From Hyphococcus sp. (GTDB lineage: Bacteria; Pseudomonadota; Alphaproteobacteria; Caulobacterales; Parvularculaceae), in the NCBI GenBank assembly GCA_028284345.1, contig JANQRY010000003.1, positions 186,001-250,000 of the forward strand: a stretch of DNA of 64,000 nt. Direction: 5' to 3'. Each line of letters starts with the position of its first letter. The first letter of the stretch is position 1. This document shows, piece by piece, positions 1 to 64,000 of this stretch. The notes under the pieces were generated by a model. It saw only the letters and a program-made list of their open reading frames with translations, had not been told where the DNA came from and made no database searches. A program made the translations under genes and the position numbers.

Positions 1-1
1 G

Positions 2-775
2 CTCCTCGCCTGCGCGGCCCGAATTACAGCGGCGAAATGCGATCGCGCAGCGGCGCTCGCCGAACGAACCGTCGCCTTTCTGGACCGCGAACTGGCCTCG
101 CCCCACGGCGGCTGGCGCGAAAGCGACAGGGGCGAACTGCCGCGCCGGCAGAACCCGCACATGCATTTGTTCGAAGCCTTCATGGCGCTCTACAGCGCGA
201 CGGCCGACGCCGCGTGGCGCGACAAGGCTGACATCGTTGCGGGCTTATTCGATCTTGCCTTTTACGATGCTGCGACCGGCGCATTGATCGAGTATTTGTC
301 CGACGACTGGAAAGAGCGGGATCCTGAACGGGGTCAAGCGATCGAACCCGGTCATATGATGGAATGGGTTTGGCTGTTTGGTCTTTATGAACCCATCGCC
401 GGCGCCGACAGAAGAAATATTATGCATGCGCTTTATGAATCGGCGAAGCGGCACGCTGGCGATGGATTTCTTCCCGACGCCGTCGGCGTCCGGAGCGCGT
501 CGGGCGAGCGGCGGCTCTGGCCCCAGACCGAATATATAAAAGCCGCCTTCATGCTTTCCGCGACGCCCGACGACGATTTCGCGAAAGACGGCGCCGCCAT
601 GATCGACGCCGTGTTCGGGTCCTATTTGAAACAGCCTGTCGCCGGACTCTGGTGCGACCAATTTAACGGCGCGGGCGCGCCCATAGCCGCAGACGTCCCG
701 GCCAGCATCCTTTACCATTTGTTTGAAGCCGTCGCAGAAACTGAACGCTACGCACGGAAGATAAAAGAGCCATGA
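2..775 (+). CDS. AGE-family epimerase/isomerase (5' truncated by window edge)
   Basis: The frame is open from base 2, so the real start lies upstream; about 257 C-terminal residues are visible. The text matches N-acylglucosamine 2-epimerase / mannose-6-phosphate isomerase (AGE) proteins, an alpha/alpha-barrel family. Seen motifs are RRQNPHMHLFEAFMALY, IEPGHMMEWVWLFGLY (the conserved catalytic-face H..EW signature) and LWPQTEYIKAAF. The stop overlaps the next gene (mannose-1-phosphate guanylyltransferase) by an ATGA, implying translational coupling. From this pairing I infer that the protein supplies mannose 6-phosphate or a related sugar for GDP-mannose synthesis. Family confidence is high; substrate is inferred. 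Confidence 0.85.
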   Translation, partial: LLACAARITAAKCDRAAALAERTVAFLDRELASPHGGWRESDRGELPRRQNPHMHLFEAFMALYSATADAAWRDKADIVAGLFDLAFYDAATGALIEYLSDDWKERDPERGQAIEPGHMMEWVWLFGLYEPIAGADRRNIMHALYESAKRHAGDGFLPDAVGVRSASGERRLWPQTEYIKAAFMLSATPDDDFAKDGAAMIDAVFGSYLKQPVAGLWCDQFNGAGAPIAADVPASILYHLFEAVAETERYARKIKEP

Positions 776-1824
776 AGATTCAACCGGTGATCATGTCCGG
801 CGGCGCCGGCACGCGATTGTGGCCCATGTCCCGCGCGGCCCGCCCGAAGCAGTTCCTGAAACTCGTCACCGACAAAACGATGTTTCAGGAAACGGCGCTG
901 CGCGTGGCGCCGCAGACGGACGACGCGTTTTCGCCGCCTGTCGTCATCGCCGGCGCCGGACATGGCGCGGTTATCGCCGACCAGCTTGCGGAAATCGATA
1001 TCCTCCCCGGCGAGATCATCCTCGAACCGGCGCCGCGCAACACCGCCGCCGTCGCCGCCGTCGCCAGCGCCTGGGTCGAGGCCCATGGGGAGGACGCATT
1101 GATCCTCCTGATGCCGGCCGATCACCATATTGAGGATGCGGCGCGCTTCCGGCGCGCCGTCTCCCTCGCCGCGCGCGCCGCCGAGGACGGGTTCATCATG
1201 ACCTTCGGCATCAAGGCGAACCGTCCGCATACGGGCTATGGCTATATTGAGGCCGGCGAGACGATCTCGGACGGCGTCTGCCGCGTCGCCGCGTTTAAGG
1301 AAAAGCCAGACAAAAAGACGGCGCAATCCTATCTCGATAAAGGCGGGTTCTATTGGAACGCCGGCATCTTCCTGTTCCGCGCCAGCGACATGCTGGGCGA
1401 GCTGGAAAAGCACGCGCCGGAAATCCGCAAGGCGGCGACCGACGCCCTCGCCGAAAGCGTCATGTCCGGCGCGGCGCGGCGTCTCGACGAAGATCGCTTC
1501 GCCGCCTGTCCGGCAAATTCAATCGACTATGCGGTGATGGAAAAAACGGACCGCGCCGCGGTCGTCGCTCCTGTCGATGTCGGCTGGACCGATATTGGAA
1601 GCTGGAGCGAGGTCGCCTCGCAGTCCGGCGCGCCGGACATTGTTGACCTCGGCGACCGCAACATCATTCGCACGGACGGCACGGTCGTGGCGGCGGCCGG
1701 CGTCAGCGACCTGATCATCATTGCGACCGGCGACGCGGTCCTCGTCGCGCGCAAGGACAATGCGCAGGAGGTGCGCGCCGTCGTCGAAGAACTGAAGAAG
1801 CGCGGCCGCGAAGATTTGCTGTGA
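772..1824 (+). CDS. manC: Mannose-1-phosphate guanylyltransferase
   Basis: Converts mannose 1-phosphate plus GTP to GDP-mannose for polysaccharide synthesis. The N-terminus has the nucleotidyltransferase signature VIMSGGAGTRLWPMSR, followed by PKQF, NTAAAVA-like (PRNTAAVAAVA) and the metal/sugar region LLMPADHHI. FKEKPD and GFYWNAGIF, typical of the family, follow near the middle. At 350 aa it has only the transferase part and a short left-handed helix region; the C-terminal type II isomerase cupin of fused ManC/CpsB enzymes (about 470 aa) is absent. The isomerase step may come from the overlapping upstream AGE-family gene. It overlaps that gene by 4 bp and is 14 bp from galE. Confidence 0.93.
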   Translation: MKIQPVIMSGGAGTRLWPMSRAARPKQFLKLVTDKTMFQETALRVAPQTDDAFSPPVVIAGAGHGAVIADQLAEIDILPGEIILEPAPRNTAAVAAVASAWVEAHGEDALILLMPADHHIEDAARFRRAVSLAARAAEDGFIMTFGIKANRPHTGYGYIEAGETISDGVCRVAAFKEKPDKKTAQSYLDKGGFYWNAGIFLFRASDMLGELEKHAPEIRKAATDALAESVMSGAARRLDEDRFAACPANSIDYAVMEKTDRAAVVAPVDVGWTDIGSWSEVASQSGAPDIVDLGDRNIIRTDGTVVAAAGVSDLIIIATGDAVLVARKDNAQEVRAVVEELKKRGREDLL

Positions 1825-1838
1825 AGGCGTAAGAAATC

Positions 1839-2870
1839 ATGACCCAACGAATCGTCGTCACCGGCGGCGCCGGCTACATCGGCAGCCATGTCTGCGTCGA
1901 GCTTCTCGCCTCGGGGCGGGACGTCCTGATTGTCGATGATTTTTCAAATTCGCACCAGCAAGCGGTCGCGCGGATCGAGGAGCTTGCACAACGCGGCGTT
2001 GAATGCCTGAAGGCCGATCTCGCCGACGCGGCGCAAAAAAATGCGATTGTCAATCGCATCAAGACCTTCGGCGCCGACGGCGCCGTTCATCTGGCCGGGC
2101 TGAAAGCGGTCGGCGAATCGGTCGCGCAGCCGGCGCGCTACTACCAGACCAATATCGGCGCCGCCCTGACGCTGATCGAAGCCCTCGGCGCCGCAAACGC
2201 CCGCTCGGTCGTCTTTTCATCCTCAGCGACCGTCTATGGAGACCTCAACGATAATCCGGTCACGGAAGAAGGTCGAACCGGCGCGACCAACCCTTACGGG
2301 CGCACCAAGCTGTTCATCGAAGAAATCCTCAAGGACGTCGCCCGCGCCAACGATCAATGGGGCGTCGCCAACCTGCGCTATTTCAACCCGGTCGGCGCCC
2401 ACGCCTCGGGCCGCATCGGCGAGGACCCTAACGACACGCCGAACAACCTCTTTCCCTATATTGCGCAGGTCGCCGTCGGCCGGCGCAAAAAGCTGTCCGT
2501 CTTCGGCAACGACTACGACACCCGCGACGGCACGGGCGTGCGCGACTATATTCATGTCGTCGATCTCGCCCGCGGCCATGTCGCGGCGCTTGACTATCTC
2601 AGCGACGGCGAGCGCGGCGCCGTCGACGTCAATCTAGGAACCGGCCGCGGATATTCCGTCCTCGAAGCGGTCGCAGCGTTCAAGCGCGCCTCGAACCGCG
2701 ACATTCCCTATGACGTCGTTCCCCGCCGCGACGGCGATATCGCGGAAATCTACGCCAACGCATCGAAAGCGAAAAAGCTGTTCGGCTGGTCGGCGAAAAA
2801 AGATCTCGACGCCATGTGCGCCGATCACTGGCGCTGGCAACGTGAAAACCCGAACGGGTATAACGAATAA
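1839..2870 (+). CDS. galE: UDP-glucose 4-epimerase
   Basis: An extended short-chain dehydrogenase interconverting UDP-glucose and UDP-galactose with bound NAD. The Rossmann motif GGAGYIGSH is at residues 8-16. The catalytic serine region FSSSATVYG and the YxxxK pair in NPYGRTKLFIEE follow. The C-terminal region RDGTGVRDYIHVVDLARGH is diagnostic for GalE. Length (343 aa) is normal. It follows manC by 14 bp on the same strand, forming a sugar-nucleotide cluster with the AGE-family gene. The 200 bp after its stop hold no gene I can support. Confidence 0.95.
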   Translation: MTQRIVVTGGAGYIGSHVCVELLASGRDVLIVDDFSNSHQQAVARIEELAQRGVECLKADLADAAQKNAIVNRIKTFGADGAVHLAGLKAVGESVAQPARYYQTNIGAALTLIEALGAANARSVVFSSSATVYGDLNDNPVTEEGRTGATNPYGRTKLFIEEILKDVARANDQWGVANLRYFNPVGAHASGRIGEDPNDTPNNLFPYIAQVAVGRRKKLSVFGNDYDTRDGTGVRDYIHVVDLARGHVAALDYLSDGERGAVDVNLGTGRGYSVLEAVAAFKRASNRDIPYDVVPRRDGDIAEIYANASKAKKLFGWSAKKDLDAMCADHWRWQRENPNGYNE

Positions 2871-3074
2871 GCGCGGACAAACGCGCGTTGCTGCACTTGC
2901 GATTAGCAACGTGCGAACAGGCGCCTGCGCAATTCCCCTGCATTCCCCGGTAGATAGCATACGGATGAAAGCAATTGCGCCTACCCTGAAAAAACTGCAT
3001 GGTTTACTTAAAGGGGGATGGGTTGCGTCTGGTTTCCCTTGAAACTTTGACCTTGCACACGGGAGAAAACAGAC

Positions 3075-3551
3075 ATGACTCTAGCGACATCAATACGCCG
3101 GTTCGCGGCGGCGGCCATTGCGCTCTTGGGCGTAGTTTCCTTCGCCTTGCCCGCTTCGGCGCAACTTCAGCCATGGGAAGATTTCGAACCGTCCGACGCC
3201 GTTGTCGAAATGACCCTCGTCGATCTCGATGAAGGCGCGCTCGGCACCTATCTCGAGGGCCTGAAATCAACCTGGCTTGCTGCGAATGAACTCGCCAAGG
3301 AACTGGGGCATATTGAGGACTATGCGATCTACGGAAGCCAGTACGGCGCCGCCGACGAATTCGACCTCGTTCTCGTCGTTTTCTACGCCAGCAGCGCCGA
3401 TGTGGCGCCGAGCCGCGAACGTTACGAAGCGTTTCTGGAGCGGTGGGGCGAAGAGAACATGAAAAGGTCCAACAAAAAAGTTGTTGAACTTTACAACAAG
3501 ATACGTCGGATCAAGGGCACCTATATGCTTCGCAAGATCACCGTGAAGTAA
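3075..3551 (+). CDS. Small secreted protein of unknown function
   Basis: 158 aa. A good RBS (GGGAGAAAAC) lies 7 bp before the ATG. The first 30 residues are a clear Sec signal peptide: a basic start (TSIRR), a hydrophobic core (AAAAIALLGVVSFAL) and an AxA cleavage site in PASAQ. The mature part is acidic and contains no cysteines or known motif that I recognise; it is predicted to be periplasmic or exported. It is a single-gene unit with a rho-independent terminator just downstream. I do not recognise the family. Confidence 0.7.
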   Translation: MTLATSIRRFAAAAIALLGVVSFALPASAQLQPWEDFEPSDAVVEMTLVDLDEGALGTYLEGLKSTWLAANELAKELGHIEDYAIYGSQYGAADEFDLVLVVFYASSADVAPSRERYEAFLERWGEENMKRSNKKVVELYNKIRRIKGTYMLRKITVK

Positions 3552-3574
3552 CGTCTCATACTTTTGCGCAAAGG

Positions 3575-3615
3575 CCGGGCCTTGCGATCAAACGCGTGGG
3601 GCCCGGTTTTCGTTT
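3575..3615 (+). terminator. Rho-independent terminator
   Basis: CCGGGCC (3575-3581) pairs with GGCCCGG (3600-3606) and is followed by TTTTCGTTT. It lies 24 bp after the secreted-protein stop and before the convergent NDUFA9-like gene. Confidence 0.65.
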
Positions 3616-3632
3616 AAGGCGTGAAAACCCGT

Positions 3633-4631
3633 CTACGCCGCGCGCTCGGCGAATTGCCCGTATTTGCGATAGGGCTCCATATAGGTCGGCAGGATGGATT
3701 CCAGCGTCTGCGCTTCAACGCCAAGATCGGCGAGCGTTCCCACCGAACCGTCCGTATTCACGACATTGTCGATCTTGTTCAGCTTGACCTGATCCTGCGT
3801 CAGCGGCGGCTCCACAAAGGGCAGCCGGCCCGCGGCCTGCCCGAAAAATCCGATCATCGAAGCGACAGGAAACGGGATCGGCGCCAGAAATCGCTTGCGG
3901 CCGATCTCATGCAGCATCAATTCCATCAGCTCACGGAAGGTATAAACGCCTGGGCCACCCAGCTCGTAAACGCGGGCCTTCGCATCGGGCCGTGTCAGCG
4001 CCTCGCAAACCGCATCGGCGACATCGTCCACATAGACCGGTTGAAACCGCGTCCCGCCGCCGCCGATCAACGGCAAGGGCGTGAAGGGCGTCGTCGTTGC
4101 CATGGTCGCGAAGCGATTAAAAAACTGGTCTTCCTGACCGAACACGATTGACGGGCGCAGAATGGTTGCGGTCGGGACAGCGTCCATAACCGCGCCCTCC
4201 CCCTCGCCTTTCGTGCGCGCATAGAGGCTGTCGCTCTGCGGATTGGCGCCGATGGCCGAGACATGAACGAAATCCGTAACGCCGGCCTCCGCCGCCAGTT
4301 GGGCGAGCGACGCCGCGCCCGCGGCTTGTACGCTGTCAAAGCCGTTGGCGCCGTCCTGATAAAGAACGCCAACAAGATTGACGACGGCGTCGGCGCCCTT
4401 GAGCGCCTCGGCGATTGACGGGCGATGACGAATATTGACCTGTTTCAACTGAATCTGGCCGACCGCGCCCATGGGCCGGAGAAATTGCGCCAGATGCGGT
4501 CGGCGAACCCCAACGCGCACGCGCCATCCGCGCCGCGCAAGCTCGCGCACCACATTTCGGCCGACAAAACCCGACCCGCCAAAAACAACAGCCAGTTTCC
4601 CAGTCACCGCGCCGCGCGCTCCTTCCTGCAT
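3633..4631 (-). CDS. NDUFA9-like NAD(P)-binding protein (complex I-associated atypical SDR)
   Basis: 332 aa. The N-terminal Rossmann motif is VFGGSGFVGRNVVREL. A VHVSAIGA segment and YARTKGEGE replace the classic YxxxK region, and ATILRPSIVFG follows, a pattern typical of the atypical SDR family that includes mitochondrial NDUFA9 and bacterial complex I NDUFA9 subunit family proteins. These bind NADPH and are thought to help complex I assembly or stability; in bacteria the role is mostly inferred. It is not linked to the nuo cluster, which begins about 42 kb away. ATG was taken as the start; a later start near TGKLAVVFGG is possible. Confidence 0.85.
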   Translation of the reverse strand: MQEGARGAVTGKLAVVFGGSGFVGRNVVRELARRGWRVRVGVRRPHLAQFLRPMGAVGQIQLKQVNIRHRPSIAEALKGADAVVNLVGVLYQDGANGFDSVQAAGAASLAQLAAEAGVTDFVHVSAIGANPQSDSLYARTKGEGEGAVMDAVPTATILRPSIVFGQEDQFFNRFATMATTTPFTPLPLIGGGGTRFQPVYVDDVADAVCEALTRPDAKARVYELGGPGVYTFRELMELMLHEIGRKRFLAPIPFPVASMIGFFGQAAGRLPFVEPPLTQDQVKLNKIDNVVNTDGSVGTLADLGVEAQTLESILPTYMEPYRKYGQFAERAA

Positions 4632-4779
4632 GAACCGACCGCGTGCCTAGCGGAATTTCCCCGCCGCCACAATCGGACCCCGCGCCGCCATGGCGCGGCG
4701 CGCGCCCGCCCGCTGATTGACAAGGCGGGCGCCCGCCCCTAATCCAGCGCCCCTGCCGAGCCCCGGCTCGAGCCCCTTT

Positions 4780-4866
<87 letters not shown>

Positions 4867-4961
4867 CTGGACGCTCCGTTGACATCCAGTCACGCTTAGA
4901 AATAACGTAAAAACAGTTAGTTGTGGGGATTGTCCGTTCAAGACCGTCCACTCAAATCCGC

Positions 4962-4999
4962 AGGTATCTGCCCATGTTGCGGGTACTTTTTTTGGTATT
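4962..4999 (+). promoter_or_regulatory. GGTAT-type repeats, candidate integrase arm sites
   Basis: Three related heptamers, AGGTATC (4962), GGGTACT (4981) and TGGTATT (4993), lie between attL and the integrase. The last two are 12 bp apart, the spacing also seen in the arrays near 17.6 kb and 21.5 kb. P4-type integrases bind arm sites flanking the core, so these are plausible arm sites. The rest of 4875-5134 holds no gene I can support. Confidence 0.4.
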
Positions 5000-5134
5000 T
5001 CAGAGTGAGTCCCACTGGGGACTGAGAGCGAGTCCGTGTTTGGAACTCGATCCGAATTGAGGCTCGGAACTGATACCTGAAGGGCATTCGAAGCTGCGTT
5101 GAGCAGTTCCGGATCAAGTTCGGAGTATGTTGAG

Positions 5135-6334
5135 ATGTCGAAGCTCAACCAGATGATCGTCAAGAACGCGAAGCCGCGCGAGCGTGCTTATAAAATGGCT
5201 GACGGCGCCGGCATGTACTTGCTCGTCAAACCGAACGGCGGACGATATTGGCGCCTTGATTATCGGTATCGAGACAAACACAAGACATTGGCGCTTGGCG
5301 TCTATCCCGAAGTCTCGCTTGCGGAAGCGCGCATCAAACGCGAGCACGCAAGAAGGCAAATTCGTGATGGGACCGATCCGAGCCACGCGCGCAAAGTCGA
5401 GAGGCTCACTGGCGCGAAACCAGGCCGGACCTTTCAGGATGTCGCCGAAGAGCTGATTGAAAAGATGGCAAGCGAAGGTCGAGCGCAAGTCACGATCGAC
5501 AAGACTAAGTGGGTTTTTAAATTCGCCTATCCCTTCTTTGGTGATCAGTTGGTGAATGAAATAACGGCGCAAGAAGTGCTCGCCGCTCTGCGTGTAGTTG
5601 AAGCTAAAGGCAATTTCGAGACTGCACGCCGCTTGCGGAGCAAATGCGGCCAAGTCTTTCGATTGGCAATCGCCACAGGACGAGCTGAACGCGACCCGAC
5701 ACAGGATTTGCGCGGAGCTCTAACCACACCCAAGAGGAAACACTATGCGACGATCGTTCGACCGAAGGAAATAAGCGCCCTCCTCCTCGCAATCGACGGT
5801 TACACCGGACACACAACGACACGTCTCGCCCTTCAGCTGATTGCCCTCACCTTCGTCCGGCCGGGGGAGCTCCGCCACGCCGAATGGCGGGAATTCGATT
5901 TCGATGCGAAAATCTGGGAAATCCCTGCTGAAAAAATGAAAATGCGCCGGCTCCATCGCATACCCCTAGCGACGCAGGCGCTTGATCTGATTGAAACATT
6001 ACGCCCACTTACGGAAACGAGCCCGTATCTCTTTCCCACGATCAGCAATTATCACCGCCCTATGTCTGAGAACACGCTCACAAGCGCACTTCGGCGAATG
6101 GGTTATACAGGCGAACAAATGACTGCACACGGCTTTCGCGCGATGGCGGCCACACGATTGAACGAGATGAATAACTGGTCGCCCGACGTGATCGAACGTC
6201 AACTTGCACATCAAGAAGCAAACCCTGTCCGTCGCGCCTATACGCATGCGGCCGAATACTGGGACGATCGCGTTGAAATGATGCAGGTTTGGGCGGACTA
6301 CTTGGACGAGCTCCGAAATCACTCTTCGCAATAA
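5135..6334 (+). CDS. Tyrosine-type integrase, P4 family (DUF4102 arm-binding domain)
   Basis: 399 aa, normal for P4-type integrases. The N-terminal DUF4102-like arm-binding domain includes GMYLLVKPNGGRYWRLDYRY and TLALGVYPEVSLAEAR. The catalytic domain shows R242 in FVRPGELRHAEW, H332/R335 in HGFRAMAATRLNE, a histidine in QLAHQ and the terminal AYTHAAEYW segment with candidate nucleophiles Y369/Y375. ATG at 5135 was chosen because GGAG sits 9 bp upstream; the frame is open further upstream. It lies just downstream of tRNA-Leu, reads away from it, and is expected to integrate and excise the element. Confidence 0.93.
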   Translation: MSKLNQMIVKNAKPRERAYKMADGAGMYLLVKPNGGRYWRLDYRYRDKHKTLALGVYPEVSLAEARIKREHARRQIRDGTDPSHARKVERLTGAKPGRTFQDVAEELIEKMASEGRAQVTIDKTKWVFKFAYPFFGDQLVNEITAQEVLAALRVVEAKGNFETARRLRSKCGQVFRLAIATGRAERDPTQDLRGALTTPKRKHYATIVRPKEISALLLAIDGYTGHTTTRLALQLIALTFVRPGELRHAEWREFDFDAKIWEIPAEKMKMRRLHRIPLATQALDLIETLRPLTETSPYLFPTISNYHRPMSENTLTSALRRMGYTGEQMTAHGFRAMAATRLNEMNNWSPDVIERQLAHQEANPVRRAYTHAAEYWDDRVEMMQVWADYLDELRNHSSQ

Positions 6335-6349
6335 ACCGATGCTATTGAA

Positions 6350-7069
6350 ATGAACAAGAGATCCAACGCTGCGGACAAAGCAATAAGACGAAGGCGTCGC
6401 TCCAAAACGCTTCGTGTGCTCGCCGTCGAACAACCACCAGATTACGAAATCTCCGAAAATGAACTTGATGAACTCGACCCATATATCACTGACACTGAGT
6501 TAGCCGATTGGTATAAAGACTTTCAGCGGCGGCAAGGAGCCAGCTCACAAGAGCTGTTTGAAGAAGACGGCATCTTCATGTCTGTAATACTCGGGGATAT
6601 GCAACACAAAATATATGAAGGCATCTATGAAGCAACAAAGGACAATCCGCTATTCGCTATTGAAGCTTTCGTGGTCGCACATCATTTAAACCTGTATCCG
6701 CCACGCTGGGTGCTCGAATGGCTTTATGATGCGTTCGCAAAATACCTGGCATCGCCCAATGAAGAAGACCTCGCGAAGCTTCTAAAAGCAAAGCGCGGTA
6801 AGGGCAAAACACCGATCAAAAAAGAATCTCGCAAACTACAGATCGAAACCATCGCGATGAACCAAATTCTCGCTCTTAACTTTCGGGGCATCGCAATAGA
6901 AAAAGCCGCTGCGATAGTCGAAGAGCAGCTCACAGCTCGCGGTATTGAAGTGCAATCGGCTGACGTGCTCGCCGAACGCTTCACCAAACGCGGATGGGGT
7001 GCAATAGCCCGATCGTTAAAGCAGGCAATAAATGAAAACAGCGATCAAAAAAGTAAAAGCGATGTCTGA
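6350..7069 (+). CDS. Hypothetical protein of the integrative element
   Basis: 239 aa, starting 15 bp after the integrase stop on the same strand, so probably cotranscribed. The N-terminus is strongly basic (AIRRRRRSKTLR), followed by an acidic stretch. The middle is helical and aromatic (YPPRWVLEWLYDAFAKYL). A basic hinge (KAKRGKGKTPIKKESRK) precedes a C-terminal segment with the look of a helix-turn-helix (GIAIEKAAAIVEEQL). No family is recognised. A DNA-binding or regulatory role is a guess from charge and position. Codon use is AT-rich like the rest of the element. Confidence 0.6.
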   Translation: MNKRSNAADKAIRRRRRSKTLRVLAVEQPPDYEISENELDELDPYITDTELADWYKDFQRRQGASSQELFEEDGIFMSVILGDMQHKIYEGIYEATKDNPLFAIEAFVVAHHLNLYPPRWVLEWLYDAFAKYLASPNEEDLAKLLKAKRGKGKTPIKKESRKLQIETIAMNQILALNFRGIAIEKAAAIVEEQLTARGIEVQSADVLAERFTKRGWGAIARSLKQAINENSDQKSKSDV

Positions 7070-7515
7070 ATCGAAAATGCGAGGACCGTCTCGATTCCAC
7101 ACTTATAGATTTCAGTATGAGTCTTTTCTGCATTTATCAACAGGATACCATCCCTTAGAGTTATTGGAATGTCAGCACTGCGGGCAGGAGCGGACATTAG
7201 GAACCGCGTAATTTCGATCAACTTTGGTCGCTTCGCTAAATCGATTGGTTAGGCGATCGACTTCACTGTTTTGAACCCTTAATTGGATGTTCCGAGCGCC
7301 TATTCTTGGGACTGTCGCGCTGCAGGCCGATAACGTACACAATAATCCTCAGCTCAAAGATACGAGCCGTCCTACCATCGGCAAATTTCAATTAAAATGT
7401 TGGTGATCCGTTTCAACAAAATGCGTTACGGTGGCGCTCATTTACCGGTCGGGCCTAAAACTGCTCTCACTTTCCGAATACGCGAATTCACCAACAACAA
7501 AATAGTGCTCGCGCA
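7070..7515. other. Non-coding stretch upstream of the defence operon
   Basis: About 445 bp with no ORF I can support on either strand; the open frames lack an RBS and familiar protein text. It probably holds the promoter of the RHH-helicase-DUF4391-Mod-Res operon, but I could not place one with confidence. Confidence 0.4.
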
Positions 7516-7537
7516 TTGTGTATCCAATGTGTACACT
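7516..7537 (+). promoter_or_regulatory. Candidate operator for the RHH regulator
   Basis: GTGTA occurs at 7518 and again at 7529, exactly 11 bp apart. The second copy lies in the perfect palindrome GTGTACAC (7529-7536), 7 bp before the RHH start codon. RHH repressors commonly bind tandem half-sites about one helical turn apart just upstream of their own gene, so autoregulation is a reasonable inference. Confidence 0.4.
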
Positions 7538-7543
7538 ACCGCC

Positions 7544-7738
7544 ATGACGAAAGATTCTGGTCTTCGCATCCGGGTGGAGAAAGAGCTCCGGGAGAGATTT
7601 TTAGCTTTGTGCAAAAAGCAAGATCGCCCAGCGGCGCAGGTACTACGCGAATTTATGCGCGGATACCTCGACGAACACGAACCGACAAACCAGAGCACTT
7701 CAGCAGAAACCCGACAGACAAAGGGTCATCAGAAGTGA
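7544..7738 (+). CDS. Ribbon-helix-helix (CopG/Arc-type) regulator
   Basis: 64 aa from ATG 7544. The pattern fits an RHH fold: a short strand (SGLRIRVEKEL), helix 1 (RERFLALCKKQ), a turn with DRPAAQ, and helix 2 (VLREFMRGYLDEH). The longer open frame (from 7397) is rejected because the added text does not resemble protein. Its TGA overlaps the GTG start of the helicase gene (GTGA), so the two are translationally coupled. It probably represses its own operon through the GTGTA repeats immediately upstream. RHH proteins are often antitoxins, but no toxin gene is adjacent. Confidence 0.75.
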   Translation: MTKDSGLRIRVEKELRERFLALCKKQDRPAAQVLREFMRGYLDEHEPTNQSTSAETRQTKGHQK

Positions 7739-10700
7739 AGGTAGTCGATAACATCAACATCTTGCTGGGTGATGACCTCAAAACTTCCTTGAAAGGTTGT
7801 TCCAGGCTCAAGATCGCCGCGTCTTGTTTTTCAATTTACGCTTTTGAAGCGTTAAAGACTGAGCTTGAGAAAATTAATGGGCTAGATTTTATCTTCACTG
7901 CGCCCACGTTTTTGCCGGAAGATGTGACTGATCGAGCAAAACGGGAGCGCCGGGAATTTTTCATCCCCAAAGTACAGCGCGAGCGGAGCCTGTACGGGTC
8001 TGAATTCGAAATTCAATTGAGAAACAAGCTTACGCAGAAAGCTGTCGCTCGTGAATGCGCTGCTTGGATTAGGAAGAAAGCGAACTTCCGATCAAACAAA
8101 ACGAAAGCGCCGATGCAGCAATTCGTATGCGTTGACGGGGTGGAAAATCAGGTCGCTTATATGCCTGTCAGTGGTTTCACCGCTGTTGATCTTGGATATC
8201 AGAAAGGCAATGCAGTTTCTAATATCGTCAATCGCTTTGATGGTGCGCCATATACAGAAACTTATATTGAATTATTTGACCAAATTTGGACTGATCCAGA
8301 AAAGCTTGAAGATGTGACGGAGGCAATATGTCAGCATATTGAATCCGTTTATCATGAGAATTCGCCAGAGCGCATCTACTTCCTTATATTGTATAATTTG
8401 TTCAACGAATTTCTTGAAGAAATCGACGAGGATGTTCTTCCGAATGATCGTACCGGATATCTCGACAGCGCTGTATGGAACAAGCTTTTTAATTATCAAC
8501 GAGACGCTGCGACCGGCATCATAAATAAGCTCGAAACCTATAATGGCTGTATTCTTGCCGACAGCGTCGGTTTAGGAAAAACGTTCACCGCACTCGCGGT
8601 CATAAAATACTATGAGTTGCGCAACCGGTCCGTCCTTGTTCTTTGTCCAAAAAAGCTCGCGGATAATTGGCTCAACTTTAACAAAAATCTGAAAACCAAT
8701 ATCTTTGCGGCGGATCGCTTCAACTATGATGTCCTGTGTCATACAGATTTGTCGCGAACAAGCGGCGACTCATTCGGAATTGCGTTGAACCGTGTAAATT
8801 GGGGTAATTACGACCTCGTCGTGATCGATGAGTCTCACAATTTTCGAAACAACGACATCTACAAAGACAAAGAGACCCGGTATCAAAAGCTGATGAACCA
8901 GGTCATCCGCGAAGGCGTGAAAACGAAAGTTTTGATGCTTTCGGCGACGCCAGTGAACAACCGCTTCAATGATCTGCGCAATCAGTTAGCGCTTGCCTAT
9001 GAGGGGCAATCAGAAAAACTGAGTAGTAAGCTTAAGGCGCAGTCGAGCGTGGAAGAGATATTCCGCCGCGCACAGACCACATTCAACATTTGGTCTAAAT
9101 TGCCGCCTGAGGAGCGAACAGCACCTGCAATTCTCAAGATGCTGGATTTTGATTTCTTCGAACTACTGGACAGCGTAACGATTGCGCGCTCGCGCAAACA
9201 TATTGAGACTTTTTACGACACGGCGGATATTGGGAAATTCCCCGAAAGGCGAAAACCGCTGTCATTCCATTGTCCACTTACGTCGCGGAAGGACGTAATG
9301 GGCCTCAATGACATTGTTGCACAGCTCAGTATGCTTAAGCTCGCCGTGTATGCGCCGTTGAGTTACATTTTGCCAAGCCGCATCGCCAAATATGAAGCCC
9401 TTTACGATACAGCAGTTGAAGGCGGCGGCGCTCCATTGAAGCAGGCAGACCGCGAACGCAGCCTGCAAGCGCTGATGACGACGAATTTATTGAAGCGCCT
9501 GGAAAGCTCTGTTGAAGCATTCCGCTTGACGCTTCGGTCGCTAAAATCAAACTTGAATGACACCCTTGACGCCATCGCTGATTTTGAGCGGTCAGGCGGC
9601 ATCTTCGACGTTTCCGATTTCACCGAACAAGCTGAGAATTTCGATCCAGACGATGATGATTTGTCGGGGCTTGGCGATTTTACGGTCGGAAAGAAGATTC
9701 AAATCAGCCTAGCAGACATGGATGTGCAGTCCTGGACGCATGACCTTAAAAGTGATTTGGCGTTAATTGATGCTTTGCTTGCGTCGATGGACCTTATTCG
9801 TCCGGAAGACGATGCGAAACTCCAGCATCTGAAAAATCACCTACAAGAAAAGATCAACAAGCCACTGAATGCAGGCAACAAGAAGGTGCTTATATTCACG
9901 GCGTTCGCAGATACGGCGAATTATCTTTATAACAATATAGCGCCCGAATTAGCGAAACAATCAGGGCTAAATATTGGGCGCGTGACGGGAACCGACGCTC
10001 CAAAAACGACGCTGAAAAAGCATTATGACTTCCAATCGATCCTGACGCTTTTTTCGCCGCGCTCAAAAGAGAAAGCGCTGATAATGCCTGATGAGAAGGC
10101 AGAGATTGATATCCTCATTGCAACAGATTGCATCTCAGAGGGGCAAAATCTTCAGGACTGCGACTATCTTGTAAACTACGACATTCACTGGAATCCAGTG
10201 CGGATTATTCAGCGGTTCGGACGGATCGACCGCATCGGATCGCCGAACGCAGAAATTCAGCTCGTTAATTATTGGCCGGACATCACGCTCGATGAATACA
10301 TAAATCTCAAAGAGCGTGTCGAAAATCGGATGGTTATCGCTGATGTCACGGCGACAGGTGACGATAACGTCCTTACGGCAAAATCGAGTGAAATTGCATA
10401 TAGGAAAGAACAGCTCAAACGCCTTCAGGAAGAAGTGATCGAACTTGAAGACGTGAAGACTGGCGTCTCAATCACCGATCTAGGTCTCAATGACTTTCGT
10501 ATGAACCTTCTCAATTACGTCAAGGAGCATGATGACCTTGAACGTATGCCAAACGGTCTTCACGCCGTTGTGCCAGCGGACAAGGAATTTGGACTTGAGC
10601 CTGGAATTATCTTCGCGCTGAAAAATATCCATGACGGCGTCAACATCAATCAGCAAAACCGCCTGCATCCCTATTACCTCGTCTATATTTCGAACGAAGG

Positions 10701-11007
10701 CAAAATCGTTGCCGACCATACCGAAGTGAAAAAACTCCTCGACCTTATGCGGGCGAGTTGTAAAGGCGAATCTGAGCCAGTCCAAGCTGTGTGCCGCTTA
10801 TTTAACGAACAAACAGATGATGGCCGAAAAATGGACCGCCAGTCAGAACTTCTTAGCGAAGCTATCCATTCCATGATTGATGTCAAAGAAGAAAAAGATA
10901 TCGACAGTCTCTTCTCTCGTGGCCGAACAACCGCACTCGTAAACACGATAGCGGGTCTTGATGACTTTGAGTTGATTGCCTTCCTCGTCATCCAGGAGGC
11001 TGCATGA
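7735..11007 (+). CDS. PLD-like domain/SNF2 helicase of the type III R-M operon
   Basis: 1090 aa from GTG 7735, which overlaps the RHH stop; a longer open frame upstream is the RHH gene read out of frame. Residues 1 to about 230 resemble the phospholipase-D-like N-terminus of this helicase group, but no HxKxxxxD motif is visible, so catalysis there is doubtful. The SF2/SNF2 engine is intact: Walker A DSVGLGKT (K282), DESH (D365), motif III SATPVNN, and C-terminal motifs TDCISEGQNLQ and QRFGRIDRIGS. It probably translocates on DNA. It overlaps the DUF4391 gene by ATGA, so it is part of one operon with Mod and Res. Confidence 0.88.
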   Translation: MKVVDNINILLGDDLKTSLKGCSRLKIAASCFSIYAFEALKTELEKINGLDFIFTAPTFLPEDVTDRAKRERREFFIPKVQRERSLYGSEFEIQLRNKLTQKAVARECAAWIRKKANFRSNKTKAPMQQFVCVDGVENQVAYMPVSGFTAVDLGYQKGNAVSNIVNRFDGAPYTETYIELFDQIWTDPEKLEDVTEAICQHIESVYHENSPERIYFLILYNLFNEFLEEIDEDVLPNDRTGYLDSAVWNKLFNYQRDAATGIINKLETYNGCILADSVGLGKTFTALAVIKYYELRNRSVLVLCPKKLADNWLNFNKNLKTNIFAADRFNYDVLCHTDLSRTSGDSFGIALNRVNWGNYDLVVIDESHNFRNNDIYKDKETRYQKLMNQVIREGVKTKVLMLSATPVNNRFNDLRNQLALAYEGQSEKLSSKLKAQSSVEEIFRRAQTTFNIWSKLPPEERTAPAILKMLDFDFFELLDSVTIARSRKHIETFYDTADIGKFPERRKPLSFHCPLTSRKDVMGLNDIVAQLSMLKLAVYAPLSYILPSRIAKYEALYDTAVEGGGAPLKQADRERSLQALMTTNLLKRLESSVEAFRLTLRSLKSNLNDTLDAIADFERSGGIFDVSDFTEQAENFDPDDDDLSGLGDFTVGKKIQISLADMDVQSWTHDLKSDLALIDALLASMDLIRPEDDAKLQHLKNHLQEKINKPLNAGNKKVLIFTAFADTANYLYNNIAPELAKQSGLNIGRVTGTDAPKTTLKKHYDFQSILTLFSPRSKEKALIMPDEKAEIDILIATDCISEGQNLQDCDYLVNYDIHWNPVRIIQRFGRIDRIGSPNAEIQLVNYWPDITLDEYINLKERVENRMVIADVTATGDDNVLTAKSSEIAYRKEQLKRLQEEVIELEDVKTGVSITDLGLNDFRMNLLNYVKEHDDLERMPNGLHAVVPADKEFGLEPGIIFALKNIHDGVNINQQNRLHPYYLVYISNEGKIVADHTEVKKLLDLMRASCKGESEPVQAVCRLFNEQTDDGRKMDRQSELLSEAIHSMIDVKEEKDIDSLFSRGRTTALVNTIAGLDDFELIAFLVIQEAA

Positions 11008-11687
11008 CGGCCTGCTACGATTATCCAAGCGCCGCAAGATTTGGGCGCATCGTTCCAAAATCAAAAATCTACAATGCCGCGCGCGTTGGCGGCAAAGTGC
11101 GTCAGCTCTTCGTCGATCAGGTCGATCAAATAAACTGGTCTTACAAGCTCGCGCCCGAAACAATTAATCTCGGCGCAACGCCTAGCGTGCCGGAAATTCA
11201 GATATTCAGCGTCAGGCTTCGCGGAACGAATATCGACCATGATGTGCTTCACGCAATCGATAAAGCGATTGCATTTCCGATACTTTTTGAGCTTACGAAA
11301 ACCACCGAACGGAAGTTGATTGCAGCCTTCAAAAGGCCAAGCGAAGCCGATAGCGAAAAATGGGTCGTAAGCGAATATTTTGAAGCTGATTGGGAGCCTG
11401 TGGATAACCCGCGCAGACCGCTTCCACGCGTCCTCGATCTCGGCGCCCTCTATGATAGGGTTCTGTCGGAATTAATGCCTATGCCGCCCAAAAAGGGCGA
11501 GAAATTGCCTCAACGCGTGGCGCGCATCGAGACAATCAGGGCAAAAGAGCGGGATATTGGCCGCATTAAAATGCGGCTCGCTCGCGAGAAACAATTCAAC
11601 AAAAAGGTTGCTATCAACGCGGAGCTGCGCGCGGCAACCAAGGAACTTGATCAACTCGGCGGAAACGCTGCAACCAATGACGCCTAG
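11004..11687 (+). CDS. DUF4391 domain protein
   Basis: 227 aa, start overlapping the helicase stop by 4 bp. The text fits DUF4391: DYPSAARFGRIVPKSKIY near the N-terminus, a central FELTKTTERKLIAAFKRP, then SEYFEADWEP. The C-terminal third is a charged helical segment (ARIETIRAKERDIGRIKMRL) that could form a coiled coil with a partner. DUF4391 genes are known to me as neighbours of SNF2-type helicases and type III methylases in defence loci, but no activity has been assigned. I infer a bridging or loading subunit. Confidence 0.75.
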   Translation: MTACYDYPSAARFGRIVPKSKIYNAARVGGKVRQLFVDQVDQINWSYKLAPETINLGATPSVPEIQIFSVRLRGTNIDHDVLHAIDKAIAFPILFELTKTTERKLIAAFKRPSEADSEKWVVSEYFEADWEPVDNPRRPLPRVLDLGALYDRVLSELMPMPPKKGEKLPQRVARIETIRAKERDIGRIKMRLAREKQFNKKVAINAELRAATKELDQLGGNAATNDA

Positions 11688-11703
11688 GGCGAAGAGACGG
11701 ACG

Positions 11704-13644
11704 ATGGAAAAACTAAAGATGCACAGCCCAATCATGACCGATGAAAACATCGAAAAAATCCGCGCAATGTTTCCGGGCTGCGTGACTGAAGCAAACGACG
11801 AAAACGGGCAGCTTTGCTATGCCGTCGATTTCGACCAACTTCGGCAAGAACTGTCCGATCATATCGTTGACGGACCTCAAGAACGGTATCGCCTCGATTG
11901 GCCTGGGAAACGTGAAGCTTTGCTTGCTGCAAGTGTTCCGATTGCAAAAACGTTGAGGCCTTGCAGAGATGAGAGCGTCAATTTCGAAGAGACAAAGAAC
12001 CTCTTTATTGAGGGAGATAACCTGGAGGCGCTAAAATTACTTCAAGAATCTTATCTTGGCATGGTTGACTTGATCTATATAGATCCTCCTTACAATACCG
12101 GCAAAGATTTCATTTATCGAGACAACTTCATCGCTGACCGGACTAGCCACCAGCAATCGGCGGGTGAGCGCAGAAATGATGGTACTCGCCTTGTTGCGAA
12201 TCCAGACGGGAACGGAAGATTCCATTCAAGTTGGCTTTCGATGATGTATCCAAGGTTAAAATTAGCGAAAAACCTATTAGGGAAAAATGGTGCTATTTTT
12301 ATTTCTATTGATGACAATGAACTAAATTCATTGTGCAAGATATGTGACGAAATTTTCGGAGGTCAAAATCGATTAGGAATAATTCCTGTTATAAGCAATC
12401 TTAAGGGGCGCAGTGACGACAAGTATTTTGCTACAGCGCATAATTATTTGGTCTGCTATTCGAATGGCGAATTTAGCAGCTATGGGATTGAACTCCCTGA
12501 GGAATATCTAAAAGAGTATAATGAGACTGATTCCGAAGGTCGAAGATTTCGCGTCCAGGGATTGCGAAAGCGAGGGTCTGAAGCAAGGCGCGAAGATCGG
12601 CCCGCGATGTACTTCCCAATATACGTTGATCCAAGCAACGGAACGGTATCTTTGGAAGAGTCCGGGAAACATTCCGAATGCGTCTACCCAAAACTTTCGG
12701 ATGGAGCAGACGGTCGATGGCGATGGGGACTGGAGTCGGTAAAGCAAAAAACCAAGGACCTTATTGGACGACAAGTTGGAGCAGAAAAACGGTGGGATAT
12801 ATTTCAGATTGACTTCGCTGATATCGGGGGAGAGCTAAAAAGAACAATTCCAAAATCGGTTTGGATGGGTTCGGAATTTGCCAATGAAGCGGGCACTCTT
12901 GAAATAAAACAATTGTTTGGAGCAAATCTTTTCGACAACCCTAAGCCAATTTCTTTGCTGGATTATATAATTGAACAATCGGTAAGAGACGGAATTGTTC
13001 TGGATTTTTTTGCCGGTTCTGCAACAACAGCCCACGCCGTTATGGCAAACAATAGTTCACGATCTCGTTGCAACAGATATATATTGGTTCAATTGCCCGA
13101 AGAAGTACCAGAGACTTCCGAAGCTTTTAAGCGTGGATTTAAAAAGGTATCAGACATAGCAAAAGAACGAATTCGACTAGCGGGCGAACAGGTTCTAAAA
13201 AACACAAAGCCTGACAAAAGTAATGTCGATACTGGTTTCCGCGTTCTAAAAATCGATACCTCAAATATGGTCGATGTATATTATACACCTGAAGAAACAG
13301 ACCAAGAAAAATTTATCGACTCTGTAGAAAACGTAAAACCAGATCGGACCGACCCAGAGGATTTGCTCTTCCAAGTCCTAGTTGATTGGGGCGTTGATTT
13401 AACGCTTCCGATCCGCAAAGAAACAGTCCAGGGCAAGACTGTCTTCTTCGTCAATGAGAAGCCGTATGATCTTGTCGCATGTTTTGATCGTGGCGTCACA
13501 GAAGAGCTTGTGAATGAGCTTGCAAAGCATGAGCCGATGCGCGTTGTCTTCCGTGACAATGGTTTTGTTAGTGACGCCGTGAAAATCAATGTGGAGCAGA
13601 TTTTCAAGCAGCTCTCTCCCGCAACCGACGTGAAATCGATTTAA
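11704..13644 (+). CDS. mod: Type III restriction-modification DNA N6-adenine/N4-cytosine methyltransferase (Mod)
   Basis: 646 aa from ATG 11704; ATG 11677 in frame (overlapping the DUF4391 stop) is an alternative. Catalytic motif IV DPPY (D127, in [13 protein letters not shown]) precedes the AdoMet motif [15 protein letters not shown] (F436), the order of beta-class enzymes used by type III systems. The region between them, about 12240-12960, is the target-recognition domain and is markedly AT-rich compared with both ends, as expected if it was swapped by recombination. No simple-sequence repeat suggests phase variation. It modifies host DNA and supplies sequence specificity to the Res subunit encoded 16 bp downstream. 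Confidence 0.92.
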
Positions 13645-13660
13645 GACTTGGAATCGCGGG

Positions 13661-16600
13661 ATGAAGCTCAAATTCAAAGTCCAAACTTATCAGACAGACG
13701 CCGTTGAGGCCGTCGTCGATTGCTTTGAGGGGCAACCAAAGGCGGACCTGCTGCGCTATAGGATCGACCCTGGTCGGCAGAAAATTGCGAGCTTTGAGCT
13801 TGAAGATGGATTTAAGAACGAGGATGTGCGGCTCAGCGATGGCGCGCTTCTGACGAACATTCAGACAGTCCAGAAACGTCAGAATTTGCCGCTTTCGAAA
13901 TCACTGACGGATTTTACGACGCTCGACAAAAAGGGTGCGCGCAAGCCCGCCAAGAGCACCTACAAACCCGGCGCAAATATAAATCTCGATATTGAGATGG
14001 AGACCGGAACCGGCAAAACCTATTGCTATATCAAAACCATGTTCGAGATGCACAAGCGATATGGCTGGTCGAAGTTCATTGTCATGGTGCCGAGCATTGC
14101 AATCCGCGAGGGCGTTCAAAAGTCCTTTCAGATTACCGCAGACCACTTTGCCGAAATCTACGGCAAGAAAGCGCGTTTTTTCACCTATAATTCCAAGCGC
14201 TTGCATGAGCTGGAGAGCTTTTCCTCCGATGCTGGCATCAATGTGATGATTATCAATATCCAGGCCTTTAATGCGCGGGGCGCTGACAACCGGCGTATTT
14301 ATGATGAGTTGGATGACTTTCAGTCGCGCCGACCCATTGACGTGATTAGCGCTAACCGTCCGATCCTTATTTTGGATGAACCGCAGAAGATGGAAGGCAA
14401 GGCGACGCTCGACGCTCTGCCGAAATTCAATCCGCTGATGATCCTGCGGTATTCGGCGACACACCGAACGCAGCATTGCCGCGTGCATCGCCTGGATGCG
14501 CTCGATGCTTACAACCAAAAGCTTGTCAAAAAGATCGCGGTTCGCGGAATACAGACACGCGGCCTCGCGGGCACGAACGCTTATCTGTATCTTGAAGGCA
14601 TCGAGATTTCGACGAAGGCGCCGGTCGCCCGCGTTGATATGGAGGTAAAACTCAAATCGGGTGAAATTCGGCGAAAGCTCAAAAGGCTAGAATTCAAAGA
14701 CGATCTTTACGACGCATCCGGCGGCCTCGATCAATATCGCGGTTTCACGATCTCCCAGATCGACGCCAATAAAGATACGGTAGACTTCACGAATGGTGAG
14801 AGCTTATTCGCCGGCGAAGCGACCGGCGACGTAAACGAAAACGATATGCGGCGCATCCAAATTCGCGAGACTATCAAAGCGCATTTCGATAAGGAGAAGC
14901 AGCTTTTCGCCCAGGGCATCAAAGTGCTTTCCCTCTTCTTCATTGATGAGGTGAAGAAATATCGCGATTACGACCAGGACGATGAAAAAGGCGAATATGC
15001 GCGCGTTTTCGAACGTGAGTATGAAGGTTTGCGCGAAGAATATCTTGCAGAACTGGCAATCGATAACGACGATTACCGGAAATATTTAAGCGAGATTGAC
15101 CCTGCGACAACGCACAACGGCTATTTCTCCATCGATAAGAAGAACAGGATGGTTGATCCGAGTGTCAAGAAGACGGGAGAAGAAAAAGGTCTCTCCGACG
15201 ATGAAACGGCATACGACCTGATCTTGAAAGACAAAGAGAGGCTATTGTCATTCGAAGAGCCGACGCGCTTTATTTTTTCACATTCAGCCCTGCGCGAAGG
15301 TTGGGATAATCCGAATGTCTTCGTCATGTGTATGCTCAAGCATAGTGACAACACGATCTCGCGGCGACAGGAAGTCGGACGAGGACTACGTCTTTCCGTG
15401 GATCGACATGGCGAGCGTATCGACCACCCCGCTATCGTTCATGATATCAATGTTCTGACCGTCGTTGCGAGTGAGAGCTACAAAGACTTCGTTAAAGGCC
15501 TTCAGACTGAAATTGCCGACACGCTGTCAGCCAGGCCGCGTAAGGCTAACGAAGAATACTTTACCGGTAAGGTTATTCAAACGGACGAAGGTTCGCTTGA
15601 GATCACGCCGCAGATGGCTAAGCAAATTTACCGGTATCTGATTAAGAACGATTTCACTGACGATGACGACGCAATTACGGATGAATACCACCAAGCTAAG
15701 GACAGCGGCGATCTGCCTGGCTTCGCTGAAGACCTTGAGCCTTTTCGTGACCAAATTATCGAACTCATCGACAGCGTCTTTGATGACAGCAAACTGCCGA
15801 AAATTGATGACGGCAGAAAACCGAAGACCAATCCGCTTAACGATAACTTCAAGAGGAAGGAATTTCAGGAGCTGTGGTCGAGGATTAACCGCAAGGCTGT
15901 ATACCGCGTTGAATTTGACTCGGCAGAGTTAATCGAGAAAGCCGTCAAGGCTCTCGACAGCGAGCTTCGCGTGACGCCGCTTCAATATACCGTTCAGCGC
16001 GGTGAACAAGCTGCTGCCGTTACAGACGAGCAGCTAAAAGCCGGAGAGAGTTTTAAAGTAACCGATACTTCAACAGAACGGGCCGGCTCCGTTTATTCGA
16101 ACGTGGCTTATGATCTCGTCGGAAAAGTAGCTGAAAACGTACAGCTCACGCGCAAAACAGTTGCTGAAATTCTGACCGCCATAGAGACATCTGTTTTCAA
16201 GCAATTCAAGGAAAGTCCAGAGCATTTCATTGCAGAGGCGTCGCGCCTGATTAAGGAGCAGAAAGCGACCGCAGTTATAGAAAAGCTCCAATATGACGAA
16301 GTCGAAGACCGCTACGATGCAAATATATTTACCGCTGCCCAAAGCGGCCAAGACTTCTCTCGTGCGACCGAGAAACTGAAGCGCCACATTTACGATTACT
16401 GCGTTGTGGATTCCAAGCAGGAACGACGTTTCGTTGATGAGCTTGATACAAGCGACTCAATCGTTATCTACGCAAAGCTGCCGCGCGGTTTTTTAATCCC
16501 AACACCAGTGGGAGACTATAACCCAGACTGGGCGATTTCCTTCAAACGTGGGGCGGTAAAACACATCTACTTCATGGCTGAAACAAAAGGATCGATGTCG

Positions 16601-16756
16601 TCAATGGCGCTTCGTGAATTAGAGCGGACAAAGATCAAATGTGCCCGCAAATTTTTTGATGAAATCAATGAACGTATTGACCAGGATAAAGTTAAATATG
16701 ATGTCGTCACTGATTTCGCGACATTGATGGATGTCGTTAGTGTAAAGGCCGCCTGA
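13661..16756 (+). CDS. res: Type III restriction endonuclease subunit (Res)
   Basis: 1031 aa. SF2 translocase motifs are intact: Walker [10 protein letters not shown] (K119), motif [11 protein letters not shown] (D239), then [16 protein letters not shown] and [14 protein letters not shown] (motif VI). The C-terminal PD-(D/E)xK nuclease is also intact: D956 in YNPDWAISF and E974/K976 in FMAETKGSM. Length is typical. It is the last gene of the operon. With Mod it should cut unmodified DNA between inversely oriented sites in an ATP-dependent way. All catalytic motifs I could look for are present, so the system appears functional. Confidence 0.93.
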
Positions 16757-16957
16757 AGAGAACGATCGTGCAAAAGACATTGAAAATGACAAAAATCATC
16801 TCGGCTCCAAAGACATCGAATAGACATTTTGTGACTTCGAAAGAAAACACTTCGCTTTCTCAAAGGGAAACGTTGGAGGAAGTGATGATCAATCTCGGCA
16901 CCCTGTTAAAGATCGAAGTGATTCACGTTCAGCACAGTGCTCGTGGAGGGAGATTCT

Positions 16958-17137
16958 ATGAGCCCCAAGCGCCGGGGTTTTCAGCGTTTCAAAGTGCGTC
17001 AAATACAATCCTGGAAATGTCGCGGAAGCTTCACTAGCTGGGTGCCAATTAGCGCATTAGTTCCGTTTTTTAATGGTCGATGGGTTATTCCAGGCGCCAA
17101 AAATCTGTCTCAAAAATCATGTGCTGAGGTCCGCTAA
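16958..17137 (+). CDS. Possible small basic protein
   Basis: 59 aa. GGAGGGAG lies 6 bp before the ATG, the main argument for it. The product is basic (MSPKRRGFQRFKVRQIQ) with a tryptophan-rich middle and resembles nothing I know. The rest of 16757-17267 holds another short frame, 16768-17037, without better support. Treat as doubtful; the segment could equally be a decayed gene. Confidence 0.25.
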   Translation: MSPKRRGFQRFKVRQIQSWKCRGSFTSWVPISALVPFFNGRWVIPGAKNLSQKSCAEVR

Positions 17138-17267
17138 GAGGATAAAACGGGCATGCTTTACTTCGAATTCTCGTCTGGCCTGAAATTGCCGATTTCAAAC
17201 CCTGGCTTTGAAGCTTTGAGTTTGGAAAACCCTCCACATCCACAAGGATGTAAGAGGAAACTTATCG

Positions 17268-17441
17268 ATGTCAGAAGTCAGAGCCTATCGTGTTAAAGAT
17301 TTTTGCAAGGCCTATGGCATATCGCGCAGCTTTGCATATCAGGAGATGCAAGCGGGTCGCTTGAAGTATTTTAAAGTGGGCAGAATGCGCTTGATTTCAT
17401 GCGAAGCTGCGGAAGCATGGCGGCAAAGCTACGAAACATGA
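17268..17441 (+). CDS. AlpA/excisionase-like helix-turn-helix protein
   Basis: 57 aa. A clean RBS (AAGAGGAAA) lies 6 bp before the ATG. The product reads as a MerR/AlpA-type winged HTH: VKDFCKAYGISRSFAYQEMQ is the helix-turn-helix, then LKYFKVGRMRLISCEAAEAW is the wing and last helix, as in excisionase-family proteins (e.g. YRVKDF...GRMRLI). Such proteins direct excision of P4-type elements or control the integrase. Its position 430 bp from the internal att core and 160 bp from the GGGTATC array fits. It is a different family from the RHH regulator. Confidence 0.75.
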   Translation: MSEVRAYRVKDFCKAYGISRSFAYQEMQAGRLKYFKVGRMRLISCEAAEAWRQSYET

Positions 17442-17601
17442 CAGGTTTTTTAAATGCTTTGGACCGGGCGCCGCGACCAATCGTAGGCCCGACTTCAGTC
17501 AATTGTGGCTTGGGCTACAGCCCTCCACAGAGTAAGTACATATCCCATGAATTTACGTGAGCGATTTCAAAACGTGTACGGACGATAATGGAATCTCGAA
17601 A

Positions 17602-17690
17602 GGAGTACGCCATTGGGTATCTCAAGGGGTATCGAAAGGGTATCGCAGGGGTATCCACTTTCTGTGTTTGTTCACTGTCACAAGGGTATG
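17602..17690 (+). repeat. Helically phased GGGTATC direct-repeat array
   Basis: GGGTATC occurs at 17615, 17627, 17638 and 17649 (spacings 12, 11, 11 bp), with GGGTATG at 17684 (35 bp on, about three turns) and a degenerate GGAGTAC at 17602. All face the same way. Similar motifs with 12-bp spacing flank the other two att-like sites, so these are candidate integrase or excisionase binding sites at the right end of the first element. Confidence 0.7.
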
Positions 17691-17747
17691 TAAAGGGGGT
17701 CAAATCCAGGGGTCCAACAAACGATTCAATATGGCGCGCCGCCTATT

Positions 17748-17776
17748 GATAGTGATATTAAGCTCATATCGCTATC
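17748..17776. repeat. Inverted repeat in an AT-rich stretch
   Basis: GATAGTGATAT (17748-17758) and ATATCGCTATC (17766-17776) form an 11-bp inverted repeat with one mismatch and a 7-bp spacer. It lies between the two phased arrays, in an AT-rich tract that also contains CATATG at 17776 and 17797. Confidence 0.5.
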
Positions 17777-17873
17777 ATATGGATTCTAATACTGAACATA
17801 TGAAGCTATATCCGACGTATAATCGAGAGCCGGCGGACTTATACACGGAGTTATGTCCAGGGGGATCCGAATG

Positions 17874-17885
17874 ACCACTGGACGC
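17874..17885 (+). other. Internal att-like core
   Basis: ACCACTGGACGC is identical to 4863-4874, the tRNA-Leu CCA end and the next bases. It lies between the GGGTATC array and the TCGAAG array. This may be the junction of two tandem elements or an attP-like site. Confidence 0.5.
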
Positions 17886-17898
17886 ACCTGAACAAAAA

Positions 17899-17994
17899 TC
17901 GAAGCCACTTCGAAGGTCGAACGAAGCTTGATCGAAGATGTACCGAAGGTATTTCGAAGCTTTTTCGAATTGAAATCGAGGTTTAAAATCGAAG
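17899..17994 (+). repeat. TCGAAG array with exact 11-bp period
   Basis: A TCGAAG-like hexamer begins at 17899, 17910, 17921, 17932, 17943, 17954, 17965 and 17976, an unbroken run of 11-bp steps, and again at 17989. Five of the eight regular units are exact TCGAAG... or differ only at the first base (ACGAAG, CCGAAG); the last two are TCGAAT and TCGAGG. The 5-bp spacers are unrelated. Eleven is not a multiple of three, so this is not a coding repeat; it looks like an iteron array read from one face of the helix. Confidence 0.85.
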
Positions 17995-18436
17995 CGTAAC
18001 AGCTAAATCGCGCTAATATGCTCTGAGTCTGTGATTCAAATTTGCGCTCGGCGTTTGAATTAGTCGTTGAAGGCCGCTTGAAGTTGATACTACCTAAAAC
18101 CGAAGTAGATAACGGCGTTCATTCGCCCGCTCCGATACTCTCAACGATCACGTTCCATCAGCACCAAATAATCGGGCTCGGTTTATTCAATTGTTGGTGT
18201 TATGGATATTCTGGTTGTATGCTCGATTTTCTTTGTGGGGTATTTTGTACGCTTGCGGGTCGGGTCGTTTGTTTAGACACCCACGAGGCCTGACCCTAAA
18301 GCGAGCGTTAGAAGCTTCAGGGGTGGGCATGAACTCTTCATTAAGATTCAACGTTTGTCACAAGCGACGACTAGTTATTCTTGAACCGAATCCCGAATAT
18401 GCTGAGCAAGCAAACGCCTCACCCAGTAGCCATTGA
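17995..18436. other. Stretch without a supportable gene
   Basis: Short open frames exist here (for example 18042-18293 and 18191-18436) but none has a convincing RBS or protein-like text. The last 200 bp may be the decayed 5' end of the beta-solenoid gene that follows, since the downstream frame reads protein-like from 18437 without a start codon. Confidence 0.4.
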
Positions 18437-18637
18437 GGGATCGATGCGATTGCTCTACGCGACTTAATACTAAAGTACGCATCTGACTATCCAATACCCC
18501 ATGATACAAAAATTCCGTCAGACCTCCTCGAAGAAGCCGAAAAGAATGCACGACTTGGGTACGACCCGGCATATAGCGGGTTATCGATAAATGGTGAGCT
18601 ATGCCTAGACAGCACGGAACTTAAGCGATCAATTCGC

Positions 18638-20176
18638 ATGGAAGGATGCGTATTTCGTGGGCCGGTCCTTCTTAGGCATATCATCAGCCGGACTATTTCA
18701 TTTCGAGGTAGTCGCGTGTTCGAATTGAACGCAAGCGAGGCTGATATCCGTGGTTCACTCTTACTTAGCCAGTTAACCGACGTATCCGATCACGCTGTTG
18801 CTCGTACTCTGCAGAACAACAAACACGTTGGCTCTCGTTTCAGGGCACATAAGCTGATCGACCTAAGCCTCGCGAACGTTACGGGCGACGTTGTTCTATC
18901 GGGTGCTGATATTGGATGTTCACTCGATGGCTCACATGCAGGCACTCTAGCGGAGGGGTGTGCCTTGATGGCGGGAGGATTGAAAGCGAACGCTCTTTGG
19001 ATTGATAGCTCTAGTGTAAATGGGCGGGTCTTCCTCGCCGGCGCCGAGTTAAAAACAATGCTGTCAATTAGAGAAACCGACATTGAGCTTCCGATCGATA
19101 ATTCACAACTCACCGCAGAGCCAAACTCAAAAGGCCGCGCATCGCACCCTGATCTACTCCTTGGAAAGCCTGAGTTTAGGTTTGTTGCTTTAGCAGCAAA
19201 TGACATGACGTTAGGAACCAAACTCTATATCCAAAATTGTCGTGTTCTCGGTCAAGTGCGATTATCTCGCGCAAAAATTGGCGGCGACTGCCTTTTTGAA
19301 AGCAGTCTGTTTTGCTCTCCGTACGTCGCACTTAGGAATCAGTTGGAGGGAGTCGGAATACAGGACCCCGAACAGTCAGTAATGCAATACTTAACCACAA
19401 TGGGTATCGACGATGACAGCCATCATATGGCGTCATTACACGCATCACGAGCCGATATCGGAGGCGGTGTTTTCCTAAATCTAGCAACTAGCTGCGGAGA
19501 GCTTCGATTCAGAAACACACGTATACGTGGTGTTTTGAATGCTCGGGGCGCTTTGCTCATATCCTTGAGATCTATCCAGCTATCGCAGGTCGATTTCGAT
19601 CAAATAAAGCCTCCTAATGGGCAGTCAGTGAGTGGGTTATTGCACGCCGGAGCATCTCAGCTCGAGACCTCGAAAAAGCGATTAGTGTCATCGCAATTGG
19701 ATAAACTCCTATCGGGAATTGCACTCTGCGCGGATCGGGCGGATATCAATAGTAGCGTGTTTTTTGGGCGACAGGACGTGCATGACAGCATTGACCGGAG
19801 AATTCTGTTTCGATCGTATGGTGAAGTTTCGATGCGTCAAACACGAATTGGCGGCTCATTGAGCTGCCGCCACGCCCAAATGGTAGCTGCAGCACTTCCT
19901 ATAGCGGGCCGTACGGCTGAACTAGGCGTGAACGAAATCGGGCAAAAGCATTTTGTCGCTTTGGCGCTGTCAGGTAGCGAGGTCGGCGGAACATTGTTTC
20001 TTTCCGGTGACACGGGCACCCAGTGTTTTAGATCAGAGGGAGAAATTCGATTACGAGGTGCAAAGATAAAAGGTAACATCATCTTTCACAATGGCCGGTT
20101 TTTACACGTACCAATCGAAACTTATGCTCCGAGAAAGCACTTACTCGAGAGTTTTATGAGAGTCGCCCAGTCATAA
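18638..20176 (+). CDS. Beta-solenoid repeat protein, N-terminal part of a split gene
   Basis: 512 aa from the first ATG. The same frame is open from 18437 and that extra 67-codon text is protein-like (e.g. IPHDTKIPSDLLEEAEKNAR, LGYDPAYSGLSINGELCLDS), but contains no ATG, GTG or TTG, so the true start is lost or in another frame. The body is a degenerate parallel beta-helix: units such as ADIRGSLLLS, SVNGRVFLAGAEL, AKIGGDCLFES, ADIGGGVFLN, TRIGGSLSCRHA and AKIKGNIIFH. This resembles proteins often labelled membrane-associated oxidoreductase, a label I do not trust. The frame ends inside the repeat region; the next frame continues it. Probably a pseudogene fragment. Confidence 0.6.
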   Translation: MEGCVFRGPVLLRHIISRTISFRGSRVFELNASEADIRGSLLLSQLTDVSDHAVARTLQNNKHVGSRFRAHKLIDLSLANVTGDVVLSGADIGCSLDGSHAGTLAEGCALMAGGLKANALWIDSSSVNGRVFLAGAELKTMLSIRETDIELPIDNSQLTAEPNSKGRASHPDLLLGKPEFRFVALAANDMTLGTKLYIQNCRVLGQVRLSRAKIGGDCLFESSLFCSPYVALRNQLEGVGIQDPEQSVMQYLTTMGIDDDSHHMASLHASRADIGGGVFLNLATSCGELRFRNTRIRGVLNARGALLISLRSIQLSQVDFDQIKPPNGQSVSGLLHAGASQLETSKKRLVSSQLDKLLSGIALCADRADINSSVFFGRQDVHDSIDRRILFRSYGEVSMRQTRIGGSLSCRHAQMVAAALPIAGRTAELGVNEIGQKHFVALALSGSEVGGTLFLSGDTGTQCFRSEGEIRLRGAKIKGNIIFHNGRFLHVPIETYAPRKHLLESFMRVAQS

Positions 20177-20178
20177 AC

Positions 20179-21219
20179 TTGCGGACAGCAAATGTCGCTG
20201 GCACTATCTTTTTCGCTCCTGATAAGGAGCTATCCGATGAGCAAGAGCGCGCCGGTATTCAGGGAGATAAGTCGGCTTATATCCGTGGCGGCATTGACTT
20301 TCACCTAGCAGAATGTGCGGCGTTGCAAGATTCCGATGCAAGCTGGCCATTCTTTGAACGAACAACATTAGCTTTTTGGCAGTTCGGACGCCCAAAGCAT
20401 CGAGCAAAACGACACGCTGCTGCTTGGCTTCGACTTGATGGTTTCAAATATCGTCTGCTGTCGGGGCCAACACTAAGCTGGAGGGAGCGAACGGAGTGGC
20501 TCAAAATGTCACGGTCAGCGTTCGCCACTAGCGCGGGTTCAAATAAATTTAGTTCGCTACAACCCTATGAACAATTAGCGACCGTTCTTAAATCCCAGGG
20601 TTTTGTTCATGACGCTAGTCGAATTTTGTTTCGGCGAGGCATGCTGGCGTGGAGTCCTGCCTCTACGAGCAAACGAGGCAGTGATCTTGGCGGGCAAATC
20701 ATCGCCTTTCTGCTAAACCCGCTCATTAATTACTTTCGCAAAGTCTCCTATTTTCCGCATCAAGGCGTCATTGCGATATTTGTAATGATTGTTTCTGTGA
20801 ATATCATCTCCCAAGATTTCTATGAACTAGGTCTAATGAGACCTGCCGAGGAGGAGGTGATCATTGGCGAAGACTATGCAAATTTCGGCAAAGTGCCGTT
20901 AGAGATGAGGTTCAATTCGCTGGCATATACGGTAGATCTGATCGTTCCAGGCCTTGATTTTCGCCAAGAGCGGTACTGGATGCCGAAAATCCTTATCTCG
21001 ACTGGACGTCGCCCTATGACGCCCATAGCTACGCCTGATAATATAACATTCAAAGTAAACAATAATCTGAGTAAAAGCGCTCGCAATCGAATCACCATTT
21101 ATAATAATTCCTACGCGCCGTATTTCGTTGAATTTTTCGCGCGAGTACTTGGCTGGATTTGGTTTTCCGTCACCATCTTAGGGTATACCGGTATTCTAAG
21201 GCCCGATCGTGAGGTATAG
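20179..21219 (+). CDS. C-terminal part of the split beta-solenoid membrane protein
   Basis: 346 aa if translated from TTG 20179, but the frame is open upstream from about 20077, reading RPVINLRTANVAGTIFF, one more solenoid unit. It therefore continues the previous gene after a -1 shift. Then come RTTLAFWQFGR, a conserved LQPYEQLATVLKSQGFVHDA segment typical of the C-terminus of this family, one membrane helix (GVIAIFVMIVSVNIIS) and a second near the end (ARVLGWIWFSVTILGYTGIL). No catalytic motif is visible. An anchored surface or envelope scaffold is the best guess. Confidence 0.6.
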   Translation: MRTANVAGTIFFAPDKELSDEQERAGIQGDKSAYIRGGIDFHLAECAALQDSDASWPFFERTTLAFWQFGRPKHRAKRHAAAWLRLDGFKYRLLSGPTLSWRERTEWLKMSRSAFATSAGSNKFSSLQPYEQLATVLKSQGFVHDASRILFRRGMLAWSPASTSKRGSDLGGQIIAFLLNPLINYFRKVSYFPHQGVIAIFVMIVSVNIISQDFYELGLMRPAEEEVIIGEDYANFGKVPLEMRFNSLAYTVDLIVPGLDFRQERYWMPKILISTGRRPMTPIATPDNITFKVNNNLSKSARNRITIYNNSYAPYFVEFFARVLGWIWFSVTILGYTGILRPDREV

Positions 21220-21494
21220 CGTGTTGGAACAAGTTTGTTGATTGGATGCTTTTACCGCCGAATTACCCACAAAACCGAGTCATTCGGTCCAGAAGTAGGA
21301 GTCGGAGGATCAAGTAATTTCGTTCAGTGAAAGGATGAGCTAAATCAACAGTACGTTCAATTGATTGTTGCCGCTTACGCTAAAACGCTGTCGCAAAATC
21401 GATCAATTGATCAAACCGTCAGTATGTGCTTGATAATCCGTATCAGTCTAATCACGTCCATCAGTACCCAAACCGCTTCTGCAAATTGCAGTGG

Positions 21495-21513
21495 CGGTAT
21501 TTTTGTCGGTATA
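21495..21513 (+). promoter_or_regulatory. Pair of GGTAT repeats near the right att site
   Basis: CGGTATT (21495) and CGGTATA (21507) are 12 bp apart and lie about 65 bp left of the putative attR, the same spacing and orientation as near the other att-like sites. The rest of 21220-21575 is AT-rich and holds no gene I can support. Confidence 0.35.
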
Positions 21514-21575
21514 TCGTCCGACTGCAAATTTTTTAAGAGATTGATTTCAAATAACTATTCTCCACGCGCGATTCC

Positions 21576-21590
21576 TCTCCTGGCACCACT
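21576..21590 (+). other. Putative attR
   Basis: TCTCCTGGCACCACT matches the tRNA-Leu 3' end (4853-4868) except for one deleted G. It marks the change from AT-rich foreign DNA to the GC-rich chromosome. Confidence 0.55.
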
Positions 21591-21665
21591 CAGCCCCCGG
21601 GTTACACCCCCAGGCGCCTTTCGCTCATCGCCGGCAAACGCAAACGCCCAACGTCTCCTTGTCGG

Positions 21666-21764
21666 TCACGCCAGCAGCGACAGGCCTAGCAGGATCTGTA
21701 CGGCGCAGGTGACGACGCCGAGCATCACGAGGCTGCCGGCGATAAATTCGATTGCGCGTTCCAT
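21666..21764 (-). CDS. Small single-pass membrane protein
   Basis: 32 aa. A strong RBS (AAAGGAGAA) sits 7 bp before the ATG on the minus strand. After a short charged start (MERAIEF) almost the whole product is one hydrophobic helix (IAGSLVMLGVVTCAVQILLG). Too short for family assignment. It lies between the element boundary and the histidine kinase, divergent from it. Supported by RBS and composition only. Confidence 0.5.
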   Translation of the reverse strand: MERAIEFIAGSLVMLGVVTCAVQILLGLSLLA

Positions 21765-21965
21765 GGCTGTTCTCCTTTTCGTTTTCGCATGATCGCGTTG
21801 TTTTCTGGCGGTCTCCGCCGCCGTTGAAGGGCGGGTGGAATAGCCGCGCCCGCGCGGCATGGCCGCTTGCGATTGGCGGCCGTCGATGCTGCAATTCGCC
21901 TCGGGCCGTGCCTAACTTTTGGCATGGGCGCGATGGCGCGGTTTGGCGGATGCGCTGACGAGGCG

Positions 21966-23108
21966 ATGAGCGACAATAAAAGCCATATGATCGACCAGGA
22001 TCATCTTAGGGAGATGATCGAGGTGATTTCGGGCGAGCTCGAACTGCGGCCCCTGCTCACCACGATTGTCCAGAAGGCGTGCGAACTGTTGCGCGCCGAC
22101 CGCGGGTCCATCGGCCTCGTCAAAGCAGGCGAAAATCTCGTCAGGATTGAAGCGGTCTACAAAATGCCGCCGGGCGAGCTCGGCTCGACGGCGCGTCCCG
22201 GCGAGGGGCTCGCCGGCGTGGTGTTGCGCGATCGGAAACCGGTACTGCTGGGGCGCTATGGCGAAGCACCCGCCCGGCCCCTTGGCGGCATGGACGAGGA
22301 CAGCGTCGTCGGCATGCCGATCCTGTGGCGCGGCGAACTGATCGGCACGTTCGGCATCGGCGCCGGACCGCCGAAGCGGTTTGGCGACAATGATCTCATC
22401 GCGCTGGAAATGTTCGCGCGACACGCCGCGATCGCGATTCACAACGCCCGATCCTATGAGCGCGACAAGAAATACGCCGCGCTTCAAGAGCGCCAGCGGC
22501 TGGCGCGCGACCTGCACGATAATGTCAGCCAACTGATCTTTTCCATGTCGATGGTCGCCCAGTCCGTCGGCGCCGGGTTTTCAAAAAGCCGCGCCGAGGG
22601 CGAAGCGCGCATCGCCCGCCTGATCGAAATCACCGGCCTCGCCCAAACCGAAATGAAAGCGCTGCTCGCGGAATTGCACGGGCCGAGCGACGAAGAAGGC
22701 TCGATGGCGGAGCTTGCGCGCCGCGCGGGCCTCGCCGCGGCGCTGCGCCGTCACGCCGAACTCGCCGCGCCCGAAGGCGCCGCCATCCTCGTCGACGTTC
22801 CGGATGATGACAGTTTGCCCCCGCGCCAGCGCGAAGCGCTGTTGCGCATCGCCCAGGAAGCCATGGCCAACGCCATTCGTCATGGCGGGGCGCAAAGTGT
22901 TACATTCTCACTGACGCAGGCCGCGGACGCCATACGCTTCGCCGTTACCGACGACGGCGGCGGTCTTGACGCGAAAACGCCGAGCGGGTCGGCGCATATG
23001 GGGCTGTCAAGCATGAAGACGCGCGCCTGCGCCGTTGGTGGGACCCTGGCGGTCAAAAATCGCGCGAGCGGCGGCGTTTGCGTTGAGGTCGCCCTGCCGG
23101 CGCTGTAG
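21966..23108 (+). CDS. GAF-domain sensor histidine kinase (NarX/LiaS type)
   Basis: 380 aa from ATG 21966; the longer open frame upstream is not protein-like. Residues from about 15 to 170 form a GAF domain (LRPLLTTIVQKACELLRADR, GEGLAGVVLRDRKPV). The HisKA_3 box LARDLHDNVSQLIFSMSM carries the phospho-accepting histidine. The HATPase domain has the N box (RIAQEAMANAIRHGGA) and G box (TDDGGGL, GLSSMKTRA). No transmembrane helix is seen, so it is cytoplasmic and senses an internal signal. It pairs with the response regulator 22 bp downstream. Confidence 0.9.
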   Translation: MSDNKSHMIDQDHLREMIEVISGELELRPLLTTIVQKACELLRADRGSIGLVKAGENLVRIEAVYKMPPGELGSTARPGEGLAGVVLRDRKPVLLGRYGEAPARPLGGMDEDSVVGMPILWRGELIGTFGIGAGPPKRFGDNDLIALEMFARHAAIAIHNARSYERDKKYAALQERQRLARDLHDNVSQLIFSMSMVAQSVGAGFSKSRAEGEARIARLIEITGLAQTEMKALLAELHGPSDEEGSMAELARRAGLAAALRRHAELAAPEGAAILVDVPDDDSLPPRQREALLRIAQEAMANAIRHGGAQSVTFSLTQAADAIRFAVTDDGGGLDAKTPSGSAHMGLSSMKTRACAVGGTLAVKNRASGGVCVEVALPAL

Positions 23109-23130
23109 ACTATGCGCCGGGAGGGAATGG

Positions 23131-23778
23131 ATGACACGGGAATCGAATGCGATTCGCGTTGTGATCGCGGACGACCACGCCATCGTCCGCGAAGGGCTCC
23201 GTACTCTGTTAAGCGACGAGCCGGACATCGACCTGATCGGCGAAGCCGGCGACGGCGAAGAGGCCGTCGCGCTTGTCGGCCGGGAAACGCCGGATGTCGT
23301 TTTGATGGACATCGCGATGCCCGCCCTTGACGGCGTCGCCGCCGCCGAACGCATCCGCAAGGCCGGATGGCCGACGCGGGTTATCCTGCTGACCAGCGCC
23401 ATCGGCGATGAATTGCGCCTGCAGGAGGCCCTCGACGCCGGCGTCATCGGATATCTTTTAAAAGACGTTTCCCGCGACGAGCTGATCCGCGCCATCCGGA
23501 GCGCCCATGGCGGCGCCCCCGCCTTTCATCCCGCCGTACAAAAACAATTGCTGCGCCGCGCCGCCGGCGAGCGCTTTCCCCATGAGGATTTAACGCCCCG
23601 GGAACTCGACATTCTGAAAGAAATCGCCCGCGGGAAATCGAACAAGTCCATCGCGTATGAACTTGGCCTCACCGAAGGCACGGTGAAGGGATATGTCTCA
23701 ACCGTCTTGTCAAAGCTCGGCGTCAACGACCGGACTCAAGCCGCGCTCTACGCCGTCAAGAACGGGCTGGTCGGGTGA
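23131..23778 (+). CDS. LuxR/NarL-family response regulator
   Basis: 215 aa. ATG 23131 follows a GGGAGGGAATGG RBS; the open frame upstream overlaps the kinase. The receiver domain has the acidic pair in VIADDHAIVREGL, phosphorylatable D in DVVLMDIAMP, and the T/K switch in LTSA...YLLKDVS. The C-terminal LuxR HTH reads LTPRELDILKEIARGKSNKS and TEGTVKGYVSTVLSKLGV. It should be phosphorylated by the adjacent GAF kinase and act as a transcription factor. Targets are not evident. Confidence 0.93.
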   Translation: MTRESNAIRVVIADDHAIVREGLRTLLSDEPDIDLIGEAGDGEEAVALVGRETPDVVLMDIAMPALDGVAAAERIRKAGWPTRVILLTSAIGDELRLQEALDAGVIGYLLKDVSRDELIRAIRSAHGGAPAFHPAVQKQLLRRAAGERFPHEDLTPRELDILKEIARGKSNKSIAYELGLTEGTVKGYVSTVLSKLGVNDRTQAALYAVKNGLVG

Positions 23779-23803
23779 CGAGCGACGGAGTGTGTAGCCG
23801 GCG

Positions 23804-25420
23804 TCAACTCGCCAGCTTGTAGTCCTTGAACATTTTCCGGAGTTCGGTTTTCAAGACCTTGCCGGTGGCGCCGAGGGGGATGGCCTCGACGAATTCGACC
23901 GCATCGGGCCAGGCGATTTTGTCGAGCTTCGGTTTGACGAATTCAATGATGTCGTCCGGCGACGGATCCTCGCCCTCCTGCTTGACGACAATCAGAAGCG
24001 GACGCTCCTGCCATTTCGGGTGATAGACGCCGATGACGCCGGCCTGGGCGACGCCGGGATGGAGCATGGCGGCGTTTTCGATATCGATGGACGAGACCCA
24101 TTCGCCGCCGGTCTTGATGACGTCTTTCGAACGGTCCGTAATCTGCAAAAACCCCTCCGGGTGAATGATGGCGACGTCGCCGGTGTCGAACCAGCCGTCT
24201 TCGGTCAGCGTCGGTTCCGTCGCCTTGTAATAGTCGCTGACGATCGAGGGCCCGCGAACCTGCAGATTGCCGTCGGACTTGCCGTCATGGGCCAGCGTCG
24301 CGCCATCCTCCCCGACAATGCGCATATCGACATATGGAAGCGAACGGCCTGCATACAGTTGATAGGGAATGCGTTCATCAAGGGGCAGCTTTGCGATATG
24401 CGGCGGCAATTTCCCGACCGTGCCCACCGGCGACATTTCCGTCATGCCCCAGCCCTGCACGAGACTGACGCCATAGCTTTCGAAACCGCGGATCAGCGAT
24501 TCCGGCAGGGCCGATCCGCCGGAAAGTCCGGCCCTCAGAGTCGACAGTTTCTTACCGGTCTTTTCGAGATACTGCAGCAGGCCTAACCAAACCGTCGGCA
24601 CCCCGGCGGAATAGGTGACCTTCTCGCTCTCGAACAATTCATAGAGCCCTTCGCCGTCAAGGCGCGGGCCCGGGAACACCTGCGTCACGCCGGTCAAAAG
24701 ACACGTATACGGCGTATTCCATGCGTTGACGTGGAACATCGGCACCACGGGCAGAAAAACGTCGCCCTCCGTGAGGCCAAGCGCCGAGGGCAAACCGCTC
24801 GCAAACGCCTGCAGCACCAGCGCGCGATGCGAATAAACGACGCCTTTCGGGTCGCCGGTCGTGCCGGACGTGTAACACATGGTGACGGCGGTGTTTTCAT
24901 CAAACTCCGGCCAGTCGATCGCGTCCGCCTCGCCGGCGATGAATTCTTCATAGAGCGTCGCGCCTTTGGCGGCGTCGCCGGCGCCGGCCTCGTCGGAGAG
25001 GACGAAATAGTCTTTGACGGTTTTCAGGTGCGGGCGCATGGCCGCGACGAGCGGCGCGAAGGTCGTGTCGTAAAAAAGGTACGCGTCCTCCGCATGGTTG
25101 ATGACGAAGGTCGCGTTTTCCGGTCCGAGACGGGGATTGACCGTATGCAGCACCGCGCCGAGGCCGCCGACGGCGTAGTACATTTCAAACTGACGATAGG
25201 TGTTCCAGCCGATCACGCCGATGCGGTCGCCACGCTTGACGCCGGCTTTGGCGAGCGCGTTGGCGAGCTGGGCGATGCGCCGGGCGGAATCAGCAATCGT
25301 ATAGCGGTGGATCGCGCCTTCCACCGTTCGCGTCACGATCGGGACATGAGCGTAATTCCGCACAGCGTGTTTCAGGATATCGGTCGTCAACAGCGGCCGA
25401 TCCATCATCAGTCCCATCAT
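23804..25420 (-). CDS. Acyl-CoA synthetase (fatty-acid--CoA ligase)
   Basis: 538 aa, ANL superfamily; activates a carboxylic acid with ATP to an acyl-adenylate and then to acyl-CoA. The P-loop-like motif [16 protein letters not shown] is complete, followed by [11 protein letters not shown], the hinge region [20 protein letters not shown] and the C-terminal catalytic lysine in [15 protein letters not shown]. It resembles medium/long-chain fatty-acid ligases in size and motifs. RBS AGGGAGGAC lies before the ATG pair. It converges with the response regulator. Confidence 0.92.
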
Positions 25421-25497
25421 CGCCTATTGTCCTCCCTGTCGGATATGATTGTTTTGCTTATCCAATCCTGTCGGGGCCCGCGCGTCAAACCGAAACG

Positions 25498-26733
25498 TCA
25501 GCGGTTCGCAATAATCTCCGCCAGGATGGCGCTGGGGCGCGGCGCGGGCGGGAAATCTTCGCTGATCCACGCCGCTTCGGCGGCGGCGAGAATTTCCGCA
25601 ACCTCCGGACCCGGTTTGACGCCGAAAGCGACGACGTCCTTGCCGGAGAAGGGCGACAGCGGCGGGGTCCACGCCTCTGCGATGGCAAAGAGGCGCGCAT
25701 GCTCCTTTGCATTGATCGCTTCATGGGATGCGGCGACGGCAATGGCGTCAAAAAATATGTCGCGGCCAAGCTCATAGATCAGGACACGGACGGCTTTCTC
25801 GTCAACCTCCGGCTTGACGGCGCCCGCGCCCTTGAGCGCGGCGGTCCGCATCGCTTTTTCCGCATTCGACAGGCGCAACGCCGCGCCAATCCCCTCGCCG
25901 GCCTCGCCGAACAGCGAAGCCAGCACGATGGGCGACGCGGCGCCCGGGGCGAGGTCCTTGATGCGCGCAACGGCGCCGATCTTCGCCGGCGCCGCCCAGA
26001 TTTTCTCAAGGACGCCGCTCTGGATCATGCCGTCAAGCGCGAATACCGCGCGCGGCAGGGAGAGGATCGCCATAAATTCCGCGCCGACCCGCTCCGCTGA
26101 CAGGGTCGAAACGCCGTCTTTCAAATGGGTCACGGCGACCATGCCGTCCCGGTCGAAAGCCGGCGCAAAGCGGGCGCTGAAGCGAAAGAACCGCAAGATG
26201 CGCAAATAGTCTTCGCGAATGCGCTGTTCCGCGTCGCCGATGAACCGCACGGTTTTGGTTTTGATGTCGGCGAGCCCGCCCGTGGGATCGAACAGAAAAC
26301 CGTCCGGCGTCAGATAAATCGCATTCACCGTAAAATCGCGCCGCGCCGCATCGACCGCCCAGTCTTTCGTGAAGGCGACGCTCGCGCGCCGGCCGTCCGT
26401 TGAGATGTCGGCGCGCAGGGTCGTCGCCTCGACGCCCTGATGATCGGCGATGATCGTCACCGTGCCGTGGTCGATCCCCGTGGGCGCGGCGCGCAGGCCC
26501 GCCGCTTCGACGGCGGCGATGATTTCGGCCGGCGTCAGCGTGGTGGCGATGTCGAAATCCTTGGGCGTTTCGCCCAAGAGCGCGTCGCGCACGCAGCCGC
26601 CGACAAAGCGCGCGCCGCCGGGCGCGGCGCGTTCGAGCGCGGCAATGACGGTTTTGAGATGCGGCTTTTCAAGCCAGGCGAAAGCGTCCCGCTGCGCGCC
26701 GGTCAAGGCGACGAGGCCCGCGCCGGCGCTCAC
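25498..26733 (-). CDS. cca: CCA tRNA nucleotidyltransferase / poly(A) polymerase family
   Basis: 411 aa. The head domain shows FVGGCVRDALLGETPKDFDIAT, with the GG motif and DxD metal site of class II nucleotidyltransferases, then RRDFTVNAIYLT and the RNA-binding segment RIREDYLRILRFFRFSARF. It adds or repairs the CCA end of tRNAs. Its ATG overlaps the stop of the NUDIX gene by 4 bp, forming a pair common in alphaproteobacteria. Confidence 0.93.
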   Translation of the reverse strand: MSAGAGLVALTGAQRDAFAWLEKPHLKTVIAALERAAPGGARFVGGCVRDALLGETPKDFDIATTLTPAEIIAAVEAAGLRAAPTGIDHGTVTIIADHQGVEATTLRADISTDGRRASVAFTKDWAVDAARRDFTVNAIYLTPDGFLFDPTGGLADIKTKTVRFIGDAEQRIREDYLRILRFFRFSARFAPAFDRDGMVAVTHLKDGVSTLSAERVGAEFMAILSLPRAVFALDGMIQSGVLEKIWAAPAKIGAVARIKDLAPGAASPIVLASLFGEAGEGIGAALRLSNAEKAMRTAALKGAGAVKPEVDEKAVRVLIYELGRDIFFDAIAVAASHEAINAKEHARLFAIAEAWTPPLSPFSGKDVVAFGVKPGPEVAEILAAAEAAWISEDFPPAPRPSAILAEIIANR

Positions 26734-27389
26734 GACGGCCCGTCCTCATCCTGCAACACATCGAGAAGCGTGCGCAGGATGCCGGCCGTCAGGCCCCAGA
26801 TATGAAACCGGTCATAGGGCGCGGCGAACATATTGTAGGTGACGTTTTGATGTGTGCGTTGCTCAGTGCGGTGATTGTCCGGGTTGGCGAAAAACGCCAG
26901 CGGCGCTTCGAACACTTCATCGACCTCGCGCGGACAAGGCCGGATATCGGCGGCCGGATCAACAATGCCGACAATCGGCGTCACGGCGAAACCGAGCCCG
27001 CCCTGATGAACGCCGAGCCGTCCGACCACATCGACCGCGTCGGGCGGGATGTTCACTTCCTCATGGGCCTCGCGCAGCGCCGTCGCCTCGCGGTTGGCGT
27101 CCGTCTTTTCCACCTTGCCGCCGGGGAAGCTGATCTGGCCTGCATGGGACGGCATGTCGTTTGAGCGAACGGTAAAAAGAACCGTTGCCCCGCCCGCGCG
27201 CGGGATGATCGGCACGAGCACCGCCGCGTCCTTGCGAATGTCGCTCCAGCGGCTTTCAAACAGCTTGTCGCCGATGAGATGGGGGTTCATTTGCCGGAAG
27301 TGATCGCGCACGCGCTGCGCCGAGGCGCGATGGAGGTTCGCCTCGATGCGGGCGCGCAAAGCCGCCGTTGAGTCCTGTCCTTCAAACAC
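26730..27389 (-). CDS. NUDIX hydrolase, CoA pyrophosphatase type
   Basis: 219 aa from GTG 27389; the open frame continues upstream but there it overlaps the DUF1285 gene. An ATA at the DUF1285 stop would be an alternative but is unlikely. The NUDIX box is GKVEKTDANREATALREAHEEVNI, close to Gx5Ex7REUxEExGU, preceded by HAGQISFPGG, the UPF0035 signature of CoA/acyl-CoA diphosphatases (NudL/PCD1-like). It probably hydrolyses CoA derivatives to phosphopantetheine and 3',5'-ADP. Start position is uncertain. Confidence 0.85.
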   Translation of the reverse strand: MFEGQDSTAALRARIEANLHRASAQRVRDHFRQMNPHLIGDKLFESRWSDIRKDAAVLVPIIPRAGGATVLFTVRSNDMPSHAGQISFPGGKVEKTDANREATALREAHEEVNIPPDAVDVVGRLGVHQGGLGFAVTPIVGIVDPAADIRPCPREVDEVFEAPLAFFANPDNHRTEQRTHQNVTYNMFAAPYDRFHIWGLTAGILRTLLDVLQDEDGPS

Positions 27390-27432
27390 GCGCGTCGCCT
27401 TGTCCTCGCCCTGCTCGTTTTCCGGCCTCTCT

Positions 27433-27999
27433 TCAGGCGTTATCGCCGGCGGCGGGCCCGAATGGAAAAAACACGCCATTCGACCAAACGCCGAAGACAT
27501 CACCGCCTTCCATGTGGCGCCGCTCGCCGAGGGCGACAAGGTCATAATAAACGGCGCGGGCGATTCGCGCCTCAAGGCCGCGCCGCACGTCAATATAGGG
27601 CGCAATATCGCCCCCGCGCGAGGCGCGGAACGCCAGCTGGTGATGGGGTCCGGCCGCGGCGACGTCGCCCATATTCGTCGTGAAGCTGAGGCGACGGCCA
27701 TCGCCCTCTCCTTCCGTCTTCATCAGGACAGCGAGGAAGGGCGCGTCCTCAACGGTGATTTTCAGCTTCTCCGCCGGCGTCACGAGAAAATGATCGTCGC
27801 CCTCGCGCATAAGGATGGTCGAGAACAGCCGGACAAGGCGGGCGCGGGCGATCGGCGCGCCCTCGTGAAACCAGGTTCCGTCGGATTTGATGACGATATC
27901 AATCTCGCCGACCCGCGCCGGGGTCCAGCGTTCGACAGGCGGCAACGTGCGCCGGTCCAGCCCTTCCAGCGCGGCGGCGTAGCGCATGAGGTCCGTCAT
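27433..27999 (-). CDS. DUF1285 family protein
   Basis: 188 aa. The N-terminal region has the pattern IDIVIKSDGTWFHEGAPIARARLVRLFSTILMREGDDHFLVTPAEK cut here into its recognisable parts: an aromatic-basic loop with WFHEG and a helical segment with VRLFSTILMRE, characteristic of DUF1285 (UPF0-type) proteins. This is a conserved alphaproteobacterial family with a known two-domain beta-rich fold and no assigned function. It heads the DUF1285-NUDIX-cca operon and is separated from the upstream sppA by a terminator. Confidence 0.85.
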   Translation of the reverse strand: MTDLMRYAAALEGLDRRTLPPVERWTPARVGEIDIVIKSDGTWFHEGAPIARARLVRLFSTILMREGDDHFLVTPAEKLKITVEDAPFLAVLMKTEGEGDGRRLSFTTNMGDVAAAGPHHQLAFRASRGGDIAPYIDVRRGLEARIARAVYYDLVALGERRHMEGGDVFGVWSNGVFFPFGPAAGDNA

Positions 28000-28007
28000 G
28001 AACGAAA

Positions 28008-28038
28008 ACCGGCGCCGCCCATCGTGAGCGGCGCCGGT
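28008..28038 (-). terminator. Rho-independent terminator of sppA
   Basis: ACCGGCGCCGC (28008-28018) and GCGGCGCCGGT (28028-28038) form a perfect 11-bp stem with a 9-nt loop; on the minus strand it is followed by TTTTCG. It lies between sppA and the DUF1285 gene. Confidence 0.75.
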
Positions 28039-28069
28039 CCCTTGTCATGTTTCGCTTCGGCTTTTCGCT

Positions 28070-29965
28070 TTATTCGCAAGCGAGGCACCGCGCATAGGCT
28101 GCGTTCGGATCATTGAATTCACCAAAGAACTCAATCTGCTCTTCAACCGCGCCGGCGATCTTCGCCAGCGTCGGCGTTTTGCGCAACGCTGACGCCCGGT
28201 CGGCGCCGACAAAGCGCGCGGCCTCGACGGAAAGCCCCGCGAGCAACTGTTCGAACGGCGTTTTCTTTTCAGTCATTTCGACGACATCGTAATCCTCGAG
28301 ACCGGCAAGACGCGCGGCCGCCGCAATCGATTCATCAATCCCGCCAATATTGTCGACGAGTTTCAATTCCGTCGCCTTCTCGCCGATCCAGACGCGGCCC
28401 TGGCCGATGGAGTCGATATACTCCTTGTCGAGATCCCGGCCTTCGCTGACGACGGTCAAGAACCGGTCGTAGCCGTGCTCGACGGCCTGCTGAATGATAT
28501 CGGCGACGTTTTCGGGAAGCGGACCAATGCCGGTCGCGAGAAGCGGCGAAAGTTCCGTGGTGCCGACGCCGTCCGTGTAAACGCCCCAATGGGCGGCCGC
28601 TTCCTCAAACGTATTGAAGTAGCCGAAGATCCCGATGGAGCCCGTGATGGTGGTGGGCGCGGCCCAGATTTCATCGGCCCCGGCCGAGATCCAGTACCCG
28701 CCCGACGCCGCCAGCGAACCCATGGACGCGACGACGGGCTTGCCGCTCGCCTTCACCGCGAGCAATTCGTCGCGAATGACATCGGACGCAAAAGCCGATC
28801 CGCCCGGGCTGTCGACGCGCAGGACGACCGCCTTGACCTTTTCGTCCTCGCGCGCCTTGCGCAAAAGCGCCGCGATGGTGTCCCCGCCCGCCGCCTCGCC
28901 AAGCGGGGCTTCGCCATCGACGATGGCGCCCGACGCGGTGACGACGGCAATATTCGGCGCGTCGCCATCCTTGCGGTCGTCAAGAGAGGAAAGATAGCGG
29001 CGGAAACCGACCTGCTTGAAGGACTTTTCTTCCTTGTCCTTGCCGAACACCGTCATCAGATGCTCGCGCTGTTCGGCCCGGGAATTCAGCTTGTCGACCA
29101 ATCCGGTCTGCAACGCCGCCTCGGCGAAATCGCCGTCGGCGCTGCGCAATACGTCGCCGAGATTGTTCGCGTAGTTGCTGATCGTTCCCGCATCGAGGCC
29201 GCGGGCGGCCTCAATCGTACTCATATATTCGCGCCACAACACGTCGAGATAGGCGCGGTTCGCTTCTTCCGCTTCCGGCGACATGTCATCGCGGATAAAC
29301 GGCTCAACCGCCGACTTGAACGTGCCGACGCGGAACACGTGGCTCGTAATTTTCAGCTTTTCCAGGAAGGATTTGAGATATAGTCCGTACCGGCCATATC
29401 CGTAAATGAACACATTGCCGTAGTCATTCATGTGAATTTCGTCAGCGGTCGCGGCCAGCAGATATTGATTCTGGTTGTAGGAATCGCCGATGGCGATGAT
29501 TTTCTTGCCGCTTTCCCGAAACGTCGTGAGTTCTGCGGCGAGATAGTGCGCCTTTGACGCGCTCGACGAGGGAATTTCGAGATTGCCGAGGTCGAGCACG
29601 ACGCCCTTGATGCGCTTGTCGTCCTTCGCCTTGCGAATGACCCGGACAAGGTCGTGCACTTCAATCGCGGTCGGCTGATCCGCGCCAAACGCCTCTTCAA
29701 CAACAGCTTCGAAAGGATCGACCTCCGCGGCCTGCTCCACGAGAACGCCGTTCGGATTGATGACCAGCGCCGCCTCGTCGGGGATCGTGACTTGCGGCTT
29801 GTCCGCGTTGCCGGCGACGCCATTGGCGACGCTGACCAGCACGCCGACAAACAAGAGCAGCACCACGAGGCCAATCAGGCCCTGCAGCAGAAGCAGCAAG
29901 CCGATGATCAGCTTGCCGAACCCCTTGATAAACCCCCAAACCGAAAATCCAGACTGATCCGACAC
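28070..29965 (-). CDS. sppA: Signal peptide peptidase SppA, 67-kDa type
   Basis: 631 aa, close to the long two-domain SppA. An N-terminal membrane anchor lies near residues 17-47 (LIIGLLLLLQGL to LFVGVLVSVA). The general-base lysine is K198 in RYGLYLKSFLEKL, and the nucleophile serine is in SLAASGGYWISAGADEI of the second domain. It degrades cleaved signal peptides in the inner membrane. Transcribed alone; a terminator follows. Confidence 0.95.
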   Translation of the reverse strand: MSDQSGFSVWGFIKGFGKLIIGLLLLLQGLIGLVVLLLFVGVLVSVANGVAGNADKPQVTIPDEAALVINPNGVLVEQAAEVDPFEAVVEEAFGADQPTAIEVHDLVRVIRKAKDDKRIKGVVLDLGNLEIPSSSASKAHYLAAELTTFRESGKKIIAIGDSYNQNQYLLAATADEIHMNDYGNVFIYGYGRYGLYLKSFLEKLKITSHVFRVGTFKSAVEPFIRDDMSPEAEEANRAYLDVLWREYMSTIEAARGLDAGTISNYANNLGDVLRSADGDFAEAALQTGLVDKLNSRAEQREHLMTVFGKDKEEKSFKQVGFRRYLSSLDDRKDGDAPNIAVVTASGAIVDGEAPLGEAAGGDTIAALLRKAREDEKVKAVVLRVDSPGGSAFASDVIRDELLAVKASGKPVVASMGSLAASGGYWISAGADEIWAAPTTITGSIGIFGYFNTFEEAAAHWGVYTDGVGTTELSPLLATGIGPLPENVADIIQQAVEHGYDRFLTVVSEGRDLDKEYIDSIGQGRVWIGEKATELKLVDNIGGIDESIAAAARLAGLEDYDVVEMTEKKTPFEQLLAGLSVEAARFVGADRASALRKTPTLAKIAGAVEEQIEFFGEFNDPNAAYARCLACE

Positions 29966-30250
29966 GAGACAAACCCCTATATTTTGGCTTTCCGCCTTTT
30001 CCGCCGCGCAAACTGAACGGCGCCTCGCCGATCAACGCCGATTATACGATACCCCTCGCCTCCGGAGATCAGCGCGAGGGGCGCCGCCTGCCCGGAAGCC
30101 TTGCGGGTCATGGTAAAGAAATTGTGCGCATACGGGCAAGAGGCAAGAGTTTTGCGACGATGCGTGCCGATTCCTTGCCAAAGAGATCAACAACCGGCAC
30201 AGAGCCGTGCTATCACCCCTTTTCCCGCGCCGAAGGAAGCAGTTGCATTC

Positions 30251-31258
30251 ATGATCGACGACGAGCCCCGCGCCGACGACGCTTTATTACAGAGATTTGA
30301 CGATATTGCCGGGCGCATGGACCGGGCCCGCGCCGCCCTCGCCGACGTGGTTTTCGGCCAGACCGAGGTCATCGACCTGACCCTGGCGACCCTGGCTGCG
30401 GGCGGTCACGGCCTTCTGGTCGGCGCGCCGGGCCTTGCCAAGACCTTGCTTGTGACATCTGTCGCAGAGCTGCTGGGTCTGTCGGAAAAGCGCGTTCAGT
30501 TCACCCCCGACCTGATGCCCGGCGACATTCTCGGCTCGGAGGTGCTGGAGGAAAGCGCCGACGGCAAGCGGGAGTTCCGTTTCATTCCGGGACCGGTCTT
30601 CTGTCAGCTCCTGATGGCGGACGAGATCAACCGCGCCTCCCCGCGCACCCAGTCGGCGCTGTTGCAGGCGATGCAGGAACAGCACGTCACCGTCGCCGGC
30701 GCCCGCCACGATCTGCCGACGCCGTTTCACGTCCTCGCGACGCAAAACCCGATCGAACAGGAAGGCACCTATCCGCTGCCCGAGGCGCAGCTCGACCGGT
30801 TCCTGTTGCAGATCAATGTGGGCTACCCCGATCTCGACGCGGAAAAGCGCATGCTCGCTGAAACGACGGGCGTTCTTGAAACGAACATCAACGCCGTCAT
30901 GTCCGCTGATGATCTTAAAGAGGCGCAGCGGCTGGTGCGCGAAATGCCGATCGGCGAACAGGTCGTCGATGCGATCCTCAAGCTGGTGCGCGCGGCGCGG
31001 CCCGACGAGCACGCCAGCGAACGCGTGCGCGCGCTTGTCGCCTGGGGGCCGGGCCCGCGGGCGAGCCAGGCCTTTTCTCTGGCGGCGCGGGCCCTGGCGA
31101 TGATCGAAGGCCGGCATGCGCCGTCTCTCGATGACGTCAAACGCCTCGCGAAACCTGTATTGCGTCATCGCATGGCCCTCAATTTCGCCGCGCGGTCCGA
31201 AGGGGTGGATACGGATCAATTCATTGACGAACTGGTGGACGGGGCGAAGGACGCGTAG
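30251..31258 (+). CDS. MoxR-family AAA+ ATPase
   Basis: 335 aa from ATG 30251; a longer frame exists but its text is poor. Walker A is LLVGAPGLAKTLL, Walker B LLMADEINRASPRTQSALL, and the AAA_lid region ends near QFIDELVDGA. MoxR ATPases chaperone partner proteins, usually with von Willebrand-type domains. It heads a MoxR-DUF58-DUF4159-membrane protein operon; the DUF4159 and following proteins carry BatA- and vWA-like parts, fitting that role. Confidence 0.93.
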   Translation: MIDDEPRADDALLQRFDDIAGRMDRARAALADVVFGQTEVIDLTLATLAAGGHGLLVGAPGLAKTLLVTSVAELLGLSEKRVQFTPDLMPGDILGSEVLEESADGKREFRFIPGPVFCQLLMADEINRASPRTQSALLQAMQEQHVTVAGARHDLPTPFHVLATQNPIEQEGTYPLPEAQLDRFLLQINVGYPDLDAEKRMLAETTGVLETNINAVMSADDLKEAQRLVREMPIGEQVVDAILKLVRAARPDEHASERVRALVAWGPGPRASQAFSLAARALAMIEGRHAPSLDDVKRLAKPVLRHRMALNFAARSEGVDTDQFIDELVDGAKDA

Positions 31259-31297
31259 AAGAACACGTTGGATTTCTTGTTTCCGAACCTTTCTTCC

Positions 31298-31399
31298 CCG
31301 CTCATCCCCGCGCAGGCGGGGATCCAGCAATTCAAAGACGCCGCGCACAGCGCGACAATTCTCTATGACTGGACTCCCGCCTGCGCGGGAGTAAGCGGG
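31298..31399. repeat. Paired palindromic intergenic repeat (BIME-like)
   Basis: Two hairpins, ATCCCCGC/GCGGGGAT (31304-31323) and ACTCCCGC/GCGGGAGT (31373-31392), face each other and are flanked by CGCTCAT and its inverse. The same family occurs at 54904-54972. Confidence 0.7.
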
Positions 31400-31422
31400 A
31401 TCAGGGTTGCATTGACGAGCCG

Positions 31423-32328
31423 ATGCAGCGACGGCGGATCATGACCGACAGAACCACGACTATACGTCACGACGCCGAGGCCGCCGCCGCAACCTTTCCC
31501 GCGCTGCTGGTCGAAGCCGAACGCATCGCCCAGACCGTCGCCGCCGGGCTCCATGGCCGCCGGCGCGCCGGGCCGGGCGAAACCTTCTGGCAGCACCGGC
31601 CCTATTCCTTTGGCGATGCGGTCTCCGCCATCGACTGGCGCCAGTCCGCGCGCGAGGCGAGCCGTCTTTATGTGCGCGAAAATGAATGGGAAGCGGCCGC
31701 CGCGGTCTATCTGTGGCGCGATCCGTCGGCCTCGCTCAATTTCGCCTCGCTCAAAACCATTCCGCCGAAGCGCCGGCGCGCGGACGTCCTCGCCGTGGCG
31801 CTTTCCATCCTGCTCAGCCAGGCGGGCGAACGCATCGGTCTTCTCGGCGAAGAGCGCCGCCCGTTTCACGGCCGCGGCGCGCCGGCGCGCATCCTCGAAG
31901 CCTTGTTGACCGACGCGAAAACCGGGTCCGCGCCGCCGCCGGCCCACCCCCGGCCCGGCGCGCGGATTGTCATGGTCAGCGACTTTTATTCTGACATCGA
32001 CGCCATAGAAGCCTCGGTCCGCGCCCTCGCCGCCGGCGGCGCCAGCGGCGCGCTGGTGCAGATTTGCGATCCGGCGGAGGAAGAGTTTCCCTATCGCGGC
32101 CGCGTCGAGTTCCGCGATCTTGAAAGCCGCGACCGCCTGACCTTCGGCGACACGGGCGCACTCGCCGCATCGTACAAAACGCAGTTCGCCGCTCATCGCC
32201 GCGCGCTCGAAACGCTGAGCCAGAGCGCCGGTTGGACCTTTATCGCGCACCGCACGGACCGGCCGGCCCATCACGCGCTGCTTGCGCTTTTCACCGCGCT
32301 TGGCGACATGCGCCAGTGGACGGCCTAG
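31423..32328 (+). CDS. DUF58 domain protein
   Basis: 301 aa, or 295 aa from the second ATG at 31441. The DUF58 signature is present: LHGRRRAGPGETFWQHRPY, then GDAVSAIDWRQSAREASRLYVRENEWE. The C-terminal half is vWA-like (GARIVMVSDFYSDIDAIEAS). It is predicted to be cytoplasmic, downstream of its MoxR partner and directly abutting the DUF4159 gene (stop at 32328, next ATG at 32329). Function is unassigned; such operons are linked to envelope or stress functions. Confidence 0.88.
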   Translation: MQRRRIMTDRTTTIRHDAEAAAATFPALLVEAERIAQTVAAGLHGRRRAGPGETFWQHRPYSFGDAVSAIDWRQSAREASRLYVRENEWEAAAAVYLWRDPSASLNFASLKTIPPKRRRADVLAVALSILLSQAGERIGLLGEERRPFHGRGAPARILEALLTDAKTGSAPPPAHPRPGARIVMVSDFYSDIDAIEASVRALAAGGASGALVQICDPAEEEFPYRGRVEFRDLESRDRLTFGDTGALAASYKTQFAAHRRALETLSQSAGWTFIAHRTDRPAHHALLALFTALGDMRQWTA

Positions 32329-35073
32329 ATGCTGGGCGCGCTTTCCTTCACGACGCCGCTCATGCTCGCCGCGCTTATCGCGCTGCCGGCGATCTGGTGG
32401 CTGTTGCGCGTAACGCCGCCGGCGCCGAAGGAACAGCCCTTTCCGGCGTTCCTTATCCTCCGTAAGCTGACCAACCCGCGGGAGACGCCGGACCGCACGC
32501 CCTGGTGGCTGTTGCTGATGCGGATGCTGCTCGCCGCGCTCGTCATCGTCGCGCTTGCGGGACCTGTGCTCAACGCGCCGCCCAAAACGCCGGCGACCGG
32601 CCCGATCCTTCTTGTCGTCGACGACAGCTATGCGGCCGCACATCACTGGCGCGCGCGTAAGGACGCCATGCTCACGAGCGCGGCGGAAGCCGAACAGGCG
32701 GGTCGCGCCGTCTATATGCTGACGACGGCGCCCGGCGCCGAGGCCGCCATTGAGCCCATGACCGGCAAATCCGCGCGCGAGCGCGCCGAGAACTTGCGGC
32801 CGAAACCCTTCGCCGCGGACCGGACCGCAGCGATAGAACAGCTGAGCGATCTCGACGCCGATCTATCCTTTGACATTCGCTGGCTCGCCGACGGCGTCGC
32901 CGACGCGGACGATCAGGCTTTCGTCGAGGCGCTCGCCGCGCGCGGCGACGTCTCGCTCTATATCGACCGGCGCTCGCCGAAACCGCTGCTACGTCCCGCC
33001 GCCGGCGACGGCGTAGGACCCGTTTTCCGCATCGAACTGCTTTCCCCGGCCGGCGACTGGGAGGGCGCGCTGCTCGCAACGGCGCAGGACGGGCGCGAAC
33101 TGGCGCGCATTGGCGTCTTTGTCGGCGAAGGGGAAACGGCGGCGGAAGTCGGCGTGGAACTGCCGCTGGCGCTGCGCAACGAAGTCGCCAGCGTGCGCAT
33201 CGAGAACGCGCAGAGCGCGGGCGCGGTTCAACTGATCGACGCCCGCGACCGCCGCGCGCTGATCGGCGTCATCGCCGACGCCGCGCCCGCGGGCGACCGG
33301 CTTCTCTCCGGCGCCCATTATCTGCGCGAGGCGCTCGGTCCGTATGCAGAGCTTATCGAAGCGCCCCTTGGCGATATTCTCGACGCCGGCGTCTCGGTGA
33401 TTATTCTCGACGACGTGGGCGCCGTGCGCGCCGGCGATATCGAAAAGCTCGCCGCCTGGATCGAAAAGGGCGGCGTCCTGATCCGGTTTGCCGGGCCGAT
33501 CCTCGCCGAGGCGGCGCAGGACCGCGACCCGCCGCTCCTGCCTGTCCCGTTGCGCGGCGGCGGGCGCGCCTTTGGCGGCGCGCTCACCTGGGAAACGCCG
33601 CAGTCGATCGACGAATTTCCCGCCGACGGCCCGTTTGCCGGCCTCGTCCCGCAAACGGACGCGAAAGTGCGCCGTCAGGTGCTGGCCGAACCCGGCGGCG
33701 AAACGACGCTGCGCACCTGGGCGCGCCTCGAAGACGGCACGCCCCTTGTCACCGGCGTCCGCGAAGGCGACGGCGTCATTGCCTTGTTTCACGTGACGGC
33801 CACCCCGCAATGGTCGGACCTGCCGATCTCCGGCCTCTTTGTCGACATGCTGCGCCGGCTGGTGTTCCTGTCGGCGCTCGGACCGGAAAGCGCCGAGGCG
33901 GACGCGGCGCGCGCCTTTCAACCGCTGCGATTGCTTGACGGCTATGGGCGCTTTCGCCGCCCCACCGACGCCGATCCCGCGCTGACGGCCGAGGAACTTG
34001 CAAAGCCGGCGGGACCGAGACGCGCGCCCGGATTTTACGGATCGCCGGAGGCGCCCTTGGCGCTCAACACGGTGCGGGAAGACACGGTCTACGCGCCACT
34101 TTCCGTCAGGGGCGTCAACGTCAACCCTTATGAAGCCGCGCCGCCGCAGCGCCTTGCGCCGCCGCTGTTCGCCGCGGCCTTGGCGCTGCTTGTGCTCGAC
34201 GCGCTGGCGGCGTTGATGCTTGCGGGCAAGCTGCGCCTGCCGCGCCTTTCGAGGGCGGCGACCGCATTTTTCGTCGGCATGATCGCTGCGGTCAATGTCG
34301 ACAGCGCCGGCGCCCAACCCCTCGACCCGGCGATCGAACCCACAACCGCCGACGCCGCCTTGCTGACACGTCTTGCTTATGTCAAAACCGGCGACCCGGT
34401 GCTCGACCGCCTCTCGGCGCAGGCCCTTGCCGGACTGTCGCGCGAACTCTACCGGCGCACGGCGCTCGAACCCGGCCCGCCAGTGGCTGTTAATCCGGAT
34501 ACGGATGATCTTTCCGTGTTTCCGTTCCTCTACTGGCCGATTGCGCCGGACGCCGCTGCGCCCTCCGAAGCGGCGCTCGCCAATATCGAAAACTTCATGC
34601 GCTTCGGCGGGCTCATTCTGTTCGACACGCGCGACGACGAACGCGCCGTCGGCCCGCAGTCAACGCCGGAAGGCCAGGCGTTGCAGCGCGTCCTGTCGCA
34701 ACTGAACATTCCGCCGCTGACGCCGGTCGACCGCAACCACGTTTTGTCGCGCTCGTTCTATCTCCTGTCCGACCTGCATGGACGCGTCGGGCACAACCCG
34801 GTCTGGGTGGCGTCGGATACCGCGGGCTCCAATGACGGCGTCACCTCGGTCATTATCGGCGGCCGCGACTGGGCCGGCGCCTGGGCCAGCGACCAGTTCG
34901 GACGCGAAGTCCGCCAGATGGGGCAATGGAGCCGGCCCGCCGCCATCTGTTCCGGCGGCAAACGGGAATGCGCCTATCGCGCCGGCGTCAATATTGTCAT
35001 GGTCGCCTTCACCGGGAACTATAAATCCGATCAGGTGCACACGCCGGTCCTTCTTGAAAGGCTCGGCCGGTGA
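32329..35073 (+). CDS. DUF4159 domain membrane protein with BatA N-terminus
   Basis: 914 aa. N-terminal BatA-like part: helix MLAALIALPAIWWLLRVTPP, the conserved loop of BatA proteins, then LLLMRMLLAALVIVALAGP as second helix, followed by a large extracytoplasmic region. A helix near LFAAALALLVLDALAALMLAG precedes the C-terminal DUF4159 domain (LTRLAYVKTGDPVLDRLS, NFMRFGGLILFDTRDDE). DUF4159 has a glutamine-amidotransferase-like fold. It overlaps the next gene by 4 bp. Partner of the MoxR ATPase. Confidence 0.88.
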   Translation: MLGALSFTTPLMLAALIALPAIWWLLRVTPPAPKEQPFPAFLILRKLTNPRETPDRTPWWLLLMRMLLAALVIVALAGPVLNAPPKTPATGPILLVVDDSYAAAHHWRARKDAMLTSAAEAEQAGRAVYMLTTAPGAEAAIEPMTGKSARERAENLRPKPFAADRTAAIEQLSDLDADLSFDIRWLADGVADADDQAFVEALAARGDVSLYIDRRSPKPLLRPAAGDGVGPVFRIELLSPAGDWEGALLATAQDGRELARIGVFVGEGETAAEVGVELPLALRNEVASVRIENAQSAGAVQLIDARDRRALIGVIADAAPAGDRLLSGAHYLREALGPYAELIEAPLGDILDAGVSVIILDDVGAVRAGDIEKLAAWIEKGGVLIRFAGPILAEAAQDRDPPLLPVPLRGGGRAFGGALTWETPQSIDEFPADGPFAGLVPQTDAKVRRQVLAEPGGETTLRTWARLEDGTPLVTGVREGDGVIALFHVTATPQWSDLPISGLFVDMLRRLVFLSALGPESAEADAARAFQPLRLLDGYGRFRRPTDADPALTAEELAKPAGPRRAPGFYGSPEAPLALNTVREDTVYAPLSVRGVNVNPYEAAPPQRLAPPLFAAALALLVLDALAALMLAGKLRLPRLSRAATAFFVGMIAAVNVDSAGAQPLDPAIEPTTADAALLTRLAYVKTGDPVLDRLSAQALAGLSRELYRRTALEPGPPVAVNPDTDDLSVFPFLYWPIAPDAAAPSEAALANIENFMRFGGLILFDTRDDERAVGPQSTPEGQALQRVLSQLNIPPLTPVDRNHVLSRSFYLLSDLHGRVGHNPVWVASDTAGSNDGVTSVIIGGRDWAGAWASDQFGREVRQMGQWSRPAAICSGGKRECAYRAGVNIVMVAFTGNYKSDQVHTPVLLERLGR

Positions 35074-37154
35074 GGCTTGTCTTCGATCCCTGGCTCGCCG
35101 ACTGGGCCTTCGTTCTCGTCGTCGCGGCGTGCACGATCATCGCCGTTATCAGCCTCTGGCGAAACTGGAAGAGCGGTCTTTTTCGCACCATCGCCCTCGC
35201 CGCGCTGCTCCTGTTGCTGGCCAACCCGCTGGTCAGGGAAGCCGAACGCACCGGGCTCGACGACGTCGCCCTCGTCATGCTGGACAAGAGCGCCAGCCAG
35301 GCCCTTGGCGGGCGCGACGGCGCCGCAGACCGCGCCGCCAACGCCCTGATGGCGGACCTCGACCGGCTCGACGGCGTTGAAAGCCGGCTTGCGGAATTCG
35401 CCGGCGACGAGGAAACGCGAGCCCTGACGGCGCTGCAGGGCGCGCTTGCCGATATTCCGCGGGCCCGCCTCGGCGCCGTCTTCATCGTCACCGACGGTCA
35501 GGCGGCCGACGCCGACCAGACCATCGCCGGCCTTGATGCGCCGACCCATCTCGTCATCGCCGGCGCAGACGATGAAATCGACCGCAAGATCACGCTCACA
35601 AACGCCCCGCGCTACGGCATTGTCGATCAGTCCGTGCGCGTTTCATTTCGCATCGACGATCTTGGTCCGGACGAAGAGACGACGGGCGCCGACATCCCGG
35701 TCGCCGTCACCTTGCGCGTCAATGGCGAGGAGATCCTGACCCAGCCGGTGCCCCTCGGAACGGAGGCGGGCTTTGACGCGCCGCTGACCCGGCCGGGCTC
35801 CACCGTCATCGAACTGGAGGTCGAGGCCCGCAACGGCGAGCTGACGACCCGAAACAACATCGCGGTCCTGCCCATATCGGCCATTCGCGACCGGCTGCGC
35901 GTGCTCCTTATCTCCGGCGAGCCCCATCCCGGCGAGCGGGTCTGGCGCAATCTCCTGAAATCCGACCCGGCCGTCGATCTCGTTCACTTCACCATTCTTC
36001 GGCCGATCGAAAAAAACGACAACACGTCTGTCTCCGAACTGGCGCTCATTCAGTTTCCCCAGGACGAGCTTTTTATCCAGAAGCTCACCGAGTTCGATCT
36101 ACTGATCTTCGATCGCTACACCTATCGCGCGGTGCTCGACAGTTTTCACTTCGACAATATTGCCCGTTATGTGGAAAGCGGCGGCGCCGTCCTCATCGCA
36201 GCGGGACCGGAATATAACGGCCGACGCTCCCTCGCCGCGCGGCGCAACCTGTCCTTCGTCCTGCCGGCCGCCCCCGTGGGACCAGCCATTGAAGGCGCCT
36301 TCCGGCCGGAAGTGACGGCTCTCGGCGAACGCCATCCGGTCACCGCCGGTCTTGCGGAGGAAGACTATTGGGGCCGGTGGCTGCGGATCATGCCGGTCGA
36401 TCAACGCCGGGGCCAGTCGCTGATGGCGGGCCCCGACGATGCGCCGCTGCTCATTCTCGACCGCATCGAGGAAGGCCGGGTCGGCTTGTTATTGTCCGAC
36501 CACGTATGGCTATGGGCCCGCGGCTTTGACGGCGGCGGTCCCCATGCGGAGTTGCTGCGCCGCATCGCCCACTGGCTGATGAAAGAGCCGGAGCTTGAGG
36601 AAGAAGCGCTGTCGCTGATCGAAGACGCCGGCGCGCTTCTCATTCAGCGCCGCACGATCGGGGAAACGCCGGAACCGGTCGAACTCGAATATCCGGACGG
36701 CGACTTCAAACGCATGGTCCTGTCGCAAACCGAGCCCGGTCTTTTTTCAGCGCGCGTCGAAAACGCGCCGCGCGGGCTCTATCGCGCGCGCTCGGGACAA
36801 TTATTCGCCATCGGCGCCGTGGGCCTCGCCGCCGCCCCGGAGTTTCAGGACGTCGTTTCAACCGCGCGCAAACTGCAGCCCCTCGCCGAAGCGACCCGCG
36901 GCGGCGTCTTTCGGACCAACGCCCGCGGCGCGACGCCGGACCTCCGGCGCGTGGCGCCGTCGGGCGCCCGCGCCGGGGACAACTGGGCCGGGGTGGTCAG
37001 GCGGGGCGCGGCGCGAATCGACGCCGTGCGCGACGGACCAGCCGCCCCGCCGCTTGCCTGGCTGATCCTGATCGCATCGGCGCTGTTAACCGCCTGGCTC
37101 ATAGAAAGCGGGCGTTTGCGCCGAACCCCGTCAAGGGCGACCGATAAAATTTAA
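35070..37154 (+). CDS. Large membrane protein of the MoxR operon (vWA-like and GATase-like regions)
   Basis: 694 aa, GTG start overlapping the DUF4159 stop. Two N-terminal membrane helices (WAFVLVVAACTIIAVISLW; TIALAALLLLLANPL) precede a vWA-like segment with LVMLDKSAS (a degenerate MIDAS DxSxS) and AVFIVTDGQAADAD. The middle has a GATase1-like segment (RVLLISGEPHPGERVWRNLL, DLLIFDRYTYRAVLDS, ARYVESGGAVLIAAGPEY). A C-terminal helix (LAWLILIASALLTAWLI) follows. It closes the operon. Annotated elsewhere only as membrane protein; function unknown. Confidence 0.82.
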   Translation: MRLVFDPWLADWAFVLVVAACTIIAVISLWRNWKSGLFRTIALAALLLLLANPLVREAERTGLDDVALVMLDKSASQALGGRDGAADRAANALMADLDRLDGVESRLAEFAGDEETRALTALQGALADIPRARLGAVFIVTDGQAADADQTIAGLDAPTHLVIAGADDEIDRKITLTNAPRYGIVDQSVRVSFRIDDLGPDEETTGADIPVAVTLRVNGEEILTQPVPLGTEAGFDAPLTRPGSTVIELEVEARNGELTTRNNIAVLPISAIRDRLRVLLISGEPHPGERVWRNLLKSDPAVDLVHFTILRPIEKNDNTSVSELALIQFPQDELFIQKLTEFDLLIFDRYTYRAVLDSFHFDNIARYVESGGAVLIAAGPEYNGRRSLAARRNLSFVLPAAPVGPAIEGAFRPEVTALGERHPVTAGLAEEDYWGRWLRIMPVDQRRGQSLMAGPDDAPLLILDRIEEGRVGLLLSDHVWLWARGFDGGGPHAELLRRIAHWLMKEPELEEEALSLIEDAGALLIQRRTIGETPEPVELEYPDGDFKRMVLSQTEPGLFSARVENAPRGLYRARSGQLFAIGAVGLAAAPEFQDVVSTARKLQPLAEATRGGVFRTNARGATPDLRRVAPSGARAGDNWAGVVRRGAARIDAVRDGPAAPPLAWLILIASALLTAWLIESGRLRRTPSRATDKI

Positions 37155-37231
37155 CCAGTTCCTTAACCGCGCCTCAAAAGCCGTGACCTATAGGTTGATG
37201 ATTGTCGCTTGCGTAAAGGAACAGGACGCCC

Positions 37232-37888
37232 ATGGCGTTTGCATTACAAAAATCCGCTGAAAAAAAATCATCGAAGCGCAGCCCGCTTGCCGGCTGGCTC
37301 GGTAAAAGATCAAAGTCGGACGACGACGCATTGCCGGAAATCGACATCGACGCCGGCGTCAATCGCGCGTTGAAAAAGACCGAGATTCCGGAAAAGAAAA
37401 GCGAAGACAAGGATCCGCAGAACGACGTGCGCGACGCGCTCGGCGCCATTGAAGCCGCGCTCTACGCCATCGACCGGATTCGCGATACGCTTGAGCAGGC
37501 ATGCGAGGTTGTGGTGTCTGCGAAAGATATCGACGATCCCGGCGGACGCGCCCTCCTCGCCGAACGCTATGACGAGCTGCGCCTCGGCGTCGACGGCATT
37601 CTCAACAGTGTCGATCCGCGGGCGGCCATGCTGATCGGGTCAGGGCAGCGCCATTTTGACGTCGCGCTCGGCGGCAAGGCCCGCTATTCGATCTCGCCCG
37701 CAAAGCTCGACACGTCGAACGAAGGACTGAACCTGACGCCCCCGGGCGAAGCGTTTGCCAATGACGATGAGATCGAACGCATCCTCGGCGAACTCGACAC
37801 GGCGCTCCTGCGCGCGGACCGCTCGGCCGCCGGCTATTGCCGCGACGCCCAGTATCTGATCGCGCGCATGAACGGCGCGTTTGAATAG
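37232..37888 (+). CDS. Hypothetical protein
   Basis: 218 aa with a good RBS (AAAGGAACAGG). The N-terminus is lysine-rich and disordered-looking (KSAEKKSSKRSPLAGWLGKR). Residues about 70-130 form a helical pair (DVRDALGAIEAALYAIDRIR, LLAERYDELRLGVDGILNSV) that resembles the way flagellin-type coiled-coil domains read, but other flagellin hallmarks are missing. No signal peptide. Function unknown. Confidence 0.6.
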   Translation: MAFALQKSAEKKSSKRSPLAGWLGKRSKSDDDALPEIDIDAGVNRALKKTEIPEKKSEDKDPQNDVRDALGAIEAALYAIDRIRDTLEQACEVVVSAKDIDDPGGRALLAERYDELRLGVDGILNSVDPRAAMLIGSGQRHFDVALGGKARYSISPAKLDTSNEGLNLTPPGEAFANDDEIERILGELDTALLRADRSAAGYCRDAQYLIARMNGAFE

Positions 37889-37897
37889 GCCGATAGG

Positions 37898-38254
37898 CTA
37901 AATGTCGTGAATGCAGGTTTCGCCGTTTGACGGACGCGAAACCCGGACCGCCTTCAGCCCCGGAAAATCCGGTCTGAGGCGCGCCGCCGCCCAGCGGCAG
38001 ATATTTTCCAGCGTCGGGCGCTCCAGGCCCTCGACTTCGTTGAGTAGCCGATGGTCGAGGTCTGCGCGCAGTTTCTGCAGCGCCTCGTCAACATCGCCGA
38101 AATCGACAACCCAGCCCGCCTCGGGGTCCGGCTCGCCGGCGATCTCAACCTCCATCACAAAGGAATGACCGTGCAGGCGCGCATAAGGACGCGCCTCCGG
38201 GTCATGCTCCAGAAAGTGTGCGGCGTCGAATGTTATCGACTTGACGATCCGCAT
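37898..38254 (-). CDS. queD: 6-carboxytetrahydropterin synthase
   Basis: 118 aa, T-fold enzyme converting dihydroneopterin triphosphate to 6-carboxytetrahydropterin in preQ0/queuosine synthesis. Zinc ligands are visible: H in DAAHFLEHD and H-x-H in ARLHGHSF. The catalytic C is missing from its most common place near the first histidine (the text is ITFDAAHFLEHDPEARPYA), which I note as a variation. C-terminal VSRPSNGETCIHDI fits the family (E and H of the active site). Third gene of the queC-queE-queD run. Confidence 0.88.
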   Translation of the reverse strand: MRIVKSITFDAAHFLEHDPEARPYARLHGHSFVMEVEIAGEPDPEAGWVVDFGDVDEALQKLRADLDHRLLNEVEGLERPTLENICRWAAARLRPDFPGLKAVRVSRPSNGETCIHDI

Positions 38255-38291
38255 GGGTCAGCCTTCCTTCGGCCGCCGACGCGAACGCCTG

Positions 38292-38927
38292 TCAGGGGAT
38301 GCCCAGCATTTTGTGGGACTGCACCGACAGGCGCCATTGCGGGCGGCGCTTGCAAAACGCGATCGCCGCCGCGGTGTGCTCGGCGAGCGAAGGGCCGTCC
38401 ATAGGCTGCAAGAAGAAAAAGTCAAATGGGAGGTCCTCGAACCGGTCCGGCGGGGCTTTTTCCTGCGGGTAGACAAGTTTCAGCTCGTCCCCATGGGTCT
38501 GGGCGAGGGGCGCATCGGCCTTCGGCGAAACGCAGATCCAGTCGACGCCGGCCGGCGCGGCGATGGTGCCGTTGGTTTCGATCGCCACTTCAAAGCCCCG
38601 CCGGTGAAGAGCGTCAATGAGCGCCGCGTCAAGCTGAAGTAGCGGCTCTCCGCCGGTGCACACCACGTAAGGAACGCCGGACCCGTCGCGCGGCCAGGCG
38701 CGCGCGACCGCGTCCGCCAACGCCTCAGGCGTGTCGAATCTGCCGCCGCCCGGCCCGTCGACACCGACGAATTCGGTGTCGCAGAACGTGCAGACGGCGC
38801 CGGCCCGGTCGCGCTCAAGACCGGACCACAGATTACAGCCGGCAAAGCGCAGGAACACGGCGGACCGGCCGGCCTGCGCCCCCTCGCCCTGAAGCGTGTA
38901 GAATAATTCCTTTACGGAGTAGGTCAT
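38292..38927 (-). CDS. queE: 7-carboxy-7-deazaguanine synthase (radical SAM)
   Basis: 211 aa. Radical SAM enzyme converting carboxytetrahydropterin to 7-carboxy-7-deazaguanine. The cluster cysteines are spaced as C-x14-C-x2-C (CNLWSGLERDRAGAVC then TFC), the long-spaced motif of this QueE subtype, followed by FDTPEALADAV and VVCTGGEPLLQLD. It lies 18 bp from queC and 37 bp from queD. Confidence 0.93.
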   Translation of the reverse strand: MTYSVKELFYTLQGEGAQAGRSAVFLRFAGCNLWSGLERDRAGAVCTFCDTEFVGVDGPGGGRFDTPEALADAVARAWPRDGSGVPYVVCTGGEPLLQLDAALIDALHRRGFEVAIETNGTIAAPAGVDWICVSPKADAPLAQTHGDELKLVYPQEKAPPDRFEDLPFDFFFLQPMDGPSLAEHTAAAIAFCKRRPQWRLSVQSHKMLGIP

Positions 38928-38945
38928 TCCTCGCCGCGGTTTTGT

Positions 38946-39653
38946 TCAGGCCGACTTATATTCGGCCCATCCCTTCGCGCGCAATGCGCAAGCCGGGCAG
39001 TCGCCGCATCCATAGCCCCAGTCATGGCGCGTCGTCCGCACGCCGCGATAACAGGAATGGCTGTGTTCGTTGATCAACGCCACGGCCTGCTCGCCGCCAA
39101 TCTCTTCAGCAAGACGCCAACTCGCCGCCTTTGTCTCGTTCATTAACGGCGTTTCAAGGCGCATGTCGCATTCCATGCCAAGACGAATGGCGTCCATCTG
39201 CGCGCTCAGCGCCGTTTCGCGGCAATCGGGATAGCCGGAGAAATCCGTTTCGCACATGCCGCCAATGAGCACGCCAACGCCCCTGCGATAAGCAAGTCCC
39301 GCCGCAAGGGTCAGGAAAACAAGGTTGCGCCCCGGCACGAAGGTTGTCGGGAGATTGTCGTCGCCGACGGTGATTTGCTGTTCCGCGGTCATCGCCGTAT
39401 CGCCGATATCTTTAAGGCCGTGGGCGGAAATCATGTGATCGGAGCCCAGTTTCGCCGCCCAGGCCGGAAAGGCGGCGCAGATTTCGCGTTTGACCGCCTG
39501 TCGCGCGCCGAGCTCGACCACATGACGTTGGCCATAGTCGAAGCCGACGGTCTCAACCGTTTCAAAACGGTCGAGCGCCCAGACAAGGGCGATGGATGAA
39601 TCCTGACCGCCCGAAAAAAGGACGAGCGCCTGTTTATGATCAAGCTTGCGCAT
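38946..39653 (-). CDS. queC: 7-cyano-7-deazaguanine synthase
   Basis: 235 aa from ATG 39653 ([20 protein letters not shown]); the open frame upstream overlaps cutA and is not protein-like. PP-loop motif SGGQDSS binds ATP. The C-terminal zinc motif reads C-x8... as CYRG...[10 protein letters not shown]. It converts 7-carboxy-7-deazaguanine and ammonia to preQ0. First gene of the queC-E-D operon, divergent from cutA. Confidence 0.95.
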
Positions 39654-39726
39654 AGGCCCTTCCGCACGCAGAATTGCGTCGCGGCGTTTCGCCTTTTTCA
39701 TAGGGCGCGCCGATGGAGCCTGCAAC

Positions 39727-40074
39727 ATGGCGGCCGACAACATGACAAATGTGACGTTCCTCTATGCAACGGCGCCGGATCGGGAAACGGCGCAGGCGAT
39801 CGCTGGCGCGCTGGTGGCTGAAAAGCTTGCGGCCTGCGTCAATATTCTGTCGCCCATGACATCCGTTTACCGATGGGAAGGCGCCATTGAGCGCGCCGAT
39901 GAAACGCCCTTCATCGTCAAGACCGCCGGCCCCGCTGCAACGGCGGCGCGCGACCGGATCCTCGCCCTGCATCCTTATGATTGCCCCTGCGTCGTCGCGC
40001 TTCCCATTGACGCAGATGCGTCCTCCACGGCCTTCCTGGACTGGGTCCGAAACGCCGTCGGCGGCGCAATATAG
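39727..40074 (+). CDS. cutA: CutA-family divalent cation tolerance protein
   Basis: 115 aa from ATG 39727; ATG 39742 is also possible. Signature segments are [33 protein letters not shown] and [13 protein letters not shown], which define the ferredoxin-like trimeric CutA fold. Its link to copper tolerance is historic and the exact role is unclear. It is divergent from queC with a 73-bp gap. Confidence 0.92.
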
Positions 40075-40282
40075 CAAATTTTCGAACACAATTATCAGTT
40101 GTATTTTTTATTTATTGCAACCTGTTGTTAAGGGGGCGGGGGTACAAGGACGATATTGCGGCGCCTCTGAAACGCCCTCCATGCTCCGGGTCCTGCTCCC
40201 CTCACCATGCCAGCCCGGTCCAGCGACGCCGCAATGACCCTTGGCTAGCGCGCCACCAAGTAACAGTAAGCGCTAGATAGTC

Positions 40283-40329
40283 GAACGCCGCGGGCCGCAA
40301 CACCCACGTTCCCACGGTCCGCGGCGTTC
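40283..40329. repeat. Perfect inverted repeat before the convergent hydrolase
   Basis: GAACGCCGCGG (40283-40293) and CCGCGGCGTTC (40319-40329) pair perfectly over 11 bp around a 25-nt loop, ending 2 bp before the hydrolase stop codon. It may act as a terminator for the hydrolase transcript although no T-run is clear. Confidence 0.5.
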
Positions 40330-40330
40330 T

Positions 40331-41272
40331 CTATTCCGCATCCGCGCCGTCGGCGATGCGGGTTCCGATCCAGGCGGCGACGTCGCGCCAGACGCGTTCG
40401 CGCTGCAGATCACGGAATAGAAGATGCCAGCCTTGCGGATAGCGCCTGATATCAACGTCGCCGCACAGAGTCTCCGCCGCATGCTCCATCGCCGGCAAGG
40501 GAATGATCTCATCCCTGCGGCCGATCAGCATCAGCGCGTCGCCGCAGACGCCGCCCGTGTTTTCAAAGGCCTCGCCCATCAGCCGGACGACGCCAAGCAC
40601 GGCGTCGAGACGCGTTTCCTTGATGACTTTCGGATCGGCGCCCATGGCGCGCAGGATGTCGATATTATCCGAGGCCTGACGGCCGGCCCGCTCGCCGGTC
40701 AGCGTCTTTCCCGGCGCGACCGTGGCGGCGACATTGGCCGACAGCCGATGCGTCAGCGGCAACGCCGATCCGCCCCAGACGCCGGGCGCGGCGAGAATCA
40801 ACCCGTCAGCGCCGAGTGGCGCGTCGGCCTCCGCCGCCATGACGACGGCAGCGCCCATGGAATGGCCCAGAACATAAAGCGGAAGGCCCGGATGGGAGGC
40901 GCGGATCGCGGCGACGGCGGCGCGGAGATCCGCTTTCATCGTTTCCGCCCCGGCCCAGCGCCGGACGCCCGGCGCGTCGCCGAATCCCCGCTGGTCCATC
41001 GCGTAGGTCGTGATACCCGCATGCTGCGCCCACCACGCCCCCGGCAGGGCAAAGGCGTTCGAATAATCGTTCATGCCATGAAGCGCGAGAATGACGGCCT
41101 TCGGCGTTTCCGCCGGCCACGCCGCGACCGGCAACACAGCGCCGTCAACGCTTTGCAGCGCATTAGCCGCAAGCACCGGCGGCGCAATTGGCGCCGGCGC
41201 ATCGGGAAAGGAGACGCAAGCGGACGCAAAAACGCCCAGCGCAATACCGGTTATGGCGCGTCGCCGTCGCAT
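40331..41272 (-). CDS. Alpha/beta hydrolase (lysophospholipase-like), probable lipoprotein
   Basis: 313 aa. Signal sequence with a lipobox (GVFASAC, cysteine near residue 19) suggests a lipid-anchored protein. Serine hydrolase elements: oxyanion motif ALHGMNDYSNAF, nucleophile elbow GHSMGAAV, acid region GRRDEIIP and terminal H in YPQGWHLLF. This matches the monoacylglycerol lipase/lysophospholipase group (Hydrolase_4). The start overlaps the end of a MarR remnant by 22 bp. Confidence 0.9.
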   Translation of the reverse strand: MRRRRAITGIALGVFASACVSFPDAPAPIAPPVLAANALQSVDGAVLPVAAWPAETPKAVILALHGMNDYSNAFALPGAWWAQHAGITTYAMDQRGFGDAPGVRRWAGAETMKADLRAAVAAIRASHPGLPLYVLGHSMGAAVVMAAEADAPLGADGLILAAPGVWGGSALPLTHRLSANVAATVAPGKTLTGERAGRQASDNIDILRAMGADPKVIKETRLDAVLGVVRLMGEAFENTGGVCGDALMLIGRRDEIIPLPAMEHAAETLCGDVDIRRYPQGWHLLFRDLQRERVWRDVAAWIGTRIADGADAE

Positions 41273-41421
41273 CCCGACGCGCCGGTTACGCGCGCAAGCC
41301 TGGCAAGAATTCGATCAAGACGGTCGCGCTCCTCTCCGGTCAGGGCGCTTATGATCTCATCTTCATGGTCAAGCGCAAGAGCGGAAATGCGAGCGAACAG
41401 GGCGCGCCCGCAGGCGGCGCG
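41251..41421 (-). pseudogene. Remnant of a MarR-family regulator
   Basis: Directly after the stop codon of the gene at 41422-41838, the same frame stays open for about 56 codons and reads like the end of a MarR protein: GRALFARISALALDHEDEI then ISALTGEERDRLDRILARLA, i.e. the last winged-helix strand and dimerisation helix. No start codon and no DNA-binding part are present. Its stop overlaps the hydrolase start (41272) by 22 bp, as in an ancestral MarR-hydrolase operon. It looks like a regulator that lost its 5' end. Confidence 0.6.
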
Positions 41422-41838
41422 CTATTTCTTTTGAATGACCCGATTGGCGTGGACGATCAGCGCCTTTTCGACGGCGTCAGCGGAGATTTCCGGCAGGAAG
41501 CGCTCCTGGATGACGGCGACAACCTCCGAGACCCGCCAGTCGAGCATGACGGTTCCCTTGTCCATGACCTTGTTGAGCGTTTCGTTGTATTTGAAGCGGC
41601 CGGCGAATGTCGGATGGCGCGCCAGCACCCGGAGCGCGTTGGCGCTGTCGAGATAGGGCTCGGCGCCTTTGAAGCGCAGATTTTTCTTCGCCCAGGCCCG
41701 GTCTTTTTCCCGCTGGCTCGGCTCGCCGGACGCCGTTTTCGGGCTGTCGCCGGCGTCCGCGGGCGGACGGTTGTCGCGGCGACGCTGCAATTCAGCGGCG
41801 GTCTGTTCCACGGCGTCGACTTGTTTTTCCGAAAGCAT
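41422..41838 (-). CDS. Hypothetical protein with VapE-N-like region
   Basis: 138 aa from ATG 41838 with an AGGGGCG RBS-like sequence; a longer frame (to 41919) is possible. The second half (VLARHPTFAGRFKYNETLNK, MLDWRVSEVVAVIQERF) resembles the N-terminal helical segment that precedes the P-loop domain in virulence-associated E / VapE-type phage primases, but no P-loop domain follows: the frame stops and a MarR remnant begins. It may be a solitary fragment of a mobile-element gene. Function unknown. Confidence 0.5.
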   Translation of the reverse strand: MLSEKQVDAVEQTAAELQRRRDNRPPADAGDSPKTASGEPSQREKDRAWAKKNLRFKGAEPYLDSANALRVLARHPTFAGRFKYNETLNKVMDKGTVMLDWRVSEVVAVIQERFLPEISADAVEKALIVHANRVIQKK

Positions 41839-41952
41839 GATGCGGCGCGCCCCTGACCCATACGGTTTCGGCAATGTGCCGCGCCACGGCAAAAAATTTG
41901 CGAACGCCATGACAAGCATTTAAGTCAATTTGACATCAAGCATGGGATCCAG

Positions 41953-42597
41953 ATGAAACTGTTCGGATATTGGCGCTCGAGCGCGACCTACCGTGTTCGC
42001 ATTGCGCTCGCGCTGAAGGGCCTCGACTACGACTATCAGCCCGTCAACCTCCTGAAGGGCGAACAGAGCGACGCGGCATATCTTAAAAAAAACCCGGCGG
42101 CGCTCGTCCCCGCCCTCGAAACCGACGACGGCGCCGTCATCACACAGTCGCTGGCGATCATGGGCTATCTGGAGGACGCGTTTCCGCACCCCTCCATCCT
42201 GCCCGAGGAGTTGGGCGCGCGCGGCCACGCCCGCGCCGTCGCGGCGACGCTCGCCTGCGAAGCTCAGCCCTTCATGAACCTTCGCATCCAGAAATATCTC
42301 AAAGACACGCTCAAGCTCGACGCCGACGCCATGTCGGCGTGGCTCAATCGATGGCCCGGCGGCGCCATGGCGGCGGCGGAAAAGATGGTCGCCGCCCATG
42401 GCGGCGCTTTCTGCGTCGGCGACGCGCCGACCATCGCCGATTGCTGTCTCGTTCCGCAGGTGTACGGCGCTAAAAGATTTGGCGTCGACATGTCGGCCAT
42501 GCCGCGCCTTACGGAAATCTACGAGCGATGCGTGAAACTGCCCGCCTTCGAAAAAGCGCATCCGGACAATCAGCCCGACGCGGTGAAAGGAAACTGA
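41953..42597 (+). CDS. maiA: Maleylacetoacetate isomerase (zeta-class GST)
   Basis: 214 aa. N-terminal thioredoxin fold with the zeta-class signature SSATYRVRIALALKGLDY (SSCSxRVRIAL type), followed by NPAALVPALE and ITQSLAIMGYLE. It isomerises maleylacetoacetate to fumarylacetoacetate in tyrosine catabolism with glutathione. The C-terminal domain includes GDAPTIADCCLVPQVYGAKRF. Its stop overlaps the next start (TGATG). No other tyrosine catabolic gene is nearby. Confidence 0.92.
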   Translation: MKLFGYWRSSATYRVRIALALKGLDYDYQPVNLLKGEQSDAAYLKKNPAALVPALETDDGAVITQSLAIMGYLEDAFPHPSILPEELGARGHARAVAATLACEAQPFMNLRIQKYLKDTLKLDADAMSAWLNRWPGGAMAAAEKMVAAHGGAFCVGDAPTIADCCLVPQVYGAKRFGVDMSAMPRLTEIYERCVKLPAFEKAHPDNQPDAVKGN

Positions 42598-43142
42598 TGA
42601 AGCCCATTATTTTCGCCATCGGCGACAAGAAACCCGTTATCCACGAGACGGCCTTTATTGCGCCCGGCGCCGTTGTCTGCGGCGATGTTGAGATCGGCGA
42701 GAACGCCTCGGTCTGGTATGGCTGCGTGTTGCGCGGGGATGAAAACCGGATCGTCGTCGGCGCCGGGTCGAATGTTCAGGACGGAACGGTCGTCCATGCC
42801 GACAATCCGGAGATTGGCGGCCTGCCCACATTGATCGGCGAGAACGCCCTCATCGGTCACAAGGCCATGCTGCACGGCGCGCGGATTGACGACGGCGGCT
42901 TCGTCGGCATGGGCGCGACGATGCTCGACGGCTCTGTCGTCGAGACGGGCGCCATGCTCGCCGCCGGGGCGTTCCTGAGCCCGCGCAAGACCGTTCCCGC
43001 CGGCGAAATGTGGGCCGGCATGCCGGCGCGGAAATTTCGCGACCTAAAAGACGGCGAAGACAAAATGGCGCTCCTTGGCGCGGCCCATTATGTGGCCGAA
43101 GCGCGCCAGCATCGCGACGCGCTGCAAGCGGCGTTCGATTAG
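42597..43142 (+). CDS. Gamma-carbonic-anhydrase family protein
   Basis: 181 aa, start overlapping maiA's stop. Left-handed beta-helix hexapeptide repeats (IAPGAVVCGDVEIGENASVW and following) with the zinc histidines in VVHAD and GHKAMLHGARI. It resembles the YrdA/PaaY group and the complex I-associated gamma-CA of plants. It may act as carbonic anhydrase or bind CoA esters; activity not determined. Confidence 0.92.
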   Translation: MKPIIFAIGDKKPVIHETAFIAPGAVVCGDVEIGENASVWYGCVLRGDENRIVVGAGSNVQDGTVVHADNPEIGGLPTLIGENALIGHKAMLHGARIDDGGFVGMGATMLDGSVVETGAMLAAGAFLSPRKTVPAGEMWAGMPARKFRDLKDGEDKMALLGAAHYVAEARQHRDALQAAFD

Positions 43143-43212
43143 ACCCGTTGCGCGCCGCCGCGCCTTGCGTTTATCGTCCGCAGGTCGCCTTGTCGCCAGG
43201 AGAGCAGCCGCT

Positions 43213-44103
43213 TTGACGCCGCGCGATATCGCTAATTTTGCGATCCTGTTCGCAACATTGCTCGGGCTGGTTTTCGCCGCCGTCGTGCTGACGAAAACGC
43301 CGCGCGCCGACCGGGACTGGAAGCCGGCCTTTTCGCAGGTCGCAACGTTTGAGGAGACGTCGCCGGGGCGCTATCGCCTGCCCCGGTTGCGCGCCTTTTC
43401 CTTCGCCGCAGACGGCGCACAAACGCCGGACTGGCGCGCCATCGACGTCAACGCCGCGGACATCAGCGAAATGTGGTTCTTCATCGAACCCTTTCCGGAA
43501 AACCCGCTCTTCGCACACAGCTTTTTATCGTTCGTTTTCGAGGACGAAAGCGGGCGGCGCGACACGATTTCCGTCTCCATCGAAGCGCGCATGGAAAAAG
43601 GTGAAAGTTATTCGGCGCTCAAGGGGGCGCTGCGCCATTACGAGTTGATGTATGTCTGGTCGACGGAGCGCGATATACTGACCCGCATCGCGGTGGGCCT
43701 CGACCATCAACTTTACGCATACAAACTTGATCTTGATCCTGATCAAATGCGCCGGCTGTTCGACTATTTCGTCCGCCGTACGAATGACCTCGCGGCGCGT
43801 CCGCGCTTTTACAATACGCTGCATTCCAACTGCACCAACGAACTGGCGAAAGCCGTCAACGAAGCCTTTCCCAACGCATTGCCCTGGCGCCGGTCATGGG
43901 TGTTCACGGGCCGGTCCGCCGACTGGCTTTATGAACTGGGGTTTATCGAGGCGGCGGACAATGAAACCTTCCATATGCTGACGAACCGGTCCGATATTCG
44001 CTCGCTTGTGCATGCGCACGCCGCGAAAGCGGCGTTCGCCGACGCCTGGCGCGCCTCGTTCGGCGGCGCAACAAAGGCCGGAAGCGCCATAAAAACACCG
44101 TAA
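43213..44103 (+). CDS. DUF4105 domain membrane protein
   Basis: 296 aa from TTG 43213; chosen because AGGAGA lies 8 bp upstream and the longer frame overlaps the preceding gene with poor text. An N-terminal helix (IANFAILFATLLGLVFAAVVL) anchors the protein. The DUF4105 core follows: HSFLSFVFEDESGRRDTISV, SIEARMEKGESYSALKG and FYNTLHSNCTNELAKAVN. The family is predicted to be a periplasmic or membrane cysteine/serine-type domain; the conserved NCT motif is intact. Function unknown. Confidence 0.85.
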   Translation: MTPRDIANFAILFATLLGLVFAAVVLTKTPRADRDWKPAFSQVATFEETSPGRYRLPRLRAFSFAADGAQTPDWRAIDVNAADISEMWFFIEPFPENPLFAHSFLSFVFEDESGRRDTISVSIEARMEKGESYSALKGALRHYELMYVWSTERDILTRIAVGLDHQLYAYKLDLDPDQMRRLFDYFVRRTNDLAARPRFYNTLHSNCTNELAKAVNEAFPNALPWRRSWVFTGRSADWLYELGFIEAADNETFHMLTNRSDIRSLVHAHAAKAAFADAWRASFGGATKAGSAIKTP

Positions 44104-44176
44104 CGTGCGCGTTTCCCCGCTGGACGCGGCGGCGCGTTGGGCGCATTATATCAGGCATAACGAAGGAGGGTGCGTT

Positions 44177-45022
44177 ATGGCGACAGCCGTTGAGACGCAT
44201 CACGCCGCCTCCGTTAATGCGCAAAATAACGACGCGCAATCAGGCGGCGAGATCGTCGTTCCAGAAGCCCACGATTATGAAATTCGTTCCCTGACCATTG
44301 GCGACCTGAAGGACGCCATGCGTCTTGGCTACGAGGATTTCCGCGCCAGGCCCAGTCACATGCTGATCCTCGGGCTCGTCTATCCGATCGGCGCGGCGAT
44401 CGTCGCCGGCCTCGCGCTGGGGCAGGACCTCTTGCCGATGGTCTTTCCGGTTATCGCCGGCATGGTCCTCCTCGGACCGTTCGCCGCCATCGTCCTTTAT
44501 GAAATCAGCCGCCGGCGCGAACAGGGGCGCGACTTCGCATGGACAGAGATCGGCGCGGTTTTTGAGCGCGCCTCCACAAGCGGCGTCGCCGTGTTGATCG
44601 TCGGCTTGTTCGCCGTGTTCGGCGTCTGGCTGCTGTTCGCGCAAATGCTGTTTCAGTGGAGTTTCGGGTCGGCGTCGACGCCGCCGCCGGCGGAGTTCCT
44701 GACCAATGTTCTGACGACGCCCGAAGGATGGACCATGATCCTCATCGGCAACGGGATCGGGTTCCTTTTCGCCGCCGCGGTTCTGGCGACGAATGTGGTG
44801 TCGTTTCCGATGCTGCTCGACCGCCGCGTCGGCGCGCCAGCAGCGATTGTCACCTCGCTGCGCGTGACCGCGAAGAACCCGGTCGTCATCGCGCTGTGGG
44901 GCCTCTTCATCGCCCTGTCGATCGCCGCCGGCACGGTTTTCTTCCTCGTCGCGCTCGGCGTTATCGTGCCGGTGCTCGGTCACGCCACCTGGCACATTTA
45001 CCGAAAAGCCGTCGGGCACTGA
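44177..45022 (+). CDS. DUF2189 family integral membrane protein
   Basis: 281 aa; strong RBS (GAAGGAGGG) before ATG 44177. After a soluble N-terminus come RSLTIGDLKDAMRLGYEDFR and several membrane helices (LILGLVYPIGAAIVAGLAL, VIAGMVLLGPFAAIVLYEIS, GVAVLIVGLFAVFGVWLLFA, and two more), with R-rich loops (YEISRRREQGRDF) as in DUF2189, a six-helix family with cytochrome-assembly neighbours in some genomes. No catalytic motif seen. Confidence 0.87.
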   Translation: MATAVETHHAASVNAQNNDAQSGGEIVVPEAHDYEIRSLTIGDLKDAMRLGYEDFRARPSHMLILGLVYPIGAAIVAGLALGQDLLPMVFPVIAGMVLLGPFAAIVLYEISRRREQGRDFAWTEIGAVFERASTSGVAVLIVGLFAVFGVWLLFAQMLFQWSFGSASTPPPAEFLTNVLTTPEGWTMILIGNGIGFLFAAAVLATNVVSFPMLLDRRVGAPAAIVTSLRVTAKNPVVIALWGLFIALSIAAGTVFFLVALGVIVPVLGHATWHIYRKAVGH

Positions 45023-45061
45023 CCACAGGCCGCGCCGACCGTGCGATATGGCGAAAGGAAA

Positions 45062-45096
45062 GCCGCCGCCCGAGGGAAGGAAAATCGGGCGGCGGC
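45062..45096. terminator. Strong hairpin after DUF2189
   Basis: GCCGCCGCCCGA (45062-45073) and TCGGGCGGCGGC (45085-45096) pair perfectly around an 11-nt loop. The 350-bp gap 45023-45373 holds only this and no supportable gene. T-runs are weak on both strands. Confidence 0.5.
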
Positions 45097-45373
45097 CTCG
45101 CCGCATTTCCGGGGGGAGAACGGAAGATGCGCCAGAGAGAGACAACCCTTCTACGATGCGCGCGGGGCGCTGGATGACCGGCGCCGCCAAATAAATCCGG
45201 CCCGCCCCGCGCCAGCGCCGTAAGACGGCGAAACCATTGCGATTTCCCCACTATTTTTGCTACGGGTCCGACCGGCCGATGGCGGTTCTCCGGCGATAAA
45301 ACGGACTGCAATTTCGTGTTGCGCGCCGGGCCCGGCGCCCTAGCCTGCGCGCCGATCAGTAAAAGGACCGCTC

Positions 45374-46336
45374 ATGCCCACGATCGCCGAGATCAAATCG
45401 CGTCTTCGCCTGCCGGTCATCGGCTCGCCGATGTTTATCGTTTCCAATCCGAAACTGGTCATCGCCCAGTGCAAGGCCGGCATTGTCGGGTCGTTTCCGG
45501 CGCTCAACGCCCGGCCCGCCGAAGCGCTCGACGACTGGCTGGTCGAGATCAAGGAGGCGCTGGCCCGCCACGATGACGAAAACCCTGAGCGGCTGTCGGC
45601 GCCCTACGCGGTCAACCAGATCGTGCACCGCTCAAACGATCGGCTGATGCATGACCTGGAGGCGTGCGTGAAGCACGAGGTTCCGATCGTCATCTGTTCC
45701 CTCGGCGCGCGCGAGGACGTTTACGAAGCGATTCATTCCTATGGCGGCGTCGTGCTCCATGACGTCATCAACGATTTCTTCGCCAGGAAGGCAATCTCGA
45801 AAGGCGCCGACGGGCTGATCCCCGTTGCGGCCGGCGCCGGCGGCCATGCGGGCGTCACCTCGCCTTTCGCGCTGGTCCAGGAAATCCGCGACTGGTTTGA
45901 CGGGCCGATCGCGCTTTCCGGCTCCATCGCCACGGGCCGCGCCGTGCTCGCCGCCGAGGCCATGGGCGCCGATTTCGGCTATATCGGGTCGGCGTTCATT
46001 TCGGTCGAGGAAGCCAATGCGACCGAAGCCTACAAACAGGCGATTGTCGACTATAAGGCCGACGATATTATGTACACGAACCTTTTTACCGGCGTGCACG
46101 GCAATTACCTCATACCGTCAATCGAGGCGGCGGGGCTCGATCCGAAAGACCTGCCCGAGAGCGATCCGTCGAAAATGGATTTCGGATCCGGCGGCAATAC
46201 GGACAAGAAAGCCTGGAAGGACATCTGGGGCTGCGGTCAGGGCATCGGCGCGATTACGAAGCGCATGACAACGGCGGAATATGTCGATCAGCTCGAAGCG
46301 GAATATAACGCAGCGAAGGCCGAATTGTGCAGGTGA
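45374..46336 (+). CDS. Nitronate monooxygenase-family flavoprotein
   Basis: 320 aa, TIM-barrel FMN enzyme of the 2-nitropropane dioxygenase family. Seen: PVIGSPMFIVSNPKLVIAQC at the N-terminus, GADGLIPVAAGAGGHAGVTS and SGSIATGRAVLAAEAMGADF (FMN phosphate loop), typical of the NPD group. It oxidises nitroalkanes or a related substrate; the real substrate is unknown. Convergent with nuoI. Confidence 0.88.
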   Translation: MPTIAEIKSRLRLPVIGSPMFIVSNPKLVIAQCKAGIVGSFPALNARPAEALDDWLVEIKEALARHDDENPERLSAPYAVNQIVHRSNDRLMHDLEACVKHEVPIVICSLGAREDVYEAIHSYGGVVLHDVINDFFARKAISKGADGLIPVAAGAGGHAGVTSPFALVQEIRDWFDGPIALSGSIATGRAVLAAEAMGADFGYIGSAFISVEEANATEAYKQAIVDYKADDIMYTNLFTGVHGNYLIPSIEAAGLDPKDLPESDPSKMDFGSGGNTDKKAWKDIWGCGQGIGAITKRMTTAEYVDQLEAEYNAAKAELCR

Positions 46337-46408
46337 CCTGGAAAAGCGTCGTTGCCGCCTGACCCGTTCTTTCCGGCGAAAGGACGCTAAATCGCAGCCC
46401 TTGCCGTT

Positions 46409-46897
46409 CTATCGGTAGGGAGCGTCAAGTTCGAGGTTGCGCGCGATTTCCCGCTCCCACCGGTCGCCATTCGCAAGGAGCCGGTCCTTGTCGTAAAACA
46501 GTTCCTCGCGAGTCTCCGTGGCAAATTCGAAATTCGGGCCTTCGACGATGGCGTCGACAGGACAGGCTTCCTGACAGAACCCGCAATAGATGCATTTCGT
46601 CATGTCGATGTCGTAGCGCGTCGTGCGGCGCGAGCCGTCGTCGCGGGGCTCGGCTTCGATGGTGATCGCCTGAGCCGGGCAGATCGCCTCGCACAGCTTA
46701 CAGGCGATGCAGCGTTCTTCTCCGTTCGGATAGCGGCGCAGCGCATGTTCGCCGCGAAACCGCGGCGACAGCGGGCCTTTTTCGAAGGGGTAATTCAGCG
46801 TCGCCTTGGGGCGAAAGTAGTACTTCATCGCCAACCCGAAAGCCTTGACGAAGTCCCACAGCATGAACCCCTGAAGCGCCTGAGCAATCCGGGACAT
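46409..46897 (-). CDS. nuoI: NADH-quinone oxidoreductase subunit I
   Basis: 162 aa; carries two [4Fe-4S] clusters of the peripheral arm. The motifs are [16 protein letters not shown] and [16 protein letters not shown] with all eight cysteines. The N-terminal amphipathic region (LKYYFRP-like [18 protein letters not shown]) contacts the membrane arm. It lies 1 bp from nuoH. nuoJ, which normally follows, is not here; a convergent nitronate-monooxygenase gene comes next. Confidence 0.97.
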
Positions 46898-46898
46898 T

Positions 46899-47969
46899 CT
46901 AGTTCCTCCAGCTCTGGAAGTGCGCGGCGAGGTCCGGGAACAGGATCAACAGGCCCGCCACCAGCACCACCCAGGAAAGCGACAGCGGCAGGAATATTTT
47001 CCAGCCGATGCGCATCAACTGGTCGTAACGATAACGCGGCACGATCGCTTTCACCATGGCGAACAGGAAGAAGAAGAAAATGATCTTGGCGCAGAACCAG
47101 AAGACCGGGAACGGCCCGAACTCCAGGAAACCCGGAATTGGCGAATGCCAGCCGCCGAAAAAGAGGATCGTCAGCATCGCGCACATGAGAACGATATTGG
47201 CAAGCTCGCCGATCATGAACAGCAGGAACAGCGTTGAGGAGTATTCCACCTGATAGCCGGCGACGAGTTCGGATTCTGCTTCCGGCAGGTCGAAAGGCGG
47301 CCGGTTCGTTTCCGCCAGCGCCGAGATGAAGAAAACGACGAACATCGGGAACAGCGGAATGAAGTGCCAGTTAAGCGCGCCGCCCCCCCGGCCCTGGCTT
47401 TCGACGATTTCCGTGAGGTTCACCGACCCCACGAGCAAAAGCACCGAGATAATCACGAAGCCGATGGAGACCTCATAGGACACCATTTGCGCCGCCGAGC
47501 GCAGGGAGCCGAGAAACGGATATTTCGAATTGGACGCCCAGCCGCCCATGATGACGCCGTAGACGCCGAGCGAGGAAATCGCGAAGAGATACAAAACGCC
47601 GACATTGATGTCGGAGACGACGAGGCCGGGCGCCACGGGGATCACCGCCCAGCCCACAAGCGCCAGCACGAACGTGATCAGCGGCGCCAGCACGAACACC
47701 ACCTTGTTGGCGCCGGCCGGTATGACGATTTCCTTGAAGATGAATTTGAGGAGATCGGCGAAGGACTGGAGGAGGCCAAACGGGCCGACGACGTTCGGAC
47801 CTTTTCGCATCTGGACGGCGGCCCAGACCTTGCGGTCGAAATACATCAGGAACGCCTGGGCGAGCAGCAGCGTCAGCAGGATCGCGAGGGAGCCGGCGAC
47901 AACCGAGCCAAACCACCACCAGGGCAAGTCGACCGGGCGCGTCGTCAGATTGGTCCAAAGTTCGCTCAT
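46899..47969 (-). CDS. nuoH: NADH-quinone oxidoreductase subunit H
   Basis: 356 aa, eight-helix membrane subunit at the quinone site. Conserved [19 protein letters not shown] and [20 protein letters not shown], with the charged loop lining the quinone channel. Upstream on the same strand is a DUF2807 gene inserted between nuoG and nuoH. Confidence 0.97.
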
Positions 47970-48068
47970 GGCCCCGGGTCTTAATGCGGAATGGACCGCT
48001 AGTCACGGGGGCAATATGGGCGATTCCGTCGCGGCCCGCCGCCCGCCGGCGGCGCAGCCGGGGGCGCG

Positions 48069-48719
48069 CTAGTGCACCGTCACCTCAGCGAACATGGAAT
48101 TGCTTTTCGAGACCCGTTCCGGGCCGCCATAGACGTCGATATCGCCCATGCCGGAGACTTTTGCGTCAACGGCTTCGCTGGCGAAAACGGCGGCGTCGCC
48201 GACGCCGGAGACCGACACGTCGACGATGCGGCATTCGAGCTTGTCGGCGTCGAGATCGCCGACGCCGGACACCGTCGCATCGAGCGAATCGCACCGGCCA
48301 GCGAGGGAAATGTCGCCGACGCCGGATATGGCGAGACGGAACGCATCGGCGTCGACGTCGCTGATCGTTCCGTCGACAACGCCGGAGACGTCAAGGCCGT
48401 TGAGCGCGGGCATGGTGATCTCCGCGTCGACGCCATGACGCTTGCGTCCGCCCCAACCGCGTTTGCGCTCTTTCTGATCGAGACTAAGGACGCCCTCCGA
48501 CACGGTCGCCTTGACGCGGTCAACCTCGTCGGCCGGGCCGGAGATCGTGATCGAAAAGGGGCCGCCAACCTTGACGGAAAGATCGTATACGCCGGAAATG
48601 GAAATGCGTTCGAAATCGGCGAGATCGAGCGTCTTCTTGACGCGCCCCTTGTCGTCGCCGGCGATGGCGGCGCTGACGGTCAGGACGGCGGCGACGGCGC
48701 TTATCAGCATAGACTTCAT
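48069..48719 (-). CDS. DUF2807 (head GIN domain) secreted protein
   Basis: 216 aa from ATG 48719, with GGAGGGTCC upstream. N-terminal signal peptide (MLISAVAAVLTVSAAIAG). The body is a right-handed beta-helix with repeated SGVGD-type turns (AISGVGDISLAG, TVSGVGDLDADK, SVSGVGDAAVFA, KVSGMGDIDVYG). The family is exported and thought to be surface-linked or chaperone-like. It sits inside the nuo cluster, between nuoH and the membrane protein gene at 48820, with no evident connection to complex I. Confidence 0.85.
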   Translation of the reverse strand: MKSMLISAVAAVLTVSAAIAGDDKGRVKKTLDLADFERISISGVYDLSVKVGGPFSITISGPADEVDRVKATVSEGVLSLDQKERKRGWGGRKRHGVDAEITMPALNGLDVSGVVDGTISDVDADAFRLAISGVGDISLAGRCDSLDATVSGVGDLDADKLECRIVDVSVSGVGDAAVFASEAVDAKVSGMGDIDVYGGPERVSKSNSMFAEVTVH

Positions 48720-48819
48720 AAGGACCCTCCAGGGTTTTGCGACGTTCGTAACAGCGCGGGCCCGGCGCGGAAAGTCGCCCCGCCGCATGGGCCGGTCCGC
48801 TAATCGCAAAGGCTTGGCG

Positions 48820-49356
48820 TCAATGCAGGCGAAACCCGATCGGCGCGGCCGCTTTGCGCTCCTCGGCCTCGGCCGCCGCCCAATGGGGCGCCATGCGGCG
48901 GGCGAAGATGATCGATGTGGCGACGGTCGCGCTGAAGACGGCGATGACCGCCGCAAGGCTCGGCCCCCGCGCCGCCGGGATCGCGGTCGCAGCAATGAGC
49001 GCGGCGGCCGCAACGCCGATCGCCGCAGCGCCATATGGCCAGCCGGACCGACGCCGGGACTTTTCCAGCATCAGGAACAGCGGCGTCACGATCGCCGCCC
49101 CGGCGGCGAAGCCGATGAGAAAAAACAGAAACGTGAAAACGACCGACGCGAAAAGCGCGGACAACAAGGTGGAAATCGAAATGGAGCCGGCGGCGAACAA
49201 CAGGCCGACATTCAGAGCCAGAAGCAAAACGCCGCAAAGCCCCGCGCCGGCGAGCACGGAAACAACGCTGTTTTCGAAGGCGACATTGGCGCGGATCTGT
49301 TCGACCAGCGCTTCGCTCGCTTCCGCCGGCGTCGGAGCGTTTTTATTCCGCCGCAA
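48820..49356 (-). CDS. Hypothetical membrane protein within the nuo cluster
   Basis: 178 aa, overlapping the end of nuoG by 14 bp. Four to five membrane helices: [77 protein letters not shown]. The C-terminus is short and charged ([14 protein letters not shown]). Family not recognised. The overlap suggests coexpression with nuoG. Confidence 0.7.
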
Positions 49357-51451
49357 TTTTCGCTGCGCCCGACATCGCCGCAGAGCATTCCGCCATGGTT
49401 TCCGACGCCCGGGCGACGGGGTTGGTGAGGTAGTAATCGCTCACCGCAGACACGAAGGGCGACGGATCGACGGCGCCGGCGGCGCCGACCTCAGTCAGAT
49501 CGAACGGCGTTTCGTCCGCGTCCAACTGGTCGAGGCGTCCGAGCGCCGGCGCGTCTTCGATCATCGCCTGGCGCAGTGCAAATAGGTCGTCATAGGGAAG
49601 CGTTTTACCCGCATGGGCCGAGAGGGCGCGCAGGATCGCCCAGTCTTCGCGCGCCTCGCCCGGCGGGAACAGCGCCCGCGCGCCCATTTGCGCCCGGCCC
49701 TCGGTGTTTGCGTAAACGCCCGACTGTTCCGTATACGCCGCGCCCGGAAGAATGACGTCGGCATGGCGCGCGCCGGCGTCGCCATGATGGCCCTGATAAA
49801 TCACAAACGCGCCGTCGAGGCGCTTGTGATCAAATTCGTCGGCGCCGAGATTGTAAACGACATCGATGTCGCGCGCCTCGCAGCCTGCGAGAATGGCTGC
49901 AAAATCACGCCCCCCATTCTGCGGCAAGAAGCCGAGATCGAGCGCGGCAACGCGGGACGCGGCTGCGTGGAGCACGTTGAAACCGTTCCATTCATCGCTG
50001 ACGGCGCCGACGGCCTTCGCCAGTTTCGCCGTTTCCGCAAGGATAGCGGCGCCGTCTTCGCGGGCGAGCGCGCCCATGCCGACAATGATCGCCGGACGGC
50101 GCGCGGCTTTCAGCGCCTCGAAGAACGCGCCCTTGCCGGACGCTAGCTCGGTCAGCGTTTCGGGGCCTGCGCCGAGATGATCGTAGTCGTAAGACAGGTT
50201 GGCGCGCTCGCCGATCACGCCGATCTTGAGATCAAGTTTGCGCATCCAGCTCTTGCGAATGCGCGCATTGATCATCGGCGCTTCGATGCGCGGATTGGTT
50301 CCCACGAGAAGGATCGCGTCGGCATCCTCAAGGCCAGCGATGCCGGCGTTAAAGAGATAGCTGCGCCGATCCCCGTCGCCGCCGATTTTGGCGCCGTCCT
50401 GGCGGCAGTCGAGATTGGCGACGCCAAGCCCCGTCATCAGGTCTTTCAGGGCCTTGACCGCCTCGGCGGGGACAAGATCGCCGACGACGGCGCCCATGCG
50501 CTCTTTGGGCGTCGATTTCAGTTTCTCGCCGGCGAGCGACAGCGCCTCGTCCCAACTCGCCGCCCGCAGCCTGCCGTCTTCGCGGATATAGGGCTTGTCG
50601 AGGCGCTGGCGTCTCAAACCGTCCCAGATGAACCGGGTTTTGTCGGCGATCCATTCCTCGTTCACGTCTTCATGGACAACGGGCAGAATACGCAGGACTT
50701 CGCGGCCGCGAGCGTCGACGCGAATATTCGATCCGACCGCGTCCATCACGTCGATCGTTTCCGTCTTGCGCAGCTCCCATGGGCGCGCATTGAACGCATA
50801 TGGCTTCGACGTCAGCGCGCCGACCGGACAAACGTCGATCAGATTGCCGGTGAGTTCGCTTTCAACGGTCTTTTCGAGATAGGTCGTGATCTCCGCGTCC
50901 TCGCCGCGGTTGACGAGGCCCAGATCGTCAACGCCGGCAATCTCTGTCGCGAAGCGAACGCAGCGCGTGCATTGAATGCAGCGGGTCATGATCGTCTTGA
51001 TCAGCGGGCCCATATATTTTTCTTCGACCGCGCGCTTATTTTCCTGATAGCGCGACCCGTCGCGGCCATAGGCCATGGCCTGATCCTGAAGGTCGCACTC
51101 GCCGCCCTGATCGCAGATCGGGCAATCGAGGGGGTGATTGATCAGCAGGAACTCCATCACGCCTTCCCGGGCCTTTTTCACCATGGGCGTGTTGGTGAAT
51201 AGTTCCGGCGGCGCGCCTTCCGGACCGGGGCGTAAATCGCGGACATTCTGGGCGCAGGAGGCGACGGGCTTCGGCGGCCCGCCCTTCACCTCAATGAGGC
51301 ACATGCGGCAATTGCCGGCGACCGACAGGCGTTCGTGATAGCAGAAACGCGGGATCTCCTCCCCCGCCGCTTCGCACGCCTGCAGCAGCGTCAGATCGGA
51401 GGCGACCTCCACTTCCCGGCCATTGACCTTGATGACGCGGCTTTCGCTCAT
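49343..51451 (-). CDS. nuoG: NADH-quinone oxidoreductase subunit G
   Basis: 702 aa. N-terminal [2Fe-2S] motif ([20 protein letters not shown] then CRMC), then [17 protein letters not shown] with the histidine-type cluster, and [16 protein letters not shown]. The remaining part is a molybdopterin-oxidoreductase-like fold with no catalytic metal. It belongs to the peripheral arm. It starts 106 bp downstream of the coiled-coil gene on the minus strand. Confidence 0.97.
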
Positions 51452-51557
51452 CGATGGCGCCTTTCGTCTTCTTTCCCAAAATTTCGGGCTGGTTTAGACG
51501 GCTTTTTCGCCCCGCGCCAGTGCGCGCCGCGTCGCGGGCAAAAGGCGCCGGCGCCGG

Positions 51558-51821
51558 CTATTTCCCGCCGCTTTCAAGCGCCCGGTTAATGGCCGCCAGC
51601 GCCTCGGCGATGTCCGCCAGGGACTTGTCGCGGCGCTGCCCGGCGAGCTTGAAGGACTCCTGATTGAGCCCGACGCGCTGAAGCTGGGCCGCGCTCCGGG
51701 CGAACTCCTGTTGCAGGATGTCCAGCCGATCCGCAATCGCCAGCGTCGACGATGCGAGGTTGGCGACTGCCGCTTCGATCCGGTCAAGCTTTTCCGCGAG
51801 CGCCGCGTTGTCGTCTGACAT
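51558..51821 (-). CDS. Small coiled-coil protein
   Basis: 87 aa from ATG 51821 preceded by CGGAGG. Almost wholly helical, with heptad-like repeats (KLDRIEAAVANLASSTLAI, ADRLDILQQEFARSAAQLQR). No known family. The gene lies 71 bp after the GNAT gene and 106 bp before nuoG, on their strand. A structural or scaffolding role is a guess. Confidence 0.6.
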   Translation of the reverse strand: MSDDNAALAEKLDRIEAAVANLASSTLAIADRLDILQQEFARSAAQLQRVGLNQESFKLAGQRRDKSLADIAEALAAINRALESGGK

Positions 51822-51892
51822 GGCGTCAATCCTCCGTTTGGACCCTCGATAGGACGATTGGTTGGCTTCGAAGCGCGCGGGGCGCGCGCCGG

Positions 51893-52438
51893 TCAATCAG
51901 GTTGCTGCGTCTTACGTTTCATAATGAATTCAAGATCAGCGTGATCGCCGACCATAAAAAAGTACCTTTGTATTTTCTTAAAGCCATACCGCTCATATAG
52001 CCGCTGCGCCTTAAGGTTTTCGCTGTAAACGCCAAGATATACGTGATCAAAACGTTGATGGAGCCAGGTCAGCGCAAGCTCGAGCAAGCGCCCGCCAAGG
52101 CCGCCGCCCTGAAATTCCCTTAATATGTAAAAGCGTTTGAGTTCGCCCGATCGCGGCGGCGGATCCTTAACCGGCAAGCCGCACGAGCCCGCAATGAGAT
52201 AACCGATCGCCGTCTCCGCGCCGTCCAGGGCGACCCAGACGGCATGATCGGGATCATCAAGCAGGCGCTGATATGTATCGGGTCCGTGATGGTCTTTAAG
52301 GAATGTCGCGAGGTCCGACGCAGCGTAAAAATGTCCGAAGGACTGGACGAACGTCTCCGCGCCGAGGGCAGACAAGGCGTCCGCCGACACGGTCGGCGAC
52401 GGTCCGTCTATGCGCACATTTCCGGGCGACTCCGCCAC
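51893..52438 (-). CDS. GNAT-family N-acetyltransferase
   Basis: 181 aa. The acetyl-CoA loop reads REFQGGGLGGRLLELAL (Q/RxxGxG/A), preceded by KRFYILREFQ and followed by VYSENLKAQRLYERYGF, the usual GNAT motif B. The N-terminus looks like that of small-molecule acetyltransferases (e.g. YAASDLATFLKDHHG). Substrate unknown. Located between HU and the coiled-coil gene in the nuo cluster. Confidence 0.88.
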   Translation of the reverse strand: MAESPGNVRIDGPSPTVSADALSALGAETFVQSFGHFYAASDLATFLKDHHGPDTYQRLLDDPDHAVWVALDGAETAIGYLIAGSCGLPVKDPPPRSGELKRFYILREFQGGGLGGRLLELALTWLHQRFDHVYLGVYSENLKAQRLYERYGFKKIQRYFFMVGDHADLEFIMKRKTQQPD

Positions 52439-52527
52439 GATGCGACCGCTCCCAACCGAGGCCCGAAAAGGACGGGCGCCCGACGGTATAAGCCGCGGGC
52501 GCCCGGTGCAAATTAAATACGGTCTTA

Positions 52528-52956
52528 TTAGAGAACGCGCTCTTTGAGATCCTTGGCGACGCGGAACGCCACTTTTTTCGACGCTTTGATGCGGATCTTT
52601 TCGCCGGTCGCCGGATTGCGGCCCCAGCGGGCGGCGCGGTGGCGGACCTGAAGAATGCCGAGGCTGGCGATGCGAATGCGCTTACCCTTTTTGAGGTAGC
52701 CGCCGATGCGGTCGACGTAATCGGAAAGCAACTCCTCAACCTGCTTTTTCGGCAGCTCATGGTCTTCGGCAAGCTCAGCCGCAAGATGCTTGTAGGTCAG
52801 CGTATCGGGCAACGCCTTCTTGGCGGTTTTCTTCTTCGCCGCGGTCTTGCGCGCCGGCGCCTTGCGTTTTGCGGGCGCTTTGCGTTTTGCCGGCGCCTTG
52901 CGGGCGGTTTTCTTCGCCGGCGCTTTGCGCTTAGCGGTTTTTCTTTTCACAGCCAT
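52528..52956 (-). CDS. HU/IHF-type protein with long basic N-terminal tail
   Basis: 142 aa. Residues 1 to about 48 are a histone H1-like tail of KxxAPAK/RKAPA repeats; residues about 50-142 are a normal HU domain (TYKHLAAELAEDHELPKKQV, GRNPATGEKIRIKASKKVAF, the DNA-binding arm). HU bends and compacts DNA. Lysine-rich tails are well known at the C-terminus of mycobacterial and deinococcal-type HU; here the tail is N-terminal. Located between nuoF and the GNAT gene; likely with its own promoter. Confidence 0.92.
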   Translation of the reverse strand: MAVKRKTAKRKAPAKKTARKAPAKRKAPAKRKAPARKTAAKKKTAKKALPDTLTYKHLAAELAEDHELPKKQVEELLSDYVDRIGGYLKKGKRIRIASLGILQVRHRAARWGRNPATGEKIRIKASKKVAFRVAKDLKERVL

Positions 52957-53081
52957 TTAGAGAATTTCCTTTGCGAATCAGTGGAGGCGAAATGCAGTGA
53001 AATCACGAGATTCGCTGCAATACAAGGCTTTTTGCGATTCATGCAGAATAGCAACCGACGCGGATCAACTTTGACGGGGCC

Positions 53082-54389
53082 TTATTCCGCAGCAACGCCG
53101 GCCATGGAAACGCCGCCGCGATCGGCGCGATAGGCGTTGATACGCTCTTCGATTTCGCCGCGGAAATGCCGGATCAGTCCCTGCACCGGCCAAGCGGCGG
53201 CGTCGCCCAGCGCGCAGATCGTGTGGCCTTCAACCTGTCCGGCGACATCGAGCAGCTTGTCGATTTCTTCCGTGGTCGAATTGCCGTCGGCCATGCGCTC
53301 AAGCACGCGCCACATCCAGCCCGTGCCTTCGCGACACGGCGTGCACTGGCCGCAGGATTCATGTTTGTAGAAATAGGAAATCCGTGAAATCGCGCGCACG
53401 ACGTCCGTGGACTTATCCATGACAATAACGGCCGCGGTGCCGAGCCCGGACTTCACGTCCTTGAGGGCGTCAAAATCCATCAGCACGTCGTCGCAAATGT
53501 CGCGCGGTATGAGGGGCACGGAGGACCCGCCCGGGATGACCGCCTTGAGGTTGTCCCATCCGCCCCGGACGCCGCCGCAATGCTCGTTGATCAGTTTCTT
53601 AAGCGGGATCGACATCGCCTCTTCCACATTACACGGGCGCTCGACATGGCCGGAAATGCAGAAAACCTTCGTGCCGTGATTATTTTCCCGACCGAACTTG
53701 GTGAACCAGTCGGCGCCGCGACGCAGGATCGTCGGCACAACGGCGATCGATTCAACATTGTTCACGGTCGTCGGGCAGCCATAGAGCCCGGCGCCCGCCG
53801 GAAACGGCGGCTTCAGCCGCGGCTGGCCCTTTTTGCCCTCAAGGCTTTCGAGGAGCGCCGTTTCTTCGCCGCAGATATAAGCGCCCGCGCCGTGATGGAC
53901 GTAGAGGTCGAAATCCCAGCCTGACCCGGCGGCGTTTTTGCCAAGCAAACCAGCCGCATAGGCCTCATCAACCGCGGCCTGAAGGGTGTCGCGCTCGTCC
54001 ACATATTCGCCGCGAATATAGACGTAACAGGCGTGCGCTTTCATGGCGTAGGAAGCGATCAGGCAGCCCTCGATAAAGAGGTGCGGATCGTGGCGCATCA
54101 TCTCCCGGTCCTTGCAGGTGCCGGGTTCGGACTCATCCGCATTGACCACGAGGTAGTGCGGGCGCTCGCCGATCTCCTTCGGCATGAACGACCATTTCAG
54201 TCCCGTCGGGAACCCCGCGCCGCCGCGGCCGCGCAATCCGGAGTCCTTCACCTGCTGAATGATCCAGTCATGACCCATACGGATGAAGTCCGCCGTGCCG
54301 TTCCAAGCGCCGCGCTTCTTCGCCTCCTCCAGCCGCCAGTCATGGAGGCCATAGAGATTGGTGAATATCCGATCTTTATCTTCGAGCAT
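53082..54389 (-). CDS. nuoF: NADH-quinone oxidoreductase subunit F
   Basis: 435 aa; binds NADH and FMN and one [4Fe-4S] cluster. FMN/NADH sites: [18 protein letters not shown] and [20 protein letters not shown]. Cluster cysteines in [12 protein letters not shown] and the distal [12 protein letters not shown]. It is separated from nuoE by two small membrane-protein genes rather than following it directly. Confidence 0.98.
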
Positions 54390-54410
54390 TTCAGTCCAGC
54401 TTCCGTCGAA

Positions 54411-54653
54411 TCAACCCAAGAACATTAGTATAAGCGTCACACCAAACGCAGCTGCGATAATCAGCGATACCTCTGCATATTCCCAACCGTTTAACCAGCC
54501 GATTGTTCCGACCACTGCCGCAATCAAGAAAACAGCGATTATTGCGTATTGGCTCCACGCAAAAAAGCGCGCTCCAATATCAGCTGGCCGCTTTTCATTC
54601 TCCGGATCGAGTTCCGGGATGTAGTGCGGGCTTTGCTTTCGTTCATCCGCCAT
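54411..54653 (-). CDS. Small two-helix membrane protein
   Basis: 80 aa. A charged N-terminus (MADERKQSPHYIPELDPENE) then two helices (AIIAVFLIAAVVGTIGWL and AEVSLIIAAAFGVTLILMFL). It overlaps the preceding gene by 11 bp and ends 22 bp before nuoF. No family recognised; possible accessory of complex I or a cytochrome complex by position only. Confidence 0.55.
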   Translation of the reverse strand: MADERKQSPHYIPELDPENEKRPADIGARFFAWSQYAIIAVFLIAAVVGTIGWLNGWEYAEVSLIIAAAFGVTLILMFLG

Positions 54654-54885
54654 CGCCGCCCTCCACCGAACTGGGTTTGGCCCTTAATGCCCCGCTATGC
54701 TCGCGCATCCAGCGCAGGAACATGGGCGCGAACAGCGCCGTCGACGCGATGACGCCGGCGACCAGCACAGCGACGCTGCCTGTCGCGAAAAAGGACGCGA
54801 CGACGACAATGAGCACGAGCCCTTCCCAGACGGCGATTTTGATCAGCGCGCTAATGGCCTCGGATTTTCTACGATCATGCGGCAT
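54643..54885 (-). CDS. Small two-helix membrane protein
   Basis: 80 aa with two helices (VWEGLVLIVVVASFFATG and VLVAGVIASTALFAPMFL) and a charged C-terminal tail. It overlaps the following gene, so the two are probably cotranslated. No family recognised. It lies between a palindromic repeat and the nuo genes. Confidence 0.5.
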   Translation of the reverse strand: MPHDRRKSEAISALIKIAVWEGLVLIVVVASFFATGSVAVLVAGVIASTALFAPMFLRWMREHSGALRAKPSSVEGGDGG

Positions 54886-54903
54886 TGGCGAAAAACCTAA
54901 CCT

Positions 54904-54972
54904 CGCTCATTCCTGCGAAAGCAGGAATCCATCAAGCTCAAGCATGGATCCCCGCTTTCGCGGGGATGAGCG
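54904..54972. repeat. Palindromic intergenic repeat (same family as 31298-31399)
   Basis: CGCTCATTCCTGCGAAAGCA with its hairpin half at 54904-54932, then the inverted partner ATGGATCCCCGCTTTCGCGG ending in GATGAGCGG. Two hairpins face each other across a short spacer, matching the arrangement at 31.3 kb. Confidence 0.75.
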
Positions 54973-54999
54973 GATAAGGTGGAGAAATACGCCACGTCG

Positions 55000-55677
55000 T
55001 CACTCCGCCGGCGCAGGCTGGCTGTTTGGAATGGTCTCAAGCGGTTTCGCCGCCGAGCCGTCGTAAAGCGACGGATCAGTGAGCGTCGTGTTCTCTCCTT
55101 CCGGGTCGGACGTATGCCGCTGCGGGTTCTGCGTTCCGGTTTTCACCTCTTTGCCGGCGCGGAGGTCGCTGAGGAGCTGCTTGAAATTCTCCGGCGTCAG
55201 GTCCTCATAATAATGATCGCCGTCTTTGGTCGAGATCTGCGCCATGGGCGCATTGCAGCAGGCGCCGAGGCATTCGACTTCAAGCCAGGAGAGCTTGCCG
55301 TCGTCGCTGATCTGCATTTCCGGGCCGATTTCCGACTTGCAAACCTCGCGCAGATCCTGCGCCCCGCGCAGCATGCACGGCGTCGTGCCGCATAGCTGGA
55401 CGAAATAGTCGCCGACGGGCGCGAGGTTAAACATCGTATAGAAGGTCGCGACCTCGTAGACGCGGATGTACGGCATCTCGAGCTGGCGGGCGATCGCCTC
55501 CATCATCGGGATCGACACCCAGCCCTCCTGCTTCTGACCGCGCCACAGAAACGGGATGACGCAGGACGCCTGACGGCCGTCCGGATATTTGCTGAGCTGC
55601 GCCGCGCACCAGGCTTCGTTATCCTGCGTCCACGCAAACGATTGCGGCTGGTCCTTGGCGGGGCGGCGATGCGCCAT
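55000..55677 (-). CDS. nuoE: NADH-quinone oxidoreductase subunit E
   Basis: 225 aa; [2Fe-2S] protein of the NADH dehydrogenase module. The ligands are C in CGTTPC and CLGACC. Core motifs PYIRVYEVATFYTMFN and LAPVGDYFVQLCG are typical. The C-terminus has an extra 40-residue acidic/proline tail (QNPQRHTSDPEGENTT and on) not usual in NuoE. Confidence 0.96.
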   Translation of the reverse strand: MAHRRPAKDQPQSFAWTQDNEAWCAAQLSKYPDGRQASCVIPFLWRGQKQEGWVSIPMMEAIARQLEMPYIRVYEVATFYTMFNLAPVGDYFVQLCGTTPCMLRGAQDLREVCKSEIGPEMQISDDGKLSWLEVECLGACCNAPMAQISTKDGDHYYEDLTPENFKQLLSDLRAGKEVKTGTQNPQRHTSDPEGENTTLTDPSLYDGSAAKPLETIPNSQPAPAE

Positions 55678-55773
55678 CGGGGCTCTCCTGGATGATCGGT
55701 TTTCGGGCCTTGTCTTACTCGATTGGCCGCGAATGGAAAGGGGCCGAAACGTCCCGCCCGCGCGAGGCCGGGG

Positions 55774-56046
55774 TCAGTCGATCTCGATCTCGTTGAGGGC
55801 CGCGGCGTCTTCAAAACAGCCGAGGCAGACGACCTTGATATTGTCAGGACCAAGGGCGTCAAACTCGGCTTGCGAGAGGTTGTTGCAGTCGGTGCAGACG
55901 GCGTCCCATACGCCGTCTTCGCCGCGCGACCACCAGAATCCCTTGGGCTCGCCGGTCTTCAGCGATTCGATGATATGGACGCAGACAAAGGTCTGCGGCT
56001 GCTCGCCATGGGTGCCGCAGGTGACGGAGGGAACCTGATTAGTCAT
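55774..56046 (-). CDS. Small cysteine-rich protein, probable zinc-ribbon
   Basis: 90 aa. The start overlaps the end of the upstream gene by 8 bp. Seven cysteines are arranged as C-x11-C and C-x2-C pairs (TCGTHGEQPQTFVC, CTDCNN, CLGCFE), suggesting a metal-binding fold. Family not recognised. Between nuoD and nuoE. The longer open frame upstream is the previous gene. Confidence 0.6.
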   Translation of the reverse strand: MTNQVPSVTCGTHGEQPQTFVCVHIIESLKTGEPKGFWWSRGEDGVWDAVCTDCNNLSQAEFDALGPDNIKVVCLGCFEDAAALNEIEID

Positions 56047-56869
56047 CGTAGGCGACCTCGATTTCCGCGCATTTGGCGCCCGCCTGTTCGATCGCGAAGG
56101 ACAGCCGGCGCCTGTCGCCGGCGTCCGAGACAAGCCGGGCGCGAAACGGCCGGCCAAGCTCCACATAACGCAAAAACCGGGCGCCGCCGCCGCTCGCAAA
56201 GCCCGGGCCGCGAATGAGATGCGCGGTCTGCTGGACGACATCGCACAGATGGCTTGAGTTCACGTGATCGCCCGACCCGCCGTGAAACGGATGCGCGGGG
56301 AGAAAGGCGGTCTCCGAGGTCAGCAACGCGTCGGCGTAGACGCCGGCGTCGTCCTCGGCCAACGGCGCGACGAACACTTCGTTTTGGGTTTTGACGCCAA
56401 CCGCCGCCGGCTCGGCGAAAGCGAAATCATCGGGCGCCGGCAGCGCCATGATCTTGTTCTTGGACTTCGCCCGCCAGGCGTCAAAGTCGCGGGTCTGGAA
56501 CACGACGCCGGCGCCGGCGACATCGTAGACGGGCTCGCCGTTCCTGTCGGAAAACGAACAGGCGTAACTGACGCCGTCCTCTTCGTGGGTCGCGCGGCCG
56601 CGGGCGGGATGGAGGGCGCCCTCGCCTGTCTGACGGGTCCGCCATGAAAATTTTGTCAGCGCGGTCCATTTCGACCCGTCCATACGCCCGGCAAAATGCG
56701 ACACGCCGGTCAGCGCGTAATAGTTGGTCGCCTGAACGGCGATGTTGTTCGCTGGATGCAGGGTCAGCCATGGCCATGCGTCGGCATCATCGCTGCAACG
56801 GAACGCAATCGCGCCGTCCGCCTCGCGCGCGAAGTCAAAACAAAAGTCGCCTGTTTTCTGGCGGGTCAT
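56039..56869 (-). CDS. Hypothetical protein, possibly double hot-dog fold
   Basis: 276 aa. The text has a tandem character: WLTLHPANNIAVQATNYYAL in the first half and PAHPFHGGSGDHVNSSHLCD in the second. These look like paired hot-dog-type motifs with conserved histidines, but identification is weak. It is inserted in the nuo cluster after nuoD (66 bp gap) and overlaps a zinc-ribbon gene. No catalytic residue can be named with confidence. Confidence 0.55.
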   Translation of the reverse strand: MTRQKTGDFCFDFAREADGAIAFRCSDDADAWPWLTLHPANNIAVQATNYYALTGVSHFAGRMDGSKWTALTKFSWRTRQTGEGALHPARGRATHEEDGVSYACSFSDRNGEPVYDVAGAGVVFQTRDFDAWRAKSKNKIMALPAPDDFAFAEPAAVGVKTQNEVFVAPLAEDDAGVYADALLTSETAFLPAHPFHGGSGDHVNSSHLCDVVQQTAHLIRGPGFASGGGARFLRYVELGRPFRARLVSDAGDRRRLSFAIEQAGAKCAEIEVAYDD

Positions 56870-56934
56870 GGGCGGGAGATAGCATTGGCGGCGTTCGCTT
56901 GGAAGAACGGCCGGCGCCTCAAAGTAAGGGGCAG

Positions 56935-58155
56935 CTACCGATCAATCTCGCCGAAAACGATGTCGAGCGATCCCAAAATGGCGGACACATCCGCGAGCAG
57001 GTGCCCGCGATTGATCCAGTCCATGGCCTGGAGGTGCGGATAGCCGGGCGCGCGGATCTTGCAGCGATAAGGTTTGTTGGCACCGTCCGAGACGAGATAG
57101 ACGCCAAACTCGCCCTTGGGCGCTTCGACGGCGGCGTAGACTTCGCCTTCCGGAACGTGAAACCCTTCCGTATAGAGCTTAAAGTGATGAATGAGGGATT
57201 CCATGTTCCCTTTCATCTTCTCGCGCTTGGGCGGCGCCACCTTGCCGTCGGTGGTCATCACCGGGCCCGGCGTTTCGCGGAGTTTCGCGATCGCCTGTTT
57301 CATGATCAGGATAGACTGGCGCATCTCCTCAACGCGGATGATGTAGCGGTCGTAGCAGTCGCCATTCTTGCCCACCGGCACTTTGAAATCATACTCGGCG
57401 TAGGACTCATAGGGCTGGGCGCGGCGGAGATCCCACGCCATGCCGGAGCCGCGCACCATGACGCCGGAAAAGCCCCAAGCCATCGCCTCGTCGGCGGAAA
57501 CCACGCCGATATCCACATTGCGCTGTTTGAAAATGCGGTTGTTGGTGATGAGCGTTTCGATATCGTCGAGCTTTTCCGGGAACTGGTCACACCATGCGTC
57601 AAGGTCGTCGATCAGTTCCGGCGGCAGGTCCTGGTGCACGCCGCCAACACGGAAATAGGCCGCGTGCATGCGGCTGCCGCTGGCGCGTTCATAGAAGACC
57701 ATGAGCTTTTCGCGCTCTTCAAAGCCCCAGAGCGGCGGCGTCAGCGCGCCCACATCCATCGCTTGCGTCGTGATATTCAGAAGATGGGAGAGGATGCGTC
57801 CAATTTCGGAATATAAAACGCGAATGTGCTGGGCGCGTTTCGGGACTTCAATCTGCAGCAGCTTTTCCGCCGCGAGGCAAAAGGCGTGCTCCTGATTCAT
57901 GGGCGCGACGTAGTCGAGCCGGTCGAAATAGGGGATCGCCTGCAAGTAGGTTTTATGTTCGATCAGCTTTTCGGTGCCGCGATGCAGAAGCCCGATATGG
58001 GGGTCGACGCGTTCAACGACCTCGCCGTCGAGTTCCAGCACCAGCCGCAACACGCCGTGCGCCGCCGGATGCTGGGGCCCGAAATTGATCGTGAATTCGC
58101 GTTCCGACGATTTGTCAGATGTTGAATCCTCAGGGATGGCGTGTCCATCGGCCAT
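56935..58155 (-). CDS. nuoD: NADH-quinone oxidoreductase subunit D
   Basis: 406 aa. The 49-kDa-type subunit lining the quinone chamber. Signature [20 protein letters not shown] and [20 protein letters not shown], with the conserved quinone-site histidine and tyrosine regions. 12 bp from nuoC. Confidence 0.98.
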
Positions 58156-58167
58156 TATGATTTGTCC

Positions 58168-58779
58168 CTATTCTTTCGCGTCAGCGACTTTTTCATCCCC
58201 CGGCAGGACATATTGCGCGCCTTCCCACGGGGACAGGTAATCGAAGTCGCGATATTCCTGAACGAGACTCACCGGCTCGTAGACGACGCGTTTTTGTTCG
58301 TCGTCATACCGGACCTCCACATGGCCCGTGAGCGGGAAATCCTTTCGCAACGGATAGCCCTCGAAATTGTAGTCGGTGAGAATGCGGCGCAGATCCGGAT
58401 GGCCGGCAAACACGATGCCGTACATATCGAAGGCCTCGCGCTCGAACCAGTCCGCGGCCGGGTAAACGCTGGTGACCGTCGGGATCGTTTCTTCTTCGCC
58501 AACTTTCGTTTTCACGCGGATGCGCGTGTTGTTGTGCATTGAGAGCAGGTGATAGACGACGTCGAAGCGCTTGCCCCGCGCCGGATAGTCAACGCCGCAA
58601 AGGTCGATCAGCACCGAAAATTTGCAAAGGGGATCGTCGCGCAGGAACGACAGCACCTGCACGATGCGATCGGCGCGCGCGGTGACATTGAGTTCGCCAT
58701 GCTCGACGGACGCGCTGTGCACGTCGTTGTCGATGGCGGCGGCGATGTGCTCGCCGAGTTCCGTGAGTTCTTCGGACAT
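58168..58779 (-). CDS. nuoC: NADH-quinone oxidoreductase subunit C
   Basis: 203 aa. 30-kDa-type subunit: [20 protein letters not shown] and [20 protein letters not shown] are diagnostic. It is separate from NuoD, unlike the fused NuoCD of enterics. No Shine-Dalgarno sequence is visible; the ATG follows a tandem repeat/hairpin. Confidence 0.97.
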
Positions 58780-58780
58780 A

Positions 58781-58843
58781 AGTGACTAGTGGTCAGTGGC
58801 TAGTGGTTAGCAGCCAGTCGCGGGCCGCTAACCACCAGCCACT
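58781..58843. repeat. Tandem repeat and hairpin in the nuoB-nuoC gap
   Basis: AGTGACTAGTGGTC (58781) and AGTGGCTAGTGGTT (58795) are tandem 14-mers (12/14). The second starts a 21-bp arm (58795-58815) that pairs with 58823-58843 around a 7-nt loop (19 of 21 pairs). It fills the nuoB-nuoC junction. Confidence 0.75.
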
Positions 58844-59411
58844 ATCTCACTATCGATCCCTCTCTTCTAATCTTCTTCTGCAACTGCAGCACGCCATAGA
58901 CCAGCGCTTCCGCCGTCGGCGGGCAGCCCGGAACGTAGATGTCCACCGGCACGACGCGATCACAGCCGCGCACCACCGCATAGGAATAATGGTAGTAACC
59001 ACCCCCGTTTGCGCAGGAGCCCATGGAGATGACGTAGCGCGGGTTCGGCATCTGATCGTAGACCTTGCGCAACGCCGGCGCCATTTTGTTGGTGAGCGTG
59101 CCCGCCACGATCATCACGTCGGACTGGCGCGGAGACGCCCGCGGAGCGAAACCGAAGCGCTCAAGATCGTAACGCGGCATCGACGCCTGCATCATCTCAA
59201 CAGCGCAGCAGGCGAGCCCAAAGGTCATCCACATGAGGGAGCCGGTCCGGGCCCAGTTGATCAGCGCGTCGGCGGGCGCGGTGAAAAAGCCCCGATCGGA
59301 AAGCTGGTCGGAAAGCTCGCCGAAAAACGGATCCTTCGCCGTCGGGTTGTACCCTTCGGGGCCGACGCGCGCCGCCTCGCCGTAGCCAAGTTTCGATGGG
59401 TCTACCGCCAT
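58842..59411 (-). CDS. nuoB: NADH-quinone oxidoreductase subunit B
   Basis: 189 aa from ATG 59411, which overlaps nuoA's stop and has AAAGGAG upstream; the longer frame adds seven unneeded residues. Cluster N2 ligands: CC in [14 protein letters not shown] in [18 protein letters not shown] and C in [11 protein letters not shown]. Near the quinone site of the peripheral arm. Confidence 0.98.
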
Positions 59412-59797
59412 TCGAGGGCTCCTTTCTTCCATTCATATAGGAAGCCGATGGCGAAAACGGCGAGAAAAACGAACATCGACCAGAAGGCGAAAATCTGGAA
59501 GCCGCGATCCTGCCCCAACTCCGGATTGAACAGCATGACCGCCCAGGGGAAGAGGAACGCCACGTCGAGGTCGACAATAATGAAGAGGATCGCGACGATG
59601 TAGAACTGTACGTCGAACTTCATGCGCGCGTCATCGAAGGCGTTAAAGCCGCACTCATAGGTCGAGAGCTTTTCCGGGTCCGGCTCCGTCGGTGCGATCA
59701 CAGCCGGCATCAGCAAAAACAGGACGCCGAGCGCAACGGATATTCCGAGGAAAACGATAATCGGCAGCCAATCGAGTAGAAAATCCGCACTCGCCAC
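59402..59797 (-). CDS. nuoA: NADH-quinone oxidoreductase subunit A
   Basis: 131 aa from GTG 59797, with AAGGAG 9 bp upstream; the frame upstream of it is not protein-like. Three helices with the conserved [20 protein letters not shown] loop holding the Cys involved in active/deactive behaviour in other complexes I. First gene of the cluster. Confidence 0.95.
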
Positions 59798-59852
59798 GTG
59801 GGTTTGCTCCTTCTTGCGGCGCCTCGCGCCGCCGCCCTTGAATTCGGCGCGG

Positions 59853-59881
59853 ACCCTAGAAAGCTGCGCGCGCAAAGGCAA
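59853..59881 (-). promoter_or_regulatory. Candidate promoter of the nuo operon
   Basis: On the minus strand TTGCCT and TAGGGT are separated by exactly 17 bp, a good -35/-10 fit, about 55 bp upstream of the nuoA start. Not proven. Confidence 0.4.
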
Positions 59882-59939
59882 CGCGATTCAGCGTCGCGGG
59901 AGGGCGAAAAACGGCGGCGTTTAAAAGAATTAGGCCGGC

Positions 59940-60515
59940 TTAGTCCGGATCGACCGGAAGCTCCTCGAATTCGACGCCGTCCTCAGCGGGCTCGTAGCCT
60001 TCCCGCCCGGCGCGCAGGAAGTCCTCCCAGTCCTCCATCTCCCAGAAGCGCTGGTCGAGGAGCCCGGCGCGCACCGATTCCGGCAGGGATTCAGGCGTCA
60101 GGGCTTTTTGCGCCTCCCGGTCCGCGGCAAAGGCCGCAAGGTCGGCGATTTCATCGGCGGTGAGGTAGATCGTGTAGCCGAGCTCCACCGATTGCAGCTC
60201 GATCATCGCCGGCGCGCCAAGCCACATGCGCGCGGCGAAATCGAGCGGATCGACCGCCGGCGCGCCAAACGGCGCATCGAGCGGCGGCGCCGCCTTGCCC
60301 CCGGCGCCGTTGACCGCATGACAGATGACGCAGCCCTTTTCCACAAACAGCCCCCGGCCGCGATCGGGATCGGCCATGCGCACCCGTTTGAGCGCCACGC
60401 GCTCCTGCGCGTTTTCAGGCTCGACCGCGTCAGCGGCGGACCGCGTCTCGGCGCCGCAGCCGGCAAGGGCCGTCAGCGCGCCCATGGCGGCGAAGGCGTA
60501 TCGTAGATCAGTCAT
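59940..60515 (-). CDS. Cytochrome c-type lipoprotein
   Basis: 191 aa from ATG 60515. Lipobox (ALTALAGC, cysteine at about residue 20) marks it as a lipoprotein on the inner or outer membrane. A single CxxCH haem motif, KGCVICHAVNG, with a likely distal Met in ARMWLGAP. The tail after the haem domain is acidic (EDWEDFLRAGREG). Upstream of and divergent from GT87; in tail-to-head order with the nuo promoter. Probably an electron carrier. Confidence 0.88.
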   Translation of the reverse strand: MTDLRYAFAAMGALTALAGCGAETRSAADAVEPENAQERVALKRVRMADPDRGRGLFVEKGCVICHAVNGAGGKAAPPLDAPFGAPAVDPLDFAARMWLGAPAMIELQSVELGYTIYLTADEIADLAAFAADREAQKALTPESLPESVRAGLLDQRFWEMEDWEDFLRAGREGYEPAEDGVEFEELPVDPD

Positions 60516-60645
60516 CACGTCCCCATCAGTCCCACGATTCGCGGCGCAACGGCCCGTAAAGGATTGCACATCAGAATCGCTATTCAATTGCAGCCAGCAC
60601 GCACTACCACGCCGATTTTAACATTATGAAAAGGCGAAACGACCC

Positions 60646-61827
60646 TTGACCGAGAAAACTGTCGGAAATTTCACCGAGGGCCTGAAAGCCATATCCGACA
60701 GTCGGTTACGCGCCGCCCTGCTGGCCTCCGCCATGCTGCTCGTGTTTATGGGCGTCCATTTCGCGCGTCTTTTCCTGCCCGCGGAACTCGGCGCGACCGG
60801 CGAGCAGCAGGACTACGCCGCGTTTTACGGGGCGGCGAGATTCGCCCTCGTCGGCGACGCCGGCAATCTCTACGACCCGGCCGTGTTCCAGGCGGCAATC
60901 GGCGCGGAAACGACCTTGCTGTGGCTTTATCCGCCGCCGATGCTTTTCATTCTCGCGCCCTTCGGGCTCGCGCCTTACGGGGTGGCGAAAATGCTGTGGA
61001 TTGTCGCAACGGTCGCCTGCGCCTTTGGCGTCGGCCGGCTCGCCTCCGGAACCAATCTGTGGGGCGCATTCACCGCCATCAGCCCGGCGGCGTTCGCCAC
61101 CCTCTTCGTCGGACAGGTGAGCGCGTTCTTCGCCTTGCTGCTGACGGCGGGGATGCTGCTTGCCGAAAAGCGGCCCGTCCTCGCCGGCGCCTGTTTCGCC
61201 CTTTTGACGCTGAAGCCGCAATACGGGATTCTTGTCATCCCGTTCCTGATCGCCATCCGCGCGTGGAAAGCGATCGCCGCGGCATCCCTGTTCAGCCTAG
61301 CGCTGATCGGCGCTTCCGCCGGCCTCTTCGGCGTCGATATGTGGCGCGATTTTTTTAGCTCGCTCATGAACGGCGTTCACGCGGCGTACTACCAGTCCGG
61401 CGGGCATCCGGGCCGGATTACCATATCGGACGCGATCAAGGCGGCGGGGATCGCCGCGCCGCCGGCTTGGGCGCTATACGGGCCGCTCATCGCGCTCGCC
61501 GCCGCCGGACTGTTCGCCATCGCCGGGCGCGCGTCGCGGCCGCTGCTGATCGCCTATGCGCTGGCCGCAAGCGCGCTGATCTGTCCCTATCTCTTTGTCT
61601 ATGACTTCTTTCTTTACAACGCCGCAATCCTGATCGTCGCGACACAATTGCCGAGGCTGAAATCGACCCATGCCTACGCGCTGGCGGCGCTCTGGTTTGC
61701 GCCCATGGCGCCGTTTATCGGCGGGTCGACGCTAACGCCTGCAATCGTGTGGCCGATCACGGCGCTTGGCGTTTTCGTTCTCTATAAGCTTGCCGGTGGA
61801 AAACGGATCGGGACGCCCGCTACTTGA
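60646..61827 (+). CDS. GT87/DUF2029-type membrane glycosyltransferase
   Basis: 393 aa; TTG start is the best candidate because no ATG precedes the first helix. About ten helices. Characteristic text: AALLASAMLLVFMGVHFARL, DYAAFYGAARFALVGDAGNL (extracytoplasmic acidic loop with a putative catalytic Asp), FVGQVSAFFALLL and LTLKPQYGILVIPFLIAIRA, all typical of the GT87 group of polyprenyl-phosphate-sugar transferases. Substrate unknown. Overlaps the aldehyde dehydrogenase end by 8 bp, on the opposite strand. Confidence 0.85.
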   Translation: MTEKTVGNFTEGLKAISDSRLRAALLASAMLLVFMGVHFARLFLPAELGATGEQQDYAAFYGAARFALVGDAGNLYDPAVFQAAIGAETTLLWLYPPPMLFILAPFGLAPYGVAKMLWIVATVACAFGVGRLASGTNLWGAFTAISPAAFATLFVGQVSAFFALLLTAGMLLAEKRPVLAGACFALLTLKPQYGILVIPFLIAIRAWKAIAAASLFSLALIGASAGLFGVDMWRDFFSSLMNGVHAAYYQSGGHPGRITISDAIKAAGIAAPPAWALYGPLIALAAAGLFAIAGRASRPLLIAYALAASALICPYLFVYDFFLYNAAILIVATQLPRLKSTHAYALAALWFAPMAPFIGGSTLTPAIVWPITALGVFVLYKLAGGKRIGTPAT

Positions 61828-63256
61828 TGCGCGCATCCATCTGTTTACGGAATGTATCGCCATAGGGCGGCCGCAGGATTTTGATGATCTCGCTGCCCGT
61901 CTGACGATAGACCGCTTTTTTGTGGCTGAATTCGAGGAACCCGTCCCGGCCGTGATAGGCGCCCATGCCGGACGGACCGATGCCGCCAAACGGCAGGTCC
62001 TCCTGCGCATTGTGAAAGATCACGTCGTTGATGGTGACGCCGCCCGAGGTGGTTGACGAAACGACGCGTCGCTCTTCGGCGCGGTCCGATCCGAAATAGT
62101 AAAGCCCCAGCGGCCGGTCGTTTTCATTCACGTGACGGACGGCGTCGTCGATCGATCGATAGGGCTTCACCGGCAGGATCGGCCCGAAGATTTCATCTTT
62201 CATGACGTCCATGTCGTCGCTCGGATTAAGCACGAGGGTCGGCGCCATTTTCCGGTGCGGCTGCTGCGACAAGTCTTCTGACTTCGGGTTGAGTTCGACC
62301 AGCTCCGCGCCCTTGGTCCGAGCGTCGTCGAGATAGCCTTGCAACCGGTCGTAATGGCGCTGGTTGATGACGGACGTGTAATCGTCATTGTCTTTCAGGC
62401 CGTCCGGAAACATGGTTGAAACCGCGGCGCGGGACGCATCGACAAAGTCGCCGACCTTGTCCTCGGGCGACATCACATAGTCGGGCGCGAGGCAGATCTG
62501 GCCCGCATTCAATGTCTTTCCGGCCATGATGCGCGCAGCGGCCTTTTCCATATCCGCGGACGCGCCGAGAATAGCCGGCGACTTGCCGCCAAGCTCCAGC
62601 GTCAGCGGCACGAGGTTTTCCGCCGCTGCGCGCATGATATGTTTGGCGACCGAGCCTGCGCCAGTGAAGATGATGTGGTCAAACGGCAGCTTCGTAAAAG
62701 CAGCGCCGGTCTCCGGCCCGCCGGTGACGACGGTCGCCTCTTCCACGTCGAATTCCTGCGCAAATATCTGCTGCATCAGCGCGGAGGTCTGTTCGGTAAA
62801 CTCCGACGGTTTGATCATCACGCGATTGCCGGCGGCGAGAATGCCGGCAAGCGGGGTAAACACCATGCCGACGGGAAAATTCCACGGCGCAATCAGACCG
62901 ACAACGCCCTTGGGTTGAAAGTCGACGCGCGCCGCCCCGCCCAGCAGCCCCATGGGAAACTCCACCTCACGCCGCTCCGGCTTCATCCAGCGGCGGAGAT
63001 TTTTCTTCGCGTGTTTCAGCGCCGAAATGGAGACGGCGATATCGGCGACGTCGGTCGTGTCTCGCGACCGGTGCCCGAAATCCGCCGCGACTGCATCGTT
63101 GAGCGCGCGGCGGTTTTTGACAAGCGCGCTGACAGCGCGATCAAGGCGGTCCGCGCGCGCCGTCAGGCTGGGGGCGCCGTCGCGCAACTGCGCCGCTTTC
63201 TGTTTCGCAAGAACGCCGGCCATCTCGTCCGGGCTTGCCCCGTTCAGGTCGGACAT
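61820..63256 (-). CDS. Coniferyl aldehyde dehydrogenase-type enzyme
   Basis: 478 aa from ATG 63256 with AGGAGCC upstream; the open frame above it is poor. Aldehyde dehydrogenase motifs: PWNFPVGMVFTPLAGILAAG, FTGAGSVAKHIMRAAAENL, catalytic Glu in LELGGKSP and Cys in NAGQICLAPDYV. It matches the bacterial coniferyl aldehyde dehydrogenase/aldH class; probable substrate is an aromatic or fatty aldehyde. The end converges on GT87. Confidence 0.92.
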   Translation of the reverse strand: MSDLNGASPDEMAGVLAKQKAAQLRDGAPSLTARADRLDRAVSALVKNRRALNDAVAADFGHRSRDTTDVADIAVSISALKHAKKNLRRWMKPERREVEFPMGLLGGAARVDFQPKGVVGLIAPWNFPVGMVFTPLAGILAAGNRVMIKPSEFTEQTSALMQQIFAQEFDVEEATVVTGGPETGAAFTKLPFDHIIFTGAGSVAKHIMRAAAENLVPLTLELGGKSPAILGASADMEKAAARIMAGKTLNAGQICLAPDYVMSPEDKVGDFVDASRAAVSTMFPDGLKDNDDYTSVINQRHYDRLQGYLDDARTKGAELVELNPKSEDLSQQPHRKMAPTLVLNPSDDMDVMKDEIFGPILPVKPYRSIDDAVRHVNENDRPLGLYYFGSDRAEERRVVSSTTSGGVTINDVIFHNAQEDLPFGGIGPSGMGAYHGRDGFLEFSHKKAVYRQTGSEIIKILRPPYGDTFRKQMDARIK

Positions 63257-63369
63257 GCGGAGGCTCCTGAAGGTTTGCGTTACCGCCGGCCCGGCTGGGC
63301 TTCGGCGTGCGATTGATGTACACGGGCGGTCACGCCTGACGCAACGCAATCGAGCAGCGGAGAGACCCA

Positions 63370-63828
63370 TTGCCGGGACTTTACTTTGAGGAATTCGAGG
63401 TCGGGCGCGTGTTCAAACACGCCCTTCATCGCACCATCACCGAAGCGGACAATACGTTCTTTTCCGCCATGACCCATAACCCGGCGGCGCTGCATCTCGA
63501 TGAGGAATATTGCCGCGAGCATTCGCAGTTCAAAACCCGCGTCGTGAACAGTTGCCTCACCTTGAGCTTTATGGTCGGCATCAGCGTCGGCGACACGACG
63601 CTCGGCACCACCGTCGCCAATCTCGGCTGGGACGAGGTGAAGTTTCCCCATCCGCTCTTTCACGGCGATACGATCCGCATCGAGACGGAAGTGATCGAGA
63701 TGCGCGACAGCAAATCGCGCCCCGACAATGGCATCGTCGTGTTTGAGCATCGCGCCTATAATCAGGACGACACGCTAGTCGGGATCTGCAAACGCTCCGC
63801 GCTGATGATGCGCAAGCCGAAGGCTTAA
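63370..63828 (+). CDS. MaoC-family dehydratase
   Basis: 152 aa from TTG 63370 with GCGGAGAG upstream. MaoC hot-dog hydratase of R-specific enoyl-CoA hydratase type: catalytic pair D/H region in ITEADNTFFSAMTHNPAALH. Four bases separate it from a CitE/HpcH-type gene, so it probably works with the lyase, as in mesaconyl-CoA hydratase / beta-methylmalyl-CoA lyase pairs. Substrate inferred. Confidence 0.88.
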   Translation: MPGLYFEEFEVGRVFKHALHRTITEADNTFFSAMTHNPAALHLDEEYCREHSQFKTRVVNSCLTLSFMVGISVGDTTLGTTVANLGWDEVKFPHPLFHGDTIRIETEVIEMRDSKSRPDNGIVVFEHRAYNQDDTLVGICKRSALMMRKPKA

Positions 63829-63831
63829 GCG

Positions 63832-64000
63832 ATGTATCGTTCCCTGCTTTTCGTTCCCGGCGACAGCGAGAAAAAAATCGCCAAATCCGAAACCGTTCCG
63901 GCGGATCTCATTATCTTCGATCTTGAAGACGCCGTGGCGGCCGATGCGCGACCCGAGGCGCGACTGCGCGTCAGAGACTATCTCAAGGCCCGCCACGACC
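63832..64000 (+). CDS. CitE/HpcH-type lyase (3' truncated by window end)
   Basis: 56 residues visible, from ATG 63832. MYRSLLFVPGDSEKKIAKSE and ADLIIFDLEDAV, the classic start of HpcH/HpaI aldolase-citrate lyase beta proteins (e.g. malyl-CoA or citramalyl-CoA lyase). It runs out of the window. Right behind a MaoC gene, suggesting a CoA-ester pathway. Confidence 0.9.
   Translation, partial: MYRSLLFVPGDSEKKIAKSETVPADLIIFDLEDAVAADARPEARLRVRDYLKARHD

Follow-up and report, generated by a model that had tools for sequence, protein, structure and literature searches.

A widespread, apparently unnamed four-gene variant of type III restriction-modification with an SNF2-family motor and a DUF4391 protein

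Genes and protein families at the locus

The window, a 64,000-nucleotide stretch of a Hyphococcus contig (JANQRY010000003.1), carries at positions 7544-16756 a series of five genes on the same strand (all +), neighbouring genes being either overlapping or 16 bp apart. The first is a small RHH-like regulator gene (7544..7738, 64 aa), followed by a gene for an SNF2-family motor protein of 1090 aa with a degenerate PLD (HKD) front (7735..11007, GTG start), hereafter referred to as HEL, a gene for a DUF4391 protein of 227 aa that consists of an alpha/beta domain and a C-terminal helical hairpin (11004..11687), mod for a beta-class type III DNA methyltransferase of 646 aa (11704..13644), and res for a type III restriction subunit of 1031 aa with an SF2 ATPase and a PD-(D/E)XK nuclease (13661..16756). 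The RHH/HEL junction is a GTGA overlap and the HEL/DUF4391 junction an ATGA overlap, both of the 4-bp type, and the DUF4391-Mod and Mod-Res gaps are 16 bp each, in good agreement with the original prediction of five genes overlapping or lying within 20 bp. Upstream of the operon are located a tyrosine integrase gene (5099..6334, +) and a tRNA-Leu (CAG) gene (4780..4866, +). The latter is the probable integration site, a designation based on the adjacent integrase since its 3' end is single-copy, a search of the genome that tolerated up to 2 mismatches having given no second copy. The RHH assignment is weak because its Pfam match (RHH_9, E 1.8e-4, 21.7 bits) stays under the cut-off of 23.4.

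The protein families of mod and res were identified with both Pfam and PADLOC. Mod matched N6_N4_Mtase (Pfam, E 7.3e-29) and MTase_III (PADLOC, E 1.8e-202), that is, a beta-class amino-methyltransferase of the type III family, with DPPY at residue 127 and DFFAGSA at 434 by pattern search; Res matched ResIII and RE_endonuc (Pfam) and REase_III (PADLOC), and carries SF2 ATPase motifs (a 12-residue motif at 239 and QEVGRGLR at 570) and a C-terminal PD-(D/E)XK site (PD...ETK from 955). The two genes are adjacent on one strand, and phmmer matched both proteins to EcoP15I (PDB 4zcf; Res, E 3.4e-67; Mod, E 1.3e-53), supporting the prediction of a type III restriction-modification locus. HEL was assigned to SNF2-rel_dom plus Helicase_C by Pfam and to the model C3a139 'HKD+Snf2' by PADLOC, its motor motifs being GLGKT at 279, DESH at 365 and QRFGRIDR at 826. 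The claim that all core catalytic motifs are intact thus holds for Mod, Res and the HEL motor, all found by pattern, and fails for the PLD front, which is without HKD.

The DUF4391 protein gave a strong match to PF14335 (Pfam, E 8.4e-54) and none in PADLOC. Structural comparison gave no significant match to a known fold for it, and the PDB sequence search no match up to E 1. Among open-licence PMC articles, the name DUF4391 was found in a single paper.

Conservation of the four-gene unit

The neighbourhood of HEL was analysed for the best 80 of 567 confirmed loci (56-84% identity), a set biased to close relatives because it is the best-scoring part of the whole. HEL, DUF4391, Mod and Res were found in this order, some of them in pieces, in 72 of these 80 loci, and 7 of the other 8 had less than 4 kb of contig left; the remaining locus (L089) carries 4.7 kb of other ORFs plus a Mod fragment, with no Res within the stretch. 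Mod was present downstream in every one of the best 80 loci with enough contig, and the hosts of this set span 13 named phyla and one unplaced lineage.

The same organization was observed when DUF4391 was used as the anchor. Of 299 genomes sampled from the phylum to which the window belongs, 19 carry DUF4391, and 17 of these 19 also carry full-length HEL; one of the other two is a contig-edge locus, and in the second DUF4391 opens the contig and the ORFs behind it include no HEL, Mod or Res. Of the 18 DUF4391-anchored loci besides that of the window, 13 carry the four genes in order (Mod being in two pieces in L031) and 4 run into contig ends (L030, L035, L041 and L044); in the last one (L032), DUF4391 is at the contig start and the remaining 9.6 kb contain neither Mod nor Res. 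Conversely, the HEL search of the 299 genomes gave 18 above 700 bits, 17 of which are the DUF4391 genomes, with a single exception (G071). In a sample of 289 genomes of the class, HEL was detected in 8 (E <=1e-60), including 6 with all four genes, one cut after DUF4391 (L154) and one fused to an Argonaute-like protein (L153).

All or most of the unit was also found annotated on plasmids of Methylotuvimicrobium, E. coli, Acinetobacter, Aeromonas, Weissella, Paraburkholderia and Enterococcus, on an archaeal plasmid (L160), on the chromosomes of E. coli CFT073 and NCTC11023, and in an Erysipelothrix phage record. As annotated, several copies are interrupted or incomplete: that of Desulforapulum has a Res piece of 156 aa, that of Acetobacter is without annotated Res, that of Lactococcus carries an IS element in the helicase region, and that on Listeria pLM80 is without annotated Mod. 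Within E. coli, a HEL-DUF4391 DNA query was matched in some part by 68 of 5426 genomes, and over at least 80% of its length by 10.

Taken together, the operon is real, beyond a chance arrangement, and HEL-DUF4391-Mod-Res is a widespread four-protein variant of type III restriction-modification of which the window carries a complete member, its four genes being arranged in that order on the same strand. The variant is apparently unnamed, no name for the four-gene form being found in the open-licence PMC literature searched. The neighbourhood search thus bears out the proposal that the helicase and DUF4391 belong to the locus (72 of the best 80 HEL-anchored and 13 of the 18 DUF4391-anchored loci), and shows that an 'enlarged' type III operon is not the right description, since this HEL family usually occurs in the four-gene form. 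The RHH gene does not share in this conservation: a phmmer search of the 113 candidate ORFs that precede 75 HELs gave no relative of it, even at E 10. Its proposed place in the enlarged system was therefore replaced by that of a variable regulator, and RHH as a conserved fifth part was rejected.

The compactness of the unit varies between its junctions. Among the best 80 HEL loci, HEL and DUF4391 are no more than 30 bp apart in 67 of 78, 37 of which show the exact 4-bp overlap. The DUF4391-Mod spacing stays within 60 bp in 53 of 73 loci, and the Mod-Res spacing does so in 30 of 59. At least one interval longer than 300 bp was present in 41 of the 80 loci, 35 of them between Mod and Res. From 62 such intervals, 12 different ORFs were scanned for their families. 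Insert clusters of the 80-locus set include a Schlafen AlbA_2/HATPase protein with 13 members, RhuM (6), Bro-N (5) and 23S-IVP (5), and single inserts among the scanned ORFs include GmrSD-like, type IV-like, Fic, Abi_2 and AAA_21 proteins. For the 59 complete loci of the same set, protein distances, with host phylogeny left in, were correlated at 0.895 for HEL-Res, 0.894 for HEL-DUF4391 and 0.83 for DUF4391-Res, and at 0.52-0.59 for Mod with the other three (each with p 0.001); the lower values for Mod would fit an exchange of its recognition domain.

A looser association was observed from the side of Res. Among 31 strong RE_endonuc places in the 299 phylum genomes (E <=2.1e-20), 15 fall within a HEL/DUF4391 locus and 3 more lie on other contigs of genomes with a contig-cut HEL locus, the remaining 13 being plain Mod-Res, contig edges, one place left out of the neighbourhood comparison, or loci with a DrmD-type helicase (L046 and L053). 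In the class sample, Res was detected in 16 genomes at 17 places, 11 of which are without full HEL: four with Mod and Res only (L049, L151, L190 and L191), one with a split Mod and a 44-aa ORF weakly matching DUF4391 (L147, 24 bits), two contig edges still holding DUF4391 pieces (L149 and L150), two further contig edges (L148 and L189), a Res fragment (L159) and a locus with a DrmD-type helicase (L152). Mod-Res without HEL was identified in L049, L050, L054, L151, L190, L191, L192 and L195, indicating that the motor is not strictly required.

A quick Res tree of 54 rows was constructed, including 39 of 93 HEL-linked Res and that of the window, with contig-edge Res loci omitted and Res of phage P1 labelled plain by hand from its annotation. 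The HEL+DUF4391 label changes 6 times on this tree, as compared with 12.6 times in shuffles (0 of 500 as low). The HEL-linked Res are split between two clades, one of which clusters with plain and DrmD-linked Res, and the tree thus falls short of showing that the four-gene unit arose only once. The plain L050, L054 and L195 are nested within HEL-linked Res, a placement that suggests that the motor was lost there and Mod-Res kept. Res of E. coli NCTC86 is an extreme long branch, and thus no conclusion was drawn from its placement. The tie from HEL/DUF4391 to Mod-Res is strong and the reverse tie is looser. The possibility raised beforehand, that the helicase and DUF4391 are absent from most homologous loci, is accordingly contradicted for HEL- and DUF4391-anchored loci; from the side of Res, the pair is present at 15 of 31 places.

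The degenerate front of HEL

The closest HKD-bearing comparison for HEL is P0006, the protein of the exceptional genome G071 (locus L061), which is 42% identical to HEL and carries HGKLIHID and GSSNFT. In the alignment, LLHGKLIHI and GSSNFT of P0006 correspond to PMQ-QFVCV and PVSGFT of the window HEL, indicating that the HKD motif (HxK plus a GSSN-type second motif) is absent at the aligned place. The site of the lost motif corresponds to HEL codons 127-134 (8113..8136, +), with a shift of one or two residues between two alignments. In agreement with this, PLDc_2 of Pfam was not detected in the window HEL even at E 0.1, and was detected in all 5 HKD-intact relatives tested (E 1.7e-9 to 5.3e-8) and in none of 5 HKD-lost proteins.

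None of 113 aligned HELs keeps both H and K, and the H column is Q in 104 of the 113, even though the motor is retained, with Walker A and DExH in 113 of 113, and the SATP-type motif and QRxGRxxR in 112 of 113. As this set includes L153 (the Argonaute fusion, without Mod or Res) and contig-cut loci, the link to Mod-Res is not established for each member. A fortuitous HxKx4D occurs at another place within the N-terminal 300 residues of two HKD-lost HELs (L133 and L163).

HKD is kept in relatives with different partners. ORFs with Eco57I and TaqI_C domains lie downstream of P0006, and neither Mod nor Res was found over 17.5 kb of its locus. Two further proteins, L175 and L176 (86% and 64% identity to P0006), carry the same HxK and GSSN and adjoin a fused methyltransferase similar to that beside P0006, classified as type IIG by PADLOC for L175; no Mod or Res was found in 19 kb of L176, and L175 stops at a contig end. 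HxK is also kept in the more distant L179, L180, L184, L186 and L187, and HAK is present in L185, for which the alignment is gap-shifted. HKD is thus lost in the group with Res, in contrast to its retention where Res was unseen. No close P0006 relatives were found in viral contigs. A DUF4391-like domain beside P0006 was considered and rejected, the Pfam match being weak (E 0.0059) and the hhalign probability 2.9%.

A tree was made from the motor only, PLD columns being excluded, with 36 rows including 27 of the 113 HELs. The 27 HKD-lost rows form one side of the branch that adjoins the P0006 group, with support of 80/72 and in 84% of 200 bootstrap trees. This support is moderate, and the outgroup was flagged for its long branches. 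We infer that the direction of the HKD change was loss. The PLD front of HEL is predicted, by its sequence, to be a pseudo-nuclease, which makes the suggested 'alternative attack' on invading DNA by this front unlikely. The front domain is probably retained for binding, because invariant residues such as A29, F32, S33, N97, W111, G147 and G154 persist in 35 sequences. The structure model of HEL was poor (pLDDT 65.6, pTM 0.43) and its PDB matches were SNF2/SF2 motors with low TM-scores, so that the PLD fold of the front is assigned from the alignment.

Relation to known systems and possible roles of the motor

Type III restriction-modification systems are usually described as consisting of two genes. 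In the classical EcoP15I-type, Mod recognises and methylates the site and the Mod2-Res complex cleaves unmodified invader DNA through the PD-(D/E)XK of Res; after binding the site, Mod2-Res hydrolyses ATP and slides, cutting where such complexes encounter each other. The window shares with EcoP15I and with EcoP1I of phage P1 homologous, adjacent Mod and Res with the same catalytic motifs, and differs from both in carrying the conserved HEL and DUF4391 genes in addition, located 5' of mod.

A published likeness is the Eco86II-type, for which one extra helicase-like ATPase gene 5' of mod was reported in >500 genomes, the helicase being reportedly absent from the purified enzyme and unneeded for methylation (Murray 2021, PMC8259958). 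We took the E. coli NCTC86 locus as Eco86II by strain and gene order. Its helicase is DrmD-type (PADLOC, E 1.3e-199), lies directly 5' of mod without the DUF4391 gene that stands between HEL and mod in the window, and is 29% identical to HEL over 269 aa, whereas its true relatives, L046 (46%) and L053 (58%), align over nearly the full length. The identity of HEL with the published Eco86II helicase was therefore rejected.

Other systems share parts of HEL. The pairs of HKD-SNF2 proteins with Eco57I/type IIG-like methyltransferases (L061, L175 and L176, and the more distant L184-L187) contain a homologous SNF2 motor, and differ in the intact HKD, in the methyltransferase type and in having no Mod or Res in L061 or L176. 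Similarity to DISARM is in the SNF2 motor (HEL against DrmD, PADLOC E 5.4e-37), with the HEL score of 156.2 bits far from the NCBIfam DrmD cut-off of 610; among the best 25 matches listed for the seven proteins scanned from 5099-16756, DrmB and DrmC models were absent and DrmA appeared as a weaker helicase similarity of HEL. PbeA and the BREX-related type 2 HKD-helicases have HKD N-terminal to an SF2 helicase, as in the HEL layout, and are described as active nuclease effectors with other partners (PMC10853773, PMC12839542); HEL has lost HKD and matches PbeA weakly (E 1.2e-9). In CglI/NgoAVII, likened here by description only, a separate ATPase works with a separate nuclease and methyltransferase in another gene set (PMC4267653).

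With about an even chance of being correct, HEL-DUF4391 is an accessory translocase that aids restriction of phage DNA by Mod-Res, the cutting role having passed to Res. Mod of the window would recognise and methylate the site, and Mod2-Res would cleave unmodified invader DNA. HEL is an SNF2 motor related to the HKD-SNF2 nuclease-helicases, with the nuclease site gone and the motor kept, and DUF4391 may serve as its small adaptor in the same restriction pathway. A motor of this kind, genetically tied to Mod-Res, most simply adds translocation or remodelling, and HEL would most likely translocate on or remodel the DNA around Mod-Res, so that cleavage may no longer depend only on two converging sliding complexes, or roadblocks may be cleared. 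The HEL-DUF4391 complex, its contact with Mod-Res, translocation by HEL and help in restriction are all presumed in this model. An obligatory role of HEL is opposed by the plain Mod-Res loci and, by analogy, by the reported absence of the other extra helicase from purified Eco86II and its dispensability for methylation (PMC8259958).

An alternative function is protection of the host. Type III methylation marks one strand only, so that replication leaves unmodified sites, and HEL-DUF4391 may limit Res on such newly replicated sites (restriction alleviation) or help Mod to reach the DNA, thereby making a strong Res tolerable; the rarity of HEL-DUF4391 without Mod-Res agrees with this. We regard this function as unlikely, since Mod-Res persists without HEL in several loci, which is unexpected if the pair is needed for survival, and since the relatives of HEL are nuclease-helicases beside methyltransferases, pointing to a role in attack. 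It is also conceivable, with rather little probability, that HEL-DUF4391 acts independently, as a module of defence or regulation, and has an ordinary type III system as its companion in the same operon and mobile island. Plain Mod-Res loci do exist, and HEL resembles other defence helicases in PADLOC, for instance DrmD and HmaA, but Mod is kept in all HEL loci with enough contig and all four genes in 72 of the best 80, and with HKD lost in the Res-bearing group such a module would be left without an evident effector. That an ordinary Mod-Res pair stands beside unrelated neighbours by chance is highly improbable: plain loci of related Res would permit it, but the fixed order in the HEL-anchored and DUF4391-anchored sets (4 of the latter besides the 13 being contig-cut), together with the co-occurrence in genomes, contradicts it, and this reading was rejected.

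The accessory-translocase reading has a stronger form, doubtful though worth stating, in which the nuclease-dead SNF2 motor and its DUF4391 adaptor would be the decisive translocase of a distinct class of ATP-dependent restriction, cutting having moved from HKD to Mod-Res. If true, restriction would not require two inverted sites and could reach phages able to evade classical type III enzymes. The unit is of some weight in the phylum, with DUF4391 in 19 of 299 genomes, nearly always within the unit, and HEL/DUF4391 loci at 15 of 31 strong RE_endonuc places; if the motor alters the site rules of type III enzymes, the textbook two-gene systems would describe only part of the family.

Variation within the four-gene unit

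Among the best 80 of 567 confirmed loci anchored on HEL, the SNF2-family helicase of the window (L062-L141), the HEL-DUF4391-Mod-Res unit is interrupted by at least one interval longer than 300 bp in 41 loci, in 35 of these 41 between Mod and Res. Additional genes are common there, and the 12 different inserted ORFs scanned for families include members of Schlafen AlbA_2, RhuM, Bro-N, GmrSD, Fic, Abi_2 and AAA_21, all of which are known or candidate defence families. In addition, a single Res is accompanied by two tandem full-length Mod genes at four loci (L119, L120, L137 and L140), possibly providing two specificities.

Neighbourhood of the operon and a phage copy

A tRNA-Leu gene (window 4780-4866) and an integrase gene (window 5099-6334) are located near the operon. 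Two large adjacent ORFs of 512 and 346 aa, both on one strand, lie 3' of it (window 18638-21219). As in the window, the four-gene unit of E. coli CFT073 (L145) adjoins tRNA-Leu and an integrase, which is inactivated in this strain. The record of Erysipelothrix phage phi1605 (MF172979; L194) carries helicase, small protein, Mod and Res genes in tandem; the small protein is annotated as 'chemotaxis protein', and the Res of this record clusters in the Res tree with those linked to HEL plus DUF4391.

Related helicase systems

In L153 (7944-12335; G367:C22), a single ORF of 1463 aa joins a HEL-like front to an Argonaute-like rear: residues 1 to ~680 align to HEL 13-714 with 40% identity, and residues 705-1463 hit a model for class II prokaryotic Argonautes (PADLOC pAgo_II, E 5e-276), the fusion lacking both HKD and the second motor lobe. 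Eco57I/type IIG-like methyltransferase genes are located directly 3' of HKD-intact SNF2 helicases in L061, L175 and L176; with only two genes each, these pairs appear to be related to the system in the window. A DrmD-type helicase, distinct from HEL, is encoded directly 5' of Mod in L046, L053, L152 and L144 (16031-25448); these systems constitute a second motor-bearing type III lineage, that of Eco86II.
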